A stretch of DNA of 64,000 nt. Origin: a bacterium (lineage in GTDB: Bacteria; Cyanobacteriota; Vampirovibrionia; Gastranaerophilales; Gastranaerophilaceae). The stretch is from NCBI GenBank assembly GCA_017559905.1, contig JAFYQF010000015.1, positions 1-64,000 of the forward strand, in the 5' to 3' direction. The notes below the pieces were generated by a model that made no database searches, had not been told where the DNA came from, and worked only from the letters and a program-made list of their open reading frames with translations. The translations under genes and the position numbers were made by a program. This document shows, in pieces, positions 1 through 64,000 of the stretch. Within the stretch, counting starts at the first letter, position 1; every line of letters begins with the position of its first letter.

Positions 1-154
1 ACGATGATGATCAACCAGATCCACCACCTCCAGCAGGTGACGATGATGATGATCAACCAGATCCACCACCTCCAGCAGGTGACGATGATGATGATCAACC
101 AGACCCACCACCTCCAGCAGGTGACGATGATGATGATCAACCAGATCCACCACC
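1..154 (+). repeat. 42-bp in-frame tandem repeat (about 3.4 copies visible)
   Basis: The CAACCAGAT core recurs at 12, 54, 96 and 138, an exact 42-bp period. The array continues out of the window upstream and decays after about 154. One unit encodes 14 residues (acidic run plus QPDPPPPAG), so copy-number change keeps the reading frame. The copies are nearly identical at DNA level, which suggests recent expansion by slippage or recombination. Confidence 0.9.
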
Positions 155-650
155 AGTTACACCAGACCCTCCAAAACCTCCAGTAATTGAGGACGAAGGT
201 GATGATGAACCTGATGTGGATGCCATCAAACAAACTTGGAAAAAAGAATACACAGACTATATCGAAGTTATAGACAAACGTCAGTATATGAGATTCGATA
301 CTGAATATAACCAAAATCCAGTTGCATTCAATTCAGACTCATCTGCAAGCGGTATTCTAAACATTTCAAGAGGCGGTGTTCAATTGAGCCACAATAAATC
401 ATTAAAAGTTGGTGACGTTGTTCCAGTCCATATCAAATACGGTGACGTTGAAATTAATACAGATGTAAAAGTTGTTTCAGCTACTGATAGAACCGCAGGT
501 GCAGAGTTCGTGGATCTAGATTTAGCAACTAAAAATAAAATTCTATACTTAAGTTTGCTAGATGAACAAGGTGAAAGACCTGAAGGTGAATTCTATGCCG
601 ATATCAAAATGAAAAACGATAGCTTATCAACAACGGGCGTAGATGACTAA
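1..650 (+). CDS. PilZ-domain protein with acidic/proline repeat region (5' end missing)
   Basis: The reading frame enters the window open, with its first full codon at base 3, so the N-terminus lies upstream. It begins with 14-residue repeats of the type GDDDDDQPDPPPPA, then a linker, then a PilZ-like domain over about the last 120 residues. The domain shows the c-di-GMP-binding signature: RxxxR in DKRQYMRFD followed by NxSxxG in LNISRGGVQL. PilZ domains bind c-di-GMP and act as signalling effectors. A CHASE2-GGDEF cyclase at 55030-56823 could supply the ligand, but no direct link is visible. An internal ATG at 216 is in frame but has no convincing ribosome-binding site and would exclude the repeats, so I take it as internal. 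A strong hairpin follows the stop. Confidence 0.8.
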   Translation, partial: DDDQPDPPPPAGDDDDDQPDPPPPAGDDDDDQPDPPPPAGDDDDDQPDPPPVTPDPPKPPVIEDEGDDEPDVDAIKQTWKKEYTDYIEVIDKRQYMRFDTEYNQNPVAFNSDSSASGILNISRGGVQLSHNKSLKVGDVVPVHIKYGDVEINTDVKVVSATDRTAGAEFVDLDLATKNKILYLSLLDEQGERPEGEFYADIKMKNDSLSTTGVDD

Positions 651-654
651 AAAA

Positions 655-695
655 TACAGACAAAGAGGCGAAGATAATTCGCCTCTTTGTCTGTA
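655..695. terminator. 18-bp perfect hairpin after the PilZ gene
   Basis: An 18-bp perfect inverted repeat (655-672 with 678-695, loop GATAA) starts 4 nt after the stop codon. The tail lacks a long T run, so Rho-independent termination is probable but not textbook. Confidence 0.75.
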
Positions 696-734
696 AAGTA
701 TTCCTATAAATAAATGATTTGTTATATTACAGGG

Positions 735-763
735 TTGCGGAGTGTTTCAAGATATGTTATAAT
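735..763 (+). promoter_or_regulatory. sigma-70-type promoter for the 795-3845 autotransporter
   Basis: TTGCGG (735-740), a 17-bp spacer, then TATAAT (758-763) preceded by TG at the extended -10 position. The expected transcription start near 770 leaves a leader of about 25 nt before the GTG start at 795. Confidence 0.7.
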
Positions 764-794
764 GGTATTAATGTAACAATGTGAGAATTTAAGA

Positions 795-3700
795 GTGGCG
801 TTAAAACTTGGACTAACAAAACGTTCAGTGAGTCGTGCGATATTGACGGTAGCTGCGTTGTTTTCGGTAGCCTATAATCCTGTACAAGCTGAAGTTTTGG
901 AATTATCTACATACACCCCTACACTAGGCGATAAGTCGGCTTATGAGTTAACGCCGTCTTTGGATGCTTTAGCTGACAATAAAATATCATTGTATAATTA
1001 CGACACTTCTAATCACGTTGTCAATGTTATTGACAAAGAAATTAACCTTACTAAAAAGGAATATGGTTCAGGAAATGTTTCAAGAACCGTTTCTGCCTCA
1101 ATAGCTCCTAATTATAATGTGGATATTACAGTTAAATATCCTAGTGATGATTTGGCATCGCATATAACTTTGAAACGAAATCAAACTACAGGCGATATTA
1201 GTGGCAACTTTGTTGATTTGAATACCCCTTATTCATATAGTAGTTATCAATTTGGTGGTGCTATTGCAAATTATCTAGGTACTAATGGTGATATTTCTGG
1301 ATTATTCTTGGGTAATAATGTAGAATCAAGCACAAAACAAGCTTGGGGCGGTGCAATTATTATTCGAGGTAATACAGGTAGTATTTCTGCGGATTTTATT
1401 GATAACCATGTTCGCTCAACAGCATCAGAAGGTTCAGGTGGTGCGTTTGCAATTGCTAACTATAGTGTGGAATCTATTGTTGGTGATTTTATTGGCAACT
1501 GGGCTGAAGGTGTTTTGTCTGGCGGTTATGGCGGTGCTATTTATACTGTAAATGACATTGATGTTGGTTTAATAAAAGGTAATTTTATAGGTAATTATAC
1601 CACTTCACCTTCTGTAGAAGCTTTTGGTGGAGCTATTTCTATATATAGAAATTCTGAAGTTATAAAAATAGAGGGTGACTTTATTGGCAATTATGCTGAT
1701 GCTACAACTACAGGTTCGGGTGGTGCAATTGGTGCAATCGGTACTTATGGTAGTATAAACGGTGATTTTATAAATAATTATGTGACATCAAAAACTGGAT
1801 CTGCCTATGGTGGTGCTATTTTTAACGGTCAAAAATTTGGTGGAACTATTACTGGTAATTTTGTAAACAATTTTGTAAAATCAAAATTAAACGCATATGG
1901 CGGTGCTATTTATATGAAAGGTGGTACTGAAAGTATAGTTGGTGATTTCTTTGAAAACTATGCTCATTCTACTGATGCAAATGCTTATGGTGGTGCGTTG
2001 TATGTAACAAGTTCTGAAATAAAGAATATTACAAGTAGTTTTATTGCAAACCATGCAACTTCAGATACTGGTAGCGCTAAAGGTGGTGCGATTTATACTG
2101 TTACAGATTTAACTTTTTCTGCTGATAATAAAGATATAGTTTTTGTAGATAATTACACAGAATCAAATGGTGTAAAAGATGATAATGCCATCTATGTTGA
2201 AAATGCTGATGCAACATTAAAGTTCAACTTAAAGAATAACGCTAATCTTGTCTTTAAAGATAATGTTGACGGTACTACTGGTTATAATCTAGAGATTGTT
2301 GGTGATAATACAAGTACATTGTATCTTTTAAACGATTTCAGAAATGCTGATTTGACATTAGCTAACACAATGATTAATACAATCAACAATGAAACTCACA
2401 CTTATGAATTAAATTCTTTGACTATTCAAGGTGTGACTGATATTGTTGCAGATATTGACCCTGTAAAAGAGCAAGTTGATAGATTTAAGGCTGGTTCTTA
2501 TGCCGTTGCTGATGGTGCTAGTTTAAATGTTTCTAATTTGAATATATTGAGCATTCCAACGAAAGAATACACTTCAATTTTGTTTGCAGATGAAGGTTTG
2601 AAAGATAGTGTTACTTATAACGGTATTAAGAAAATAACAACTCCGGTTTATGTCTACGATGTTTCTTATAAAAATAACGAAGATGGTGGATACTTCGTAT
2701 TTGCTGGCGGAAGCAGTTCTAGTGGAACATCCGGTTATAACCCAGCTGTTTTAGCATCTCCTGCAAGTGCTGCTGTTGGTGCAGTTGGTACAATGAACCA
2801 AACAATGAATTATGCGTTTGTGAATGCCGATGCTAATATGAATTTCCCTTATGCAAAACGTATGGCAATTAGGGATAAAAACAAGTATGCTTTAGCAGGA
2901 GATGCTACTGATGTAGGTACATATTCTCCATTAATGGAACCTAGTGAAAATGGCAGAGTATGGGTTAAACCTTACGTTGTATTTGAAAATGTTCCTCTAA
3001 AAAATGGTCCAAAAGTAAGTAATGTTTCTTATGGTACATTGATTGGTTTTGATTCAGAAATGGAATCTGTCCGCAGAGGATGGGATAGAGTAATTACAGG
3101 TTTTGTTGGCTATAACGGTGCAAGCCAAAATTATTCTGGCGTTGATTCTGTTCAAAATGGTGGATTAGTTGGCGGTACTGTTACTATGTACAAAGGTAAT
3201 TTCTTCAATGCTTTAACCGTAAACGTTGGTGCTAATGTTGCAGATAACCAAACAATGTATGGTAGTGAAGATTTTGCTATGTTGATGGCTGGTGTTGGTA
3301 ACAAAGTTGGATATAATATTGAGGTTAATGAGGGTAAATTAATCATTCAACCATCAATGCTTATGTCATATACTTTCGTTAACGCTTTTGATTATACAAA
3401 CGCTGCTGGTGTTTCAATTGATAATAAGCCACTCCACTCTATTCAGTTGTCACCAGGAGTTAAAGTTATAGGTAACTTAAAAGATGGTTTCCAACCTTAT
3501 GCTGCAGTTTCAATGGTATGGAATTTGATGGGTGAAACAAATGCTACTGCAAATGGTATGAAATTACCTGAAGTAACTATCAAACCTTATGTTCAATATG
3601 GTGTTGGTATCCAAAAACAAGTAAAAGATAAATTTACAGCGTATGGTCAAGCAATGGTTCAAAATGGCGGTCGTAACGGTATAAGCCTTACTGCTGGTTT

Positions 3701-3845
3701 TAGATGGGCTTTAGGACGTGATAAAAAATACGATAACGAAAGAGTTAAGTATGATGATAACTATAAAAAAGTCTTAAAGGAAGTTAAAGCTCGTCCAACT
3801 GTTGTTTTTTGGAATAATTTAACAACGATTTCAAGTATGGATTAA
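795..3845 (+). CDS. Pmp-like autotransporter (GGAI/FxxN repeat passenger, C-terminal beta-barrel)
   Basis: A 1016-residue surface protein of the type V (autotransporter) class. The N-terminus has a signal peptide (basic start, hydrophobic AILTVAALFSVAY, cleavage likely after NPVQA near residue 32). Residues about 120-460 hold repeated GGAI/GGAL and FIGN/FIDN/FINN motifs, the pattern known from chlamydial polymorphic membrane proteins and expected to form a beta-helix. A linker containing NPAVLASPASAAVGAVG leads into a barrel of roughly 300 residues starting near VWVKPYVVFE and ending at GISLTAGFRWALG. About 40 charged residues follow the last predicted strand, whereas autotransporter barrels normally end there. 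Start is GTG. A homologue with a nearly parallel barrel lies at 57212-60358. Role is probably adhesion or surface display; substrate unknown. Confidence 0.85.
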   Translation: MALKLGLTKRSVSRAILTVAALFSVAYNPVQAEVLELSTYTPTLGDKSAYELTPSLDALADNKISLYNYDTSNHVVNVIDKEINLTKKEYGSGNVSRTVSASIAPNYNVDITVKYPSDDLASHITLKRNQTTGDISGNFVDLNTPYSYSSYQFGGAIANYLGTNGDISGLFLGNNVESSTKQAWGGAIIIRGNTGSISADFIDNHVRSTASEGSGGAFAIANYSVESIVGDFIGNWAEGVLSGGYGGAIYTVNDIDVGLIKGNFIGNYTTSPSVEAFGGAISIYRNSEVIKIEGDFIGNYADATTTGSGGAIGAIGTYGSINGDFINNYVTSKTGSAYGGAIFNGQKFGGTITGNFVNNFVKSKLNAYGGAIYMKGGTESIVGDFFENYAHSTDANAYGGALYVTSSEIKNITSSFIANHATSDTGSAKGGAIYTVTDLTFSADNKDIVFVDNYTESNGVKDDNAIYVENADATLKFNLKNNANLVFKDNVDGTTGYNLEIVGDNTSTLYLLNDFRNADLTLANTMINTINNETHTYELNSLTIQGVTDIVADIDPVKEQVDRFKAGSYAVADGASLNVSNLNILSIPTKEYTSILFADEGLKDSVTYNGIKKITTPVYVYDVSYKNNEDGGYFVFAGGSSSSGTSGYNPAVLASPASAAVGAVGTMNQTMNYAFVNADANMNFPYAKRMAIRDKNKYALAGDATDVGTYSPLMEPSENGRVWVKPYVVFENVPLKNGPKVSNVSYGTLIGFDSEMESVRRGWDRVITGFVGYNGASQNYSGVDSVQNGGLVGGTVTMYKGNFFNALTVNVGANVADNQTMYGSEDFAMLMAGVGNKVGYNIEVNEGKLIIQPSMLMSYTFVNAFDYTNAAGVSIDNKPLHSIQLSPGVKVIGNLKDGFQPYAAVSMVWNLMGETNATANGMKLPEVTIKPYVQYGVGIQKQVKDKFTAYGQAMVQNGGRNGISLTAGFRWALGRDKKYDNERVKYDDNYKKVLKEVKARPTVVFWNNLTTISSMD

Positions 3846-3896
3846 TGCCAATTTTGATTAAGAGGTTAATCTTATACTTGTAAATTATTAAGGTGC

Positions 3897-4523
3897 TTAT
3901 CCAAAAACATCAATTCTTGAAGCACATTCTTTAATTATTGTATTCATATCAATAACAATATCATCCTTCATTGCTTTTGACCAAATATCTTCCCACGAGG
4001 ATATATTGCTTGTTAGAGGCGCAAATTCCTCCTTAATTCTATCACCATTTTTGTTGATAGGAATATTGATTTCTTTTAGAGTGGGGTTCTGTATTAGATA
4101 ACTCGCATTCTCAAATGCATAAGTTTTTCCATTAAGAAGTTGAAACTTTCCTGTCATATTGAGAAATTTTAATTCATGGAAATTAAAACCCAAAAATTTG
4201 TCAATATGTTGTAGAGGAGTTTCATCAAATTCTTTAATAGTTAACCCATCTTTTGGATCATTTACCAAAACCTTAAGAATATTTCTGTGTTTCTCAAACC
4301 ACTGTCTGATGCGTGGAGTTTCTACACCTTTAAGATGAACATCTCTTTCTTGAAGGTAAGTATTATAATGTCCGTGGTAAGGGTTTTGTCTGTTTACTTT
4401 CATTTCGTGGAAACTAGTGTAAACTTTTGATTTAGTAATGTGATTTGGATTTATAGTTAGATTATCAAACTTAATTAGACCGTTAAAGTTCTGTTTATAT
4501 CCTTGAGTTTTCTGTATTTGCAT
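3897..4523 (-). CDS. Hypothetical protein, 208 aa
   Basis: Family not recognised. The start is ATG at 4523, because GAAGGAG sits 6 nt upstream; the longer frame from a TTG at 4538 would overlap this site. The protein is soluble-looking, with no signal peptide or membrane helix. It begins MQIQKTQGYKQNFNG, a short N-terminal motif (F-x-G) resembling the starts of two other unknown proteins in the window (8384 and 14671). It contains several LKEINIP/LKFLNMTGK-like stretches that might form repeats, but I cannot assign a fold. It is convergent with the upstream autotransporter and separated from the AsmA-like gene by 79 bp. No function inferred. Confidence 0.7.
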   Translation of the reverse strand: MQIQKTQGYKQNFNGLIKFDNLTINPNHITKSKVYTSFHEMKVNRQNPYHGHYNTYLQERDVHLKGVETPRIRQWFEKHRNILKVLVNDPKDGLTIKEFDETPLQHIDKFLGFNFHELKFLNMTGKFQLLNGKTYAFENASYLIQNPTLKEINIPINKNGDRIKEEFAPLTSNISSWEDIWSKAMKDDIVIDMNTIIKECASRIDVFG

Positions 4524-4602
4524 TTTATACTCCTTCAAAATATATGTGTTTGAAGGTTATAAAAAAGCTAAATAAAATTTTTTGCTAGTTATTTAAAGTT
4601 AT

Positions 4603-7377
4603 TTATTTAATTCTTTTTAATGAAGAAATAAAGTTATTATGTTCGACATCTCCATCTACTTTTGTCAAAAAGATTTGGCAATCTTCTTCGTTCGCTTCAA
4701 TTGCAGGGATTTGTGATAATTCTGATGCGTAATAATTGCTGTCGTTTCTGTCGTTGATTGACATCTTATTGGCCAAGCTGTTAAGCGAAATGTTTCTCAA
4801 AAATCCTGCTACCCCTTTTTTCTTATTAGAAAGTTTTGTGTAAATCCTTAAGATTGCATCGCTCTTTTCTATATCATACATCCCTACAACGTAAGCGCTT
4901 AATTGTGGTGAATAAGATTTTATCTTGATGCTGTTTATTACGTTGTTTTTGAGTTTTAAAACACCTGTAATTCTTTCAAAATCTCCATTAGGAATGTTTA
5001 CAAAGTCTGAAAAAGTTGATGGACTAATCATTGCCAGTGGATTTCTAAATAGAGCCGCAAATTTTAAAATATATTCAACTAGTCCGACTTTTTGTATTGA
5101 ACCATCTTTAACTTCAAATTTGATTTCGCCATTCAACTTTAGAGTTCTGTCTGTGTAAAGGTCGATAATTCCGCTTGCTTTTCCTGTTATTTCACGACTT
5201 AAGGCAAGTAAAGATGTTGCTATAGTGTCACTGTTTACCTCTTTAATACCAAGTCTGATTTTGTATAATTGGTTAATTAAATCGCATTCAACTTTTGCTG
5301 AAGAAATCCCTTCCGCTATTTCAAACCTGTTTGATGTAAGTTTCAATAAACCATCTTTTGAAAGCGTTAGTTTGGCTTTGACATTTGAAAATAGTACATC
5401 TTTGTAAGAGCCCTTTTGGACATTTAAATTGCAATCTTTTATTTCTAATATGCCAGGCATAAAGGTTGCGCTGGAACTGTTTTCAATGTCTGTGTTTTCG
5501 TTTGTGGCGATGAAGTTTTCTTTTGTGTTTTTCTTTTCATATTCAGCTTGACGTGCAAAAGATTGCAAAATTTGTTCGATATTAAGTTCATCTATGTTTA
5601 AGTTAATATCGTTTACTATAATAGGAAATATAATTTCGTTTTTAACATCACCTGATACATCAAATGATGTTCTTCTATATTTGCCGTTTGCAGATAAAAG
5701 AATAGATGAATTAGAGGTTTTTAAGTTTGCCTCTTTTAGAAAAAGTCTTTGGGCAGGTATTATAACCTCATTCATTTCTAAATTGCCATCAATTATTGGC
5801 GCTTCTTTTTTATTTATGTAGTGTAGATTTCCTGCTATTGTGCCTTTTCTAAATACTCTGCCTTGCAAAAACACGTTTAAAAATTCGCTAGGCAATGGCT
5901 TTGGAATATCGAAACCTATATCTCTAATTTCTCCTAGCACAGACACGTTTCCGTTTATCGTAAGTATTGGTTTTACTTTTGAACCTATGTTTAGAGTATC
6001 TGCGATATAGTAGTTTATTGTTTCAATATTTATATTGTCATCTTTGATATGCATAATGGCTTTTGCGGCTCTGTCGTAGCTGACAGGAGTTAATGACATT
6101 CCATCGATTAGGATATCGTCGCCTTTGGCTAGTTTGAATAGAACTTGCAAGTCCATGTTAGAGCTTAGCATGTCTAAAATTATTCTTGCACCGCCTTTGC
6201 CTATTGTTGTAATAGGATAGCCTACAAGTTTTGAGAAATGGTTAACGGCGAATTCGTTTGAGAGGACCGTATCTGCTATAATGTTTGTTTTTGCTGTATT
6301 AAAGTAATCATATATTCCGCCATTCATTTTGATTTTATTATTGGTGTCTTTCCCGTAAAATCCTTCAAAATCTTTTAAAAGAATGTCTGTATTGTTGATA
6401 GTTGCAGAGCCTTTAGCTACAGTAATTGGTAAATCTTTTACGTGTTGAATAATGCATTTGAATTTGTGTAAATTAACTGTTCCATCAATTTTGCCGTTAT
6501 CCAGAATCAGTTGAGAATCAAATGAACCATCAATATTTTCTATACCTGTAAGTAAATTGCTTCCATTGTTGATTATTAAATCTGATTTTACGATATCAAC
6601 AACGTCTTTGATGTCAAAATTTTGAGATGTAGCTTCTAAATAGTGATGTTTTTTGTCAGCTTCTGCGTTGATTAAAATAACAGAATCGTTAATTTTGAAT
6701 TCAAAATTGTCAACAAATATTTTCTTATTTTCGATGAAAATTCTATTTTCATCTTTAGCTTTGAATGTTAATGATTTATTGTTTTTTACAATTTCTGTTT
6801 CTAAATCAAAGTGGATATGTTTTCTGTTGTCAGTTTTTTTGATTTCAATATTTTTGCCTGAAAATATTGTCGAAACATTTGGGGTAGGGTTATATCTGAC
6901 AAATATTTTTTTGACATAAAGGTTAGCGCTTAATAAGTCAATATCCCAGTTAGAGGGTTTGTTTTGTTGGGTTGTTTTTTTGTTTTTGTTAGTTAGTTTT
7001 AATAAATTATCTACGTCAGCTAAAATTAAATCTGCACCAAGTTTTTTTACAGTGATTTGCTTTTTTAGAGCTTTTGCAAAAGAAATTGTTGAATCAAATT
7101 CTTTTAAGAAAAGTAATTTGTCTTCATTGTTTTGTATAGCAAGATTTTTGATTGAAAAGTCGATTTTGGGGCGCAAGTATGTTTTTAATTTTACGCCTTG
7201 AATTTTTGCTTTAACACCAAAGTTTTTCTCAATAGACTCTGATACATAGTCTGCGACTTTTGGATTAGACACTATAGCTGGTATCCCAAACAAATATATC
7301 AATACAAAAACTTTAAACATAATAAATGTGATTACTGCTATTTTAGCCGTTGATTTCCACTTCTTATCGACTTTCAT
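4603..7377 (-). CDS. AsmA-family (AsmA/YhdP-like) membrane-anchored protein
   Basis: About 924 residues. One N-terminal transmembrane helix (IAVITFIMFKVFVLIYLFGI) is followed by an AsmA-like N-region with the typical KTYLRPKIDFSIKNLAIQN segment. A long beta-rich body follows, then an AsmA-C-like domain (IIDLYTDRTLKLNGEIKFEV, then a conserved region ending LSAYVVGMYDIEKSDAIL). Members of this family are thought to form periplasmic bridges for phospholipid transport to the outer membrane, which fits an envelope with autotransporters and TolC. Two in-frame ATGs lie close together. I chose 7377 because AAGAGGG lies 6 nt before it, whereas the ATG at 7383 abuts the same site. It is divergent from the WG-repeat gene, and the 58-bp gap holds that gene's promoter. 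Confidence 0.75.
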   Translation of the reverse strand: MKVDKKWKSTAKIAVITFIMFKVFVLIYLFGIPAIVSNPKVADYVSESIEKNFGVKAKIQGVKLKTYLRPKIDFSIKNLAIQNNEDKLLFLKEFDSTISFAKALKKQITVKKLGADLILADVDNLLKLTNKNKKTTQQNKPSNWDIDLLSANLYVKKIFVRYNPTPNVSTIFSGKNIEIKKTDNRKHIHFDLETEIVKNNKSLTFKAKDENRIFIENKKIFVDNFEFKINDSVILINAEADKKHHYLEATSQNFDIKDVVDIVKSDLIINNGSNLLTGIENIDGSFDSQLILDNGKIDGTVNLHKFKCIIQHVKDLPITVAKGSATINNTDILLKDFEGFYGKDTNNKIKMNGGIYDYFNTAKTNIIADTVLSNEFAVNHFSKLVGYPITTIGKGGARIILDMLSSNMDLQVLFKLAKGDDILIDGMSLTPVSYDRAAKAIMHIKDDNINIETINYYIADTLNIGSKVKPILTINGNVSVLGEIRDIGFDIPKPLPSEFLNVFLQGRVFRKGTIAGNLHYINKKEAPIIDGNLEMNEVIIPAQRLFLKEANLKTSNSSILLSANGKYRRTSFDVSGDVKNEIIFPIIVNDINLNIDELNIEQILQSFARQAEYEKKNTKENFIATNENTDIENSSSATFMPGILEIKDCNLNVQKGSYKDVLFSNVKAKLTLSKDGLLKLTSNRFEIAEGISSAKVECDLINQLYKIRLGIKEVNSDTIATSLLALSREITGKASGIIDLYTDRTLKLNGEIKFEVKDGSIQKVGLVEYILKFAALFRNPLAMISPSTFSDFVNIPNGDFERITGVLKLKNNVINSIKIKSYSPQLSAYVVGMYDIEKSDAILRIYTKLSNKKKGVAGFLRNISLNSLANKMSINDRNDSNYYASELSQIPAIEANEEDCQIFLTKVDGDVEHNNFISSLKRIK

Positions 7378-7419
7378 ACTCATCCCTCTTATTTGAAAAT
7401 TATATCATAAAATTTTTTA

Positions 7420-7428
7420 TGATAAGAT
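7420..7428 (+). promoter_or_regulatory. Extended -10 element giving a predicted leaderless transcript
   Basis: TGATAAGAT is followed by 7 nt and then the ATG at 7436. Transcription would start at or next to the A of the start codon, and no Shine-Dalgarno is present. Confidence 0.55.
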
Positions 7429-7435
7429 GTAAAGT

Positions 7436-8335
7436 ATGAAGAAAGCTTTATTAATTTTTCTACTTATATTAGGGATACAAGCTTCGGCTTTGGCAAGTTT
7501 CACTGAACAAAATTTTCAAGGAACTAGGCAGATGTCTGATGTTGTTGTTTTTTCAGATGAAGACAAATTTGGTTTGAAAGACAAGAATGGGGATGTTGTT
7601 GTAGAAGCTGAATTTGTGAAATTAATTAGGCTTGGAAACACTTCTTGGATAGCACAAAAAGGTAATAAATTTGGGATAATGAATTCTGATGGTGACTTCA
7701 TCGTAAAGCCTAAATATCGTAACGTTGAAAGAATTTTAGGCAAGTATGTAAAATTAGGCAATGATAATGATTTTGGTTTATATGATGAGTTCGGGAAAGT
7801 TATTATTCCACCAGAATATTCTAGAATAGATTTGCTTTTTGGCGGAATGTTTTTGACTTGTAAAAATTATAAATATGGAGTTATGAATTCTCAAGGCGAA
7901 AAAGTTTTGCCAAACAAATTTGATGATATTTATATGCCACAAGCTAATGTTATGCGTTTGCAGTTGAATGGAAAATGGTATGAGGTTGAAACTGCAAATT
8001 CTGAAACATTGGTATTTCCAACGGATGTGGAAGAAATTGAAAGAGTAAAGATTACAGAACTTATATCTAATCCAATAGCAGGGACGGGGTATTCAGTTGT
8101 TTCTTTTGCTGATTATTTTGTAAAGATCTTTTCATCAATTTCGCCAGCGTATGAGGATACGATTGATGAGTTAATGCTCTCAAAAGGTGCTGATACTGTT
8201 TCAATATTTATGAAAGCAGCTTGGTTGCCGAAGTTCCCATTTACTTATGCGAAGATGTATTATAAAAATTTCAGGACTCCAAATAATGGGCCGTTGTCTG
8301 AAGTGAAAGATAATTTGAAACAAAAGATGAATTAA
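7436..8335 (+). CDS. Secreted WG-repeat protein
   Basis: 299 residues with a signal peptide (MKKALLIFLLILGIQASALA, cleavage near residue 20). Residues about 40-190 carry four to five WG-type repeats, seen as KFGLKDKNGD, KFGIMNSDGD, DFGLYDEFGK and KYGVMNSQGE. These are each followed by a VxxxY/F-type strand pattern. WG repeats are a beta-rich module of unknown biochemical role, common in secreted or surface proteins. The C-terminal 110 residues are not recognised. The predicted promoter places the ATG at the transcript's first base, so translation would be leaderless. The GH77-like gene follows 48 bp downstream with its own promoter. Likely periplasmic or outer-membrane-associated; function unknown. 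Confidence 0.75.
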   Translation: MKKALLIFLLILGIQASALASFTEQNFQGTRQMSDVVVFSDEDKFGLKDKNGDVVVEAEFVKLIRLGNTSWIAQKGNKFGIMNSDGDFIVKPKYRNVERILGKYVKLGNDNDFGLYDEFGKVIIPPEYSRIDLLFGGMFLTCKNYKYGVMNSQGEKVLPNKFDDIYMPQANVMRLQLNGKWYEVETANSETLVFPTDVEEIERVKITELISNPIAGTGYSVVSFADYFVKIFSSISPAYEDTIDELMLSKGADTVSIFMKAAWLPKFPFTYAKMYYKNFRTPNNGPLSEVKDNLKQKMN

Positions 8336-8343
8336 TTTTTTTA

Positions 8344-8352
8344 TGATATAAT
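8344..8352 (+). promoter_or_regulatory. Extended -10 promoter element for the GH77-like gene
   Basis: TGATATAAT matches the extended -10 consensus exactly. The expected start near 8359 gives a leader of about 25 nt containing AGGAG (8374-8378), 5 nt before the ATG at 8384. Confidence 0.65.
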
Positions 8353-8383
8353 CTAAATAGATTAGTGTTTGATAGGAGTGTGT

Positions 8384-10267
8384 ATGAGAGTTGCAAGTTT
8401 TGTGTGCAATTTAAGTTTCGGGCGTGCATTAACAAATGAGGAATTAAGAGAATATAACCAAGTTCTGAAAAAGGGAAAAGAAGCTATTGGGCAAACAGGA
8501 AAATCTATTTTTATTATGCCTACTCAAAGTCTTCCTCAAAACCCAATGTTTAATACTGGAATTTCTTCAATATCTGCTGACACAGCCCAAAAATATATTG
8601 AATTTATGCATTCAATATTGGATTTTAATGTGTTGGAAGATTTGCCTCCTGGACAAATTTCACCTTATGGGAAATTTTATTGTAATTATCAAAGTTCTTC
8701 TCTAGCGTTAGGAGATCAGCACATAAATCCTGAATTGCTAACCAAAGTTGAATTCGGCAATTTGTTAACAGATGATGACGTTGAAGAAATTGTTGATGCT
8801 AATAATAGAGAAAATAAACATAAGTTTGCTAATTTTGAAAATATTATGGATGAAAATGGTGGGCAGAATGTTGCTTTGAAAAAAGCATATAATAGATTTT
8901 TAAAATTGTCGTCTTCGCATCCTTTAGTTAATAGGTTTAATAAATATGTAGAAGAAAATTCTGAATGGATTGATTTTTTGTACAAAGATAAGGGTGATTA
9001 TTTTAAATTCAAACAATTTCTGGCTGAAGAACACTTGAAAATAGGTAAGGAAAAGCTAAATAAATTAGGTGTCAAATATTGTGGAGATTGTTTAATAGGT
9101 GCAACTCCTGAAGAAGTGAAAGTTCGGCCAAATGCTTTTACAAAAGATTGGAATTTAGGCTGGGTGTTGCCAACGGTTAATTTTGAGGAAATTTTGAAAG
9201 AGGGAAGCGATGCTAATAAATATTTGGAGTATAAAGTTAAAAACTTTGCTCGTAGATATGATATGATTCGTTTCGATGTCGGCTGGGCTTATGTGCAACC
9301 TCGATTGATAAATAATGCTAATTCTCACGAAATACGAAAACCCAATTTTGACGATAAAATCCTTAATAAAATAGAAACTTGGGTTAAAGAAGTTAAGGGG
9401 TCAGATTTTGATTTGAAAAATTTAATTTGGGAGTTTGAAGCTGGTCCTGATGATTTTTCTTGGTGCGTGGATGGTAAAGTTATACCACCTTTGGAAAATA
9501 GAGTTAAAGTTTATAGCGCAACGCATATGAGCAATGATTGGGGGTCTAATGATGCGTTTTTGAATAGAGGTTTTGGCGCAGATAATTTTGTTATCGGAGT
9601 AGGAAACCATGACCCTCAACCTTTAAGACAAATAGCTGAAGACGTTTTAGAGGAAACTCCTTTTGGTGTTCAAAATCATAAACAAAATGCGATTGAGCCT
9701 TTGGCACGTATTTTAAATTTAGATGCTAAATCATTGTCTAAACCAATTGAGTTTGCAAAAGCAAAGTTTGCAGAGCCAATGATGGCTAAAAATATGATGG
9801 AATTTTTTATGGATGTTTTTGCGTATAAGGAACGATTTGACAAGCAGAATTTGAATATGCAAGAAACTCCAACAGAAAATTATGCTCACAAAGTTTTGTT
9901 TGATTTTAAAACTCAATATTATGATGCTGTTGAGTCAGGTTTTGGAGTGAATAAAATGGATTCTTTAGAAAAAATCTTTAAAGTTAAAAAACTCGATGAG
10001 AAAATGCCCGAACTTTATAAATCTATAGTCAAGTTTAGAGATATTCTTTATGAAAATAAATTAGAATCGCTAAAAAAAATTAATGAGATAATTAAAGAAG
10101 AATATGAGTCGAAGCCTGCAAGTAAAAATAAAATAGTCGCATCTTTAATAGGTCTAGGCGCATTGGGTTTAGCGAGCTTTAGTTATTTCGATGGCAAAAT
10201 AAAATCTCAAAAGACTCCAAAATCAGAAAAAATTGAAGATAGACCAAGTTTAGTTAAAAATGCATAA
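8384..10267 (+). CDS. Divergent GH77-like alpha-glucan enzyme with C-terminal membrane segment
   Basis: 627 residues. By eye it resembles 4-alpha-glucanotransferase (MalQ, GH77). ISPYGKFYCNYQSSSLALGD matches the family's 'GdSPYqs.SafaGnp' region. KLGVKYCGDCLIGATPEEV matches 'ergIriiGDlPifva.dsaDV', and RYDMIRFDVGW matches 'fd.vRIDHFRG' with the nucleophile Asp kept. IWEFEAGPDD and VGNHDPQPL are in place of the acid/base Glu and substrate-binding Asp motifs, in diverged form. Unusual additions are an N-terminal stretch with NLSFGRAL and a C-terminal helix (IVASLIGLGALGLASFSYF) near residues 583-601 with a basic tail, suggesting membrane attachment. Activity on glycogen or maltodextrin is inference. 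The longer frame beginning at 8369 uses a TTG that would precede the RBS. Confidence 0.6.
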   Translation: MRVASFVCNLSFGRALTNEELREYNQVLKKGKEAIGQTGKSIFIMPTQSLPQNPMFNTGISSISADTAQKYIEFMHSILDFNVLEDLPPGQISPYGKFYCNYQSSSLALGDQHINPELLTKVEFGNLLTDDDVEEIVDANNRENKHKFANFENIMDENGGQNVALKKAYNRFLKLSSSHPLVNRFNKYVEENSEWIDFLYKDKGDYFKFKQFLAEEHLKIGKEKLNKLGVKYCGDCLIGATPEEVKVRPNAFTKDWNLGWVLPTVNFEEILKEGSDANKYLEYKVKNFARRYDMIRFDVGWAYVQPRLINNANSHEIRKPNFDDKILNKIETWVKEVKGSDFDLKNLIWEFEAGPDDFSWCVDGKVIPPLENRVKVYSATHMSNDWGSNDAFLNRGFGADNFVIGVGNHDPQPLRQIAEDVLEETPFGVQNHKQNAIEPLARILNLDAKSLSKPIEFAKAKFAEPMMAKNMMEFFMDVFAYKERFDKQNLNMQETPTENYAHKVLFDFKTQYYDAVESGFGVNKMDSLEKIFKVKKLDEKMPELYKSIVKFRDILYENKLESLKKINEIIKEEYESKPASKNKIVASLIGLGALGLASFSYFDGKIKSQKTPKSEKIEDRPSLVKNA

Positions 10268-10277
10268 TAAATTTTTG

Positions 10278-10286
10278 TGTTATTAT
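10278..10286 (+). promoter_or_regulatory. Extended -10 promoter element for the 10312 gene
   Basis: TGTTATTAT lies 25 nt before the ATG at 10312 and just after the preceding stop. It overlaps the ATG at 10285, which argues against that upstream start. Confidence 0.5.
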
Positions 10287-10311
10287 GTTTTTAGGATTTG
10301 GAGAGAATTGT

Positions 10312-10995
10312 ATGAAAAAAATATTGGTTTTATTTTCTTTATTATTTGCATTAAATTTACAAGCAATGGCTTATGACGTTGCACCTGAAGTTTTGGCGTC
10401 AATTCAACCTCTCCAAATAGTTGATTACAATCCTACAACAAGAATTTGGTCAAGAAATTTGGGTTTGAATGATTATGTTTTCACAAAACATGCCAGCTTG
10501 AGTTCTGGCGGGTATTCTGAATATAAATTAAATGGTGTCGTATATGATACTGATAGTACGTATGAGTTTCTATGCCAAGGTAGAATGTTTGGATATAATG
10601 CGCATACGCTGAAACTTTTTGAATTGACTTTTGATGGCAAAGCCTTTAAGCAAAGAGAGTTGACAGATGAAGAAATTCAGTATTTCTTCCCAGATATTGA
10701 AATCATAAAAGTTTCTCAATTTGATGTTAATAATGAATTCGTTATAGAACTTCCACTTTTTCATAAAGCTGAATTGATGATTATTAATGATACTGATAGA
10801 GAGTTTTATAAATATCAATTTGAATATTTTAAAAATAAAAATAAAACTTTTAACAATATTTTTGAAGTTAGAATGCCTAGAACATTAGTATTTTCTCATT
10901 TCAAAAGCAGGGATGAGATGTTTCCTGTTTTGAAAGTAAAAGTTAAACCTAAATTCAAATCTAAAAAATCAGAAGTTCAGGAAGTTTTGTTTTAG
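10312..10995 (+). CDS. Secreted hypothetical protein, 227 aa
   Basis: Family not recognised. The start at 10312 is chosen because GGAGAG lies 6 nt upstream and the resulting N-terminus is a clean signal peptide (MKKILVLFSLLFALNLQAMA, cleavage near residue 20). The mature part is mixed alpha/beta, about 205 residues, with a very basic C-terminal stretch (KVKVKPKFKSKKSEVQ). Probably periplasmic or outer-membrane-associated. Its stop codon overlaps the stop of the convergent C_GCAxxG_C_C gene by 4 bp. Confidence 0.7.
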   Translation: MKKILVLFSLLFALNLQAMAYDVAPEVLASIQPLQIVDYNPTTRIWSRNLGLNDYVFTKHASLSSGGYSEYKLNGVVYDTDSTYEFLCQGRMFGYNAHTLKLFELTFDGKAFKQRELTDEEIQYFFPDIEIIKVSQFDVNNEFVIELPLFHKAELMIINDTDREFYKYQFEYFKNKNKTFNNIFEVRMPRTLVFSHFKSRDEMFPVLKVKVKPKFKSKKSEVQEVLF

Positions 10996-11438
10996 TTCAA
11001 TAGTTTTTCTTTGATTATTTTAACTGCACTTGCAACTATGTCTTCACAAGGACGTTCTTGGTAATATTCTGCTGTTCTTTTTGATGGAGTTGGAGAATCC
11101 GCACCTTCTGGTAAGCCTAAAAGTTCTCGGCAAATAATTGTTTTGTTTGTTTTCTTGAATTCTTCTGCTAAATCCTGTATTAACTGGTAATGTTTTTCTT
11201 TTGTTGTGTCATCGTTGTTTGATGTGTAGCCATATTTTATTCCAGCAATCATAAACATTGCACTAACTGCACCACAAACTTCTCTTAATCTTCCCATTCC
11301 ACCACCGAATGATGAAGAAAGTTTGAGCGCTGTGTCAAAGTCCATGCCGATTTCTTCTGCAAATGTACAGAATGTTGACTGTGCGCAGTTGTATCCGCTT
11401 GTAAATAATTCTCTTGCTCTTTGTTCGTAATCTGTCAT
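10992..11438 (-). CDS. C_GCAxxG_C_C family protein (putative redox protein)
   Basis: 148 residues with the family's cysteine pattern: SGYNCAQS near residue 16, FGGGMGRLREVCGAVSAMFM near residue 46, later ICRELLG and a C-terminal RPCEDIV. This family occurs widely in anaerobes and is thought to be a small redox or electron-transfer component; its reaction is not established. Start is ATG 11438: a TATAAT box ends 6 nt upstream and there is no Shine-Dalgarno, pointing to leaderless translation. An in-frame ATG at 11453 would lie upstream of the predicted transcription start. Confidence 0.85.
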   Translation of the reverse strand: MTDYEQRARELFTSGYNCAQSTFCTFAEEIGMDFDTALKLSSSFGGGMGRLREVCGAVSAMFMIAGIKYGYTSNNDDTTKEKHYQLIQDLAEEFKKTNKTIICRELLGLPEGADSPTPSKRTAEYYQERPCEDIVASAVKIIKEKLLN

Positions 11439-11444
11439 ATATGT

Positions 11445-11450
11445 ATTATA
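11445..11450 (-). promoter_or_regulatory. -10 element, predicted leaderless start for the 11438 gene
   Basis: TATAAT on the minus strand, then 6 nt, then the ATG at 11438. No ribosome-binding site is present. Confidence 0.5.
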
Positions 11451-11462
11451 CATAAAAATAAA

Positions 11463-11480
11463 GGGCTCTCAATTGAGCCC
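11463..11480. other. GC-rich hairpin upstream of the C_GCAxxG_C_C gene
   Basis: GGGCTC, a 6-nt loop, GAGCCC. On the minus strand it is followed by a T-rich stretch (TTTATTTTTAT), as in a terminator, but the only gene downstream on that strand starts at 11438. It may insulate that promoter from read-through. Role uncertain. Confidence 0.4.
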
Positions 11481-11615
11481 GTTGGAATTAAGAATAGCTG
11501 GAAGTATGAAAAAGATTTAATTATATTTAACTCTTATGTTAGAGAAATCACAATTAGCCAGTTGTGTAATATTTATGAATTTTCGTAAAATCTTTACCAA
11601 AACTAAAAATTGGGG

Positions 11616-11621
11616 TATAAT
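11616..11621 (+). promoter_or_regulatory. -10 element, predicted leaderless start for the WecG/TagA gene
   Basis: TATAAT followed by 7 nt and the ATG at 11629, with no Shine-Dalgarno. This decides the start against the ATG at 11536. Confidence 0.55.
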
Positions 11622-11628
11622 TACAAGT

Positions 11629-12339
11629 ATGGAGAGAAGTTTAGTAAAAATTCAAAATATAAATGTCGATACCTTTTCATTTGTTGAGGCTTTGGATTAT
11701 GCCAAGAAAGGTCAGGTTGTCACATTGAACCCTGAAATGATTATGAATGCTTCATCCTCTCCAGAGTTTTCTAAAGTTCTAGAAGACGCTGATTTGGTTA
11801 TTCCTGATGGTGTAGGAGTTCAGATTGGTTTAAAAATATTAGGTCATGATGTTAAACGTATTGCAGGAATTGAATTTTCAAAAGCTGTTTTGGAAAAATA
11901 TGCGATGACAGGAAAATCTATAGCTCTAGTTGGTGCAAAACCTGAGATAATAGAAAAAACTGTTGAAAATATAAAATCAGAAATTCCTGGTGTGGATATT
12001 GTATATATTCGTGATGGATATTTTGATGATGAAGATTTGATTATAGACGAGCTTAAGGCTAGTAATGCCCAATTAGTGTTAACGGCGTTAGGTTCTCCAA
12101 AACAAGAGTTTTTTAATTCAAAAGCAAAGAAGCTTATGCCTGATACTTTGTTTATTGGTGTTGGTGGAAGTTTTGATGTTTGGTCGGGCGTTGTGGAGAG
12201 AGCTCCTAAAATATACCAAAAGTTAGGGCTTGAATGGTTGTATAGAACGCTAAAAGAACCAAAAAGATTTAAAAGAATATTTCCAACCTTACCGTTATTT
12301 GTTTTAAAAGTTTTGAAAGAGAAATTTACAGGAGTGTAA
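11629..12339 (+). CDS. WecG/TagA/CpsF family glycosyltransferase (GT26)
   Basis: 236 residues, the usual family length. Members transfer a sugar (typically N-acetylmannosamine or its uronic acid) to an undecaprenyl-diphosphate-linked acceptor at the cytoplasmic membrane, in wall polymer or surface polysaccharide synthesis. Diagnostic stretches are LNPEMIMNASSSPEF, DADLVIPDGVGVQIG, LTALGSPKQEFF and the C-terminal VGGSFDVWSGVVERAPKI followed by LEWLYRTLKEPKR. Starting at 11629 removes a 31-residue N-terminal extension that the family lacks. The transketolase N-subunit gene starts 3 bp after the stop, so the two are probably co-transcribed. The exact sugar cannot be told from sequence. Confidence 0.88.
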   Translation: MERSLVKIQNINVDTFSFVEALDYAKKGQVVTLNPEMIMNASSSPEFSKVLEDADLVIPDGVGVQIGLKILGHDVKRIAGIEFSKAVLEKYAMTGKSIALVGAKPEIIEKTVENIKSEIPGVDIVYIRDGYFDDEDLIIDELKASNAQLVLTALGSPKQEFFNSKAKKLMPDTLFIGVGGSFDVWSGVVERAPKIYQKLGLEWLYRTLKEPKRFKRIFPTLPLFVLKVLKEKFTGV

Positions 12340-12342
12340 AAT

Positions 12343-13167
12343 ATGCTAGACAAATTAGAAATCGAAAGACTTGAACAGTTTTGTAAAGAAAGCAGACAAA
12401 ATATTATAAAGATGGTTCATGCTGCAGCTTCAGGCCATATTGGTGGGTCATTGTCTTCGGTTGAACTTTTGACTGTTTTGTTTCACAAATGTATGAAAAC
12501 TGCTCCGAAGTGGCATAATGATGAAAATTTTGAAAGTCGTGATCGTTTTGTACTTTCAAAAGGGCATGTTTCTCCTGCTTATTATTCAGTTCTTTCTCAA
12601 TTAGGATATTTTGAAAAAGATGAATTAATGACTTTTAGAAAATTTGGTTCACGACTTCAAGGTCATCCAATGTTGCATTGTCCTGGAGTCGAAGTAGCAA
12701 CAGGTTCTTTAGGGCAAGGTTTGTCTATAGCATGTGGTATTGCAATTGCGTTAAAGCTTGATAAAAATCCTGCGAATGTTTTTGTTCTACTAGGTGATGG
12801 TGAACTTCAAGAAGGTAGCGTTTGGGAAGGTTTCATGAACGGTGCACACAATAAGTTGAACAATCTTGTCGCAATAATTGATAGAAATAGATTGCAAATT
12901 GATGGTTGTACCGAAAATATTAAATCGTTAGATAATCTTTCTGATAAATTACGCTCATTCAATTGGGATGTTATTGAAATTGATGGTCATGATCTGAACG
13001 CTATTTATGACGCTATTGAAAAAGCAAAATCTAATGATAAGCCAACTGCTATTCTTGCTAATACAATAAAAGGTAAAGGTGTTAGCTTTATGGAAAACAA
13101 TGCTGGCTGGCACGGTAAGGCGCCAAGCCAAGAAGATTTTGAAAAAGCGATGGCAGAATTAGTTTAA
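12343..13167 (+). CDS. Transketolase N-terminal subunit
   Basis: 274 residues, corresponding to the thiamine-diphosphate-binding (PP) domain of transketolase. Visible are ASGHIGGSLSSVELL, FVLSKGHVSPAYYSVL, GSLGQGLSIACGIA and the TPP motif GDGELQEGSVWEGFMNGA ending in IDRNRLQIDG. Split transketolases need a separate C-terminal (pyrimidine-binding) subunit, normally encoded next door. Here the next gene is a YhcH protein and no C-subunit occurs in the window. AGGAG lies 8 nt before the ATG, inside the end of the preceding gene. Role is the non-oxidative pentose phosphate pathway or a related ketose-transfer reaction. Confidence 0.88.
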   Translation: MLDKLEIERLEQFCKESRQNIIKMVHAAASGHIGGSLSSVELLTVLFHKCMKTAPKWHNDENFESRDRFVLSKGHVSPAYYSVLSQLGYFEKDELMTFRKFGSRLQGHPMLHCPGVEVATGSLGQGLSIACGIAIALKLDKNPANVFVLLGDGELQEGSVWEGFMNGAHNKLNNLVAIIDRNRLQIDGCTENIKSLDNLSDKLRSFNWDVIEIDGHDLNAIYDAIEKAKSNDKPTAILANTIKGKGVSFMENNAGWHGKAPSQEDFEKAMAELV

Positions 13168-13178
13168 AGAGTAAACTT

Positions 13179-13616
13179 ATGATATATGATAGAATAGATA
13201 ATATTGATACTTATAAATTAGACAGTGTTGCTGTTGAATTTATTAAAAACTTGTCGTCTGATATTGAATGTAAAAAACATATTTTGTCTGATGATATTTA
13301 TGCAAATGTTGAGGAATATACGACGAAAGATGTTGGATATTTTGAGGCGCACAGAGATTATTTAGATATTCAAATATTATTATCAGGTGAAGAAGTAATC
13401 GAATATACACCACTTTTAGGCTTGAAAACAAAAGATGAGTACGACAAAACAAGAGATATTGAATTCTTTTTTGATGGTACAAGTCAAATTACTCCAATTA
13501 AACTTGAAAAAGGTTTGTTTACAGTCTTGTATCCTCAAGATGCTCACAAACCTCAATTAAAATTTAAATCTAATATGCCTGTTAAAAAAGTTGTAGTGAA
13601 AGTTAAACTTAATTAG
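13179..13616 (+). CDS. YhcH/YjgK/YiaL family cupin-like protein
   Basis: 145 residues, full family length. The family is a beta-sandwich with metal-binding residues, often linked to sialic acid or other sugar catabolism. Visible signatures are FEAHRDYLDIQILLSGEE (His and Asp/Glu of the putative metal site) and LYPQDAHKPQL near the C-terminus. It lies 11 bp behind the transketolase subunit, probably in the same operon, with AAAGAG as a weak RBS. The context suggests sugar metabolism; no substrate can be named. Its stop codon overlaps the convergent 13613 gene's stop by 4 bp. Confidence 0.85.
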   Translation: MIYDRIDNIDTYKLDSVAVEFIKNLSSDIECKKHILSDDIYANVEEYTTKDVGYFEAHRDYLDIQILLSGEEVIEYTPLLGLKTKDEYDKTRDIEFFFDGTSQITPIKLEKGLFTVLYPQDAHKPQLKFKSNMPVKKVVVKVKLN

Positions 13617-14671
13617 GCTTTGATGTTTCTTTGTTTGAAGTTTTGGATTTGATTTTTTGTATTTGTAGAAATGAAATCAAGTCCTGGGTCGACGTATTTT
13701 TCCATAATTATGTGTTCTACAAACAAGTCAATTGGTTTTATTAATAAGCCAAGAGCTACAAATCCACCGATAGTCTTTTTCATTTTTGTTTTAAAGATAT
13801 CGTTAGTTTCAACTTTAGTCAAAATATCTTTGATTGCTAATGTTTTTGCTTCTAGCTTAAATTCAGGATCTTTTGAATATTTTTCGGCAAGAGTTTTGTA
13901 TTCTTTGAATAATTTTTCAGTAAGGTTTTTAGGTTTTACTGAATCCTTTTCAAGTAATTCTTTTCTGATTTCAAAAAGATTATCAATTTTTTTAGAAGTG
14001 TAATCGTGGATTATTTTTCTTCTATCATTGCCTTCTTTGCCCATTTCTTCAGGATGTCTTCCACCAAAAATTAGGTCAAACCAGCGTTTGATAATATTTG
14101 TGTTTTGATGTTTTCTTGTTGTTGTATCAATGTAGTTGTCTAGCGCGTTGCTAAATTCTTCTTTGAATTTTTGAGTATCATTTTGGTAATCTCCAAGCTT
14201 TCTTCTAGACATGAAGTCTACCAAAAATTTAGTTGATTCTTCTTGAGTTTGTAATGACAATTTTGTATCAGATTTTCTTGCAAGAATGGATGCAGTTTTT
14301 TGTCCTGCATGTACTGTTGCAATAGGAAAAATTACACTAGCAAGAGCTTGAAATATTGCCTGCTTAAAACCTCGTCTTGCATTTGGGTCATATTCTTCTT
14401 TGTCGTTTCTGTACTTGTCATAGATGTCAGCGCCAAAATACATCATTGCAGGATACCAAAGTGCAGTACCAGCTTTTGGTGCAATATCCATAATAGCTGC
14501 ACCTATGTCGTTTGTGAACGCCAAGCCTCTAACAGGCCATTTCATAAGTGGGTCGTTATATTCTTTTTTCTGTTTTTTTTCAAAGCTTGGTTCTTCTGCG
14601 TTTTTATTCAAGGCTTTTGGTTGTTCGGCAGTGGTCAAAGCAGCCGTGAAATTTGGGGTTACTTTAATCAA
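13613..14671 (-). CDS. Hypothetical protein with several hydrophobic segments, 352 aa
   Basis: Family not recognised. The start appears to be TTG at 14671 with AGGAG 7 nt upstream; no in-frame ATG fits better. It begins MIKVTPNFTAALTTAEQ, an N-terminal motif (NF-x-A) similar to those of the 4523 and 8384 proteins. Hydrophobic or amphipathic segments occur near residues 57-85 (AGTALWYPAMMYFGADIY), 105-125 (AIFQALASVIFPIATVHAG) and 305-330 (IGGFVALGLLIKPIDLFVE). Charged helices lie between them and probably form coiled coil. A membrane-associated protein is likely. It shares a 185-bp divergent promoter region with the DXS-like gene, with an inverted repeat placed at both promoters. Confidence 0.65.
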   Translation of the reverse strand: MIKVTPNFTAALTTAEQPKALNKNAEEPSFEKKQKKEYNDPLMKWPVRGLAFTNDIGAAIMDIAPKAGTALWYPAMMYFGADIYDKYRNDKEEYDPNARRGFKQAIFQALASVIFPIATVHAGQKTASILARKSDTKLSLQTQEESTKFLVDFMSRRKLGDYQNDTQKFKEEFSNALDNYIDTTTRKHQNTNIIKRWFDLIFGGRHPEEMGKEGNDRRKIIHDYTSKKIDNLFEIRKELLEKDSVKPKNLTEKLFKEYKTLAEKYSKDPEFKLEAKTLAIKDILTKVETNDIFKTKMKKTIGGFVALGLLIKPIDLFVEHIIMEKYVDPGLDFISTNTKNQIQNFKQRNIKA

Positions 14672-14713
14672 TGTCTTTCTCCTACATTAGTGTATCTTAA
14701 ATTCCATGCGGGG

Positions 14714-14823
14714 CACTGAATTCATTATATTACAAATCTTGTGAATATACTATTTTGCTATTTGTGGACAAAAAATTTATTAAAATTTACATTACTGGAA
14801 TTCAGTGTTTTAGGTTATATAAT
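14714..14823. promoter_or_regulatory. Divergent promoter region with paired CACTGAATTC / GAATTCAGTG sites
   Basis: A 10-bp perfect inverted repeat occurs at 14714-14723 and 14798-14807. The minus-strand TATAAT for the 14671 gene lies at 14724-14729, directly next to the first copy. The plus-strand TATAAT for the DXS-like gene lies at 14818-14823, with the second copy in its upstream spacer. The arrangement suggests one regulator acting on both promoters; the regulator is unknown. Confidence 0.45.
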
Positions 14824-14856
14824 GAAATAGAATAGAAATTTAAAAGAGGAGTTATT

Positions 14857-16626
14857 ATGATAGTATTAGATAGAATAAATTCCCCAGAAGATTTAAAAAA
14901 GCTTAATATTGAGGAGATGGAGTGTCTTGCTGGAGACATAAGAAATGGAATTTTAACAAGAGTCAATGCTTTGGGTGGTCATTTAGGTCCAGATTTAGGT
15001 ATCGTAGAAGTGACTATCGCAATGCATTATGTGTTTAATTCTCCAGTTGATAAGTTTGTGTTTGATGTTTCGCATCAAGTTTATCCACACAAGATGATTA
15101 CTGGAAGAAAAAGAGGGTTTTTAAATCCTTTAGAAAATTTTGAAATCACTGGATATTCTAATCCGAAGGAAAGTGCTCATGACAATTTTATAATTGGACA
15201 CACTTCAACTTCTGTTAGTTTAGCAACTGGGCTTGCAAAAGCAAGAGATTTGAAAGGTGAAAAATATAATGTCGTAGCGCTAATTGGAGATGGTTCTTTG
15301 AGTGGCGGTCAGGCTTTTGAAGGGTTTAACAATGCTGCTATGTTAGATAGCAATATGATTGTAATTGTTAATGATAACGAAATGTCAATTGCTGAAAATC
15401 AAGGTGGTTTGTATAAAAATTTGGCAGAATTGCGTTTAACAAAAGGTGCTACTGTTAATAATTTCTTCAAGACTATGGGCTTTGATTATATGTATGTTGA
15501 AGAAGGCAATGATATTGAAAAATTAATAGAAGCTTTTGAAAAAGTTAAAGATATAGAAAAACCTATTGTTGTCCATGTAAGAACTCTAAAGGGCAAAGGT
15601 TATGCGCCTGCTGAAGAAAATAAGGAAATTTACCATTGGCAATTGCCAGGCTTTTTAGATAAAAAAGAGGACACATCAACAAGTTTTGTTGAAAATTATT
15701 ACACCGTAACAAATGATTATATTTTGAGAAAACAAGCAGAAGATAAAACTGTTGTTGCGATTTCTGCAGCGACTCCAGGTGCTTACGGCTTTACAAAAGA
15801 TTTTAGAGATAAGTTAGGTGAAAATTATACTGATGTTGGAATTGCAGAAGAACATGCTATTGCTTATGCGTCTGCGCTTGCTACAAATGGTGCAAAACCG
15901 ATTCTTGCAATTATGAGTTCGTTTGTACAGAGAACTTATGACCAGTTGTCACAAGATTTGTCGTTAAATAATTCTCCAGCAACTATTTTGGTTCACTGGG
16001 GTGGAATTACTTCTGCTGATGCAACTCACCTTTGCGTGTTTGATATCCCGTTAATTTCAAATATTCCAAATATCGTATATTTATCTCCAACTTGTAAGGA
16101 AGAATACTTGGCGATGTTAGATTGGTCTGTTAACCAAACAGACCATCCTGTTGCTATTCGTGTTCCTTCTGGTCAATTGGTATCAAGTGGAGTCGAAGAT
16201 AAAACTGATTATTCGAAATTGAATAAATATGAAATGGTTGAGAAAGGTGAAAAGGTTGCTATTATTGGTGCTGGTAATTTCTTTGGTTTAGCAAAAGAAG
16301 TTAAGCAAGAATTGAAGCGCCAATTTAATATTAATTCAACCTTGATTAATCCAAAGTTCCTTACTGGAATTGATGAGGAAATGTTAGAAAGCTTGAAAGC
16401 ACAACATTCTCTTGTTATTACTTTAGAAGATGGGGTTTTAGATGGCGGTTACAGTGAGAAAATTTCAAGATTTTATTCACAAAGTGATATGAAAGTCTTG
16501 AATTATGGAGCTAAAAAAGAATTTACGGACAGAGTTCCGTTAGCTCAATTGTATGAACGTTATCGCTTGACTAAAGAATTAATAGCAGAGGATGTTTCAA
16601 AACTAATAAAAATCGAAGTTATATAA
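14857..16626 (+). CDS. DXS-like thiamine-diphosphate enzyme (1-deoxy-D-xylulose-5-phosphate synthase family)
   Basis: 589 residues, shorter than typical DXS (about 620-640). The TPP domain is complete: FDVSHQVYPHKMITGRK, GHTSTSVSLATGLA and GDGSLSGGQAFEGFNNA leading to VNDNEMSIAEN. The second half has TDVGIAEEHAIAYASALA and SSFVQRTYDQLSQDL. Where DXS normally reads 'DRAGivGaDG.tH.G.FD', this protein has HWGGITSADATHLCVFD. Where DXS reads 'RYPRG', it has IRVPSG. The two arginines that grip the phosphate of glyceraldehyde 3-phosphate therefore appear to be missing, so the substrate may differ. It could still be the cell's DXS of a divergent clade. GAGGAG precedes the ATG; a perfect terminator follows. 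Confidence 0.7.
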   Translation: MIVLDRINSPEDLKKLNIEEMECLAGDIRNGILTRVNALGGHLGPDLGIVEVTIAMHYVFNSPVDKFVFDVSHQVYPHKMITGRKRGFLNPLENFEITGYSNPKESAHDNFIIGHTSTSVSLATGLAKARDLKGEKYNVVALIGDGSLSGGQAFEGFNNAAMLDSNMIVIVNDNEMSIAENQGGLYKNLAELRLTKGATVNNFFKTMGFDYMYVEEGNDIEKLIEAFEKVKDIEKPIVVHVRTLKGKGYAPAEENKEIYHWQLPGFLDKKEDTSTSFVENYYTVTNDYILRKQAEDKTVVAISAATPGAYGFTKDFRDKLGENYTDVGIAEEHAIAYASALATNGAKPILAIMSSFVQRTYDQLSQDLSLNNSPATILVHWGGITSADATHLCVFDIPLISNIPNIVYLSPTCKEEYLAMLDWSVNQTDHPVAIRVPSGQLVSSGVEDKTDYSKLNKYEMVEKGEKVAIIGAGNFFGLAKEVKQELKRQFNINSTLINPKFLTGIDEEMLESLKAQHSLVITLEDGVLDGGYSEKISRFYSQSDMKVLNYGAKKEFTDRVPLAQLYERYRLTKELIAEDVSKLIKIEVI

Positions 16627-16630
16627 AAAT

Positions 16631-16660
16631 AAAGAGGTTATAGAAATATAACCTCTTTTT
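16631..16660 (+). terminator. Rho-independent terminator of the DXS-like gene
   Basis: A 12-bp perfect stem (16631-16642 with 16647-16658), a GAAA tetraloop and a T tract, 4 nt after the stop codon. Confidence 0.93.
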
Positions 16661-16721
16661 AATATTTGGATAAGTTTTTGAAAAAATGCTAATATATGAA
16701 TATGTTAGAGAGGGTTTGGGT

Positions 16722-19700
16722 ATGAAAAATTTAAGAATTGGGATATTAAATAATATTGAATTTGACAAGTTATTTTTCGGACAGTTGTTTTCTCATTTTG
16801 CAGATGCTTCTGTCCAGTTTTTGCTTATTGCGATGTTGTTGCAAAATTTTGGCGTTGTTGGAAAATCCATAGCGATTACATTTTTTGCATTTATGTTGCC
16901 TCAATTTTTGGTTAGCCCTTTTTCAGGGGTTATGTGTGATAAATATTCAAGAAAAGCTATTTTGACAATAAGTTGTTTATACAGAGCTGTAGTTGTCTTA
17001 ATTTTTGCATTATTTTTGGGAAGTATAAATCCAGTAATGATATATGTTACGGCGTTTAGTTTAGGTTTTGGGGCGGCTTTCTTTTATCCAGCAAAGATGT
17101 CTTCTATTCCGAACCTTGTTGAAAGTTCTCAATTGAAATTTGCAAACGCATTAAGTTCTTCTGTTGGTGCTTTGGCTTTGTTATTTGGTGCGCTAACGGC
17201 TTATAAAATGCTAGAGGTTTTTGAAGAAGGGGCTTTTATTTTAATAGCGTGTATGTATTTAATTGCTGCAACTGCGGTAAGGTTTATTAATTTTAAATTC
17301 CCGCAGGTAACTGATTTATCTAGTGAAAATTCAGGCTTTAGAAAGGCTTTTGGTTATTTAAAATCTCATAAAAAAGCTTTATATTTAGTTGGTTTATCAA
17401 TTGGTTTACAATTCATTGTTGCGGTATTTTCGAATAGTTTGAATGCTTTAATTACTGATTTTTATGGATTGGCATTTTCTGATTTAACTTATTTAAGAAC
17501 AATATTGGGTGTTGGTATTCTTGTTGGTATGATTTTTACATTGTATTTTTCAAGAATTATGCGAGTACCGCATTTGTTGGCAACAAGCTTTTTAGTTCTA
17601 TGTTTAGCGTTAGTAACAGCGCCTTTGTGTAAAAGTGTTCAATCGGCTTGGATGTGGCTTATTCCGATTGGGATTGCTGATGCAATAGTTGTTGTAATGT
17701 TAGATACCATCTTGCAAAAAATTGTGCCAGATATGGTTAGGGGTAAAATTTTTGGTTTACAATTAACGCTTTCAACATTTAGTTTTTTAATTGGTACATT
17801 GTTGGTGGCTTTTACTATTGAATTTGTTAATCCTTTGAATGTGTTTAAGGCTATTGCCTTGTTATCTTTTGTCTTTGCTTTTTGCGTATTAATTTTTGAT
17901 AAATCATTCAGATATTTTTTATTGAAAGCTACTTTCGGACATTTGTTTTTGATGTTATTTAAGTATAAGGTTGAAGGATTAGAAAATATTCCTAAAAAAG
18001 GTAAAATAATCCTTGCAGGTAATCATACTGGTCATCTTGATCCTTTTATTATCCAAATGGCAACTCATAGACAGTTATGGTTTGTTACGGGGCCTGTGGC
18101 TTTTCAGATGCCTATAATTAAACACTTATTGAAATATTTTAATGTTTTACCGTTGAAGTTTGGAAAAGGTGTTGAGGCTATTGAAGCTGCAGTGAAAAAA
18201 TTGCAAAACGGTGAAGCTGTTATTATTTTCCCTGAAGGTAAATTTACACCAGATGGTGATGTTTGTAAGTTCAATCGTGGTGTTGGGTTAATGGCTCAAT
18301 ACGCAGATTGTGCAATAGTTCCGTTTGCTATTTCTGGTGGTTTTGAAGCTTGGGGTAGAACAAGAATTTTACCAAAATTGTTTAATTCAATAACAATCCA
18401 GTTTGGTCAACCTGTTAAAGAGTTGCAGCGAGATGAAAAAGAGATTGCTCATGAGCTTCAAACAAGAGTTAATTTTATGAAAAAAGCTCTTGATAGACGT
18501 GTTAGATATAATATCCCTCAAAAATTTCATAACAACTTCCTCGATTTAATGCAAGAAAAAGGTGATTTGTATGGGCAAGTTGAGGCGTTGTCTTTAAAAA
18601 CAAAGGATGGCTATGATGCTATTACTTATATTGATTTGTCTAGAAGATCGAAAAAGTTTGCAAATTATCTGATAGAGTTTGAGAATGTTCAAAGGGAAGA
18701 TAGAATTGCTATTATTTGTGAATCTCGTCCTGAATTTGGTGTTGGAATGTTTGCATCAATTCAAACTGGTGCTATTACTGTACCTTTAGATGTCAAATTA
18801 ACTGTGCCAGAACATACTCATATCTTGAATGATTGCAACCCTAGATTTTTGTTATGCTCAAGCCATTATTTAGAACATGCTATTGAAGTTAAAAATAATG
18901 TATCCTCAATAGAAAAAATATTTGTTCTTGATGACGAGGTGGTAAATATTGATGGCGCAAATAATGCAGAAATATCGTATCCACGAGTATCAACATTAGA
19001 ATCTGATGTGGATAAAGATTTGGGTAGACCTCGCTCTTTAGATGAAACTGCGTTAATTGTTTATACTTCAGGCACTACAGGTAATCCAAAAGGAGTTATG
19101 ACAAGTTTTGGTAATATCTATTCTCAATTAAGAGATTTTGAAAGTATTTTGAAACTCTCACACGATAATACTTTGCTTTCAATTTTGCCTATAAATCACT
19201 TGTTAGAGTTGAATGTTGGCTTCTTTGGAATGCTTTATATGGGCGCTAAAGTTGTTTATATAAAAAGTTTAAATCCAAAAGAATTAACAACAGTAATGAA
19301 AGAAAAACAAATTACTAATATGATTGTTGTTCCGTTAGTTGCTAAAATGCTTAAAAATAGTATAGACAAACAAATAAACAAACTTCCTGCTAACGCAAAG
19401 AAAATATTTGATATTATGTATACAGTTGCAAAATTTATGCCAAGATGTGTTCGTAGGTTAATGTTTAAATCAATAATAGATGGTTTGGGTGGAAAGTTTG
19501 AATGCTTTGTGTCTGGCGGAGCTCCTTTAGAAGTTGAAATTGCCGAATTTTTCGATAGAATTGGTGTTCCAGTTTTTCAAGGGTATGGTTTAACAGAAAC
19601 AAGTCCTACAATTTCAACGAACTATTATGGTAACAACAAAATAGGAACTGTAGGAAAACCTTTGCCATCAGTAAAAGTGAAGTTAGCTGATAATGGTGAA

Positions 19701-20204
19701 ATTCTTGCTGCTGGAACTAACTTAATGCAAGGTTATTGGGGTAAACCTGAAATGACGGCAGAAGTTATTGATGAGGATGGGTGGTTCCATACTGGAGATA
19801 TTGGTGAAATAGACAGGCAAGGTTATATAAAAATCACTGGTAGAATTAAGAATATGATTGTTCTTGGTGGTGGTAAAAAGATTTTCCCAGAAGAAGTTGA
19901 AGCAGTTTTAGAAACTTCAAAACTTATCAAGGAAGTTTGTGTAATGTCTGTTCAAATTAAGTCTGGTAACAAAGCAGGTACTGAAGAAGTTGGTGCTGTA
20001 ATAGTTCCAGCGGATGACATTGCTAATAAAACTGATGAAGAATTACAAAAGATATTAGAAGAAGAAGTTAAAACTTTAAGTTCTGCAAATCTAGCGCCTT
20101 ATAAAGCTCCAACAGTTGTTGTTTTGCATAGAGAAGAACTTCAAAAAACTTCTACAAGAAAAGTGAAAAGAAAAGCCTTACAAGATTGGTATTCTACATT
20201 ATAA
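16722..20204 (+). CDS. MFS transporter - PlsC acyltransferase - acyl-ACP synthetase fusion (LplT-Aas type)
   Basis: 1160 residues, three modules. Residues about 1-410 are an MFS-type transporter of 10-12 helices, like the lysophospholipid flippase LplT. Residues about 415-620 are a PlsC acyltransferase with GNHTGHLDPFII (HxxxxD) and FPEGKFTPDG. Residues about 625-1160 are an AMP-forming acyl-ACP/CoA synthetase with VYTSGTTGNPKGVMTS, GYGLTETSPT and WFHTGDIGEIDRQGYIKITG. In enterobacteria LplT and Aas are separate but coupled: lysophospholipid is imported across the inner membrane and re-acylated. Here both jobs are in one chain. The start at 16722 has GAGAGGG 7 nt upstream; the longer frame from 16686 overlaps the likely -10 box (TGCTAATAT). 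A weak hairpin follows. Confidence 0.88.
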   Translation: MKNLRIGILNNIEFDKLFFGQLFSHFADASVQFLLIAMLLQNFGVVGKSIAITFFAFMLPQFLVSPFSGVMCDKYSRKAILTISCLYRAVVVLIFALFLGSINPVMIYVTAFSLGFGAAFFYPAKMSSIPNLVESSQLKFANALSSSVGALALLFGALTAYKMLEVFEEGAFILIACMYLIAATAVRFINFKFPQVTDLSSENSGFRKAFGYLKSHKKALYLVGLSIGLQFIVAVFSNSLNALITDFYGLAFSDLTYLRTILGVGILVGMIFTLYFSRIMRVPHLLATSFLVLCLALVTAPLCKSVQSAWMWLIPIGIADAIVVVMLDTILQKIVPDMVRGKIFGLQLTLSTFSFLIGTLLVAFTIEFVNPLNVFKAIALLSFVFAFCVLIFDKSFRYFLLKATFGHLFLMLFKYKVEGLENIPKKGKIILAGNHTGHLDPFIIQMATHRQLWFVTGPVAFQMPIIKHLLKYFNVLPLKFGKGVEAIEAAVKKLQNGEAVIIFPEGKFTPDGDVCKFNRGVGLMAQYADCAIVPFAISGGFEAWGRTRILPKLFNSITIQFGQPVKELQRDEKEIAHELQTRVNFMKKALDRRVRYNIPQKFHNNFLDLMQEKGDLYGQVEALSLKTKDGYDAITYIDLSRRSKKFANYLIEFENVQREDRIAIICESRPEFGVGMFASIQTGAITVPLDVKLTVPEHTHILNDCNPRFLLCSSHYLEHAIEVKNNVSSIEKIFVLDDEVVNIDGANNAEISYPRVSTLESDVDKDLGRPRSLDETALIVYTSGTTGNPKGVMTSFGNIYSQLRDFESILKLSHDNTLLSILPINHLLELNVGFFGMLYMGAKVVYIKSLNPKELTTVMKEKQITNMIVVPLVAKMLKNSIDKQINKLPANAKKIFDIMYTVAKFMPRCVRRLMFKSIIDGLGGKFECFVSGGAPLEVEIAEFFDRIGVPVFQGYGLTETSPTISTNYYGNNKIGTVGKPLPSVKVKLADNGEILAAGTNLMQGYWGKPEMTAEVIDEDGWFHTGDIGEIDRQGYIKITGRIKNMIVLGGGKKIFPEEVEAVLETSKLIKEVCVMSVQIKSGNKAGTEEVGAVIVPADDIANKTDEELQKILEEEVKTLSSANLAPYKAPTVVVLHREELQKTSTRKVKRKALQDWYSTL

Positions 20205-20219
20205 ATATATGTTGTTAAA

Positions 20220-20256
20220 TTAAGGTAGTGGTAATTTGTTTTTGCCACTACTTTAA
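20220..20256. terminator. Hairpin after the MFS-PlsC-AAS gene
   Basis: A 12-bp stem with one G-T pair (20220-20231 with 20245-20256), 15 nt after the stop. There is no clear T tail, so termination is uncertain. The remaining stretch to 20470 has no convincing gene; see the finding on a possible 29-codon frame at 20378-20467. Confidence 0.5.
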
Positions 20257-20470
20257 TGTTACTAAAAAATATCTAGTAATGATATCTTTTTATATTTTGT
20301 TATAACCTCCTTTTTTGATAATGAGAGGTAAATAAATTATCAATACTAGCCAAGGTTGTTTGGGTCGCTTATAGAATGTGTGCAAAAAAGGATTTGTTTT
20401 TGAAAAAGAGGTTAGCGATAATGAGCTTGATTTAACTCGTCAAATGTTTTTTATTATAATAGATTAAAAA

Positions 20471-20500
20471 AAAACTCCTCGTTTTATAACGAGGAGTTTT
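20471..20500 (-). terminator. Strong Rho-independent terminator of the TolC-fusion gene
   Basis: A 13-bp perfect stem (AAAACTCCTCGTT with its complement), TTAT loop, and T runs on both sides. It could act in both directions; on the minus strand it lies 20 nt past the stop at 20521. Confidence 0.92.
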
Positions 20501-20520
20501 TAATTATCTCGATTTGTTCT

Positions 20521-22950
20521 CTATAAAGAGAAGTCTTTTTCAGCAGGTAATATTTCAGGAATTTTCTTAACCCATGCTTTAGCTTCGTCAGAAGCTTTTG
20601 TCCAGTTTACAGATACTAAACCTCTTTGAACCCAAATCAATTCTTTGAAGAAATCGTATTGAGAGTTCATCGCATCAATTTTAGCGCTGAAGTAAAGTTT
20701 TTGAGCATCTGCTAATTGAACGATAGGAGCTTCTCCTCTTAAGTATTTTGCTTTAACCATTTGGTAGTTTTCAGCTTCTGCAAACATAGCTTTGTAAGAT
20801 TTTTCGATAATAAAGTATTTTGCGATAGCTCTGTTAACAACTTCACGAACGTGCATTTCGATTTCAGTGTTAACTTGTTCCAAATAAGCGTAAAGTTGGT
20901 TTAATTCAGCTTTACATCTTGCGATTTCAGCAATTTTTGTACCACCTTCGATAGGTTTCCATTGAGCGGCAATGAATACTCTACCGTAGTTTTTATCAAG
21001 GTTCAACCAAGGTGAACCCAACATACCTTGAGTTTGTTGGTATGTTGAAGCCATTTGCAAGTTACCTTCAGTTTCGTAAGGTAGTTGTCTATCGAATTGA
21101 GTTGTGTATTCTAATGACAATTTTGCACTTGGTAATACAAATTTTTGTGCGTAGTTGCTGATTTCAGCTTTTTTCATTGCAATAGCTGCTTTAAGTTTTG
21201 TTGTTTCTGGAGCAAGATAAATTGCTTCTTCAACTAACATATCTGTAAATTTAGCTAATTTTTCAGGTGTTCTTACGTGGTCGATTACGTGTAAGTCTGA
21301 AGTGTAGAATGCTGGGTCATCCGCTTTAAGTGGTGCGAATTCAAATTTTTCTTTTTGGTCTTTGTATAACAATTTGTTGATTTGAATTCTTACGTTGTCG
21401 TAATCAGCTTTCATGTTAAGAAGTTTTTTCTCTGCTTCAGAAACTTCACCAGCCCAGCGTAGAACTTCTTCAGTTCCGCAGTGTCCAGTTTTTGAACGAA
21501 CACGGGCAATAGCCAAGTTTTCACGAGTTTCTTTTACGAATTCTTCTTGAACTTTAATCATGTTTTCTAACATCAAAGTATCAATGTATAAGAAACCTGC
21601 GTTAAGTCCGATAGTTTGTTCAGTAAGTACTTTTTCTGCTTTGTCAAATTTTAATTTTTTATGTTTAACAATGATGTTTGTAACCAAATCTGGTGAGTAG
21701 ATTACTTGGTCCATAGCTACTGTGAATTGACCAACACGAGTAGGTACGTTTGAGTAAGATTCAGCGTAATCGCTGTTGTATCTTTGGAATCCTAAATCTA
21801 ATCTCAAAGTTGGTAGATATCTCAAGTAAGCTGAAGTTGTAGCACGTCTAGCTGCATCAACTAGATATTTCTTTCTGATGATATCCAAGTTGCTTTCTTC
21901 AAGAGTGTTGAAAACATAAGATAAATCATATTTAGGTACAGGTTTGCTAGAAATAACAGTTGCGTTATTTAACAATCTTAATGGCGCAGAGTATCCTAGA
22001 GCTTCGCCTGTATCTTTGTTGTAGAAAATAACTTTGTCATCAAAGAATGGAATTTTTTCATTCTTAACTGCGCTTCCGTGTAAAACTCCGTGGATGTTGA
22101 AAGATGTAGCTTCTGCAATTTTTCTATCAGAGTCAGGAGTTGAAGTTCCTAACAATGCGCCTAGTGCAACATCTTCATCACCAACTGATGAGAATGATGG
22201 AAGTTTTTTGTCATTGATGTATTTGTATAATTCTTTTCTTTGTTCAACTGACAAGTTAAACATTGGAGTTACAAATACAGAGTCAGCATCTGCTGGAATT
22301 TTATTTAATGATGCAGTCAAATTTTTGTTGCTAACAGGGATTACTACGAAATCCAAGTCGCAATTTTTTTCTTTAAATTTGTTTTTAATGATTGTGTTCC
22401 AATCAGAATGTGTTTTGTAGAAACTTTCGTTCATCAAAATTGCAGTTTTGTGTTGAGTTGGAACTAATGTTTTGAACAAAATAAAGTCGTTAACAGATTG
22501 TTTAAGAGGGTTGAAGAAAGCTTGGCTTCCGAAATCTCTCAAACCGTAATCGTCGATTGTGATAACAAATTTTGTTTTGTTTTTCTTTTCTGACAAGTAA
22601 ACGCTAGACATATAACCTAGTGAAATTACTGTCATAGCTCTTGATTTAAGAGCTTTTTCAGAGGCATTAGCTGAACCTTGTTCTGTCCAGTCGCCTGTGA
22701 AAATCAGATCTTTTGGAAATTCTGCCTTAAAATCAGGCAATAAAGAACGAGCTATTGTTTTTTGGAAAGTTCCAAGAACTTCTGCGTTTTTGTCAGAAGG
22801 TCCGTCAAAAACGAATGCTAGTTCAACAGTTTTCGCATTTGGAGCTGCCTGTAGTTGTCTTGCTTGTGGCATTTGAGCTGCCGCAAAAACTACGCCAGAG
22901 CAACTAAATGTCATGAGTAGTGCCAACATTGCACTAATAAATCTTTTCAT
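20521..22950 (-). CDS. Periplasmic-binding-like domain fused to TolC-family outer membrane efflux protein
   Basis: 809 residues. A signal peptide (ISAMLALLMTFSCSGVVFAAA) is followed, about residues 40-340, by an alpha/beta domain. Its alternating strands and helices (VELAFVFDGPSDKNAEVLG, KFVITIDDYGLRDFGSQAF, HKTAILMNESFYKTHSDW, DSVFVTPMFNLSVEQRKEL) resemble ABC-type substrate-binding proteins. Residues about 365-790 are a TolC/OEP domain: long coiled-coil helices, LRYLPTLRLDLGF, VAMDQVIYSPDL and the repeated SAKLSLEYTTQFD barrel region. TolC proteins form trimeric outer-membrane exit ducts for efflux or type I secretion. No membrane-fusion protein or ABC transporter gene is adjacent. GGGG precedes the ATG; the upstream minus-strand TATAGT may be its -10. 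Confidence 0.8.
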   Translation of the reverse strand: MKRFISAMLALLMTFSCSGVVFAAAQMPQARQLQAAPNAKTVELAFVFDGPSDKNAEVLGTFQKTIARSLLPDFKAEFPKDLIFTGDWTEQGSANASEKALKSRAMTVISLGYMSSVYLSEKKNKTKFVITIDDYGLRDFGSQAFFNPLKQSVNDFILFKTLVPTQHKTAILMNESFYKTHSDWNTIIKNKFKEKNCDLDFVVIPVSNKNLTASLNKIPADADSVFVTPMFNLSVEQRKELYKYINDKKLPSFSSVGDEDVALGALLGTSTPDSDRKIAEATSFNIHGVLHGSAVKNEKIPFFDDKVIFYNKDTGEALGYSAPLRLLNNATVISSKPVPKYDLSYVFNTLEESNLDIIRKKYLVDAARRATTSAYLRYLPTLRLDLGFQRYNSDYAESYSNVPTRVGQFTVAMDQVIYSPDLVTNIIVKHKKLKFDKAEKVLTEQTIGLNAGFLYIDTLMLENMIKVQEEFVKETRENLAIARVRSKTGHCGTEEVLRWAGEVSEAEKKLLNMKADYDNVRIQINKLLYKDQKEKFEFAPLKADDPAFYTSDLHVIDHVRTPEKLAKFTDMLVEEAIYLAPETTKLKAAIAMKKAEISNYAQKFVLPSAKLSLEYTTQFDRQLPYETEGNLQMASTYQQTQGMLGSPWLNLDKNYGRVFIAAQWKPIEGGTKIAEIARCKAELNQLYAYLEQVNTEIEMHVREVVNRAIAKYFIIEKSYKAMFAEAENYQMVKAKYLRGEAPIVQLADAQKLYFSAKIDAMNSQYDFFKELIWVQRGLVSVNWTKASDEAKAWVKKIPEILPAEKDFSL

Positions 22951-23120
22951 ATCTATACCCCATCTAAAGTGACTACTCTCTTTACTATATTTTCAGTCTA
23001 CTTAAAACATGACTCAATTAATATTATTTATTAAAAATGATTTACAATTCCCTCTTTTTTGTAAAATTTATAAGCCAAAAAGTTTTTATTATTATAACGG
23101 GGAAATTTAAAGGGGTTATT

Positions 23121-24428
23121 ATGATTAAAGCTGGTTTGACAGTTGCTAAAGCTGTTGCAAAAGGAATGAAAAATTCTAAAAAAATAACTGGGTGGAAATA
23201 TTTAGATAGAACTGAAATAGGTGTTTCAGATTTAGGTGTAAAGACTATTAAAATTTCAGGTGAAAAGAAAAATGGCTTGAAAGTTGATTTTTATATTTAT
23301 AAAGATAAAAATGGTGCTAATATTGCTAGTCAAAGGGTTTCATCTGATGGTACTACTCGTACTATTCGTATTTCTCGCACAGAATCTGCACAATTTGCTT
23401 CACCTGGCTCTAAAACTCTTTGTGATATGTTTTATGATTCAAAAGCAAAAAAATATACGATACAAACACTTGATAAAAATGGTCATTTAATTGAAGATAG
23501 TCATACTTATTCTGAAGTTTTCAAAATGGATGAAACTGTAGCAAAATCTTGGTCTCCAAAACAATTTAAGAAATGGACAGGATATGACAAACCTGAAGAC
23601 TATGATAAAGTTTACCAAACAGTTGCAAGAGTCAAGAAGACAGCTAATAAGGATGGCGGTTTTGATGTACAACAAGAAGTTTTGCAGTTGAAAAATTCGG
23701 ATTCTTATCAGAAATCTTCTTTAAATATAAAATCAACAATGACTGAAGATGGCGAAATGATTCTAAAGAATATTGAAAGTTCAGCTAATGTGGATATGGA
23801 TATTACAAATCCATATTTTCAATCAGTATTATTAAGAACTGAAGATTTTTTACGTTCATCTTATCAAAATATTGTAAAAGAACGTGGACTAAAGGGCGTG
23901 GAGCCTCCATTGTTGTTTAATACAAATTCTAAAGCTTTTGAAAATGTTCGCTACAAATTTCAAGCAGGAGGGCTTGCTCCTCGTGATAATAGTTATGTTG
24001 GTATAAATCTTTGGAAAGTTCCAAATAGAAATCTTTTGACTTTTAGATTGGGTCATGAATGTGAGCATGTTTTTACTCAGCATGCAAATATTCATCTTGC
24101 AGGTTTGAATGATTTGAAATCAAATAATCCTGCATCTATTAAATTTTATGATTTTATAGAGAAGAAATTCGCTAAAATTCTTCCTGATACTGATGATTAC
24201 AAAAAAGCTGAAAAGTATAATCATGAGATGAGTAATTACGCAAAGACAGTATTTGATGAAAAGGGGCTAATAAATCATAAAGGCCATGCCTCTTTATCTA
24301 TGGAAAATGATGCGGATTTGGCAGGTCAATTTGAAGCAACAAAATTTAGGGAGTGCGTTGATGATTATGTCGCTAACTTCCAATTACTAAACAGAAACTG
24401 GTTTGATACGGTTGCTGATTTAGGTTAA
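23121..24428 (+). CDS. Putative M48-like zinc metallopeptidase domain protein (unknown family)
   Basis: 435 residues, not recognised as a named family. The C-terminal third contains a zinc-protease signature: GHECEHVFTQH (HExxH, His312, Glu313, His316). Seventy-nine residues after the second histidine comes MENDADLAGQFEATKF, resembling the ExxxD third-ligand motif of M48-type gluzincins. Residues about 35-130 are rich in short strands. No signal peptide is seen; the N-terminus (KAGLTVAKAVAKGMKNSKK) is a basic amphipathic helix. The start at 23121 is chosen because AAAGGGG lies upstream; the longer frame from 23037 runs through AT-rich intergenic DNA. It is convergent with the zinc-ribbon gene, 2 bp apart. 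Confidence 0.65.
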   Translation: MIKAGLTVAKAVAKGMKNSKKITGWKYLDRTEIGVSDLGVKTIKISGEKKNGLKVDFYIYKDKNGANIASQRVSSDGTTRTIRISRTESAQFASPGSKTLCDMFYDSKAKKYTIQTLDKNGHLIEDSHTYSEVFKMDETVAKSWSPKQFKKWTGYDKPEDYDKVYQTVARVKKTANKDGGFDVQQEVLQLKNSDSYQKSSLNIKSTMTEDGEMILKNIESSANVDMDITNPYFQSVLLRTEDFLRSSYQNIVKERGLKGVEPPLLFNTNSKAFENVRYKFQAGGLAPRDNSYVGINLWKVPNRNLLTFRLGHECEHVFTQHANIHLAGLNDLKSNNPASIKFYDFIEKKFAKILPDTDDYKKAEKYNHEMSNYAKTVFDEKGLINHKGHASLSMENDADLAGQFEATKFRECVDDYVANFQLLNRNWFDTVADLG

Positions 24429-24430
24429 AT

Positions 24431-25078
24431 TTAATCTTCTAAATAATTTTCCCAAAAATTATATCCTGTGATGTCTATGATTTCCCAATGATTTTTTGTT
24501 GAGTTGTCTAAAAATATGTATACTGGGTCAAATTCATCATTGTCTGAAAATGTAAAAACGGTTTCTCCATAAGTGTTTCTATATTTCGTTAATGTTAAAT
24601 CCCCGTGAGATTTTACAGTTAAGAAATATATAAGTTTGATTTCTGAAATATCTTTAAATCCGTTGTTTCGATTAAGGACAACGTTCCTGAATGTGTTTTT
24701 GATTGTTGTTTTTAATTTTTCAGCCATTGTGTCTATAAAAACGTATGCTAATCCTGCAAACGGATTGTCTTTTAATTCAGGAGATGAATACATTTCTTCC
24801 GTAATTGCACTCACTCTGTTGTTTATAATTTTGTCGATATTTATGTATTTTGTTGCTTCATCGTAGTCATTTGCTTTTATTGACGTAAAAGCTTTGTATA
24901 TTGCATATTCAGGAGTCGTTGGAATTACGATGCTTGCAACTGTTATGAATATCGCAATCATAAGTACGCAAGAAATCATTATACTTTTTAAGAAATTATT
25001 TCTTTTTAGTTTGTACCCACAATTAGTACAAAAAATTGCGTTATCGCTTATTTCCTTTTGACATTTTTCACAAATCAT
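24431..25078 (-). CDS. Zinc-ribbon membrane protein, 215 aa
   Basis: The N-terminus is a zinc ribbon (MICEKCQKEIS ... FCTNCGYKLK; two CxxC pairs). One transmembrane helix near residues 33-53 (IMISCVLMIAIFITVASIVI) is followed by a domain outside the cytoplasm. That domain (about residues 60-215) begins TPEYAIYKAFTSIKANDYDEA, a helical start seen in DUF2939-like proteins, and ends with a beta-rich part. Such proteins are common, and their function is not established. AAAAGGGG lies upstream of the ATG. It is probably a single-gene unit. Confidence 0.8.
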   Translation of the reverse strand: MICEKCQKEISDNAIFCTNCGYKLKRNNFLKSIMISCVLMIAIFITVASIVIPTTPEYAIYKAFTSIKANDYDEATKYINIDKIINNRVSAITEEMYSSPELKDNPFAGLAYVFIDTMAEKLKTTIKNTFRNVVLNRNNGFKDISEIKLIYFLTVKSHGDLTLTKYRNTYGETVFTFSDNDEFDPVYIFLDNSTKNHWEIIDITGYNFWENYLED

Positions 25079-25137
25079 ACCTAACCCCTTTTCCCTAATA
25101 TTACCATAAAAGATTGAGTGATTATAGATAATAAAAA

Positions 25138-25159
25138 AGACCCATCTAATGATGAGTCT
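25138..25159 (-). terminator. Terminator downstream of tRNA-Gly (dnaE-tRNA unit)
   Basis: A 9-bp stem with one G-T pair (AGACTCATC, loop ATTA, GATGGGTCT), followed on the minus strand by TTTTTATTAT. It lies 6 nt past the tRNA's encoded CCA. Confidence 0.85.
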
Positions 25160-25165
25160 TCTTTA

Positions 25166-25240
25166 TGGAGCGGGAGACGAGGCTCGAACTCGCGACATCC
25201 TCCTTGGCAAGGAGGCATTCTACCACTGAATTACCCCCGC
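25166..25240 (-). tRNA. tRNA-Gly (anticodon GCC), CCA encoded
   Basis: 75 nt on the minus strand. The acceptor stem is GCGGGGG with CTCCCGC, the anticodon stem CCTCC/GGAGG encloses TTGCCAA (anticodon GCC), and the T-arm contains GAGTTCGAGCCTC. The 3' end carries TCCA in the DNA. It lies 79 bp after the dnaE stop on the same strand with no convincing terminator between, so co-transcription with dnaE is possible. Confidence 0.97.
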
Positions 25241-25319
25241 ATTGGGTACTTCTTTATTCTTACATAAACATTTTTAAAATGCAAGCACTTTTTTTAATTT
25301 TTTTTGAAAAAAGTTTCTT

Positions 25320-28300
25320 TTATACCGCAACCGCTTCTTTATCAGGGTCTTTGCTGTCTAAAGAACGAATGTTTATCTTTATTCTGTCGCCAAATTTGTT
25401 CTTTAAAGTGTTTACTAATGTGTTGTTTGTGTTTACCCAAAACATGGATGCAGTTAATACTTTCACTGTTCCTGTATCGTCATGAACTTTTATCATTAAT
25501 GGATCAGAACCAGCATGTTCGCACATTAAATTCTTTAGATAAACTAATTCCTCAAATTTGAAGTCATCAACAAATTCTAATGTGAAGATGTTTGCATTAT
25601 CTACTGGTTTTACTGTGTCTATAAGTATTATTGGTGGTTCTTCTTCGTTTCTACGACTAACCTTGCCTGATATAATTGCCCTCTGCTCAACGTCCAAGAA
25701 ACTTCCATAATCTGCTAGTTTGTTATTGAAACATATTAAATCTATTTTGCCAGTCAAATCTTCAACTGTCACAAATTTCATAAATTTTGTCGGGTCTTTT
25801 TTAGTTGGAATTTGACGAGCAGCAGTAATTAAACCACAAATTGTAACAACTTTGTCGTTCTTTTGTTCTGGTATTTCTGAAATTTTGTGAGTCATTAAAA
25901 ATGGCAACTTGTCACGAATTGTTGATAATGGATGGCTTGTTACGTAAAATCCTAAAAATTCTTTTTCAAATAATTGAATTTGACGTTGTTCATATTCTTC
26001 ATCAGAACCTGCCAATTGGAATTTAGCATCATCAATTGCTGTTGTATCTCCTAATAAATCGAACAAACTACCTTGTCCTGATTCTTTTGCTTTTGCCTCT
26101 TTTGATGCTGTTGAAGTTATGTATTCAATATTTTCCCATAATTGTCTTCTGCTCTTTTCAATATTTGAAAAAGCACCTGATTTTATCAAACCTTCTAATG
26201 TCTTTTTGTTTGAGCATTTTGTGTCTAATCGTTTTATATAATCGTAAATTGATTTGAAAGGACCGTTAGCATCTCTTTCTTTTATAATTTCTTCAATTAC
26301 TGCTTCACCAACTTGTTTAATTGACGCCAAACCAAAACGAATGTCGCCATTGTCTGGAGTGAATGTTGCCATAGAACAATTTATGTCTGGCGGTAGAACT
26401 TTTATTCCTTTTTTCAAGGCTTCTTCAATGTATAACTGTGTTTTTTCTTGATCGCTTGATACGCTTGATAATAAAGCTGATAAATACTCTACAGGATAAT
26501 GACATTTTAAGTATGCAGTTTGATAAGCAACAAATGCGTATGCTGCAGAGTGAGATCTGTTAAAACAGTATGATGCGAAACTTAAGATTTGGTTGAATAA
26601 AGCTTCTGCATCATTTGAAGACATGCCGTGTTGAGCTGAACGTTCGATGAAAATTCCTTTTTGTTTTTCCATTTCATCGACTTTCTTTTTACCCATCATA
26701 CGACGAACTTGGTCCGCTTGTCCCAATGAATAATCTGCCAGTACTTGGAAAACTTGCATGATTTGCTCTTGGTAAACAATTGTACCGTAAGTATCTTTCA
26801 ATAACGGTTCAAGTAAAGGGTGGGCGTAAGTGATTTGTTGACGTCCGTGTTTACGTTCAACGAAATCGTCTACCATCCCAGAATCCAATGGACCTGGACG
26901 GAATAACGCTACCAATGCACCTAAATCTTCAAAAACGTCAGGCTTAAGTCTTTTTACAAGGTTTTTCATACCTTGTGATTCAAGCTGGAATACCCCGTCG
27001 GTATCACCAGTCATAAGCATGTCATATACTGGTTTGTCGTCTAATGGAATATTGTTGATATCAACATCAATTCCTTGCTGTTGCTTTACCAAATCAACAG
27101 TTTTGTATATTGTTGTTAGGTTTCGTAGGCCCAAAAAGTCCATCTTCAACAGGTTTAAGAATTCTGTTGCCGCATGCGGTGGATAACCTGTTTGAACAAT
27201 ACCATCTTTTGATGGTCTAACAGGCAAAATTTGGTCTAATGGTTTTGGAGCAATAATTACACCTGCTGCGTGAGTACCAGTATTGTTCTTTAAACCCTCA
27301 ATACCTATTGATAAATCAATAATTCTTCTGATTTCTACTGTTTTGCCATCTGCAGGGTCGCCAACAGGAACTGTTTCTCCGCTATTATAAAGCGTTTTTA
27401 ATTCAGAGCCGTCAACTTCCATTGCATCTTTCAAAGTTTTTGCTTTTGGGTTTACTGTCTGTGCAAGTTCAATTGCAGGGTCAATTAATCCTGCAAGTCT
27501 GTTACTTTCAGAAAAAGGAACTTTCAAAATACGTGCAACACCTTTAAAAGCTGCCTTTGCTGCGTAAGTTCCAAATGTAATGATTTGGCAAACTTTATCT
27601 TCACCGTATTTTTGAGTTACGTAGTCAATAACCTCGCCTCTACGTTCAATACAAAAGTCGATGTCGACATCGGGCATGGTGAAACGTTCTGGGTTCAAAA
27701 ACCTTTCGAACAACAGTTTGTGTTTGATTGGGTCAAGGTCTGTGATTTCTAGCGCATAAGCTACAACTGAACCCGCAGCAGATCCACGACCTGGACCTAC
27801 AGGAATCCCGTGCGTTTTTGCGTAGTGAATAAAGTCCCATGTGATTAAGAAATATGCTGAAAATCCCATTTTTTCGATAATGCTTATTTCGTAATCAATA
27901 CGTTCTTTTAATTCTGGTGAAATCTCTCCGTATCTTTTTTTTGCCCCTTCGTAAACTAAATGCTCAAAGTAAGATTCTGTTGTGTGACCTGTTGGAACTT
28001 TGTAATCTGGTAGAGGGCTGTTTCTTTCTATAGTTAAATGACATTTGTCTGCTATTTTTACTGTGTTTGCAATGCAGTCATTAAATAAATCTTCGTCCAT
28101 CCAGTTGAAAGAAGCTCTTAATTGGTCAACGGTTTTTATGTAAAATTCGTTGTTTGGAAAATGAAAACGATTTGGGTCTGCTTTATCACTGTTTGTTTGC
28201 ATACATAACAAAGTGTCGTGCATATCTGCATCATCTTTTGTTAAATAATGCGAGTCATTAGTGATAACCATTTTTATATCTAAATCTTTTGCGATTTGGA

Positions 28301-28871
28301 TAAGTTCGGGGTTAGTTCGTTTTTGTTCGTCCAATCCGTGGTCTTGGAGTTCTATGTAATAATCTTCTCCAAAAATTTCTTTATAAGTCTTTGCTGTTTC
28401 AATAGCTTTTTCTTTATTGCCTTTCAAAAGCCATTGCAAAACTTCTCCACCTAAACATGCTGATAAACAGATTAGTCCTTCGTGATGTTTTTTTATTAAT
28501 TCTAAATTGATACGAGGGTGAAAATATTGTCCTTGACACCAAGCAATAGATGTAAGTTTAATTATATTTGCATAACCTTCTTTGTTTTTTGCTAGCAATA
28601 CCAAGTGATAACAAGGGTTGTTGTTTTTGTCCCTTTCTGTAATATCTCCGTTGTGAACATAAAATTCGCATCCTAGTATTGGCTTTACACTACTTTCATG
28701 GGCTTCTTCGTATAGCTCCATGTCACCATACATAACACCGTGGTCTGTTAATGCGACCGCAGGCATGTTGTTTTCTTTTGCAAATTTAATTAAATCTTTT
28801 ACCCTTATAGCGCCATCCAATAGTGAATATTCACTGTGGACGTGAAGAGGAACATATTGTTGTGTAGTCAT
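25320..28871 (-). CDS. dnaE: DNA polymerase III subunit alpha
   Basis: 1183 residues, full length for DnaE1-type replicative polymerases. The N-terminal PHP domain shows PLHVHSEYSLLDG and ALTDHGVMYG. The polymerase core has GPGRGSAAGSVVAYAL, TMPDVDIDFC (catalytic aspartates) and NNTGTHAAGVII. The helix-hairpin and OB-fold regions follow (KVVTICGLITAARQIPTKK). It is one uninterrupted chain with no intein and no split, unlike the trans-spliced dnaE of many Cyanobacteria. The start is ATG 28871, 6 nt after an extended -10 box (TGCTAACAT) and without a Shine-Dalgarno, so it looks leaderless. Confidence 0.97.
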   Translation of the reverse strand: MTTQQYVPLHVHSEYSLLDGAIRVKDLIKFAKENNMPAVALTDHGVMYGDMELYEEAHESSVKPILGCEFYVHNGDITERDKNNNPCYHLVLLAKNKEGYANIIKLTSIAWCQGQYFHPRINLELIKKHHEGLICLSACLGGEVLQWLLKGNKEKAIETAKTYKEIFGEDYYIELQDHGLDEQKRTNPELIQIAKDLDIKMVITNDSHYLTKDDADMHDTLLCMQTNSDKADPNRFHFPNNEFYIKTVDQLRASFNWMDEDLFNDCIANTVKIADKCHLTIERNSPLPDYKVPTGHTTESYFEHLVYEGAKKRYGEISPELKERIDYEISIIEKMGFSAYFLITWDFIHYAKTHGIPVGPGRGSAAGSVVAYALEITDLDPIKHKLLFERFLNPERFTMPDVDIDFCIERRGEVIDYVTQKYGEDKVCQIITFGTYAAKAAFKGVARILKVPFSESNRLAGLIDPAIELAQTVNPKAKTLKDAMEVDGSELKTLYNSGETVPVGDPADGKTVEIRRIIDLSIGIEGLKNNTGTHAAGVIIAPKPLDQILPVRPSKDGIVQTGYPPHAATEFLNLLKMDFLGLRNLTTIYKTVDLVKQQQGIDVDINNIPLDDKPVYDMLMTGDTDGVFQLESQGMKNLVKRLKPDVFEDLGALVALFRPGPLDSGMVDDFVERKHGRQQITYAHPLLEPLLKDTYGTIVYQEQIMQVFQVLADYSLGQADQVRRMMGKKKVDEMEKQKGIFIERSAQHGMSSNDAEALFNQILSFASYCFNRSHSAAYAFVAYQTAYLKCHYPVEYLSALLSSVSSDQEKTQLYIEEALKKGIKVLPPDINCSMATFTPDNGDIRFGLASIKQVGEAVIEEIIKERDANGPFKSIYDYIKRLDTKCSNKKTLEGLIKSGAFSNIEKSRRQLWENIEYITSTASKEAKAKESGQGSLFDLLGDTTAIDDAKFQLAGSDEEYEQRQIQLFEKEFLGFYVTSHPLSTIRDKLPFLMTHKISEIPEQKNDKVVTICGLITAARQIPTKKDPTKFMKFVTVEDLTGKIDLICFNNKLADYGSFLDVEQRAIISGKVSRRNEEEPPIILIDTVKPVDNANIFTLEFVDDFKFEELVYLKNLMCEHAGSDPLMIKVHDDTGTVKVLTASMFWVNTNNTLVNTLKNKFGDRIKINIRSLDSKDPDKEAVAV

Positions 28872-28877
28872 ACTTAA

Positions 28878-28886
28878 ATGTTAGCA
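28878..28886 (-). promoter_or_regulatory. Extended -10 element, predicted leaderless dnaE promoter
   Basis: TGCTAACAT on the minus strand, then 6 nt, then the dnaE ATG. A TTGTTA about 16 bp further upstream could be the -35. Confidence 0.55.
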
Positions 28887-28910
28887 TAAAAAACAGGCTT
28901 AACAAAATTT

Positions 28911-29834
28911 TTACAAGTAATTTTTCAATGTGTTATCAATTAAATTAATCATTCTCTCTTTGATGTGTTTTGGTGAAACGACTCTGCAGTTTGTGTTGTA
29001 TCTCATTAATCTAGTTAATAAAGAATCAATGTTTTCGTTAGAATTAATTATTGTTAGCCAGCCTTCATTATCAATTTTGCCATCGGAAATTTCGCCTTCT
29101 TTAAGCTGATAGGATTTTGCAAGAGTACCTTTGATTTGGAATACAACTGTAGCTGGGAAGTGATTGGATTGAGAAATTGTTGGGAGTTGTTTTATTTCTC
29201 TTATTCTATCAAATGGAATTTCGAAAGTTTGTCTGCTAATGTGGTTGTATGCTGAAAAATAGGCTTTCCCATTTGAATAATTTATCTCATTTGGGGTGCA
29301 AATTACTTTGTGGGTTTTGTTGCCGACAGAAAAGCTAACTTCTAATTTGGAGTTTGTAGAGGAGTTATTTTCGCAAATTTCTATTAGCTCTTTGTGTTTA
29401 GCAATATAATTTTCTAATTCATTTTTATCAATTAGTTCATCTTTTTCTAAAAGTTCTCTTGTGGAATTTGTTAATCGCAATTCAATTTCATTTAGAAAAT
29501 TATTGAATTCAGCTTTTTGTTTTTTGTTTGTTATTTTTGATGAATAATTTTTTAATTTTTTCAAAAGTTCTATTTCACTTTTAGAAAAATCAATAGAAAA
29601 AAAAGAGTTTTGTAGGTAATAAATGTTTTTTGTTTTATACACATTTATTCCGAAGATTTTCAATGTATTTAGATATTTATTGAGTATAACAGGTGCAGTT
29701 GCGCCTGCACTCAAGTCTTCGTTATCAAATAGTTTTATCATATCGTTATAATGTGCTGAACCCTTTGACAAAAGTTTTAACATATCAAATATTTTTAAGC
29801 ATGCTTCGTTGTATTTTTCACTTAATTTTTTCAT
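28911..29834 (-). CDS. WYL-domain transcriptional regulator, second of a tandem pair
   Basis: 307 residues. The N-terminal 70 residues look like a winged-helix (KIFDMLKLLSKGSAHYNDMI). The C-terminal half is a WYL-type ligand-sensing domain with NGKAYFSAYNHISRQTFEIP and IREIKQLP, and a terminal WCX-like extension (TRLMRYNTNCRVVSPKHIKE). WYL regulators bind DNA and respond to nucleic-acid or nucleotide ligands. The start codon lies 1 nt beyond the stop of the upstream WYL gene, so the two are translationally coupled and may form a heterodimer (as in PafBC), which is inference. No obvious target operon is adjacent. Confidence 0.78.
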   Translation of the reverse strand: MKKLSEKYNEACLKIFDMLKLLSKGSAHYNDMIKLFDNEDLSAGATAPVILNKYLNTLKIFGINVYKTKNIYYLQNSFFSIDFSKSEIELLKKLKNYSSKITNKKQKAEFNNFLNEIELRLTNSTRELLEKDELIDKNELENYIAKHKELIEICENNSSTNSKLEVSFSVGNKTHKVICTPNEINYSNGKAYFSAYNHISRQTFEIPFDRIREIKQLPTISQSNHFPATVVFQIKGTLAKSYQLKEGEISDGKIDNEGWLTIINSNENIDSLLTRLMRYNTNCRVVSPKHIKERMINLIDNTLKNYL

Positions 29835-29835
29835 G

Positions 29836-30768
29836 TTAGTACCCTGCTCTCATTTCTTTTAGTGTTTCAATAATTTCTGCTCTGAAATTTTTGGGTTCGA
29901 TAACAGTGCACGCACTACCAAAAGATAAAATTCTTTGAATTAGCATAAATTTGTTTGAGTGGCATGCTTCTATTGTTGTTTTTGAATCTTCTGTAGATAA
30001 TAACTTTTCGTATTCTTTGAGTTGTAATTCTAAAGAGTTTGCTTTAATTTCATACTTTATTTTTATGTCTTCAATAATAATGTTTTCATCTTTTATTAAT
30101 TTAATTTCGTTAATACATATAATCCTATAAATAGATAAGTAAGTTGCTTGTTTATAGTTTAAGCTAGTGCCGTATAGATAAAGTTTCCCGTTTTCAAAAC
30201 CGATTTTGTCACAAATAATTTCTAAAACTTTTTTCTGTGAACGTGGAGAATTATATGTTAATGAAATTTGATTTTTTCGTCTGCAACATGCCAGCAAATC
30301 TTCTAATAAATTTAGATTTATTCCTGAAATGATTGATATATTATTTAGTGTATCAGCAAGTTTTGGGTTGTTTATGTTATTAGATATGTTTCTCAAAAAT
30401 TTTTCAAACAAAACCAATTCTGTAATATCTAAAGTTTTTGCTATTGCTTTGTAAGCTTTTGATAATGCTAGAATTTGTTCGTCGTTAATTGTTAGTTCAA
30501 ATGGGTGTGATTGCAGTACAAATTTTGAACCTTCAGCTCGTTTTGTTTTTGTAATGATACATCCAGCTCTTTTTAAAGAGTTTATATAAACTCTAATAGT
30601 ATCTATTGAGATTTTTTCGTTTATAAAATCGTGGTTTTGAAAATAATTTATAATATCTTCGTACGAACGAGGGGCTTCAATTAATAATGAAAAAATTAAT
30701 AAAGTTTTGAAGGCTGTAAATGACATTAAATTGTATGTAACTTTGTTGTTTTTTATAAATTCTTTCAT
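29836..30768 (-). CDS. WYL-domain transcriptional regulator, first of a tandem pair
   Basis: 310 residues from ATG 30768 (AGGA about 10 nt upstream); a longer frame from a TTG at 30801 lacks support. The N-terminal winged-helix region reads LIFSLLIEAPRSYEDIINYF followed by ISIDTIRVYINSLKRAGCII, a recognition-helix pattern. The C-terminal WYL domain contains NGKLYLYGTSLNYKQATYLS and ICINEIKLIK, with a terminal segment SFGSACTVIEPKNFRAEI that parallels the partner's C-terminus. It reads away from anmK across a 612-bp gap containing two palindromes. Autoregulation through one of them is plausible. Confidence 0.78.
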   Translation of the reverse strand: MKEFIKNNKVTYNLMSFTAFKTLLIFSLLIEAPRSYEDIINYFQNHDFINEKISIDTIRVYINSLKRAGCIITKTKRAEGSKFVLQSHPFELTINDEQILALSKAYKAIAKTLDITELVLFEKFLRNISNNINNPKLADTLNNISIISGINLNLLEDLLACCRRKNQISLTYNSPRSQKKVLEIICDKIGFENGKLYLYGTSLNYKQATYLSIYRIICINEIKLIKDENIIIEDIKIKYEIKANSLELQLKEYEKLLSTEDSKTTIEACHSNKFMLIQRILSFGSACTVIEPKNFRAEIIETLKEMRAGY

Positions 30769-30819
30769 TGAAGTTTGTCCTAAAATCGTGTGATAGTGCA
30801 AGTTTTACTTAAAAATAAT

Positions 30820-30827
30820 GGCATGCC
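30820..30827. promoter_or_regulatory. GGCATGCC palindrome upstream of the WYL pair
   Basis: Perfect 8-bp palindrome, extended to 14 bp with one mismatched pair (30817-30830 region), about 50 nt upstream of the first WYL start codon. It is GC-rich in an otherwise very AT-rich stretch. Candidate operator. Confidence 0.4.
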
Positions 30828-30995
30828 GTTTTTTCTAAAACTTTTTTTAATATAATTTTAAGTTGTCAACAAAAATTTGGCAGAAAATTTACGTAAATAT
30901 ATTAAATTTTCTTCATTAAGATTTAAGAAGTTGAATTTTTGTTGATTAATACAAGGGGCATGGTCAATTGTAAAAATTATTTAAAAAAATGTTAC

Positions 30996-31024
30996 TTGTC
31001 AAACTTTTAACTTAAAGTTACATT
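30996..31024 (+). promoter_or_regulatory. Predicted promoter with a palindrome filling its spacer
   Basis: TTGTCA (30996-31001), a 17-bp spacer, TACATT (31019-31024). The spacer holds TAACTTAAAGTTA (31008-31020), a perfect palindrome around a central A, nested in a wider AACTTT...AAAGTT repeat. A transcript would begin near 31031, at the start of the purine-rich tract. Confidence 0.45.
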
Positions 31025-31030
31025 AAAAGA

Positions 31031-31345
31031 GTGGACAGGGAAGAGTTCACAAAAGGAAAAAAAGAAAGAGAAGTAATTGATTTAATAGTACGACTACCGG
31101 ATGAGATAACTGGAGGAAGCTTAAGAAATTAGGCAGCGGGAATAGTTAGTAAGGACAGTAAGAAAAAGAGGTGATGGCAAAAAGTCCTATTGAGGTGTTA
31201 AGACTGGAAAAGAAAAAGATTAGGGATATTGTTTTTTTAGATTAAAAATTGGGACGATTGAGAGATTTAAGAATAGTTGATAGAAGTTTTAGAGTAGAGA
31301 TTTGTGGTTTTGAGACAGATTGTATTGTAACTGATGGTTTATAAT
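31031..31345 (+). other. Purine-rich, cytosine-poor tract without an intact gene
   Basis: Bases 31141-31320 contain only about seven cytosines against many guanines, a skew not seen in neighbouring genes. Three protein-like fragments can be read in two frames: 31031-31132 from a GTG, 31174 onward from ATGGCA with GAGGTG just before it, and a continuation in that second frame to about 31344 past a TAA. Each is interrupted by stops, so a decayed gene is possible. An unstructured or regulatory RNA is the alternative. I see no match to 6S, tmRNA or RNase P RNA. Confidence 0.4.
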
Positions 31346-31380
31346 TTGCGAAGTTGTTAAACTTATTATAAAATTATTAA

Positions 31381-32511
31381 ATGATAGATTTAGAATCAAA
31401 AAAGATAATAGCGTTAATGTCCGGAACATCTTGTGATAGTATAGATGCCGGTCTTTGTGTTGTTAATCCTGATATGAGTTGTGAACTGATTCAAGGGATT
31501 AATTACAAATATCCTGAACACATCCAATCGAAATTGTTTCAGTTATTCAATGGTGAAGCTTCTATAAAAGATTTGTGTCAGATGAATTTTGCTGTTGGTA
31601 AGTGTTTTGCTGATGCCGCTAATATTTTGATATCAGAACATGGTAAACCTGATTTTATTTCAAGTCATGGACAGACAATATACCATTTCCCGTTTAATGA
31701 AAAATTAGATGGTATATCTTTAAAAAGTACTTTACAAATTGGTGAAAGTTCTGTTATCGCAAGAGAAACTAAATGTTTAACAATTTCAAATTTTAGAGAA
31801 TCTGATATAGCAAATGGTGGTGAGGGTGCTCCTCTTGTTTGTTTTGCTGATGAAAAATGGTTTAAGCCTTATAAGAAAAATTTCTGTATACAGAATATTG
31901 GCGGGATTTCAAATGTAACAGTTGTATCAAGAGAAAATGCAACTTTTGGGTTTGATACTGGTCCTGGCAATATGATGATTGACTACTGTATGCGTAAATT
32001 CTTCTCTCAACCTTTTGATAAGGATGGAGAAGTTGCAAACAAAGGTACTATTTCTGAAAGCTGGTTAGAATGTCTATTGCAAGATGAATATTATTTTAAA
32101 AATCCTCCGAAAACTACAGGCAGGGAATATTTTTCTTCAGATTATGTTGAGAACGCTCTACGTTTTGCGCCAAAAGATTATAATGACATAATAGCTACTT
32201 TGACTGCGCTTACAGCAAAATCTATTGCTCAAGCTTATGAAAGGTTTGTATACCCTGATATTGATATAAATGAAGTCGTTGTTGGTGGCGGAGGAGCTTA
32301 CAACCCAACTTTAATGAAATATTTACGACATTACTTGCCAAAACATGTGGATTTAAAAACACATGAGGCTTATGGAATTTCAAATAATTTTAAAGAAGTA
32401 ATGGCGTTTGCGCTTTTGGGATACTGTAATTACTATAATATTCCGAATAACCTGCCAGAATGTACTGGTGCAAATAGCCGTGTTGTGCTAGGTAAAGTTA
32501 CTAATTGCTAA
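31381..32511 (+). CDS. anmK: Anhydro-N-acetylmuramic acid kinase
   Basis: 376 residues, normal family length. AnmK opens the 1,6-anhydro ring of anhydro-N-acetylmuramic acid and phosphorylates it in peptidoglycan recycling. Signature stretches are ALMSGTSCDSIDAGLC (canonical MSGTSxDgxD), ISSHGQTIYHFP, QNIGGISNVTVV, FDTGPGNMMIDYCM and EVVVGGGGAYNPTLM. A TATAAA box (31367-31372) ends 8 nt before the ATG and there is no Shine-Dalgarno, so translation may be leaderless. It fits with DacB and GatD elsewhere in the window as part of wall turnover. Confidence 0.95.
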   Translation: MIDLESKKIIALMSGTSCDSIDAGLCVVNPDMSCELIQGINYKYPEHIQSKLFQLFNGEASIKDLCQMNFAVGKCFADAANILISEHGKPDFISSHGQTIYHFPFNEKLDGISLKSTLQIGESSVIARETKCLTISNFRESDIANGGEGAPLVCFADEKWFKPYKKNFCIQNIGGISNVTVVSRENATFGFDTGPGNMMIDYCMRKFFSQPFDKDGEVANKGTISESWLECLLQDEYYFKNPPKTTGREYFSSDYVENALRFAPKDYNDIIATLTALTAKSIAQAYERFVYPDIDINEVVVGGGGAYNPTLMKYLRHYLPKHVDLKTHEAYGISNNFKEVMAFALLGYCNYYNIPNNLPECTGANSRVVLGKVTNC

Positions 32512-32644
32512 TTAATTGTTAAGTGTTACATTAACATTTGTTAAGAATTTCGGGTAAATTAGCAATTTAAATTTTTTAGCGCTATAAATATAATATAACC
32601 AAATTGCAAAATGTTACCCCATAAATAATTTTAAGGAGAAAAAA

Positions 32645-32896
32645 ATGATTAATGGTATTACCCCAAACAAAATTAACAAAGCTTTGGAATTCGTTTCTGC
32701 TAGTTCAAATTTAAAAGGTACTGTAAATGAAATTAAAGCAAACAGAATGATGAGAGATGTTCAGTTTGTTTGCGATAGAGATACTTTTGCAGGTAGAGTT
32801 GCATCTTTCAAGATTGCAAAATCACCTATTGAAATGGTTAAAGCAGCTCCTAAAGCAGATATCGTTCCAGAAGATAGCATCAACTATATTTGCTAA
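32645..32896 (+). CDS. Small hypothetical protein, 83 aa
   Basis: Family not recognised. It begins MINGITPNKINKALEFVSAS and ends SINYIC. It is mostly helical with two internal cysteines' worth of spacing (FVCDRD and the terminal Cys) and has no signal peptide. Strong translation signals precede it: AAGGAG 6-7 nt before the ATG, and a TATAAT at 32589-32594 giving a leader of about 45 nt. That suggests a genuinely expressed gene. It stands alone between anmK and the convergent nnrD, 5 bp away. Confidence 0.7.
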   Translation: MINGITPNKINKALEFVSASSNLKGTVNEIKANRMMRDVQFVCDRDTFAGRVASFKIAKSPIEMVKAAPKADIVPEDSINYIC

Positions 32897-32901
32897 TAAA
32901 T

Positions 32902-33726
32902 CTAATTTAATAATTTTTTGAAAGCATTAGAAATGTACCTGATTTGATCATTTGCAAGAACTGCAAATTCAGTCAGGTCATTTTTTGCGTATTCCCCTGC
33001 AAGTCTGTGAATATGTACACCTGTTTTTGCAGCGTTAAATTCATCTAAACCTTGTGCAAGTAGTCCCGCAATAATTCCTGCAAGGACATCTCCGCTTCCA
33101 GCTTTTGCTAAAGCGCTATTTCGTTTTGTGTTGTTATAAATCTCTAAATCTTTTGAGCAAACTACAGTTTCGCTTGATTTTAGTACCGTTGTGCAATTGA
33201 ACTTTTGAGAGAGTTCTTTTGCAAAGAATTCCATATTTGTGATAATTCTGTCTACGTTGACGTCTAATAATCTTGAAGCTTCCTTTACATGAGGTGTAAT
33301 AATCAATCTTTCAGGAAGTTTTGGGTTACTCCATTCTGATAGAATATTTAATCCATCCGCATCAATTACTGTTGGTATGTTTGGCATCTGTTTTAAGGTG
33401 TCTTTAAATATAGCTTCAGCTTTTTTTGATGTCGAAAGTCCGCAACCAATTAGTAGTACGTCTGCGTTTTTGAGGTGTTGTTCTAAATCCGAAAGTGGTA
33501 AAAATACTACGTTTTGAGTTTGAGCTGAAACAGCATTAATAACACGTTCTTCGCTAGCCAAGAATACATAACCGCAACCTGATGTTAGCGCTGCTACGCT
33601 GGATAAATACGCAGCACCTGGCATATAATCAGAGCCTGCTATGTTTAATACTTTACCAAAAGTACCTTTGTTCGAAGCTTCATTGCGAAGCGGAAGTTCA
33701 TAGTCCATTTTGTCTAATAACCTCAT
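32902..33726 (-). CDS. nnrD: ADP-dependent (S)-NAD(P)H-hydrate dehydratase
   Basis: 274 residues: the YjeF C-terminal kinase-like domain alone, without the fused NnrE epimerase found in many bacteria. It repairs hydrated NAD(P)H using a nucleotide cofactor. Signatures are KGTFGKVLNIAGSDYMPGAA, LIGCGLSTSK, IDADGLNILS, IITPHVKEASRLL and the nucleotide site ALAKAGSGDVLAGIIAGLLA. The frame overlaps the end of trmL by 29 bp; an alternative ATG at 33708 would shorten this to 11 bp. Last gene of the run beginning with the Gfo/Idh gene. Confidence 0.92.
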   Translation of the reverse strand: MRLLDKMDYELPLRNEASNKGTFGKVLNIAGSDYMPGAAYLSSVAALTSGCGYVFLASEERVINAVSAQTQNVVFLPLSDLEQHLKNADVLLIGCGLSTSKKAEAIFKDTLKQMPNIPTVIDADGLNILSEWSNPKLPERLIITPHVKEASRLLDVNVDRIITNMEFFAKELSQKFNCTTVLKSSETVVCSKDLEIYNNTKRNSALAKAGSGDVLAGIIAGLLAQGLDEFNAAKTGVHIHRLAGEYAKNDLTEFAVLANDQIRYISNAFKKLLN

Positions 33727-34147
33727 AAGCTACTATAGCAACTGAATTTGAAAGATTAAGGCTTCTTTGACCTTCTCTCATTGGAATTGTAATTGCGTTT
33801 TTATCTGTTACATATTGCGATGGCAATCCTCTTGATTCTGGACCAAATACAATAAAATCACCGTCTTTAAATTCGACATCAGTGTATTTGCGTGTAGTTT
33901 TAGTTGTTAAATAATAGAAAGTTGCGTTTTTATTTTCATTAAACAACTCTTCCATTGATTCAACTTTGTGCAAATCAACACTATCCCAATAATCTAGGCC
34001 TGCACGCTTTGTGTACTTGCTAGAAAGAGAAAATCCTAATTTGCCTACCAAATACAAAGAAGCTCCAGTACAAGCACAAAGTCTTGCGATATTTCCTGTG
34101 TTTTGTGGAATTTCAGGTTCGTACAATGCAATATTTAGTCTTGCCAT
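33698..34147 (-). CDS. trmL: tRNA (cytidine(34)-2'-O)-methyltransferase
   Basis: 149 residues, a minimal SPOUT methyltransferase. TrmL methylates the ribose of the wobble nucleotide in leucine tRNAs. Typical features are LNIALYEPEIPQNTGNIARL at the start, then LGFSLSSKYTKRAGLDYW and the knotted cofactor site IVFGPESRGLPSQYV and IPMREGQRSLNLSNSVAIVA. AAGGTGA precedes the ATG. It lies 11 bp behind the pgsA-like gene and overlaps nnrD downstream. Confidence 0.94.
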   Translation of the reverse strand: MARLNIALYEPEIPQNTGNIARLCACTGASLYLVGKLGFSLSSKYTKRAGLDYWDSVDLHKVESMEELFNENKNATFYYLTTKTTRKYTDVEFKDGDFIVFGPESRGLPSQYVTDKNAITIPMREGQRSLNLSNSVAIVAYEVIRQNGL

Positions 34148-34158
34148 TCAATTTCACC

Positions 34159-34767
34159 TTATTTAAAAAGTTTGCCACTTTCTGCTACAACAGGAAGTGC
34201 TCTTACTATACAGAATATAATTGCAATCCACGCTAGTACAAGTCCGATTGTGTACAAGGTATCGTGTGCTGAAAGTGTTAGTGCAGGAATTTTTGCTGCG
34301 ACTAATATAACAAATGCTGCGACTTTAGCTACTGCATAGCTTATTCTCATAAATTTTGAAGAACAAATGAATTTTCCGATAGCTGAAGTTTGCATTGATT
34401 TGTCACCAAAAGCAGTCATTCCTTTAGAAAGCGCAACGCTTCTGATGCTATCTGTAGTGAAGGCTCTTGTTACACAGATGATTGGGAAAATCATAGGTAA
34501 CCAACCAAAAACGGCAAATGCAATCCAATATGAAGCTTCAACGATTCTGTCCCCCATAATATCTAAAACAGAACCAAGTTCAGAAGCTTGATTGTATTTT
34601 CTTGCGATGTAGCCGTCAACTCCGTCCATTGCAAATGCAATAATAGTTAAAACTGTTGCCCAAACATAAGCAGAAGTTGTTTCTGTGTATAATAATCCAA
34701 TTGCTATGAATGCAATGAAAACTCTGCTGATTGATACGATATTAGCTGTGTTATTTTTGATATCCAT
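34159..34767 (-). CDS. CDP-alcohol phosphatidyltransferase (PgsA-like)
   Basis: 202 residues, about five to six transmembrane helices. The catalytic motif is complete: DGYIARKYNQASELGSVLD continuing to IMGD (D-G-x2-A-R-x8-G-x3-D-x3-D). The enzyme joins a CDP-diacylglycerol to an alcohol at the cytoplasmic membrane. Length and sequence suggest phosphatidylglycerophosphate synthase, but the alcohol cannot be fixed by eye. GAGGG precedes the ATG. It lies 32 bp behind the Gfo/Idh gene and 11 bp before trmL, forming a probable operon. Confidence 0.85.
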   Translation of the reverse strand: MDIKNNTANIVSISRVFIAFIAIGLLYTETTSAYVWATVLTIIAFAMDGVDGYIARKYNQASELGSVLDIMGDRIVEASYWIAFAVFGWLPMIFPIICVTRAFTTDSIRSVALSKGMTAFGDKSMQTSAIGKFICSSKFMRISYAVAKVAAFVILVAAKIPALTLSAHDTLYTIGLVLAWIAIIFCIVRALPVVAESGKLFK

Positions 34768-34799
34768 TATAATTCCCTCTTTTACTGTTTTTTAGTATT

Positions 34800-35798
34800 T
34801 TACTTTTTCATTCTTGATAGTGCAAAGTTAACTTCGTCAAGTTTTTTCACTCTTTCACCTAACATTATTTTTTCAGCCTCTTCAAGGATTTGAGTTACCA
34901 TAAATCCGTTGTCGCCGTCAGAACGTGCTTTTTTGCCTGTTTCACAACAGCTAATAAAGTGTTGACATTCAAGTTTAAGCGGTTCGATTTCTAATACGTC
35001 TGGAGTTGTAATGTTTTGTGTATTATTTGCAAAGTTGTCAAAAACAACAAGTTTATTTTCAGGAACAGTATCATCCAAGATAGCTGTCTTTTCAGTACCT
35101 CTAACAAGAAGAGTTACGTGCTTTCTTGGAGTAATCCAACTGTCAGAAATATGACCAGTTACTCCGTCTTCAAATTCGATACCGATGTGTGTGATATCCA
35201 TAATGTCGTTTTGGTCAGAAGATGCGCCTATTGCTGAAATTACACGTTTTGGAGCTTTGCCAATAACGTAGCTCATCATTGACACATCGTGTGGAGCTAA
35301 ATCCCACATAACGCTTCTGTCGTTTTTGTGATAGTTAACATTCAATCTGTCGCTTTGAGCGTAAACAATTTTACCTAATACGCCATCTTCAATAAGCATT
35401 TTTAATCTGTTAACAGCAGGATGGTATAATAACAAGTGTCCAACCATCAATACAAGCCCTTTTTCTTGAGCTAGTTCTGACAAATCTCTAGCTTCTTGAG
35501 CAACTGTAGAGATAGGTTTTTCTACATAAACGTGTTTGCCTGCTTCAAGAACAGCTTTTACCAATTTAAAGTGTGTATGGCTAGGTGTTACGATAGCAAC
35601 AGCCGTGATATCTTTGTTGTTTATAATCTCATTAAAGTCTTTTGTTACTTTAACTCCAGGGTATTGTTCCAATACTTTTTTGCGATTTTCTTCGTCAATA
35701 TCGCATACCGTGTCTAATACGTTTAAGTTGTAAAAGTTGCGTACAATATTTCTACCCCACATACCGCAGCCTACAACAGCTATTCTTTGTTCACTCAT
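34800..35798 (-). CDS. Gfo/Idh/MocA family oxidoreductase (WlbA/WbpB-like)
   Basis: 332 residues. The Rossmann fold shows AVVGCGMWGRNIVRNFYNL; the family's catalytic lysine is in VYVEKPISTVAQEARDL; the substrate half has VMWDLAPHDVSMMSYVIG. This arrangement resembles UDP-N-acetylglucosamine (uronate) 3-dehydrogenases used in unusual surface sugar synthesis. The family is broad, so the substrate is inference. AAAGGGA precedes the ATG and a minus-strand TATAAT lies further up, making it the first gene of the unit continuing into pgsA-trmL-nnrD. Confidence 0.85.
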   Translation of the reverse strand: MSEQRIAVVGCGMWGRNIVRNFYNLNVLDTVCDIDEENRKKVLEQYPGVKVTKDFNEIINNKDITAVAIVTPSHTHFKLVKAVLEAGKHVYVEKPISTVAQEARDLSELAQEKGLVLMVGHLLLYHPAVNRLKMLIEDGVLGKIVYAQSDRLNVNYHKNDRSVMWDLAPHDVSMMSYVIGKAPKRVISAIGASSDQNDIMDITHIGIEFEDGVTGHISDSWITPRKHVTLLVRGTEKTAILDDTVPENKLVVFDNFANNTQNITTPDVLEIEPLKLECQHFISCCETGKKARSDGDNGFMVTQILEEAEKIMLGERVKKLDEVNFALSRMKK

Positions 35799-36005
35799 CT
35801 TTATCCCTTTTAAAATTTATGTGTAATCTATTCTTAAATTATATTACATACAAAGCTTTTTGTGCAAATATTTTAAAACTTGTTACGACAGGTTTATATA
35901 TGTAACAAAAACTTAACAAAAGGAGTAGTCATATTAAAGTTATTAACTAAATATGTCGTTAAACGATGTAAGGACACAAAAGGATGAAAGGAAAGGTCGA
36001 CAGTC

Positions 36006-37460
36006 ATGGGAATGGCAGCGTCACAAGCTAGATTTTTAGGCTTAACAGCTCGTCGTAATAACGTCGAGTTCGAAGGCCAACAAATAAATCAGCAACGCAC
36101 AGCGTTGTCGAACCAGTCTGCAAATTACTATAATGATTTGCTAGGTATGTCTGTCCCAGTTCCACCTTCAGTTGATAATTTTACAAAAACAGTTTATACA
36201 TTCAACGATGGAGCATTAACAAATGAAGTAACAGCTTTGATTGCTCAAAACGATGGTTCTTATACATTAAGCTATCTTTCAAAATGGCAAGATGATTATG
36301 TTCCAGTAGCTGCGTCTACAAACGTTGTTAACGTACAAAATGGAGTATATTATGTTGGCTCTCAAGCTATACGAGGATTGGGTGAAATCAATGCAACTGC
36401 GGTTGTTGGTAATTCAATTAACATAAACGGTGTTACATATCCCGTAATACAAGATCCTAATGGGTATTATGTTGAAAAAACTGAAAAAGTACCAGGAGTA
36501 GCACCTTGTACACAACAAGATATTGAAAATTTCGAATATTACCAATTTGACGCAAACTATGGTTCTGCAGTTCGAGTATATAAGGACAATGCAGCAGGTA
36601 CTTTCTATACTGAAGATGATAATGGTAACCAGACTACTTTGCAAGGTATTACCGAAAATGACTTGGTAATTTGCTTATGGGATGGTACACAAACAGATCC
36701 CGAATATGCTGTAACTTTAGTTACACCTAATGGTGATGGTACATACAATAAAGAAGTTTGGAATGATGAAATTGTTCCACAATATTTAACTCAAGCTCAA
36801 ATCAACAGTATTACAACTTATCCAGAAGTTGAAGATGATCCAAGATTAGCGGGACTTTCTGGTACTGAAATTGCTGGCGTTATGACTGAAGAAGCTGCTT
36901 GGGGTCAACAATTAGCAGATAAGTATGGCACAGATGAATGGGTTATTAGATACGTTCAAAACTCTTCAACTGGTGAATTTGTTCCATATTTCTATAAATT
37001 GTCTGATTTAGAAAATAATCAAAATAATGTAGATCAAAACGGTAATATTTTGACAAATATTCCTTGCTATACTATTGGAAGTGATACAAAAGTTCAAGAA
37101 ATCAAAGCTGTTGGTGGATGTTTAGTTGAAAGAGATTCTTCTGGTAGATTTGTATCAATTAGTATTCCTAATGATGATGGCTCTGGTACTTTTGCAGAAT
37201 ATGCACTAACAACAAGCGTAATTACAGATCAAGATGCTTTCGACGATGCTATGAACAAGTATGAACATGAAAAATACTTGTATGACCAAGCTATTCAAGA
37301 TATCAATGCAAAAATCGAAATAGTTCAAGCTGAAGATAAAAACCTTGAATTAAGATTGAAACAATTAGACACAGAACACAACGCTATCCAGACAGAAATG
37401 GATGCTGTATCTAAAGTAATCGAAAAGAATACTGAAGGTTCATTCAAAACATTTGGTTAA
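36006..37460 (+). CDS. Hypothetical protein with helical ends and beta-rich middle, 484 aa
   Basis: I have no named family for it. The N-terminus is helical (MGMAASQARFLGLTARRNNV, then QQINQQRTALSNQSANYYND). The C-terminus is a strong coiled coil (IQDINAKIEIVQAEDKNLEL, then RLKQLDTEHNAIQTEMDAVS) ending SFKTFG. Between them lie about 350 residues rich in G, D, N, Y and V, looking like short beta repeats. There is no signal peptide. Helical ends flanking a variable middle resemble the plan of flagellar axial and hook-associated proteins, which pair their ends and leave by a type III route. That is analogy only, since no flagellar gene is nearby. GGAAAGG lies about 9 nt before the ATG. Confidence 0.7.
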   Translation: MGMAASQARFLGLTARRNNVEFEGQQINQQRTALSNQSANYYNDLLGMSVPVPPSVDNFTKTVYTFNDGALTNEVTALIAQNDGSYTLSYLSKWQDDYVPVAASTNVVNVQNGVYYVGSQAIRGLGEINATAVVGNSININGVTYPVIQDPNGYYVEKTEKVPGVAPCTQQDIENFEYYQFDANYGSAVRVYKDNAAGTFYTEDDNGNQTTLQGITENDLVICLWDGTQTDPEYAVTLVTPNGDGTYNKEVWNDEIVPQYLTQAQINSITTYPEVEDDPRLAGLSGTEIAGVMTEEAAWGQQLADKYGTDEWVIRYVQNSSTGEFVPYFYKLSDLENNQNNVDQNGNILTNIPCYTIGSDTKVQEIKAVGGCLVERDSSGRFVSISIPNDDGSGTFAEYALTTSVITDQDAFDDAMNKYEHEKYLYDQAIQDINAKIEIVQAEDKNLELRLKQLDTEHNAIQTEMDAVSKVIEKNTEGSFKTFG

Positions 37461-37462
37461 TA

Positions 37463-38317
37463 TTACTTGTTGTTTTTATAGTGTTCCATTCTTATTTGGT
37501 GCATTTGGTCACATCTTTCGTAGAACAAGTCTTTGTCCGCAGGGTCAAAGTAGGTTACCAATTTATCTAAAAGCCCTTTTGGGAAAAGTGATAATCTGGC
37601 CATTTGATCAAGTGTATCATCGTTTAGTGGATACAAAGAACGGAAGTTTTTGTGGAAAATTAATTTTGTTTCATTGATGCATTGTTCTTCGTCAGCATAA
37701 GTCTTTTCGCCTAATTTGTATGTGACAAAATTAGTGTCAAAGAATACGCCTTTGCGTCTTTTCATCAAAATTCTGATGATGAAATCTAAATCTGACATCA
37801 GTCTGAATTTTTCATCAAAGTATTTTTCTTCTTCCAGCATTGAACGTTTGAAAACCATTCCTTGTCTAGCACAAGGCATAGCTTGGAACGCATTCAACAT
37901 AGCTGGCATAAATAGGAATGTATAACCTTCAGGGTGCCTGCAATAGGCGGGAGAAAATAGAAAATCTGCGTTTTCTGCCTCAAGGGTATTTACAGCATCA
38001 TAAAGTCCAGTAATATCGTGGTAAAAATCGTCACAACTAATAAATGCGACATATTTACCTTTAGCGTGCATAGCGCCTTTGTTTAGGGCATTGAATTTGC
38101 CGTAATCTTTTTCTGCAAAGAAGTTGATATATCCTTTGTTTTTGTAATCTTTAAGCAATTCAACTGTTTCGTCTGTAGAACCGCCATCAATAACAATATG
38201 CTCAATTCGTGGATAAGTTTGTAGTTCAAGTAACGAAACAAGTAAATTGAATTCATCAGCGTGTCCGTTTTCAACTATATTAAGTGTGGGTGTGATTATG
38301 CTTATTAGCGGTTCCAT
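37463..38317 (-). CDS. GT2-type glycosyltransferase
   Basis: 284 residues, GT-A fold. Signatures are ISIITPTLNIVENGHADEFN, HIVIDGGSTDETVELLKDY, FAEKDYGKFNALNKGAMHA and the metal-binding VAFISCDDFYHD, followed by RLMSDLDFIIRILMKR. It transfers a sugar from a nucleotide donor, probably for surface polysaccharide. The start is ATG 38317 with AGAGGA upstream; the longer frame to 38350 crosses the likely -10 (TGTTATATT). Its stop is 2 bp from that of the convergent gene. Confidence 0.88.
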   Translation of the reverse strand: MEPLISIITPTLNIVENGHADEFNLLVSLLELQTYPRIEHIVIDGGSTDETVELLKDYKNKGYINFFAEKDYGKFNALNKGAMHAKGKYVAFISCDDFYHDITGLYDAVNTLEAENADFLFSPAYCRHPEGYTFLFMPAMLNAFQAMPCARQGMVFKRSMLEEEKYFDEKFRLMSDLDFIIRILMKRRKGVFFDTNFVTYKLGEKTYADEEQCINETKLIFHKNFRSLYPLNDDTLDQMARLSLFPKGLLDKLVTYFDPADKDLFYERCDQMHQIRMEHYKNNK

Positions 38318-38480
38318 TATTAATTCCTCTTTTAGTCCAATATAACACAATATAAGGGGTTTTCAAAAAATGTTACGACTTGTAAATTTTACCCAAAAAA
38401 CAATCCAAAAAATCTAAAACATGAGTCATAATTATATAGGAATGGTAAAGTGTTTATTTTGAGGAAAATAGGAGTGTGGT

Positions 38481-39308
38481 ATGGAAAATGCGGTAAATAT
38501 CTCTCCGTCGATATCTGGTGCTGCTTCGGCTCTTGTTGGCTTGGGTGCAGGTTATGCTGTTGCGCCAAGAAAATACTCACTTGAGAGGCTGTTAATGCAG
38601 AATGAGGATTCATTTGAGAGAACTTTTTCAAAGGAAACTATGACAAATGCTTCTGTTGCAGAAAAGGAAGCGTTAGAAAATCTCAAAACAGCGTCAAAAA
38701 TCTATTTTTCATCTGGGCAAAAAATATTGAAAGATGAAATTTCGCCAAATGCAAAAAAATGGTATGAAATGATTTCCGAAATTCCTGTCAACAAAAATCT
38801 TGTTGATGATGTAAAAATTAAGCGTAACCTTTATTTGAAATCTTTAGAGGATAACAAATATTATGAATTAAAGAATAACTTAAAGGTTGCACAAGAGAAA
38901 GCTTTAGCGAATCCAAAAGATGTTAATTTGAATTTGGAATTAAAAGATGCAGCGAGAAAATTTGCGGATGTTCAATTGGCAGTAGAACCGTCTGCTAAAC
39001 AGTACCGAATGGCTAGAGAAGCTTTTAGAAATGCTAGAGATGAAGCTATGCTAACTTTGCCAGATAAAGGTAAAGCAATCAGCGTTCAATGGGACAAAGT
39101 CCGTAGAGCTATGTCAGACAGGGCAAACCTTATGTATGAGAAACTTTCAGTATTATCAAAATCTAACGATTTAGGTAAAGATTATAATTTGGTACGCAAA
39201 TATATTCCAAAAGCCAGAACGGCATCGGCATTGACCGGAGGAATTCTATCGGGGATGGCGGGGATTCTGGTTGGCGTTTACTCCGTAAATAAACTTCGTA
39301 ATACATAA
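38481..39308 (+). CDS. Hypothetical membrane/coiled-coil protein, 275 aa
   Basis: Family not recognised. It has a hydrophobic, glycine-rich segment at each end: residues about 10-28 (SGAASALVGLGAGYAVAP) and 248-268 (LTGGILSGMAGILVGVYSVN). Between them is a mostly helical, charged region with coiled-coil character (VAQEKALANPKDVNLNLELK). Both ends could sit in a membrane, with the middle as a loop or stalk on one side. AGGAG lies 6 nt before the ATG. It is a single-gene unit, convergent with dacB. Confidence 0.7.
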   Translation: MENAVNISPSISGAASALVGLGAGYAVAPRKYSLERLLMQNEDSFERTFSKETMTNASVAEKEALENLKTASKIYFSSGQKILKDEISPNAKKWYEMISEIPVNKNLVDDVKIKRNLYLKSLEDNKYYELKNNLKVAQEKALANPKDVNLNLELKDAARKFADVQLAVEPSAKQYRMAREAFRNARDEAMLTLPDKGKAISVQWDKVRRAMSDRANLMYEKLSVLSKSNDLGKDYNLVRKYIPKARTASALTGGILSGMAGILVGVYSVNKLRNT

Positions 39309-39337
39309 TCCTTCCATAATATCCTATCTGTATCCGT

Positions 39338-40687
39338 TTAATATTTATTGTAAATTGCTCGTATTATTTGTTCTTCTGTCGCTTTTTTGTCAGAAGAACT
39401 TGATTTTGCGTCTTGAATCATAATATCAAAAACCACAAGGTTTCCGTCTCTTGTTTTAATATATCCGCAAATAGCGCTAGCATCGCTTAATGTTCCTGTT
39501 TTTGCGAAAATAATATCTTTAAAATAAAGCATTCTATTTTTTAGAGTCCCTTCGCCCGCAGTTGGATAGAGATTTAAATATTTTTCAAAATTTTCTTTTT
39601 TTGTTTGTAATACCAAAAAATTAGTCATAAAATCTGCCGTCATAAGGTTGTTTTTAGAAACTCCGCTACCATCTGCAATTTTTATATTTTCATTTTTAAG
39701 GTTATTTTTTTTGCAATATTCGTTAAACATCAATATTGAATTTTTTATTGCACCAGTGTTTTTTACAAAATGACCGCCTGCGACTTTAAACAAAGTTTCT
39801 GCAGAAAGGTTGCTGCTGTTTTTCAAGCTATCATTTAGTGCAATATTTATTGGACGCTTTATTTCTTCAATCAAGTTCAAGCTTGAAAGAGGTAATTTTT
39901 TTTGAGGAAAAGCTCCATAATAGCCAATTTTATGTTCGATAATTGCTTCTTCTAGTTTGATTAAAAAATATCGTTTAGGAGAATTCACAGGAATTTTTTG
40001 AGTTTGTCTTGATGAGATAACTCCGCTTACATTAATAATATCTGGTGAAATGTGGTTATTTCTAGTAAAAGTTATATCATTTTCTTTTCCTGTAGTAACA
40101 AGGTTCATGAAAGTTACTGGATAGAAAGTTGTTAGTTGAATATTAGCAGGCGCTCCTTGTGTTTTAGGGTCAACAATTGCTGTAAGTAAGTTCTGGTCAA
40201 TGTTATAAGAGCTGAATTTTGGCATAAGTGGGTTTAAATCGTCGTCCCACTGCCAGCCTTCACCCCAAATTACACTGTCCATTACGTAATCATCAATATA
40301 GAATGCTTTTGGGTCGACTATATTTTTTTCGCTTGCGGTTTCTAAAAGTGAATTCAAGTCAGATTTTGTAAATTGAGGGTCGCCACTCAATTTAAGTAAC
40401 AGTTCATTATCTTTTGTTTTATATAGTGATGTAGTGAAGTTGAAATCTTCCCCCAATGTATCAAGTGCTACTGTTGAAGTTACTGCTTTCAGGGTAGATG
40501 CTGGAATTCTTGGGGTATGAGGATTAAGTTCGTATAAAATTTTTCCAGAATTTACGTTTCTTACTGAAATAGAAATCCCAGCTTTGTTTATATTTGATTC
40601 TTGAATAGATTTTTCAATGCTGAATGTTTTAGCTTGAACTGATACCCCTGCGCATAAAGCTAGCAATGTTATAAGAAGTTTTTTCAT
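39338..40687 (-). CDS. dacB: D-alanyl-D-alanine carboxypeptidase/endopeptidase (PBP4 type, S13)
   Basis: 449 residues with a signal peptide (MKKLLITLLALCAGVSVQA). The three serine-penicillin-site motifs are present: PASTLK (Ser64), ADGSGVSKNN (SxN) and FAKTGTLSDASAICGY (KTG). The large insertion between the first two motifs is typical of class C low-molecular-mass PBPs. It trims or opens peptide cross-links in periplasmic peptidoglycan. Its start overlaps the end of the nitrilase-like gene by 4 bp, so the DUF374-nitrilase-dacB genes form one tightly coupled operon. Confidence 0.92.
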   Translation of the reverse strand: MKKLLITLLALCAGVSVQAKTFSIEKSIQESNINKAGISISVRNVNSGKILYELNPHTPRIPASTLKAVTSTVALDTLGEDFNFTTSLYKTKDNELLLKLSGDPQFTKSDLNSLLETASEKNIVDPKAFYIDDYVMDSVIWGEGWQWDDDLNPLMPKFSSYNIDQNLLTAIVDPKTQGAPANIQLTTFYPVTFMNLVTTGKENDITFTRNNHISPDIINVSGVISSRQTQKIPVNSPKRYFLIKLEEAIIEHKIGYYGAFPQKKLPLSSLNLIEEIKRPINIALNDSLKNSSNLSAETLFKVAGGHFVKNTGAIKNSILMFNEYCKKNNLKNENIKIADGSGVSKNNLMTADFMTNFLVLQTKKENFEKYLNLYPTAGEGTLKNRMLYFKDIIFAKTGTLSDASAICGYIKTRDGNLVVFDIMIQDAKSSSSDKKATEEQIIRAIYNKY

Positions 40688-41508
40688 AAAACTTTCACCT
40701 CATATTTATTTTTTATATCGTTGAGTATTGTACACTCATCCCTGTATTCTTTCATTTTATCAAAAGAAAAAGAATAAGTCATAAAACCTTCTTTTTGGTC
40801 TTTTATTTCGGCTACGGTTTCACCTAAATAATCTATAATTCTTGAATGACCTATGTTTGTTGTTTTTTCGTCCACTTTGCCTGATTGAGTTAGGGCGACC
40901 ATAAAAGCTTGGTTTTCTATTGCCCTTGCTCTAGTTAAAGTTTCCCAAGGTATTGGTTTTGAAATCCCCCATGCAGCCATATTAACTAATAAATCAGCGC
41001 CCATTTTTCTATATTCCCTGAATATTTCAGGAAAACGAATGTCATAGCAGATGGTTATGCCTGTTTTAACGCCTTCGATATCAATTAAAACGCCTTTGCT
41101 ACCCGCAGTAATGTAAGAACCTTCTGTGCAACCGCAGTATGAATAAAGATGGTTTTTATCATAAATGGTTACAAGTTCACCTTTTTTGTTGAAGATAGGA
41201 CAACTGTTGTATAAGTTTCCATTATCATCTTTTCTAATAAAGCTTCCGCCGAGGATGTTTGTATTGTATTTCTTTGCTATTTCTGAAAGAAATTTAATTA
41301 CAGAGCTATCAGAAATATTTTGCGCAGAAGCTGTAAATTCCTCGCACGCCCAGCCAACTGTCCAAACTTCAGGCAATACTAAAATATCCACATTGGGTTC
41401 AATGTTTTCCGCAATGAGTTTGGTTACTTTTTCAATATTAGCTTGCACATTCCCTGTAACTGAATTTAGTTGAAGCGCTGATAATTTTGGTCTAGGTTGA
41501 GTTTCCAT
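40684..41508 (-). CDS. Carbon-nitrogen hydrolase (Nit2/omega-amidase-like)
   Basis: 274 residues. The Glu-Lys-Cys triad is visible: LVLPEVWTVG (Glu), TIYDKNHLYSYCG (Lys) and ITICYDIRFPEIFREYRKMG (Cys). The YDIRFPE context is characteristic of Nit2/omega-amidase enzymes that hydrolyse alpha-ketoglutaramate-type amides or repair damaged metabolites. The exact substrate is inference. It is the middle gene of a run: it overlaps the DUF374 gene upstream by 43 bp and dacB downstream by 4 bp. Confidence 0.9.
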   Translation of the reverse strand: METQPRPKLSALQLNSVTGNVQANIEKVTKLIAENIEPNVDILVLPEVWTVGWACEEFTASAQNISDSSVIKFLSEIAKKYNTNILGGSFIRKDDNGNLYNSCPIFNKKGELVTIYDKNHLYSYCGCTEGSYITAGSKGVLIDIEGVKTGITICYDIRFPEIFREYRKMGADLLVNMAAWGISKPIPWETLTRARAIENQAFMVALTQSGKVDEKTTNIGHSRIIDYLGETVAEIKDQKEGFMTYSFSFDKMKEYRDECTILNDIKNKYEVKVL

Positions 41509-42176
41509 GGTATTTCGTGTTTAACCTCTTGGTATATCGCTGGAGCTTTTTTATCCAAATCGAAAAGAGCATTTGCGATTTTGTCTTTGTAAACTTGGAA
41601 ATCTTCTTGCTCAATGTCAGAAGGTATATAAATAGGATCTCCATACACATTGACTAATCTTGTGTATAATAGCGGACTTGTCATTTTGTCCCAGCTTGGC
41701 AATTCAACAAAATTGAATTGAGGTGAATACCAAGTTACAGGAATAATTGGCACTTGAGATAGTTTAGCAAGTTTAATAATCCCATTTTTAACTTTGTATT
41801 GTGGTCCATGAGGCCCGTCAACCATGATTGCAGCCGATTCCCCGTTTTTTAGAGCTTCAAGCACTTGCATAGAACCTGATACTGCGCCTTTACGTTCTGC
41901 AGAACCGCTGATTGTTTTTAAGCCTAGGTTTCTTACGCAATAAGAAATAATTCGACCGTCTAATGATGTACTAATCATTACGTTAACTTTGCCTTCTTTA
42001 CGTCTAGGTAGCCCATATACGCAAAAGTGGTGTTTGTGCCAAATCGCATAAAGACAAGGGTCTTCAGGTGGCTCATTAATGTTTTTAATGATTGTACATT
42101 TTTCTTGTATTTTTAATATCCCATTAAGAACTTTAGTTACATACTTTTCGTTCTTTACATTAATCAATCTAACCAT
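41466..42176 (-). CDS. DUF374 lysophospholipid acyltransferase-like protein
   Basis: 236 residues. AIWHKHHFCVYGLP stands at the acyltransferase His position, and MVDGPHGPQYKVKNGIIKLA is diagnostic of the DUF374 family, followed by VPIIPVTWYS. These proteins are related to LpxL/PlsC acyltransferases and often accompany lipid A or outer-membrane genes. The acyl acceptor is unknown. The ATG lacks a clear Shine-Dalgarno, and a -10-like TGCTAACTT lies about 9 nt upstream, so the mRNA leader may be very short. First gene of the operon with the nitrilase and dacB. Confidence 0.85.
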   Translation of the reverse strand: MVRLINVKNEKYVTKVLNGILKIQEKCTIIKNINEPPEDPCLYAIWHKHHFCVYGLPRRKEGKVNVMISTSLDGRIISYCVRNLGLKTISGSAERKGAVSGSMQVLEALKNGESAAIMVDGPHGPQYKVKNGIIKLAKLSQVPIIPVTWYSPQFNFVELPSWDKMTSPLLYTRLVNVYGDPIYIPSDIEQEDFQVYKDKIANALFDLDKKAPAIYQEVKHEIPWKLNLDQNYQRFN

Positions 42177-42251
42177 AATAGTTTAAAGTTAGCATACAAA
42201 TTTTCATTTGGCAAGTTGGTTAAAATCCAATAAATACTATTAATGGTGGAC

Positions 42252-42279
42252 TTGCACAAATTCTTTTTTAAGATATAAT
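42252..42279 (+). promoter_or_regulatory. Promoter of the tig-clpP-clpX operon
   Basis: TTGCAC (42252-42257), a 16-bp spacer, TATAAT (42274-42279). The leader to the trigger factor ATG is about 36 nt and contains AAGGGA. Confidence 0.6.
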
Positions 42280-42321
42280 TCGGATAAGAGATACTATTTA
42301 TAAATAAACGAAGGGAAAATT

Positions 42322-43626
42322 ATGACATTTACAGTAGAGAAAGAAAATGACAATATCTATAAAATAGATTTAGTTATTCCGGCTAAAGATGCCGCAAAAG
42401 CTTATGATGAAGCAGCAAGAAGAATTGCTCAATATGTTAACGTTGACGGTTTTAGAAGAGGTAAAGCTCCTCGTGCTGTTGTTGAAAGACATGTTGGTAC
42501 TGAAAGAATTAAACAAGAAGCTATGGAATCATTGATGCCAAAAGCTATTTCAGAAGCAATTAGAGAAAATGATTTAGATGTTATTACACAGCCAAATATT
42601 ACAAAATTTGATTATACAGTTGGTCAAGATTTGATTGCTGAAGTTAAAGTTGAAGTAAGACCAGAAGTTACATTAGGTGCTTATAAAGATATGAAAGTTG
42701 AAGTAGAAAGCACTGAAATTCCTGCTGATGCTTTTGATAAAGCTCTTCAAAATGTTTTAAATCAATATGCAACTCAAGAATTAGTAGTAGACAGAGTTAC
42801 TAAAGATTCTGATATTGCAGTGATTGACTTTGATGGATATGTAAATGGCGAAAAAATCGTAGGTGGAGAAGGTAAGAATTATCCGCTAGATTTAGCTCAT
42901 TCAAACTTTATTCCTGGTTTTGCTGAACAAATCGTTGGCAAAAATATTGGTGAAGAATTTGATATCAACGTGACATTCCCTGCTGAATACCACGATGAAA
43001 AATTAAAAGGTCAACCAGCAGTGTTTAAAATTAAATTGAACGAAATTAAAGAAAGAAAAGTTCCTGAATTGAATGACGAATTTGCTCAAAAGGTTGGTCC
43101 ATTCAAAACTGTTGATGAATTCAAAGCTGATATTCAAAAATATTTAGATACACAAAAAGAAAATAGTGATAGACAAAATTCTGAAAATGCAGTTTTCCAA
43201 AAAGTTATTGATGCTGCAACAGTTGAAATTCCTCAAGCTATGATTGATAGAGAAGCTGAATCTTTGACTAACGATTATAAACAAAGATTGATGGCTCAAG
43301 GTTTGAGCTGGGAAGCTGTTGAAAAAGCTCAAGGTAACACAAATCTTTCAGAAACAATTAAAGAAGATGCGAAAGTAAGAATTAAAAATTCTTTAGTAAT
43401 TGACCAAATCGCTAAAGTTGAAAATATTAAACTTGAACCAAAAGATTTGACTCAAAAATTATCTCAACTTGGTGCTGCTTATGGTATGAACCAAGCTGAT
43501 TTGATGAAACAATTAGGCAAAAATCCAGAAATCTTCACTTCATTATCTCAACAAGCATTGAATGATAAAGTTAGAGATTTCTTGATGGAAAAAAATACTG
43601 TTGAATTCGTTCAAGCTAAAAAATAA
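42322..43626 (+). CDS. tig: Trigger factor (ribosome-associated chaperone)
   Basis: 434 residues, standard architecture. The N-terminal ribosome-binding domain contains VDGFRRGKAPRAVVERHVG. A FKBP-type prolyl isomerase domain spans about residues 160-245 (VAVIDFDGYVNGE-like start, then FIPGFAEQIVGKNIGEEFDI). The C-terminal helical chaperone arms end near VEFVQAKK. It binds nascent chains at the ribosome exit. It starts the operon with clpP 53 bp and clpX a further 14 bp downstream, an order widely conserved in bacteria. Confidence 0.97.
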   Translation: MTFTVEKENDNIYKIDLVIPAKDAAKAYDEAARRIAQYVNVDGFRRGKAPRAVVERHVGTERIKQEAMESLMPKAISEAIRENDLDVITQPNITKFDYTVGQDLIAEVKVEVRPEVTLGAYKDMKVEVESTEIPADAFDKALQNVLNQYATQELVVDRVTKDSDIAVIDFDGYVNGEKIVGGEGKNYPLDLAHSNFIPGFAEQIVGKNIGEEFDINVTFPAEYHDEKLKGQPAVFKIKLNEIKERKVPELNDEFAQKVGPFKTVDEFKADIQKYLDTQKENSDRQNSENAVFQKVIDAATVEIPQAMIDREAESLTNDYKQRLMAQGLSWEAVEKAQGNTNLSETIKEDAKVRIKNSLVIDQIAKVENIKLEPKDLTQKLSQLGAAYGMNQADLMKQLGKNPEIFTSLSQQALNDKVRDFLMEKNTVEFVQAKK

Positions 43627-43679
43627 GTAGAAACAAAATAGTTAAAATACTATAATGAAATAAGAAAGGAAAATAAAAC

Positions 43680-44273
43680 ATGAGCTTTGTACCTGTAGTA
43701 ATCGAACAATCAAGTCGTGGCGAACGTTCGTTTGATATCTTTTCAAGATTATTAAGAGAGCGTATTATCTTCTTGGGAACACCAATTGATGATATGGTAG
43801 CTAATTTGATTGTTGCTCAATTGTTATTGTTAGACAGCGAAAATCCTGAAAAAGATATTATGCTTTACATCAATAGCCCTGGTGGTAGTGTTACGGCAGG
43901 TTTAGCTATATATGATACAATGCAACACATTAGAGCTGATGTTTCAACAATTTGTTTGGGACAAGCAGCATCTATGGGTGCATTTCTTCTTGCAGCAGGT
44001 ACTAAAGGAAAGAGAATGGCTCTTCCTCATTCAAGAGTTTTGATTCACCAACCTTTAGGTGGTGCTCAAGGTCAGGCTACTGATATTGAAATCCAAGCTG
44101 CTGAAATTATTAGAATTAAGAAAACATTGAATGAAATCCTTTCTAATAACACAGGTCAATCTTTGAAAAAAATTGAAAAAGATACTGACCGTGATTATAT
44201 TATGACTCCGACTGAAGCGTTGGAATATGGTATGATTGACAAAGTCGTTACTCGCGACGTAGTTAAAGGCTAA
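43680..44273 (+). CDS. clpP: ATP-dependent Clp protease proteolytic subunit
   Basis: 197 residues. The catalytic triad is visible: Ser98 in [13 protein letters not shown], His123 in [17 protein letters not shown] and an Asp near 172 in [18 protein letters not shown]. Also typical are [20 protein letters not shown] and the N-terminal [11 protein letters not shown]. It forms tetradecameric barrels and degrades proteins delivered by ClpX, encoded next. AAAGGA precedes the ATG. Confidence 0.98.
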
Positions 44274-44287
44274 TAAAAGGAGAAAAA

Positions 44288-45595
44288 ATGCCTAAACACG
44301 ATGACAGCAGATTAAAATGCTCATTTTGCGGCAAATCTCAAGATCAGGTTAAAAAATTAATTGCTGGTCCTGAAGTTTACATTTGTGATGAATGCGTTGA
44401 ACTTTGTAACGAAATTCTTGATGAAGAATTTTTCGAAGGCAAAGAAAAAGACGCTGAAGAAACAGATGAAAAAGAAGAAAAAGCAATCCCGAAACCGCAT
44501 GAAATTAAAGCTTACCTTGACCAATATATTATTGGGCAAGATGATGCTAAAAAGGTTCTTGCAGTTGCGGTTTATAACCATTATAAACGTTTAAAACATA
44601 ACAAAGAATCTAAATCAAAAGATAGTGTTGAAATCCAAAAGTCAAACATTCTTTTGGTAGGTCCTACTGGTTCAGGTAAAACTTTGTTAGCGCAAACTTT
44701 AGCAAAAATGCTTGATGTACCTTTTGCTGTTGCTGACGCTACAACTTTGACTGAAGCTGGTTATGTTGGTGATGACGTTGAAAATATTCTTTTACGACTT
44801 TACCAAAATGCTGAATTTGACAGTGCAAAAGCTGAAAAAGGTATTATTTATATAGATGAAATTGATAAAATTTCTAGAAAATCAGAAAACACTTCAATTA
44901 CACGTGACGTTTCTGGTGAAGGTGTTCAACAAGCATTGCTTAAAATGATTGAGGGCACGGTGGCACACGTTCCGCCTCAAGGTGGTAGAAAGCACCCACA
45001 CCAAGAATTTATTGAAATTGATACAAGTAATATCTTATTTATTGTTGGTGGTGCGTTCGTTGGTTTGGAAAAAATTATTGAACGTAGAACAAATGATAGT
45101 TCAACTATCGGTTTTGGTGCAAAAGCGCCAGCATCACAAGCTGATAAAGAAGCGAATGCTGTTAAATTGTTGAAGAAACTTCAACCTGATGATTTGGTAA
45201 GATTTGGTTTAATTCCTGAATTTATTGGCCGTGTTCCTATTTATGCGGTGTTAGACCAATTGAACGAAAAAGCTCTTAAAAATATCCTAACAGAACCTAA
45301 AAACGCTGTGTTGAAACAATACAAGTGTTTGATGGAAATGGATGGAGTAGATTTAGAGTTTGAACCAGATGCTGTTGATTTGATTGCAGAAGAAGCTTTG
45401 AAGCGAAAAACTGGTGCCCGTGCATTACGTTCTATTGTTGAAGAATTGATGCTAGATGTAATGTATGATGTTCCAACTAAAGGCAATATAGATAAATTTA
45501 CTATCACTGCAGATATGGTTAAAAATCGAAACAAAGCAGAGTTAATAAAACTTCCAACAAAATCGGAAGGTGAAGATAAAGAAATTATTGCTTAA
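44288..45595 (+). CDS. clpX: ATP-dependent Clp protease ATP-binding subunit ClpX
   Basis: 435 residues. The N-terminal C4 zinc finger (CSFCGK ... [10 protein letters not shown]) is followed by an acidic linker. The AAA+ module has Walker [16 protein letters not shown] (Lys131), Walker [35 protein letters not shown], and sensor 2 within [20 protein letters not shown]. It unfolds tagged proteins and feeds them to ClpP. AAAAGGAG lies 6 nt before the ATG. A terminator follows, closing the operon. Confidence 0.98.
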
Positions 45596-45601
45596 TGAAA
45601 T

Positions 45602-45630
45602 AAAGGTCGGGTAAAACCGACCTTTGTTTT
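45602..45630 (+). terminator. Terminator of the tig-clpP-clpX operon
   Basis: AAAGGTCGG, a 6-nt loop, CCGACCTTT, then G and five T. It starts 6 nt after the clpX stop. Confidence 0.93.
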
Positions 45631-45677
45631 TGCTTAACATATTTGTCAAAAACTAACATTTGTGAAAAAATGTATGT

Positions 45678-48563
45678 ATGGATAATCAGAAAACTTTAAT
45701 TCTTATTGATGGACATGCATTAGCATTCAGGCAGTATTATGCGTTAGAACGTACTAATATGAAAACTTCAGACGGGACTCCGTCTTGGGCTGTTTATGGG
45801 TTTTTCAAGGCGATTTTCGATTTATTAAAAAATAAAACGCTTAATCCAGATGCAATTGCGGTTGCTTTTGATGTTAGTCATCAAACTTTCAGGGTTGAAA
45901 AGTATCCTGAATATAAATCTAACAGGGTTGCAATGCCTGACCCTATGCAGGTTCAAATGGGTTTGATTTACGAGGGATTGAAGGCTTTTAATATTCCTAT
46001 TTACACAAAAACGGGTTTTGAGGCTGATGACGTTATCGGGACTATTTCTAAAAAAGCTTGTGAGTTAGGTCATAAGGTTTTAATTCTTACTGGAGATCAG
46101 GATGCTTTTCAGCTTGTAGATGAGTGTGGTTGTGTAAAAGTTATATTGCCATCTAAAGGTGAGTTGGTTGAATATAATTGGGAAAAGATTTTTGAAAAGT
46201 TAGGAGTTTATCCAAATCAGGTTATTGATTATAAGGCGTTGAGAGGCGATACGTCTGACTGTATTCCAGGAATTAAAGGGATTGGTGAGAAAACTGCGCA
46301 AAAATTGTTGGGTGAATATAAAACTCTAGAAAATTTATTAGCAAATTGTGAAAATATAAAAGAGAAATCTGTTAAGGCTAAAGTTTGTGAAGGTATAGAA
46401 ATTGCCAAGTTAAGTCAATATTTAGCGACTATCGTGAGAGATGTTGATATTGATTTTGATTTTTCGTTAACTAACATTGAGTTGCCTGATGTTCAGGCTG
46501 TTACTGATTTTTTAACTAAAATGCAATTCTACAGCTTTTTGCGTAATATAAATTCTATTTTGACAAGTTTTGATAAAAACGCAATAGCTGATGTTGTTGA
46601 AAAGGTTCAAGAAACTCCTGCTCAAGCTGATGTTTTGCCTGTTGAAGTAAAATCTTTAGATGGACAGCAACAGTTAGGCTTATTTAGTACTGCGGTGCAA
46701 GCTGAAATTAATAAATTTGATTTAACTTTTGACAAGCTTGAAATTGATTCAAACGAAAAGTTGAATGATTTAGTTCAAAAGTTAGAACAAGCTAAAATCT
46801 TTTCATTTAAAGTTATAGCTGATTTGCTTAATCCTGTTGAGGCAAGCGTTCGTGGATTTGCTTTCGGAATCAATTCGGATATCACACTTGGTGATATTTT
46901 GAATTTTAATGATAGTTATCAAAAAAATACTGTAACTTATTTTGTGCCCGTTTGTTTGGATGGTGAATTCAGTTTAGATAGTTTGAAAAAATACTTAAAA
47001 GATATATTTGAAAATGAAAATATTAAAAAGATTACTTATGATCTTAAGACTGAATATAATGTTTTAAAGACTTTAGGTATTGATTTAGCTGGTGTTGTTT
47101 TTGATGTTCAGTTAGCAAGTTATATCAACGACCCATCTCGCAATCACGATTTGGATGTGCAAGCAATTGAGCGCTTAAATCATTTATTGACTTCTTTAGT
47201 ACCAGCTGAAACAAGTAAGAAAAAGAAATTTAATATATTAGAAGTTCCAAGTCAATTAGTTTTTGATTATGGATGTGATGCCGTCGCTACTATAATTGAA
47301 TTAACTGCATTCTGGGCTAAAACTCTAGGCGAAAAAGATTTGAAACTCTTGAGTTTGATAGAAATTCCGCTAGCGAAAGTTCTTGCAGAGATGGAGCAAG
47401 ATGGCGTTTCTATTAACGTAGAATATCTAAATATGCTATCAAATACTATTGATCATTCTGTTCATAAGTTAGAAAAGAAAATTTATGATTTAGCAGGTGA
47501 AGGTTTTAATATCAATTCTCCACGTCAAGTTGGCGAAATCTTGTTTGAAAAACTTCAATTAGGTAACAAAAAACGCAAAAAAGGTAAAAGCTTTTCAACA
47601 AGCGCAGAAGTGTTAGAAGAATTAGCTGAAGATTATGAAATTGCAGATTTGATTTTGCAATATAGAAAGTTTACGAAATTAAAATCTACATATACAGAAG
47701 CTTTGCCAGCTTTGATTAATCCTGTTGATAATCGGATTCATACAACATTTAACCAAACAATTACTGCAACTGGTAGATTATCTTCTTCTAATCCGAATTT
47801 GCAAAATATTCCGATTAGAACAGAAGAAGGTAACAAGATACGAAATGCGTTTGTCCCAGAAAATACAGAAGACTATTTGATTATGTCTGCGGATTATTCA
47901 CAAATTGAGCTTCGTTTGTTGGCGCATATTTCTGAAGACAAAAATTTGATTGATGCTTTTAATTCGGGTGAAGATGTGCATACTTTGACAGCCTCAAAAG
48001 TTTTTGAAGTTCCGATTCCTGAAGTCACAAAAGAAATGCGATACAAGGCTAAAGCTGTAAATTTTGGTATAATTTATGGTCAAAGCAAGTATGGGCTTGC
48101 AAAAGCTTTAGGTATAACTGCCGATGAGGCTGAAAGTTTTATTAATAAATATTTCATAACTTATCCAGGAATTAAGCGTTATATGGATGAAGTTGTTCAT
48201 TTTGCCGAAAAAAATGGGTTTGTAGAGTCCTTGTACGGTAGAAGAAGAACTTTGGAAAATGAATTGGCAAGTTCAAATGCGCAAATTCGTGAATTTGCAA
48301 AACGTGCTGCCATAAATCATCCTATGCAAGGTACTGCTGCGGATTTGATTAAACTTGCTATGATTGAAGTTAATAAAAATTTGAAAGCTTCAAATTATTG
48401 TTCTAAAATGATTATGCAGGTTCACGACGAACTGGTTTTAGAGGTTAAAAAGTCAGAACTTGCACAAGTAAAAGATTTAGTTGTCGACGCAATGGAGCTA
48501 AATCAGCCGTTTAGTGTCCCATTGTTAGTTGATGTAAGTGTAGGTGCAACATGGAAAGAATAA
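45678..48563 (+). CDS. polA: DNA polymerase I
   Basis: 961 residues. The N-terminal 5'-3' exonuclease domain (TLILIDGHALAFRQYYAL, GFEADDVIGTISKKA, LRGDTSDCIPGIKGIGEKTA) and the polymerase domain (SADYSQIELRLLAHISEDKN, AKAVNFGIIYGQSKYGLAKA, MQVHDELVLEV) are intact. The middle 3'-5' exonuclease-like domain has lost its metal ligands. The segment in the ExoI position reads FSFKVIADLLN without the DxE pair, and the ExoII region reads ITYDLKTEYNVL. Proofreading is therefore probably absent, as in Bacillus and Thermus PolA. No clear ribosome-binding site precedes the ATG. The next gene overlaps its end by 13 bp. Confidence 0.96.
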   Translation: MDNQKTLILIDGHALAFRQYYALERTNMKTSDGTPSWAVYGFFKAIFDLLKNKTLNPDAIAVAFDVSHQTFRVEKYPEYKSNRVAMPDPMQVQMGLIYEGLKAFNIPIYTKTGFEADDVIGTISKKACELGHKVLILTGDQDAFQLVDECGCVKVILPSKGELVEYNWEKIFEKLGVYPNQVIDYKALRGDTSDCIPGIKGIGEKTAQKLLGEYKTLENLLANCENIKEKSVKAKVCEGIEIAKLSQYLATIVRDVDIDFDFSLTNIELPDVQAVTDFLTKMQFYSFLRNINSILTSFDKNAIADVVEKVQETPAQADVLPVEVKSLDGQQQLGLFSTAVQAEINKFDLTFDKLEIDSNEKLNDLVQKLEQAKIFSFKVIADLLNPVEASVRGFAFGINSDITLGDILNFNDSYQKNTVTYFVPVCLDGEFSLDSLKKYLKDIFENENIKKITYDLKTEYNVLKTLGIDLAGVVFDVQLASYINDPSRNHDLDVQAIERLNHLLTSLVPAETSKKKKFNILEVPSQLVFDYGCDAVATIIELTAFWAKTLGEKDLKLLSLIEIPLAKVLAEMEQDGVSINVEYLNMLSNTIDHSVHKLEKKIYDLAGEGFNINSPRQVGEILFEKLQLGNKKRKKGKSFSTSAEVLEELAEDYEIADLILQYRKFTKLKSTYTEALPALINPVDNRIHTTFNQTITATGRLSSSNPNLQNIPIRTEEGNKIRNAFVPENTEDYLIMSADYSQIELRLLAHISEDKNLIDAFNSGEDVHTLTASKVFEVPIPEVTKEMRYKAKAVNFGIIYGQSKYGLAKALGITADEAESFINKYFITYPGIKRYMDEVVHFAEKNGFVESLYGRRRTLENELASSNAQIREFAKRAAINHPMQGTAADLIKLAMIEVNKNLKASNYCSKMIMQVHDELVLEVKKSELAQVKDLVVDAMELNQPFSVPLLVDVSVGATWKE

Positions 48564-49033
48564 AATTTTTAGGTTTAATTTTATTGATGATGTTATTAGC
48601 TCCAGTTCAGGCTAGTGCAAGCTCTGTTACTAACGGTTTACCGCCTGAAATTATTGCGCAACCATCTCAAAATCCTGTGTCTGTAACTCCTAGCTTAAGC
48701 ACCTTGATTACTCCGCAAAATGTTCCGTTTGAGGAGTGCACTAAAGTTTTTAATGTAAATACAAATAATCTATTCTATTTAGCTTTTGCTTCTATTAATG
48801 CCAATCGTTTTGAAATACGAGAGTTTCAGTCAAAAACAGGTTATATTTTGTTTGCAGCTGTTGGCAAAGAATTTTTGGCAAGTGTAATTGAGATTGATAA
48901 AAATCGTTCTATGCTTAAAATTACACCAGCAAACAATAATTACTTTTTTGCTCCAGGTATTGTGTTGAATGTGTATAAATATATTGATTTGAATGCTGGA
49001 TTTGATTTAGAAAACGTTCCACGAGCAATCTAG
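48551..49033 (+). CDS. Secreted hypothetical protein, 160 aa
   Basis: Family not recognised. The signal peptide is clear (RIKFLGLILLMMLLAPVQASAS, cleavage near residue 23-25). A proline- and serine-rich linker follows, then a compact alpha/beta domain of about 100 residues (FNVNTNNLFYLAFASINANR, ILFAAVGKEFLASVIEI, MLKITPANNNYFFAPGI). The start lies inside polA (13-bp overlap), so it is probably translated from the same mRNA. Its stop overlaps the stop of the convergent tlyA gene by 4 bp. Periplasmic location likely; role unknown. Confidence 0.72.
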   Translation: MERIKFLGLILLMMLLAPVQASASSVTNGLPPEIIAQPSQNPVSVTPSLSTLITPQNVPFEECTKVFNVNTNNLFYLAFASINANRFEIREFQSKTGYILFAAVGKEFLASVIEIDKNRSMLKITPANNNYFFAPGIVLNVYKYIDLNAGFDLENVPRAI

Positions 49034-49848
49034 TTTAAATTTGTAAAAGCATCTTCAACTATTGTAGGAATTGATGAGAGTGTAAATGTTTCATCTTCAG
49101 TTTTTGTTGCTATCCACAAAAGGTATTCAATATTGCCTGATGGACCTTTGATTGCAGAATATGTTAGACCTTTGATTTTGTAACCAAGTGAGAGTGCATA
49201 GTTTATTACATTTTCTATAACTTGAATATGAACTTTTTTATCTCTAACTACTCCACCTTTTTCTACTAATTCCTTGCCGGCTTCAAATTGAGGTTTAATT
49301 AAGAGAACCATTTCGTGAAATTCAGGATTGAGAAGCTTTTTTAGATTATCTAAAACTTTTGTTAATGAAATAAATGATAAATCGCTAACTAATAAATCTG
49401 CGATAGTGTCTGTTTCAGAATAAATATCAGAAAAATCGCAAATTCTTAAATTTGTTTTTTCGATAGCTTTCACTCTTGAATCAGAACGTATTTTCCAGTC
49501 AAGTTGACCATATCCAACATCTGCTGCAAATACGAATTTTGCCCCATTTTGAAGTAAACAATCTGTGAAACCGCCAGTAGAAGCACCAGCGTCAAAACAA
49601 ATTCTGTCTTGAATTTCTACAGGGAATGTATCTAATGCTTTTTTTAGTTTAAAACCGCCTCTTGAAACATAAGGCATTGATTTTACAACAATATCGTGTT
49701 CTTTTTCTATGTTTATTTGAAAACCTGCTTTTGTTATGTATTCGTCGTTGATTTTGACGTGTCCAGCTAAAATCGCCGCTGAGGCTTTGCTTTTAGTTTC
49801 AAAATATCCTAAATCAGTTAAATATTTATCTAATCGTTCTTTTTTCAT
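49030..49848 (-). CDS. tlyA: TlyA family RNA methyltransferase
   Basis: 272 residues. An N-terminal S4 RNA-binding domain (RLDKYLTDLGYFETKSKASA, then GHVKINDEYITKAGF) is joined to an FtsJ-like methyltransferase. The SAM motif is CFDAGASTGGFTDCLLQNGA; the catalytic region contains DLLVSDLSFISLTKVLDNL and LLIKPQFEAGKELVEKGG. In mycobacteria TlyA 2'-O-methylates rRNA. The 'hemolysin' label used in older annotations is not supported here. Its start overlaps the end of tatD by 4 bp. Confidence 0.92.
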   Translation of the reverse strand: MKKERLDKYLTDLGYFETKSKASAAILAGHVKINDEYITKAGFQINIEKEHDIVVKSMPYVSRGGFKLKKALDTFPVEIQDRICFDAGASTGGFTDCLLQNGAKFVFAADVGYGQLDWKIRSDSRVKAIEKTNLRICDFSDIYSETDTIADLLVSDLSFISLTKVLDNLKKLLNPEFHEMVLLIKPQFEAGKELVEKGGVVRDKKVHIQVIENVINYALSLGYKIKGLTYSAIKGPSGNIEYLLWIATKTEDETFTLSSIPTIVEDAFTNLN

Positions 49849-50609
49849 AAGCCGAATACCTCAATTGCGTTATTAGTTGTGATTTTTGCGATTTCATCAA
49901 TTGTTAGATTTCGCAAGTTTGCAATTTCTTCTGCAATAAATTTTGTATAAGCTGGTTGGTTTTCTTTTCCTCTAAATGGTACTGGCGTAAGATATGGTGC
50001 GTCAGTTTCTAAAAGGAGTTTGTCGAGAGGAATTGAAGTTGCAACTTCTTTCATTTTTATTGCGTTTTTAAAAGTTACAACTCCGCCTATAGCTATGTAC
50101 CAACCTTCTTGAGAGCATTCCCTTGCAAATTCTTTGCTTCCTGAAAAACAGTGCATTATTACTTTTGAGTTTTTGTTGTGTTCTTTTAGAATGTCAAAAG
50201 TGTCTTTGTGCGCTTCTCTATCGTGAATGTTTATTGGAAGATTTAATTCATTTGCAAGTTGTATTTGTTTTATGAAAACTTCCTGCTGAATATTGTTAAA
50301 ACTTTTGTCCCAATAATAATCAAGTCCGATTTCGCCTATTCCAACAACTTTTGGCGATTTTGCGAATTCTTTTATCTTGTCAATCAAACTATCATCCCAG
50401 TCTTTTGCTTCTGAAGGATGAACCCCTAAATAACAATAAATTTCTTCATATTTTTGAGATAAATTGTAAACGGTTTCAATATCAGAAGGATACGCAGATG
50501 GTACAATTATTTTTTTTACATTGTGTTCTTTTGCCTGTTGTAAAATTTCTTCCAACGAGCGTTCTTCTATCATATTTATGTGTGAATGCGTGTCAATTAA
50601 ATAATTCAT
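49845..50609 (-). CDS. tatD: TatD family metal-dependent DNase/hydrolase
   Basis: 254 residues. Metal ligands are visible in DTHSHINMI (HxH), IGEIGLDYYWDKS (Glu), PINIHDREAHKDTFD (His), VIMHCFSGSKEFA (His) and LLLETDAPYLTP (Asp). TatD proteins cleave DNA 3' ends and may act in repair. The start codon lies 7 nt after an extended -10 (TGGTATAAT) with no ribosome-binding site, predicting a leaderless mRNA that then runs into tlyA. It is divergent from the gatD-like gene, with 45 bp between the two start codons. Confidence 0.95.
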   Translation of the reverse strand: MNYLIDTHSHINMIEERSLEEILQQAKEHNVKKIIVPSAYPSDIETVYNLSQKYEEIYCYLGVHPSEAKDWDDSLIDKIKEFAKSPKVVGIGEIGLDYYWDKSFNNIQQEVFIKQIQLANELNLPINIHDREAHKDTFDILKEHNKNSKVIMHCFSGSKEFARECSQEGWYIAIGGVVTFKNAIKMKEVATSIPLDKLLLETDAPYLTPVPFRGKENQPAYTKFIAEEIANLRNLTIDEIAKITTNNAIEVFGL

Positions 50610-50616
50610 ACTACGA

Positions 50617-50647
50617 ATTATACCATGAAGAGAATTTATGCTATAAT
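50617..50647. promoter_or_regulatory. Back-to-back extended -10 promoters for tatD and the gatD-like gene
   Basis: Minus strand: TGGTATAAT (-10 hexamer at 50617-50622), then 7 nt to the tatD ATG at 50609. Plus strand: TGCTATAAT (hexamer 50642-50647), then 7 nt to the ATG at 50655. The -35 position of each promoter would fall on or near the other's -10. Confidence 0.65.
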
Positions 50648-50654
50648 TTATGAC

Positions 50655-51389
50655 ATGGATAAGAGAGATTTAAAAATATCAATAGCGCATTTATATCCAA
50701 AACATTTGAACCTATATGGTGATATGGGAAATATTATTGCTCTAACAAAACGTTGTGAATGGCGGAATATTAAGGTAGATTATTATTCAGTAAATCCGAA
50801 TGATGATATTCCTGAAGCTGATTTATATTTTATTGGCGGGGGGCAGGATAATGAACAAATTACCGTCGCTCCGTGTTTGTATAAACATAAAAACTTTTTG
50901 CTTGAACAGCGAGACAAAGGTAGCGTTTTTTTAGGAATTTGTGGTGGATATCAGCTTTTGGGACATTATTATGCACCGTTTGAGGGTGAAAAACTTTTAG
51001 GCGTGGGCTTGCTAGACGCTTTTACTGTAGCAGGTAATAAACGATTTATTGGTAATGTTACAGCTAATACTGATTTCTTAACTCCGAAAACTGTTGTTGG
51101 GTTTGAAAATCACGCAGGTTTAACTTATCTTCAAGGTGATACTAAACCTCTTGCAAAAGTTGAGATTGGTAATGGTAATAATGGTGAAGATGGCTCTGAA
51201 GGTGCAAGGTTTATGAATGTTTTTGGAACTTATTTGCACGGTTCTTTGTTGCCTAAAAATTCTCATTTTGCAGATTATTTGTTATCGTTGGCTTTGGAGA
51301 AAAAATACGGAGAACCTATGGATTTATCTAGACTGGATGATAAAATCGAAATTGATGCTCATAATTCAGTAGTTGGAAAAGCTTATTAA
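50655..51389 (+). CDS. gatD: GatD-like lipid II isoglutaminyl synthase glutaminase subunit
   Basis: 244 residues, a CobB/CobQ-type class I glutamine amidotransferase. It has AHLYPKHLNLYGDMGNIIAL at the start, DLYFIGGGQDNEQI, the nucleophile cysteine in VFLGICGGYQLLGHYY and the histidine in FGTYLHGSLLPKNSHFADYL. GatD supplies ammonia to the MurT ligase, which amidates the D-glutamate of lipid II. MurT is usually adjacent but is not in the window, so the partner must be elsewhere or the role differs. The start at 50655 is chosen from the -10 box 7 nt upstream; the frame from 50625 would begin before the predicted transcript. Confidence 0.85.
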   Translation: MDKRDLKISIAHLYPKHLNLYGDMGNIIALTKRCEWRNIKVDYYSVNPNDDIPEADLYFIGGGQDNEQITVAPCLYKHKNFLLEQRDKGSVFLGICGGYQLLGHYYAPFEGEKLLGVGLLDAFTVAGNKRFIGNVTANTDFLTPKTVVGFENHAGLTYLQGDTKPLAKVEIGNGNNGEDGSEGARFMNVFGTYLHGSLLPKNSHFADYLLSLALEKKYGEPMDLSRLDDKIEIDAHNSVVGKAY

Positions 51390-51400
51390 AACATATAAAT

Positions 51401-51428
51401 AAAAAGTCGGATTTAAACCCGACTTTTT
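51401..51428. terminator. Bidirectional terminator between gatD-like gene and proS
   Basis: AAAAAGTCGG, an 8-nt loop, CCGACTTTTT, with T runs on both strands. It lies 11 nt after the gatD-like stop and 21 nt after the proS stop on the other strand. Confidence 0.9.
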
Positions 51429-51449
51429 TGATTATATTATTAGATGTTG

Positions 51450-53186
51450 TTATTGAAGACTCATTACTGCATCAATGATATTTTGTTTTGCTTCTTCTGG
51501 AGTTATCTTAACCATTTCGCCAGATTCTCTGATTTTGCATTCCACAAGTCCTTCTGCAATAGTTTTACCTACTGTGATTCGGAATGGGAAGCCGATTAAA
51601 TCAGCATCTTTGAATTTAACTCCAGCTCTTTCATCTCTGTCGTCAAGAACGACTTCTACTCCTGCAGATTTAAGAACTTCATAAAGTGAGTTTGCAACTT
51701 TCATTTGAAGTTCATCTTGGATGTTAACAGGTACAATAACTACGTGGTACGGCGCAATAGCTAGAGGCCATTTGATACCATTTTCGTCGTGGTGAGCTTC
51801 GATAGCTGCGGCTGCAGTTCTTGAAATACCGATACCATAGCAACCCATTACGTAAGGATGAGTTTTGCCGTTAACATCAGTGTATACTGCGTTCATTGGT
51901 TTTGAATATTTTGTTCCTAGTTTGAAAATGTTACCTACTTCGATACCTTTTGTTACGGATAAAGGTTTTCCGCATTCTGGACAAAGTTCGCCACGCTCAA
52001 CTAATCTAATGTCTGCACGAATTACGTTTTCTGGGAGTATATCTTCAAGATTAGCACCAACAAGGTGTTTGTCTGTTTGGTTTATGCCAACTACGAAGTT
52101 TTTCAAATCATAAACGGTTTCGTCAGCAACCATTTTAATTCCGTTCATTCCTTTAGGACCTATGAAACCTGGTTCAGCGTTAAATCCTTTTTCATCCATA
52201 AGTTCAGCTATTTCTGCTGCTGAAGCTATTCTGATATCAATACCGCCTGCTGCGTTCATTAATTTAGTTTCTTCAACAGCTTTGTCTGCTCTGATTAATG
52301 CGATTACAGGTTTCTTGTCTACAATGTAAACTAATGATTTAAGAATTAATGTTGATGGAATATTTAAGAATTCGCTCAATTGTTCTATTGAATGTGTTTG
52401 AGGAGTATCAACAATTTTAGCTTCTTTGAAATATTCTTTTCCATCTACAACAGCTTCTGGAAGTTTCGATATAGCGTGGTTTGAGTTAGCTGAATAATCA
52501 CATTCTTCACAGTAGAATACGTCGTTTTCGCCAGCATCAGTGTCTGTGATTACCATAAATTCGTGAGAAACAGAACCGCCAATGGCGCCTGAATCTGACT
52601 GAACCATTTTGGTTTCAAGACCGCAACGTTCGAAAATCTTTTTGTATGCTCTTGCCATATTTTCGTATTCTTTGTCTAAACCAGCTTCGTCAATGTCAAA
52701 ACTGTATGCGTCTTTCATGATGAATTCTCTACCTCTCAATAGTCCGTATCTTGGTCTGATTTCATCACGGAATTTTGATTGGATTTGATATAGGTTTACA
52801 GGAAGTTGTTTGTAAGATTTTAGTCCGTCACGAGCAACTGATGTTATGATTTCTTCGTGAGTAGGTCCAAGACACATATCTCTGTCGTGTCTGTCTTTTA
52901 ATCTCATTAATTCTTTGCCGTAAACTTCCCATCTGCCTGATTCTTCCCAAAGTTCTTTTGGTTGAACAAATGGCATCAATAATTCTTGAGCACCAGCTCT
53001 GTCCATTTCTTCTCTAACAATATTTTCAACTTTTTTAAGAACTCTCCACATTAATGGCTGGTATGTGTATACACCAGGGGCAAGCTTCTTAATATATCCT
53101 GCTCTTCCAAGCATTTTGTGGGAAATAACTTCTGCATCAGAAGGGAATTCTCTCATTGTTTGTACAAATAATTTCGACATTTTCAT
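51450..53186 (-). CDS. proS: Prolyl-tRNA synthetase (bacterial type with editing domain)
   Basis: 578 residues, standard for the bacterial form that carries an editing (INS) domain between motifs 2 and 3. Class II signatures are seen: GVYTYQPLMWRVLKKVENIV, LGPTHEEIITSVARDGLKSY (motif 2 region), RPRYGLLRGREFIMKDAYSF and GCYGIGISRTAAAAIEAHHD (motif 3). The editing insertion spans about residues 230-385, and the anticodon-binding domain is C-terminal. GAGGA lies 10 nt before the ATG, and an extended -10 (TGCTAAAAT) is seen near 53220-53228 on the minus strand. No T-box leader is visible. Confidence 0.97.
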   Translation of the reverse strand: MKMSKLFVQTMREFPSDAEVISHKMLGRAGYIKKLAPGVYTYQPLMWRVLKKVENIVREEMDRAGAQELLMPFVQPKELWEESGRWEVYGKELMRLKDRHDRDMCLGPTHEEIITSVARDGLKSYKQLPVNLYQIQSKFRDEIRPRYGLLRGREFIMKDAYSFDIDEAGLDKEYENMARAYKKIFERCGLETKMVQSDSGAIGGSVSHEFMVITDTDAGENDVFYCEECDYSANSNHAISKLPEAVVDGKEYFKEAKIVDTPQTHSIEQLSEFLNIPSTLILKSLVYIVDKKPVIALIRADKAVEETKLMNAAGGIDIRIASAAEIAELMDEKGFNAEPGFIGPKGMNGIKMVADETVYDLKNFVVGINQTDKHLVGANLEDILPENVIRADIRLVERGELCPECGKPLSVTKGIEVGNIFKLGTKYSKPMNAVYTDVNGKTHPYVMGCYGIGISRTAAAAIEAHHDENGIKWPLAIAPYHVVIVPVNIQDELQMKVANSLYEVLKSAGVEVVLDDRDERAGVKFKDADLIGFPFRITVGKTIAEGLVECKIRESGEMVKITPEEAKQNIIDAVMSLQ

Positions 53187-53250
53187 AATTGCTAAATCCT
53201 CATTTCTTTCGATGAGTCTATTTTAGCATGAAAAAATAAAACAAGTTATG

Positions 53251-54174
53251 TTAGCCTAAAGCTTTTATTTCTCTTGTAACAAATTTGATATTTGTGGTTA
53301 GGGTTGTGCTGTTTTCGATTGCTAGATTGAAATATTTTAGGCTTTCGTCTTTTTTGTTTAGTTGTTTTTTTATTTGCGCCATAATGTAGAAAAGATTTCC
53401 ATTTTTTCCACAGTTTTCTATTGCTTCGCTGATTTTTGTTTCGGCATCTTCAAAATATTTTAGTGAAGAAAGTATTTTTGCATAAATAATGTAGGCATCT
53501 ATATCTTTAGGGTTTAGTTCTAATGTTTTGTCTAATTTTTCAAGAGCGTCGTCTGTTTTTCCGCATTCCCAGTCTATTACTGCAAGATTGTAGTATGCCC
53601 AGCTATAGTCTGGTGAAAGCTCAAGAACTTTGTTGAATTTTTCATATGCAGATTCAATGTCGCCCATTTCTTTAAAAATATTTCCGATATAAAAATGAGC
53701 ATAGATATCTTCGCTATTAATTTCTATTGTTTTTTGAAAATATTCAAGAGCTTTTTCTAATTCACCTTGTTTGAAGTAGCAAATTCCTGTATTAAAGAAA
53801 GAATTTGAATCCTGATTATCTGTTTCTAGGACTTGTGAGAAACATTCTACAGCGTTATCATAATCTTTTAGTTCTGTAAGAACTAATCCTAAATTATATA
53901 CTGTATCAAGGTCATCAGGTGCTATTTCTAAACCTCTCAAATATGCATCACGAGCATCGCTAAATTTCTTCTGTTTTTCAAATGCAATCCCTAAATTATA
54001 ATAAAGTTCACTATCATCCTGAATTGTGTTTAAAAGAACTGATAAGTGTAATTGAGCTTCTTTTGGAAAACCGTTATCAAGCAGAAGTAATGCAAGCTCT
54101 CTGCGTGCTAATATGTTCGAGCTGTCTTCTTGTAAAAATTCTTGTAATTCTTCTATTCTTTCACTTGTTTGCAT
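53251..54174 (-). CDS. Tetratricopeptide repeat protein
   Basis: 307 residues made almost wholly of TPR units, about eight. Examples are YYNLGIAFEKQKKFSDARDA, VYNLGLVLTELKDYDNAVEC, FFNTGICYFKQGELEKALEY, AHFYIGNIFKEMGDIESAYE and AYYNLAVIDWECGKTDDALE. TPR arrays are protein-interaction scaffolds. There is no signal peptide, so it is likely cytoplasmic. The ATG is 6 nt after an extended -10 (TGATATTAT) with no Shine-Dalgarno, so the transcript appears leaderless. Partner unknown. Confidence 0.9.
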   Translation of the reverse strand: MQTSERIEELQEFLQEDSSNILARRELALLLLDNGFPKEAQLHLSVLLNTIQDDSELYYNLGIAFEKQKKFSDARDAYLRGLEIAPDDLDTVYNLGLVLTELKDYDNAVECFSQVLETDNQDSNSFFNTGICYFKQGELEKALEYFQKTIEINSEDIYAHFYIGNIFKEMGDIESAYEKFNKVLELSPDYSWAYYNLAVIDWECGKTDDALEKLDKTLELNPKDIDAYIIYAKILSSLKYFEDAETKISEAIENCGKNGNLFYIMAQIKKQLNKKDESLKYFNLAIENSTTLTTNIKFVTREIKALG

Positions 54175-54180
54175 ATTTTG

Positions 54181-54189
54181 ATAATATCA
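54181..54189 (-). promoter_or_regulatory. Extended -10 element, predicted leaderless start of the TPR gene
   Basis: TGATATTAT on the minus strand, then 6 nt (CAAAAT), then the ATG at 54174. No ribosome-binding site. Confidence 0.55.
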
Positions 54190-54223
54190 GTTTTTTTCTT
54201 CCTTTTCAACTTTGTAACAATAC

Positions 54224-54252
54224 TTGCCTTTTTTAGACAAAAAGTTTAAAAT
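54224..54252 (+). promoter_or_regulatory. Promoter of the 54281 gene
   Basis: TTGCCT (54224-54229), a 17-bp spacer, TAAAAT (54247-54252), giving a leader of about 22 nt that contains AGAGGAGG. The longer reading frame beginning at 54224 would start inside the -35 box. Confidence 0.55.
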
Positions 54253-54280
54253 ACTAAAAATATTAGAGGAGGTAGTTTTT

Positions 54281-54964
54281 ATGGAAATTAAGTTTTTATC
54301 AATAATTTTAACATTGGTAATGTTTGCAGGATGTGCTTTTGCTGGTCCTTTTAATGCTAATGCTAAAACTAAAAGAATTCCTGCAGGTACAAAACTTTCG
54401 TTAGAGTTGTTAACACCTGTTACTACAACAGCGGCTGCTGGAACAGAATTCTCTGCTGTTATTTTGTCAGATCAAACAATGGATTCTGATGTTATTTTGC
54501 CGTCAGGTTCTCTTGTTAGGGGCGTAGTTAATAAGGTTGTTCCTTCTCAAAGATTATCAAGAGGTGCAGTCCTTTATATGGATTTTGACCATGTTGTAAC
54601 TCCAAACGGTAGACAATTACCATTGTCTTTATCAATTACAGGGCGCACTGATTTGACTTATGATGGTGGTATTACTACAACAAGAGGTTTTGGCGATGCG
54701 TTCAAGAAAACTCTTGATAAAAGCGGTGAAATAACTGTAAATGCAGTTGAGTGGAGTAAAGATACTTTTGCTGATACCGGTAAAGGCTATGTTAAATACG
54801 TTGCAGTTCCGGTTTGTGCAATTGGTGGTGCTATCGGTACTGCTGGCTATTTCGTTTATGATACTGTTGCAGATATCATCAGAAAAGGCGCAGATGTAAA
54901 TCTTAAAACTGGTGATGTTGTTCAGGTAATCCTTGTTGATCCTATTGATGTTCCAGTTATTTAA
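54281..54964 (+). CDS. Secreted hypothetical protein, 227 aa
   Basis: Family not firmly recognised. The signal sequence FLSIILTLVMFAGCAFAGPF could be cut after AFA or, less typically, processed as a lipoprotein at the cysteine. The next 120 residues (RIPAGTKLSLELLTPVTTTA, then VILPSGSLVRGVVNKVVPSQ) read like the beta-barrel 'TrbI/TraB-like' fold in which a property-setting protein stabilises envelope structures; this resemblance is weak. A glycine-rich hydrophobic stretch follows (VCAIGGAIGTAGYFVYDTV), then VILVDPIDVPVI. AGAGGAGG precedes the ATG. Terminator downstream. Confidence 0.68.
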   Translation: MEIKFLSIILTLVMFAGCAFAGPFNANAKTKRIPAGTKLSLELLTPVTTTAAAGTEFSAVILSDQTMDSDVILPSGSLVRGVVNKVVPSQRLSRGAVLYMDFDHVVTPNGRQLPLSLSITGRTDLTYDGGITTTRGFGDAFKKTLDKSGEITVNAVEWSKDTFADTGKGYVKYVAVPVCAIGGAIGTAGYFVYDTVADIIRKGADVNLKTGDVVQVILVDPIDVPVI

Positions 54965-54981
54965 GTTTTAAATTAAGTTAT

Positions 54982-55019
54982 AAAAAAGGTGAAATCAATT
55001 TTTGATTTCACCTTTTTTT
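54982..55019. terminator. Bidirectional terminator between the 54281 gene and the GGDEF gene
   Basis: A stem of 10 core pairs (GGTGAAATCA with TGATTTCACC) extended by A/T runs on both sides, 5-nt loop. It serves the plus gene ending at 54964 and the minus gene ending at 55030. Confidence 0.92.
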
Positions 55020-55029
55020 ATATGTTTTT

Positions 55030-56823
55030 TTATTTTTCAAGACCTACTTGGTTTCTTCCGTTTTCTTTTGCTAAATAAAGTCTTTTATCAGCACTTGAGA
55101 TTAGTTCTGATGGAGTCGAACCATCGTGTGGATATGTTGAAACCCCAAGACTTATTGTTACTTGGCTTTCTTTGTCGTGAGAGAGTTTTACTTTATTTGA
55201 AGCTATTCTTTGACAAATTTTTTCTGCTGTTGTGAAAGCCTCGTCTTTGCCTGTGTTAGGTAAAATAATACTCATTTCTTCTCCGCCGTAGCGGCAAACT
55301 ATATCTGTAGCACGGACGTTTTTCTTTAGAGTTTGGGCAACTTGTCTTAAAACGGTGTCGCCAGCTTGGTGGCCGAATGTGTCATTGAATTTTTTGAAAA
55401 AGTCAATGTCGAGAATGATTAGAGAAAACTCTGTTCCGTATCTCTTTGAGTTTTCCACAAGCATTGCCATTTGTTCTTGAAAATATCTATGGTTGTATAA
55501 TTCAGTCAAGCCGTCAGTTGTTGCAAGTTTATATTGCTGTTCAAAGTCACGAGATTTGATTAAGTATTTTACAATGAAAGCTGATATAAATGCGGTCATA
55601 GAAAGTATCAGTGGGTAAATAACTTCAAGCCAAATGTTAAAATGTTTCATTGCAAAGTATGAAATTAGCAAATAAATCAAATAGATTGAAACTGAGGCTA
55701 ATGATGCTGTGAAAGCAGATGATATTCCTAAAACAAAATATCCGATTAATAGTGCTAAAATTATACCCGTAAGGATTGTAAATGTTTTGTCGGCTTTTGT
55801 TATGAAATTGTTATCAAGGATGTTGTTAACAAATGTTGCTTGAACTTCTACGCCTGGAACGGTTCTTCCTGTAGGTGTTGTTTTAATATCAAATAAAGCT
55901 GATGCAGTTGTTCCAAAATATAATATTTTGTTCTTAAAATCGTATCCTGCGTTTTTAGCTTCACCATTTACTACTTTTATTAGTTTGTACATTGGAATAT
56001 AGTCGTAAGTTTGAGTTCCGCCATACCAATTTAATATAGCGCTTCCATCTTTATCTAAAAATATTTTTTTGTTGCCTAAATATAGATTTCCTTTGTGATC
56101 TATTTTGAAGTTTTTGTCGTCTATTTTGTCTGTAGAATTTAAGTTTTTGTTTGCTATTGCCACTTTTAAGCCTAATTCTGAATAGAAATTTTCTTGATAT
56201 TTAACGAATAATGGCATTTTTCTTAAAATTCCATCTTCAGCTCTTGAAACATTAATCATGCCCACGTTATCTGTAGAATTAAGAATTCCCTCTAATATGC
56301 TACGGCAGTTTGTAAATGTTAGCGATGAAAAATCTATATCTGAATAATTTTCAATACTTACAGCAAGTGTTCTTGGAAGTATTGGTGGTTCTCTCAAGTC
56401 TTTGTCTTGGTTGTCTAAATTCATTGCTGTATAAATGTTTTTATATTTTTTAAATGAATTTATCAATGCTTCATCTGCTTCTGGTGCGCTTTTGAATGAT
56501 TTTACAAACATTAAGTCAAAGGCAATTATTTGTGGGTTTTGTGTTTGAAGATAGTCTATGATTTTTACATAAACATCTCTCGGTAGAGGCCATTCGCCAT
56601 ATTTGTCTAAAATGTATTCGTAAGTAGCCTCATCTATTGCAATTATTGCAATATCTTTGTTATGTGTTTTTGAGTTTGAATTTACCAATATGTTTTGGCG
56701 CAAATCAAATGTTCTGTTTTCAATTATATCTATGAATGAGTTAAAATTAGCGTTTTTTAAGCTGAAAAATGTAGCAATGCAAAATAACACTAACCAAATA
56801 AAATATAAAACTTTTTTTAACAT
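55030..56823 (-). CDS. CHASE2 sensor - diguanylate cyclase (GGDEF)
   Basis: 597 residues. An N-terminal membrane helix (VLYFIWLVLFCIATFFSL) precedes a CHASE2 periplasmic sensor of about 290 residues (AIIAIDEATYEYI, ISRAED-like and FGTTASALFDIKTTPTGRTV stretches). Three membrane helices follow near residues 345-420. The C-terminal GGDEF domain starts LATTDGLTELYNHRYFQEQM. Its active-site motif reads GGEEM instead of GGEEF, and the inhibitory RxxD site (RATD) lies five residues before it. It should make c-di-GMP in response to an unknown external signal. AGGGAAA precedes the ATG, with a minus-strand TATAAT near 56855-56860. Confidence 0.9.
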   Translation of the reverse strand: MLKKVLYFIWLVLFCIATFFSLKNANFNSFIDIIENRTFDLRQNILVNSNSKTHNKDIAIIAIDEATYEYILDKYGEWPLPRDVYVKIIDYLQTQNPQIIAFDLMFVKSFKSAPEADEALINSFKKYKNIYTAMNLDNQDKDLREPPILPRTLAVSIENYSDIDFSSLTFTNCRSILEGILNSTDNVGMINVSRAEDGILRKMPLFVKYQENFYSELGLKVAIANKNLNSTDKIDDKNFKIDHKGNLYLGNKKIFLDKDGSAILNWYGGTQTYDYIPMYKLIKVVNGEAKNAGYDFKNKILYFGTTASALFDIKTTPTGRTVPGVEVQATFVNNILDNNFITKADKTFTILTGIILALLIGYFVLGISSAFTASLASVSIYLIYLLISYFAMKHFNIWLEVIYPLILSMTAFISAFIVKYLIKSRDFEQQYKLATTDGLTELYNHRYFQEQMAMLVENSKRYGTEFSLIILDIDFFKKFNDTFGHQAGDTVLRQVAQTLKKNVRATDIVCRYGGEEMSIILPNTGKDEAFTTAEKICQRIASNKVKLSHDKESQVTISLGVSTYPHDGSTPSELISSADKRLYLAKENGRNQVGLEK

Positions 56824-56870
56824 GTTAACACTTTCCCTAATCTATGTTTATAAAAATTATACCAAAATAA

Positions 56871-57041
56871 TTACAATTTTACTTCTTCAGTATAATTGAG
56901 TTGTGAATTTTTGGCAACAAAATTTTTGATGATAAATTGTTTCTCTAAAATAAGGTTGTTAAGTTTTAGAATTTCTGTCGAATATGACAATTCATCGGGG
57001 TTTTGCAGATATCTTAATAAACATTGTTCGTGTAAATTCAT
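56871..57041 (-). CDS. Small hypothetical protein, 56 aa
   Basis: An open frame of 56 codons in the 388-bp gap between the GGDEF gene and the second autotransporter. The product begins MNLHEQCLLRYLQNPDELSY and ends NYTEEVKL. It is helical and amphipathic (STEILKLNNLILEKQFIIKN), and its codon use resembles neighbouring genes. The Shine-Dalgarno is weak (TAGG about 11 nt upstream). No family recognised. The rest of the gap (57042-57211) shows nothing gene-like. Confidence 0.5.
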   Translation of the reverse strand: MNLHEQCLLRYLQNPDELSYSTEILKLNNLILEKQFIIKNFVAKNSQLNYTEEVKL

Positions 57042-57211
57042 ACTATCAATTACCTATAAATATGTACCAACCTTGAGTGTATTAGCATTATTTCAAATAT
57101 TAATAAAAATTACATCAACCTTTTAAATAGTCCTATGTTATATTTCTAGTACAAATGCACTAGATTAAGGCAAAATGCAGTCTTGAAATAGTAATAACTT
57201 TCGAACGAATA

Positions 57212-60200
57212 TTATTTAGCCTCTGCTTTTTTTATTTCTATAATGGGATATGTTTTTTCTGGTTCTGTTTGTTTTAAGACTCTTTTGGAGTTTGTCTTTT
57301 CTACAAATTGTTTTATGTCTTTATTAACTTTTTCTTTTGATAAATCTTTCCCTAGAGCCCACTTGAATCCTGCTGTAAGAGAAATCCCATTTCGGCCCCC
57401 ATTTTGAATCATAGCTTGTGCGTATGCGGAGCATTTATCTTGAATTTTTCTTTGAATACCAACACCATATTGAACATAAGGTTTAATGCTCATTTCCGGT
57501 AGTTTGTGATTGTTAGCCGTTGCGTCAGTTTCTCCCATTAAGTTCCAGATCATGTTTACACTTGCATAAGGTTGCCAACCTTCTTTTGTATTGCCAATAA
57601 CTTTTATGCCAGGAGCAAGTTGTAATACATGTAAAGGATTATTGTTAATTTTAACGCCAGCTGCATTTGTGTAATCAAATACGTTGACAAAAGAGTAGCT
57701 AACAAGCATGTTTGGTTGAAGTATAAGCTTGCCATCTATGAACTCAAAGTTGTAACCAGTTTTGTTGCCTAGTCCACTCATAAGTAAGGCTAAATCCTCA
57801 TTGCCATACATTGTATTTATATTAGCAACGCTAGCGCCAACACTTAATGTAGTAGCGTTAAAGAAGTTACCTTTGTATAGAGTTACTGTACTACCAACTA
57901 ATCCCCCGTTTTGAATAGAATCTACGTTCGAGTAATTTTGGCTAGCTCCATTATAGCCGACATACCCTGTTATAACTCTATCCCAACCGTTTTTTAAGGT
58001 TTCTAATTCTGAATCGAAGCCAATTAATGTACCGTAAGAAATACTATCTACTTTGGGTCCATTTTTAAGAGAAATAGTTTCGAATGTAGTATATGGTTTT
58101 ACCCAAACTCCCGCATATTCATCTTGTTCTAGAAATAATGGATTAGGTCTGCCAATATTGTTTCTTATATCTGCGATAGTATAGTGGTTTCTTGTTTTTG
58201 TTGCAATTCTGTGGATTGCAGGGCTATTCATAAATGTGTCTGCATGATTGAAGCTATAATTAAATGTCGCATTTAATGTTCCTACTGCGCCAACTGAAGC
58301 TGAAGTTGGTGAGGCTAGTACCGCAGGGTTGAATCTATCTGAGGTGTTTCCGGTTGAACCTTGAATGAGCTTATCGCCACGTGTGAATATAAAATATCCT
58401 TCATCTTCTCGTTTGTCATATACTGCATTATACTTAAATATTGGGGTGTAAAAAGTAGTTTGAGAATTCTCTGGTAATTCTATAGCGCCATCGACATAAT
58501 CTTTTAACCCAGCATCAGCAAAAAGGATTTCAGTGACATCTTGCTTAGCTTTCATGTCAGACATTATATTCATTCCTATGATAGTTAAGGTTCCAGAGTG
58601 TTCGCCATAAGAATTTGCGGTAATTCTGTCCATTGTATTTTTAGCTAAATCTACATCAACGAGCATTTTGATATCACTGTCTAATGTCAATGAATTAAAA
58701 TTGTAGGTGTGTATTGAGTTATTAATTGTGTTTAAGTTTATATTGCCAATAGTAACATCTGCTTCATGTAAATCATTTAACAAATAGAAGGTGCCAGTAT
58801 TATCACCGCTAATGTTGATGTTGTAGTGTTCAGTAGATAAGATGTTACCATTACCATCAGTTGTGTTAGTTTTTGAGCCTCTAATATTGTCGTATAAGTA
58901 AATTTGTCCGTTATTTTTTAGGTTAAAAGTCAGTGTACCATTTGAGTTATCTAGGTAGATAGCATTATCATCTTTGCCGTTTGTCGATTCTGTATAGTTG
59001 TCTTTAAAAATAGTAATACCATCATTAGCAACTACATTTAAATCTGATTTTGTGTAAATTGCTCCGCCAAGGGCAATATCAGAAGTAGAATTGACTCTAT
59101 TCCCCTCGAATGCGGTGTTAAGAATTTCACCAATAGTACCTTCGTTGCTAATTGCACCACCATACATCCCTGCCGAGTTTGAAATAAATGAACTATTTGA
59201 GATAGTTTCTATTGTTCCTGTGGTATTTTTTACGGCTAAACTAATTGCTCCGCCATAATTTTCAGATGTATTTCCAACGAAATTGCTACCTGAAATTGAT
59301 TTGATTGTGCTAAATGAAAAAATAGCACCACCTTTATTAGTAATTTTGTTTTGTATAAAATCGGTATCTATTATTGAAGTAATTGTTCCACCATTATTTC
59401 TAATAGCTCCACCCCAGTCGTATGCTTTATTAGCAATGAATACTGAAGATTTTATAGTATCAATAGTTCCACCTAAGCCATTTGTAATAGCTCCTGCATC
59501 ATCTTTAGCTGGGGTACTGTTTAATATAAAACTTGTATTTTCAATATTATTAATTATTCCACCATCGCTATTGTTGATTGCTCCAGAGTGTCCGTATGAA
59601 GTGTTTGCAATAAAATTTGAGTCTTTAATATTTTTTATTGTTCCGTTATTAGATAAAGCTCCACCTCTGTATAGAGAAATATTTCCAACAAAATCTGTTG
59701 AATATATGTCTAATGTGCCTCTAGAAAAGATTGCTCCACCTTCAGGTTGACCTCCACCATTAGCAATGTTATTAACAAATAAAGTGTTTTTTATGACAAT
59801 AGAACCAGTAGGGTCATTATTTATCCCCCCACCATCTCTATTGCTGTTATGTATAAATATATATGAATCAATATTGTCAATTTTTGCATTATTTGATAAG
59901 GCGCCACCTGTACCATTTCCAGGTTGGATAATATCCTTATATACGGCAGGTAATGTTGGAAAATCGGTAGTATTTGTGATTTTTTCAGTTTGCGCTAAAG
60001 AATAGCGAACATCAATCTTAATATTTTGTTCGTCATATGTATTAGCATTATAGTTGTATAAGGATGAACCGCTACCATAATTATTTCTATAATTGTACTT
60101 TATTGACTGATTATCTATATTAAAGTTTAGAGTAGCATCTCCGCTTCCATAATTAGATTGAATATAGTCTGTAATACAGCTTGCTGCGTAGCTGTAATTA

Positions 60201-60358
60201 GGGATACAGTTCATAGAAATTATTAATGCGGCAAGTAATGCATTTGCTTTTATTAATTTTTTAACTTCTAAAGGTAGTACTTTGCTAGTGAGCTCTTTTG
60301 TTTGAGTTTTAATGTCTATAAGTTTTCTAAAATTATCTTTTTCAGCTTTTATGCACAC
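57212..60358 (-). CDS. Second Pmp-like autotransporter
   Basis: 1048 residues, homologous to the 795-3845 protein. The signal sequence is unusually long: about 35 charged residues precede the hydrophobic core ALLAALIISMNCIPNYSYAA, as in extended signal peptides of some autotransporters. Residues about 150-460 carry GGAI/GGAL repeats alternating with FxxN units (FVGN, FIAN, FISN, FEGN). The conserved linker is NPAVLASPTSASVGAVG, and the barrel runs from VWVKPYTTFE to GISLTAGFKWALG. A charged tail of about 45 residues then follows. Start is GTG at 60358 with AAGGG upstream; a TATAAT lies at 60436-60441 on the minus strand. The passenger differs strongly from the first copy while the barrel is well conserved. 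Confidence 0.85.
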   Translation of the reverse strand: MCIKAEKDNFRKLIDIKTQTKELTSKVLPLEVKKLIKANALLAALIISMNCIPNYSYAASCITDYIQSNYGSGDATLNFNIDNQSIKYNYRNNYGSGSSLYNYNANTYDEQNIKIDVRYSLAQTEKITNTTDFPTLPAVYKDIIQPGNGTGGALSNNAKIDNIDSYIFIHNSNRDGGGINNDPTGSIVIKNTLFVNNIANGGGQPEGGAIFSRGTLDIYSTDFVGNISLYRGGALSNNGTIKNIKDSNFIANTSYGHSGAINNSDGGIINNIENTSFILNSTPAKDDAGAITNGLGGTIDTIKSSVFIANKAYDWGGAIRNNGGTITSIIDTDFIQNKITNKGGAIFSFSTIKSISGSNFVGNTSENYGGAISLAVKNTTGTIETISNSSFISNSAGMYGGAISNEGTIGEILNTAFEGNRVNSTSDIALGGAIYTKSDLNVVANDGITIFKDNYTESTNGKDDNAIYLDNSNGTLTFNLKNNGQIYLYDNIRGSKTNTTDGNGNILSTEHYNINISGDNTGTFYLLNDLHEADVTIGNINLNTINNSIHTYNFNSLTLDSDIKMLVDVDLAKNTMDRITANSYGEHSGTLTIIGMNIMSDMKAKQDVTEILFADAGLKDYVDGAIELPENSQTTFYTPIFKYNAVYDKREDEGYFIFTRGDKLIQGSTGNTSDRFNPAVLASPTSASVGAVGTLNATFNYSFNHADTFMNSPAIHRIATKTRNHYTIADIRNNIGRPNPLFLEQDEYAGVWVKPYTTFETISLKNGPKVDSISYGTLIGFDSELETLKNGWDRVITGYVGYNGASQNYSNVDSIQNGGLVGSTVTLYKGNFFNATTLSVGASVANINTMYGNEDLALLMSGLGNKTGYNFEFIDGKLILQPNMLVSYSFVNVFDYTNAAGVKINNNPLHVLQLAPGIKVIGNTKEGWQPYASVNMIWNLMGETDATANNHKLPEMSIKPYVQYGVGIQRKIQDKCSAYAQAMIQNGGRNGISLTAGFKWALGKDLSKEKVNKDIKQFVEKTNSKRVLKQTEPEKTYPIIEIKKAEAK

Positions 60359-60619
60359 TTTATGAATCCCTTATGTTAGAGGTGTTACCAATTTATCTAT
60401 GTTTAGTTCTTGCCTTTGATATACTTCGCTCGCTTATTATAAATGTAAATATTACGTAACTCTATACTACATTGTAACTCTTTTTTTGTTGCTTTTCAAG
60501 TCTCGTTTTTTAACTTTTATTACAACCACTTGCCAAAAATAATTTAGCGGTATATTATTTATAGTAGTCGAAATTTAATTATCAAGTTTGGAATCTTGAA
60601 AAATAGAAAGAGGTTAGAA

Positions 60620-60823
60620 ATGAAAGACGGAATCCACCCAGATTATAAGAAAATGACAATTAAATGCGTTTGCGGTAATGAAATCGAAACAGGTTCAGTT
60701 ATGGAAAACATTACAGTTGAAATTTGTAACAACTGCCACCCATTCTATACTGGACAACAAAAAATTCTTGACTCTGAAGGTAGAGTTGAAAGATTCAACA
60801 AACGTTACGGTAAAAAAGCATAA
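60620..60823 (+). CDS. rpmE: 50S ribosomal protein L31 (zinc-binding type)
   Basis: 67 residues starting [20 protein letters not shown]. The zinc-ligand cysteines are kept (CVC, then [13 protein letters not shown]), marking the C+ form. The start at 60620 has AGAGG 6 nt upstream. A longer frame from 60596 has no support. Terminator downstream. Confidence 0.96.
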
Positions 60824-60847
60824 GTTTGTTATTGTAACAAAATTTTT

Positions 60848-60888
60848 AAATAATGCCACTCTGAAATTCCAGTGTGGTATTATTTTTG
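60848..60888 (+). terminator. Terminator after rpmE
   Basis: AATAATGCCAC pairs with GTGTGGTATTATT (one bulge or G-T pair), then a T tract. It lies between rpmE and thyX. Confidence 0.8.
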
Positions 60889-60911
60889 TGTAAAGAGTAC
60901 GGAGGAGTATT

Positions 60912-61628
60912 ATGGAAGGGAATAATAAACCGGTTGTAAATTTGATTTCTAAACCGGAGAATATGTTAAAAACAGTTTATACTGCTTGTAGAACTTGTTA
61001 TAGTGCGGATTATCCGATTAATATTTATAACAGCACTGATGATATTGAAAAAATGTTGAAACTTATAGAAAGAGTTATTTCTTCAGGTCATTATTCAACT
61101 ATTGAACATATTCAAATAAGTTTTGCTATTTCTAATGTATCTAGAGCATGCACGCACCAGTTAGTCAGACATCGTCATATGTCTTTCTCTCAAAAATCTC
61201 AAAGATATGTTAAAGAAAAAGGTCAATTTGATTATATTATTCCTCCAACAATTGAGAAAAATCCTGAATTAAAAGAAAAATACATTGCTTTTATGGGTAA
61301 AATCTCTGAACAATACTTGGAATTTGTTGAGGCTGGTATTCCTGCTGAAGATGCACGATTTGTATTGCCGAATGCGGCTGCTAGTTCGCTTGTTGCAAGT
61401 TTGAATTTAAGAGAAATGATTCATCTTGCGAATTTGAGATTATGTACAAGAGCACAATATGAAATTAGAACTCTTGTTAAAAAGATGTGTGAGGCGTTGT
61501 TGGCAGAAGAACCTTGGTTAAAACCATATTTAGTGCCTAAATGTGAACGTTTAGGATTCTGCGATGAAGATAAGTCTTGTGGTAGAATGCCTACAAAAGA
61601 TGAAATTTTTGGAAAAGTTTCTAAATAA
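60912..61628 (+). CDS. thyX: Flavin-dependent thymidylate synthase
   Basis: 238 residues. The ThyX signature RHRHMSFSQKSQRY (RHRxxSxxxxSxR) is complete, preceded by HYSTIEHIQISFAISNVSRA and followed by LPNAAASSLVASLNLREMIH. It makes dTMP from dUMP using FAD, NADPH and methylene-tetrahydrofolate. The C-terminal 30 residues contain three cysteines (CERLGFCDEDKSC). A strong GGAGGAG lies before the ATG. The antiporter gene follows after 17 bp, possibly in the same transcript. Confidence 0.97.
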   Translation: MEGNNKPVVNLISKPENMLKTVYTACRTCYSADYPINIYNSTDDIEKMLKLIERVISSGHYSTIEHIQISFAISNVSRACTHQLVRHRHMSFSQKSQRYVKEKGQFDYIIPPTIEKNPELKEKYIAFMGKISEQYLEFVEAGIPAEDARFVLPNAAASSLVASLNLREMIHLANLRLCTRAQYEIRTLVKKMCEALLAEEPWLKPYLVPKCERLGFCDEDKSCGRMPTKDEIFGKVSK

Positions 61629-61645
61629 TAAATTCGAGGTGTGGT

Positions 61646-62947
61646 TTGGAATTATTATTTAATCCAATATTAATATCTGTTATTTTGCTGTGCGTTCTTT
61701 GTTTATGCAGAGTGAATGTTCTGCTGGCGCTTTTGATATCGGCACTTGTTGCGGGTAAAATCGCAGGTATGCATGCTGGGCAAATTATGGTTGTTTTTAT
61801 TGGTGGAATGGGTAAAAATAGTGAAACTGCCTTGAGTTATATTTTGCTTGGAACTTTTGCTGCAGCTATGGCTCATACGGGGTTGGCAGATGTTTTGGCA
61901 AAAAGAATTGCTTTATTAATTAAAAATAACAAGTTTTTGTTGTTATTAATTCTGACTTTGCTAGCTTGTGCTTCTCAAAATTTAATTCCTGTGCATATTG
62001 CGTTTATTCCTGTAATTATTCCGCCATTGATTTCATTAATGAATAAGTTAAAGTTAGACAGACGCTCTGTTGCTTGTGCATTAGCGTTTGGTTTGGTAAC
62101 TCCTTATATAATTTTCCCTGCAGGTTTTGGGTTGATATTCCAAAGATTACTTGCAGACAATATGACTTTAAATGGTATGCAAGTTAATGTTGCAGATGTT
62201 TGGAAGTCGGTTTGGATATTAGGTTTAGGGTTGCTATGCGGTTTGATGTGGGCTGTTTTTATTTCTTATCGTAAGCCAAGAGAATATGCTGAAATTCCTT
62301 TTAGGGATGAAAAAAGACGCTCTTTGCGCTTTACTGGAAGTCACTATATAACCTTCTTTGCGGCAGTTGCAACATTGCTTGTGCAGTTGTGGACAAAGTC
62401 TTTGCCGTTAGGTGCTTTGATTGGTTTGAGTATAATCTTTGGGACAAGGGCTATTAATCCTGAAAAGATGGATGCATTGATTAATGAAGGCATTGGGTTA
62501 ATGGGGTATGTTGCTTTTGTTATGCTTGTGGCTGCTGGCTTTGCAGGAGTTTTGAATGCAACTGGTGGTATAGAAGTGTTGGTTCAAAGTTTTATTCCTT
62601 TAATGATGGGTTCAAAAGTTTTGGCGGCATTTTTGATGCTTGTTTTGGGTTTGTTTATAACTATTGGGATAGGAACTTCATTTGGTACAATTCCAATTTT
62701 GGCTGTGTTGTTTGTTCCTGTGTTTATTAGTTTGAATTTTAACCCAATGGAAGCGATTGCGGTTTTTGCTGCAGCAGCGGCATTGGGAGATGCTGGTTCT
62801 CCAGCTTCAGGAACTACGCTCGGGCCTACTGCCGGATTAAATGTTGATGGTCAACATGAACACATAAAAGATACTTGTGTGCCAACGTTTTTGCACTACA
62901 ATATTCCGTTAATAATATTTGCTATTTTAGCTGTGTTAATTTTTTAA
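61646..62947 (+). CDS. Na+/H+ antiporter family protein (NhaC/YuiF-like)
   Basis: 433 residues and 10-12 predicted membrane helices. The C-terminal GDAGSPASGTTLGPTAGLNV, then DGQHEHIKDTCVPTFLHYNI, is characteristic of the YuiF branch of NhaC-like transporters. Others in that branch are annotated as antiporters or histidine permeases, so the ion or solute is not certain. The start appears to be TTG at 61646 with GAGGT 5 nt upstream; no ATG is suitably placed. It lies between thyX and mgtE. Confidence 0.85.
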   Translation: MELLFNPILISVILLCVLCLCRVNVLLALLISALVAGKIAGMHAGQIMVVFIGGMGKNSETALSYILLGTFAAAMAHTGLADVLAKRIALLIKNNKFLLLLILTLLACASQNLIPVHIAFIPVIIPPLISLMNKLKLDRRSVACALAFGLVTPYIIFPAGFGLIFQRLLADNMTLNGMQVNVADVWKSVWILGLGLLCGLMWAVFISYRKPREYAEIPFRDEKRRSLRFTGSHYITFFAAVATLLVQLWTKSLPLGALIGLSIIFGTRAINPEKMDALINEGIGLMGYVAFVMLVAAGFAGVLNATGGIEVLVQSFIPLMMGSKVLAAFLMLVLGLFITIGIGTSFGTIPILAVLFVPVFISLNFNPMEAIAVFAAAAALGDAGSPASGTTLGPTAGLNVDGQHEHIKDTCVPTFLHYNIPLIIFAILAVLIF

Positions 62948-62982
62948 CGAAAAATTTTTATTTGTAATATAATAAAACTGTT

Positions 62983-64000
62983 ATGATGAATCTTGCAAAC
63001 ATAATAGAACGAATAAGAGAAATTTTAGACGATGAAACTCTTGATCAGTTGAGAGAGGAATTGGCAAGTTTCCATAGTGCGGATTTGGCGGATATCCTTC
63101 AAGAATTAAGGCCAGAGGAAAGACTGGATTGTTTTAGGCTTTTAGATATTGAAAAAGCTGCTGAAATGTTAGAATACGTTTCTCCGCAGATGCAAGTTGA
63201 ATTGTTGGGTGATATAGACCAAGAAGTAGCTTCAAAAATTCTTTTGAAATTGCCTCACGACGCAGCTGCTGACGTTTTGGGTGATATGGAAGAAGACGAG
63301 AGTGAAACTTATCTTGATAAATTGCCACACAAATTTTCTGAAGAAGTAAGAGAATTGCTTACTTATAATGAGGATACCGCAGGTGGTATCATGAACCCGA
63401 TAGTATTGACTGTAAATTCAGATATGTCAGTGCAAGAAGTGTTGAATTACGTTAGAGTAAAGGCTGAAAAGGATAACTTTGAGCTTTATTATATTTATGT
63501 TGTAGATAAGCAAAATCACTTGTTAGGTGTTGTTTCTTTGCGTAAACTTTTGACTTCACCTGCAAGTAAAAAGATTGAAGATATCATGATTTCTGATATC
63601 GTTAAACTTCATGTTGATGATTATAGTGATTATGTCACAGATGAGTTCATGAAATACCAATATAACGCATTGCCTGTAGTCGATTTGTACAATAGGTTGA
63701 AAGGTATGATTACTTGGGATGACGTTCATGATTTGTTTGAAGAAGAAACTACTGAAGAAATCTACCAATCTTCAGGTATTTCGACTGAAGTTGTCGATGA
63801 AGATGAAATCCTTTCAGGTAATATTTTTAATGCAATCAGGGCAAGAACTCCGTGGCTTTTTATCACGCTATTGGGAGAGTTTGTAGCGGTTAATGTTGCG
63901 CACCATTTTGATCATACAATTGCAGCATTACCTATTGTTGCGATATTTATGCCATTATTGGCAGGTTTAGGTGGTAATATTGGTACTCAAAGTATTACCT
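62983..64000 (+). CDS. mgtE: Magnesium transporter MgtE (3' end beyond window)
   Basis: The first 339 residues are visible. The N-terminal superhelical domain (LREELASFHSADLADILQEL, RLLDIEKAAEMLEYVSPQMQ) is followed by two CBS domains (AGGIMNPIVLTVNSDMSVQE, KIEDIMISDIVKLHVDDYSD). The first membrane region ends in GLGGNIGTQSIT, where the family's GGNxGTQS motif lies. It imports Mg2+, gated by the CBS and N-domains. A TATAAT at 62968-62973 is only 9 nt before the ATG and no Shine-Dalgarno is present, so the leader is very short and leaves no room for a Mg2+ riboswitch. Confidence 0.95.
   Translation, partial: MMNLANIIERIREILDDETLDQLREELASFHSADLADILQELRPEERLDCFRLLDIEKAAEMLEYVSPQMQVELLGDIDQEVASKILLKLPHDAAADVLGDMEEDESETYLDKLPHKFSEEVRELLTYNEDTAGGIMNPIVLTVNSDMSVQEVLNYVRVKAEKDNFELYYIYVVDKQNHLLGVVSLRKLLTSPASKKIEDIMISDIVKLHVDDYSDYVTDEFMKYQYNALPVVDLYNRLKGMITWDDVHDLFEEETTEEIYQSSGISTEVVDEDEILSGNIFNAIRARTPWLFITLLGEFVAVNVAHHFDHTIAALPIVAIFMPLLAGLGGNIGTQSIT

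Follow-up and report, generated by a model that had tools for sequence, protein, structure and literature searches.

Within a 64,000-nucleotide window from a member of the Gastranaerophilaceae (the window being the whole stretch of DNA analysed here), the intergenic space between a divergent minus-strand regulator gene and the plus-strand gene anmK raises the question of what kind of sequence can be so poor in C. A first-pass annotation had described this tract as strand-asymmetric and had offered three options, namely a decayed gene, a long purine-rich RNA that cannot fold on itself, or recently acquired DNA. The asymmetry is confirmed: positions 31141-31320 hold 7 C against 49 G, with 70 A and 54 T (GC skew 0.75), a 180-base stretch whose strand asymmetry is the strongest in the window. 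All 45 of the 180-base windows with an absolute skew at or above this level start within 31135-31217, the next separate skew peak across the 64 kb reaches 0.61, and purine content, scored over windows of 180 bases, peaks at a fraction of 0.733 in the one starting at 31037. As far as sequence comparison can carry the point, it is nearly certain that the tract is a small RNA element that has been conserved and that matches nothing in Rfam release 15; a poorly studied gut lineage related to cyanobacteria thereby gains an RNA that these models do not recognise.

Distribution and composition of the element

A DNA search of 59 genomes (G000 included) matched the element at E 4e-13 or better in G000-G012, i.e., in 13 of the 14 genomes of the genus, and more weakly in other genera. 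The same two neighbours occur in the same arrangement at twelve matched loci plus G007, and 13 of the 14 genus genomes have the element flanked by anmK on one side and by a divergent WYL-type regulator on the other. The genus alignment combines a highly conserved promoter region and short conserved boxes with indels that are not multiples of three, and these boxes, non-triplet indels, and shared neighbours together argue against both a shared protein and a recent acquisition. The comparison of the locus in sister strains that had been proposed as a check was run, and it returned conserved motifs and the same neighbours without a shared coding frame.

Across the family, a first covariance model (R1) matched 29 of 146 genomes, or 26 after removal of false matches; the matches at L035, L044, and L045 were judged false, with neither a WYL gene nor anmK alongside. 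The 17-base pattern GAAANNGAGGTGATGGC was found in 96 of 383 genomes of the order Gastranaerophilales, all in one family and distributed over 13 genera, as a single copy per genome, while its reversed control gave one match and the 22 genomes sampled from other families gave none. Given its presence in 13 of 14 genus genomes and in 13 genera of the family, the option of recently acquired DNA was rejected. Among named genomes, 80 of the 85 stretches with an 18-base pattern were read, of which 56 were judged real (upstream element or second motif present) and 24 not. The real loci carry titles such as Candidatus Gastranaerophilales, Scatousia, Melainabacteria, uncultured bacterium, and cyanobacterium; the 24 others sit in other groups, including one Leptolyngbyaceae cyanobacterium. 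A phage origin was also considered and discarded, as the two IMG/VR matches to the 18-base pattern both lack the promoter and the second motif. Finally, a search with the WYL protein in 30 genomes, drawn for the most part from genera or genomes that lack the pattern, found it in 27. Upstream of this gene, neither element nor box was present in 24 of the 27, both were present in L080 and L082, and only the promoter was present in L081.

The compositional bias extends to the relatives: C content across 103 non-redundant relatives averages 7.0% with a maximum of 11.7%, and the mean composition of the RNA is 39 percent A, 7 percent C, 26 percent G, and 28 percent T (RNA ends being set, for composition and folding, at the last TAGTT-type motif or at a fixed length). 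Judged from these relatives, C-poverty is itself a conserved trait of the element.

Promoter, stems, and motifs of the predicted RNA

The earlier prediction of a promoter before the tract holds, with a sigma-70-like site that is conserved in relatives (Table 1). The scan taken alone is weak because it returned six promoter-like sites in place of the 2.5 expected in shuffles. Together with the conserved upstream elements, the site nonetheless points, on the basis of consensus and conservation, to an independent small RNA gene. The start assigned to the tract in the first-pass annotation (31031) coincides with the first base of the 5' hairpin, seven bases past the -10 box. Upstream of the promoter, CTTCATTAAGATTTAAGAA and GCATGGTCAATTGTAA each have one exact copy in the 1.84 Mb genome, and a pattern of the first element (up to three mismatches) was found in 31 of 38 family genomes that had been chosen for lacking an exact 17-base box pattern. 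A role of these elements as a regulon-wide operator was rejected, their near matches (5 and 3) only modestly outnumbering those of the control (3 and 2).

Table 1 Features of the locus, in window coordinates
Feature	Position	Strand	Basis or conservation
Second tandem WYL-like gene	28911-29834	-	WCX 17.1 bits, below cut-off 23.9
Divergent WYL/WCX-type regulator, first of tandem pair	29836-30771	-	PF25583 WCX 29.9 bits, cut-off 23.9
Upstream elements CTTCATTAAGATTTAAGAA (30911-30929) and GCATGGTCAATTGTAA (30958-30973)	30911-30973	+	Strong genus-wide conservation
Sigma-70-like promoter of the RNA, TTGTCA-17-TACATT	30996-31024	+	Similar sequence at same place in relatives
5' hairpin P1 (31031-31036 with 31045-31050)	31031-31050	+	Partner changes across relatives
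Box GACTACCGGA, RRYURYCRGA-type	31092-31101	+	Related 10-mers upstream of loop in relatives
Hairpin P4 (31152-31156 with 31184-31188), conserved box in loop	31152-31188	+	Partner permutation
Conserved loop GAAAAAGAGGTGATGGC	31162-31178	+	Core GAGGTGATGG at 31168-31177
Micro-ORF from box ATG, 23 codons plus stop	31174-31245	+	Predicted frame, putative translation
Motif GATTAGGGATATTG	31218-31231	+	TTAGGG[AG] 3' of box in relatives
Motif AATAGTTG toward 3' end	31272-31279	+	TAGTTG-type motif in relatives
Separate anmK promoter-like site, TTGCGA-17-TAAAAT, just 5' of ATG (31381)	31346-31374	+	Similar site by eye in genus alignment
anmK, anhydro-N-acetylmuramic acid kinase	31381-32511	+	PF03702, 312 bits

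Single-sequence and alignment-based consensus folds gave no stable common full-length fold. Since MAFFT placed one arm of P4 wrongly, the two local stems were tested by partner permutation instead. For P1, whose stem partners change between relatives in the genus alignment (e.g., GTGGAC/GTTCAC and TGTAATC/GATTACA), the native mean across 77 sequences was 10.64 compared to 8.89 after permutation; for P4, tested in those 90 of the 103 relatives whose box is preceded by 40 nt or more, it was 11.47 compared to 10.27. None of 200 permutations reached the native value in either case, with the caveat that the gain from covariation is modest and that sequence relatedness inflates permutation tests. 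Combined with the indels that are not in threes, these results indicate conservation as an RNA and not as a protein. The purine-rich RNA option of the first-pass annotation was therefore right in kind, given the conserved motifs, the two permutation-supported stems, and the conserved lack of C, but the statement that such an RNA cannot fold on itself was too strong.

Around these stems, the element consists of short motifs at variable spacing. Downstream of the box, TTAGGG[AG] is present in 97 of 103 relatives compared to 6 of 103 shuffled sequences, and a TAGTTG-type motif is found in 66 compared to 7. The RRYURYCRGA-type box may pair, when considered by eye, with a downstream UAGYY or with the loop GGUG. 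Terminator-like sites downstream of the box were found in 59 of 103 relatives by a criterion of our own applied without a shuffle control, and none was found in the window copy; where such a site is present, the copy is roughly 90 to 350 bases long when measured to that site. The shortest copies, which lack P1, P4, and the RRYURYCRGA-type box, retain the conserved box, the UUAGGG-type motif, usually the UAGUUG-type motif, and the terminator, and longer copies add the 5' hairpin and the hairpin that displays the box as its loop. Two loci depart from this organization. At L016:1406-1605, the interval from P4 to the UUAGGGAU motif includes additional sequence that by eye resembles an inserted hairpin. 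At L081 (G032), the upstream element and promoter are kept, and about 130 bases on lies a short replacement RNA without the Shine-Dalgarno-start box, ending in a hairpin followed by T.

A Shine-Dalgarno-like box with short reading frames

The most conserved part of the element is a box of the form GAGGUG-AUG-G[C/U], in which a Shine-Dalgarno-like sequence merges directly into a start codon. Its consensus, GAGGTGATGGC, is conserved by construction in the 73 relatives selected through the box, and independent tests come only from 30 loci selected through the promoter and from the WYL-selected loci L080-L082, among which L081 lacks the box while keeping the promoter. All 30 promoter-selected loci match GAGGTGATGGC within one mismatch. 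Neither GAGGTG nor the TGG that comes after the A varies at any of the 30; the sole change in the first ten bases converts ATG to GTG, another start codon, at one locus; C (21 loci) or T (9 loci) occupies the eleventh position; and the bases 5' of GAGG are merely A/G-rich.

The assembly that contains the window did not yield the 3' end of its 16S rRNA, and the tail of the same-genus genome G004, GGATCACCTCCTTTCT, was used instead. The consensus box is predicted to form a duplex of -15.0 kcal/mol with this tail, with eight contiguous pairs and possibly five more past a small bulge, and it is the best 18-base match to the tail within the RNA in 72 of the 73 box-selected relatives. In the window, positions 31156-31176 reach -15.3 kcal/mol, a small lead over the best two (-14.2 and -14.1) of 48 uncurated ORF leaders of the 64-kb window, whose median is about -6.4. 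Among the promoter-selected loci, only GAGGUGAU is reliably complementary to the tail, the additional AGAAA not being conserved. The pairing overlaps the AU of AUG, nearer to the start codon than is usual where initiation is productive. The GG that comes next after GAU has no partner in the tail, hence pairing cannot account for all of the conservation.

Reading frames that begin at the box ATG are mostly very short. Their median length is 5 codons across the 103 relatives; 84 have frames of at most 10 codons and 31 of just two, and long frames also exist, with 23 codons in the window copy and 36 in L029. A stop within two codons past ATGGNN occurs in frame in 45 of 103 relatives, compared to 3 and 8 in the other frames, and in 23 of 58 compared to 2 and 7 when a single sequence is taken per cluster. 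Part of this excess may be owed to codon 3, whose second base is a conserved A (27 of 30 promoter-selected loci), and with a frame as long as 23 codons in the window, translation of the micro-ORF accordingly stays a prediction. The frame continues into anmK in L203, and in L204 a two-codon frame lies shortly 5' of anmK. Outside the family, 11 of 26 unrelated matches to the same 18-mer (two viral ones included) run for at least 100 codons from the ATG, compared to 2 and 4 in the other frames.

In folding calculations, the box has a mean unpaired probability of 0.56, which falls to 0.25 when half of the flanking G are changed to C in silico. Other parts of these RNAs are only slightly less open than the box (0.49), and the value for the box with shuffled flanks is also 0.49, indicating that the openness of the box is mainly due to composition. 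The C shortage that keeps the box open in these calculations suggests a possible simple purpose, which is that G-rich motifs remain free. The composition bias also makes testable a rarely considered idea, that the absence of one base is selected to keep sites on an RNA single-stranded.

Taken together, these features suggest a working model, which we place slightly short of an even chance: the RNA would act through ribosome engagement at a micro-ORF, and its lack of C would keep it open. A small RNA gene with its own promoter beside a WYL regulator would produce a transcript whose purine-rich motifs stay mostly single-stranded owing to the low C content, and which would display the Shine-Dalgarno/start module, within a hairpin loop in the longer copies. 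30S subunits would bind this module and start the micro-ORF, in many relatives stopping after two to four codons. The RNA might thereby hold or titrate initiating ribosomes under a condition sensed via the promoter or, alternatively, the engagement might set the fate of the RNA itself. Transcription, ribosome binding, translation, WYL control, and physiological purpose are all points that we infer here. If ribosome engagement is true, the main conserved part of this RNA would be a ribosome-binding site with almost nothing to translate.

Neighbouring genes and alternative readings

The regulator gene lies upstream of the RNA in 101 of the 103 relatives. Its predicted model (pLDDT 84.4, pTM 0.62) has PafBC (E 1.0e-09) and DriD (2.8e-09) as best Foldseek matches, and these matches along with the WCX score assign the neighbour to the WYL/WCX transcription-factor fold. 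The query-normalised TM-scores are low (0.25 for PafBC and 0.39 for DriD), which could be explained by turned domains in the predicted model. Two WYL-like genes stand in tandem here, as do pafB and pafC. In the excerpts of two published studies, PafBC is described as activated by single-stranded DNA (PMC11804915) and RspWYL1 as binding single-stranded RNA (PMC6547453), which makes contact between the RNA and the WYL protein worth testing; a small RNA partner of PafBC or WYL1 is not mentioned in those same excerpts, and to that extent the locus differs from them. The odds are well against the fuller scheme in which a free-standing, ribosome-capturing RNA is switched by the PafBC-like neighbour and possibly serves as its single-stranded ligand.

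A protein-binding sponge is an unlikely alternative to ribosome engagement. Under this explanation, repeated purine-rich single-stranded motifs (UUAGGGAU, GGAUAGUUG, and GAGGUGAUGG) would bind one protein, possibly the WYL neighbour, and several features fit: the UUAGGG[AG] and UAGUUG-type motifs recur at variable spacing, UUAGGGAU appears twice in four relatives, the WYL gene nearly always adjoins, and relatives of its product bind single-stranded nucleic acid according to the excerpts cited above. However, the most conserved part is the Shine-Dalgarno-start box, which is single per genome by the 17-base pattern, and in L064, L066, and L067 (L066 lying outside the set of 103) the box and anmK are both present and the 1506 upstream bases contain no WYL gene.

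CsrA is the classic owner of such sponge RNAs. It was not found in the genome (best score 12.6 bits, cut-off 27), which sets the element apart from CsrB/RsmY-type RNAs despite a shared free-standing, purine-rich architecture with short motifs and variable length; moreover, one Shine-Dalgarno-start module dominates here, as opposed to the many GGA loops of those RNAs.

That the box serves purely as an anti-Shine-Dalgarno decoy, pairing with the 16S 3' tail to block initiation while the RNA stays untranslated, is quite unlikely. The strength of the predicted duplex and the unpaired state of the box are what such a decoy would require, yet the invariant core extends two bases beyond the pairing and the extra five pairs are not conserved in the promoter-selected loci. 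The variation that preserves the start codon and the early in-frame stops also favour translation, as in the ribosome-engagement model. The closest parallel to the latter is found in minigenes such as lambda bar, which likewise present a ribosome-binding site, a start codon, and, as in many of the relatives here, an almost immediate stop; unlike them, the predicted frames of this element range from two to tens of codons and are set inside a conserved small RNA element.

Proximity to anmK invites a further interpretation, distinctly improbable in our assessment, in which the RNA would form the beginning of the anmK message and regulate it in cis as a leader or attenuator. The distance from the RNA start to a downstream anmK is 700 bases at most in 92 of 103 relatives, the RNA runs on into the gene with no terminator seen in L064-L066, and the box frame of L203 enters it. 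Against this, terminator-like sites follow the box in over half of the relatives (by the same uncontrolled criterion), a separate promoter-like site immediately precedes the anmK ATG, and at 11 of 103 loci anmK is absent from the 700 bases considered, two of these loci being cut off too early by the end of the contig or locus for a judgement.

A decayed protein gene has next to no chance of being correct and was rejected: relatives share no longer frame and their indels are not in threes, and none of the 103 carries an intact homologue through the stops or a frame shared past the first codons from the box ATG, except L203 where the frame leads into anmK. The two peptide-like fragments that had suggested a decayed gene are both readable in the window copy, and one, SPIEVLRLEKKKIRDIVFLD, is part of the 23-codon frame from ATG 31174, but they are not shared by relatives, whose indels break the frame of the first string.

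Searches for known RNAs returned no family for the element. At gathering score, Rfam models matched only a tRNA elsewhere in the window, and at permissive thresholds the window stretch and 11 relatives gave only matches far under that score. 6S RNA (RF00013) is also a small RNA of similar length, but the element gives no match to its model. Identity with 6S RNA was rejected, a separate candidate lying elsewhere: G000:C14:109058-109231, possibly a divergent 6S RNA, scores 33.7 bits, under the family cut-off of 46.4, as do half of the control genomes with a 6S match. The open literature on RNA in Gastranaerophilales or Melainabacteria, on anti-Shine-Dalgarno decoys, on minigenes, and on WYL proteins with small RNA or single-stranded DNA held no description of the element in the portions available.

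Three further observations concern the surrounding genes. The second tandem WYL-like gene (28911-29834) weakly matches TIGR03985, a CRISPR-associated family, at 16.6 bits, far under the cut-off of 60. Downstream of anmK, an 83-aa ORF on the plus strand (32645-32896) has no Pfam or NCBIfam match at E 0.01. In L032, L043, L116, and L140, the anmK promoter (TTGNNN-17/18-TATTAT) seems by eye to share sequence with the RNA terminator, and anmK at these four loci seems to lack a leader.
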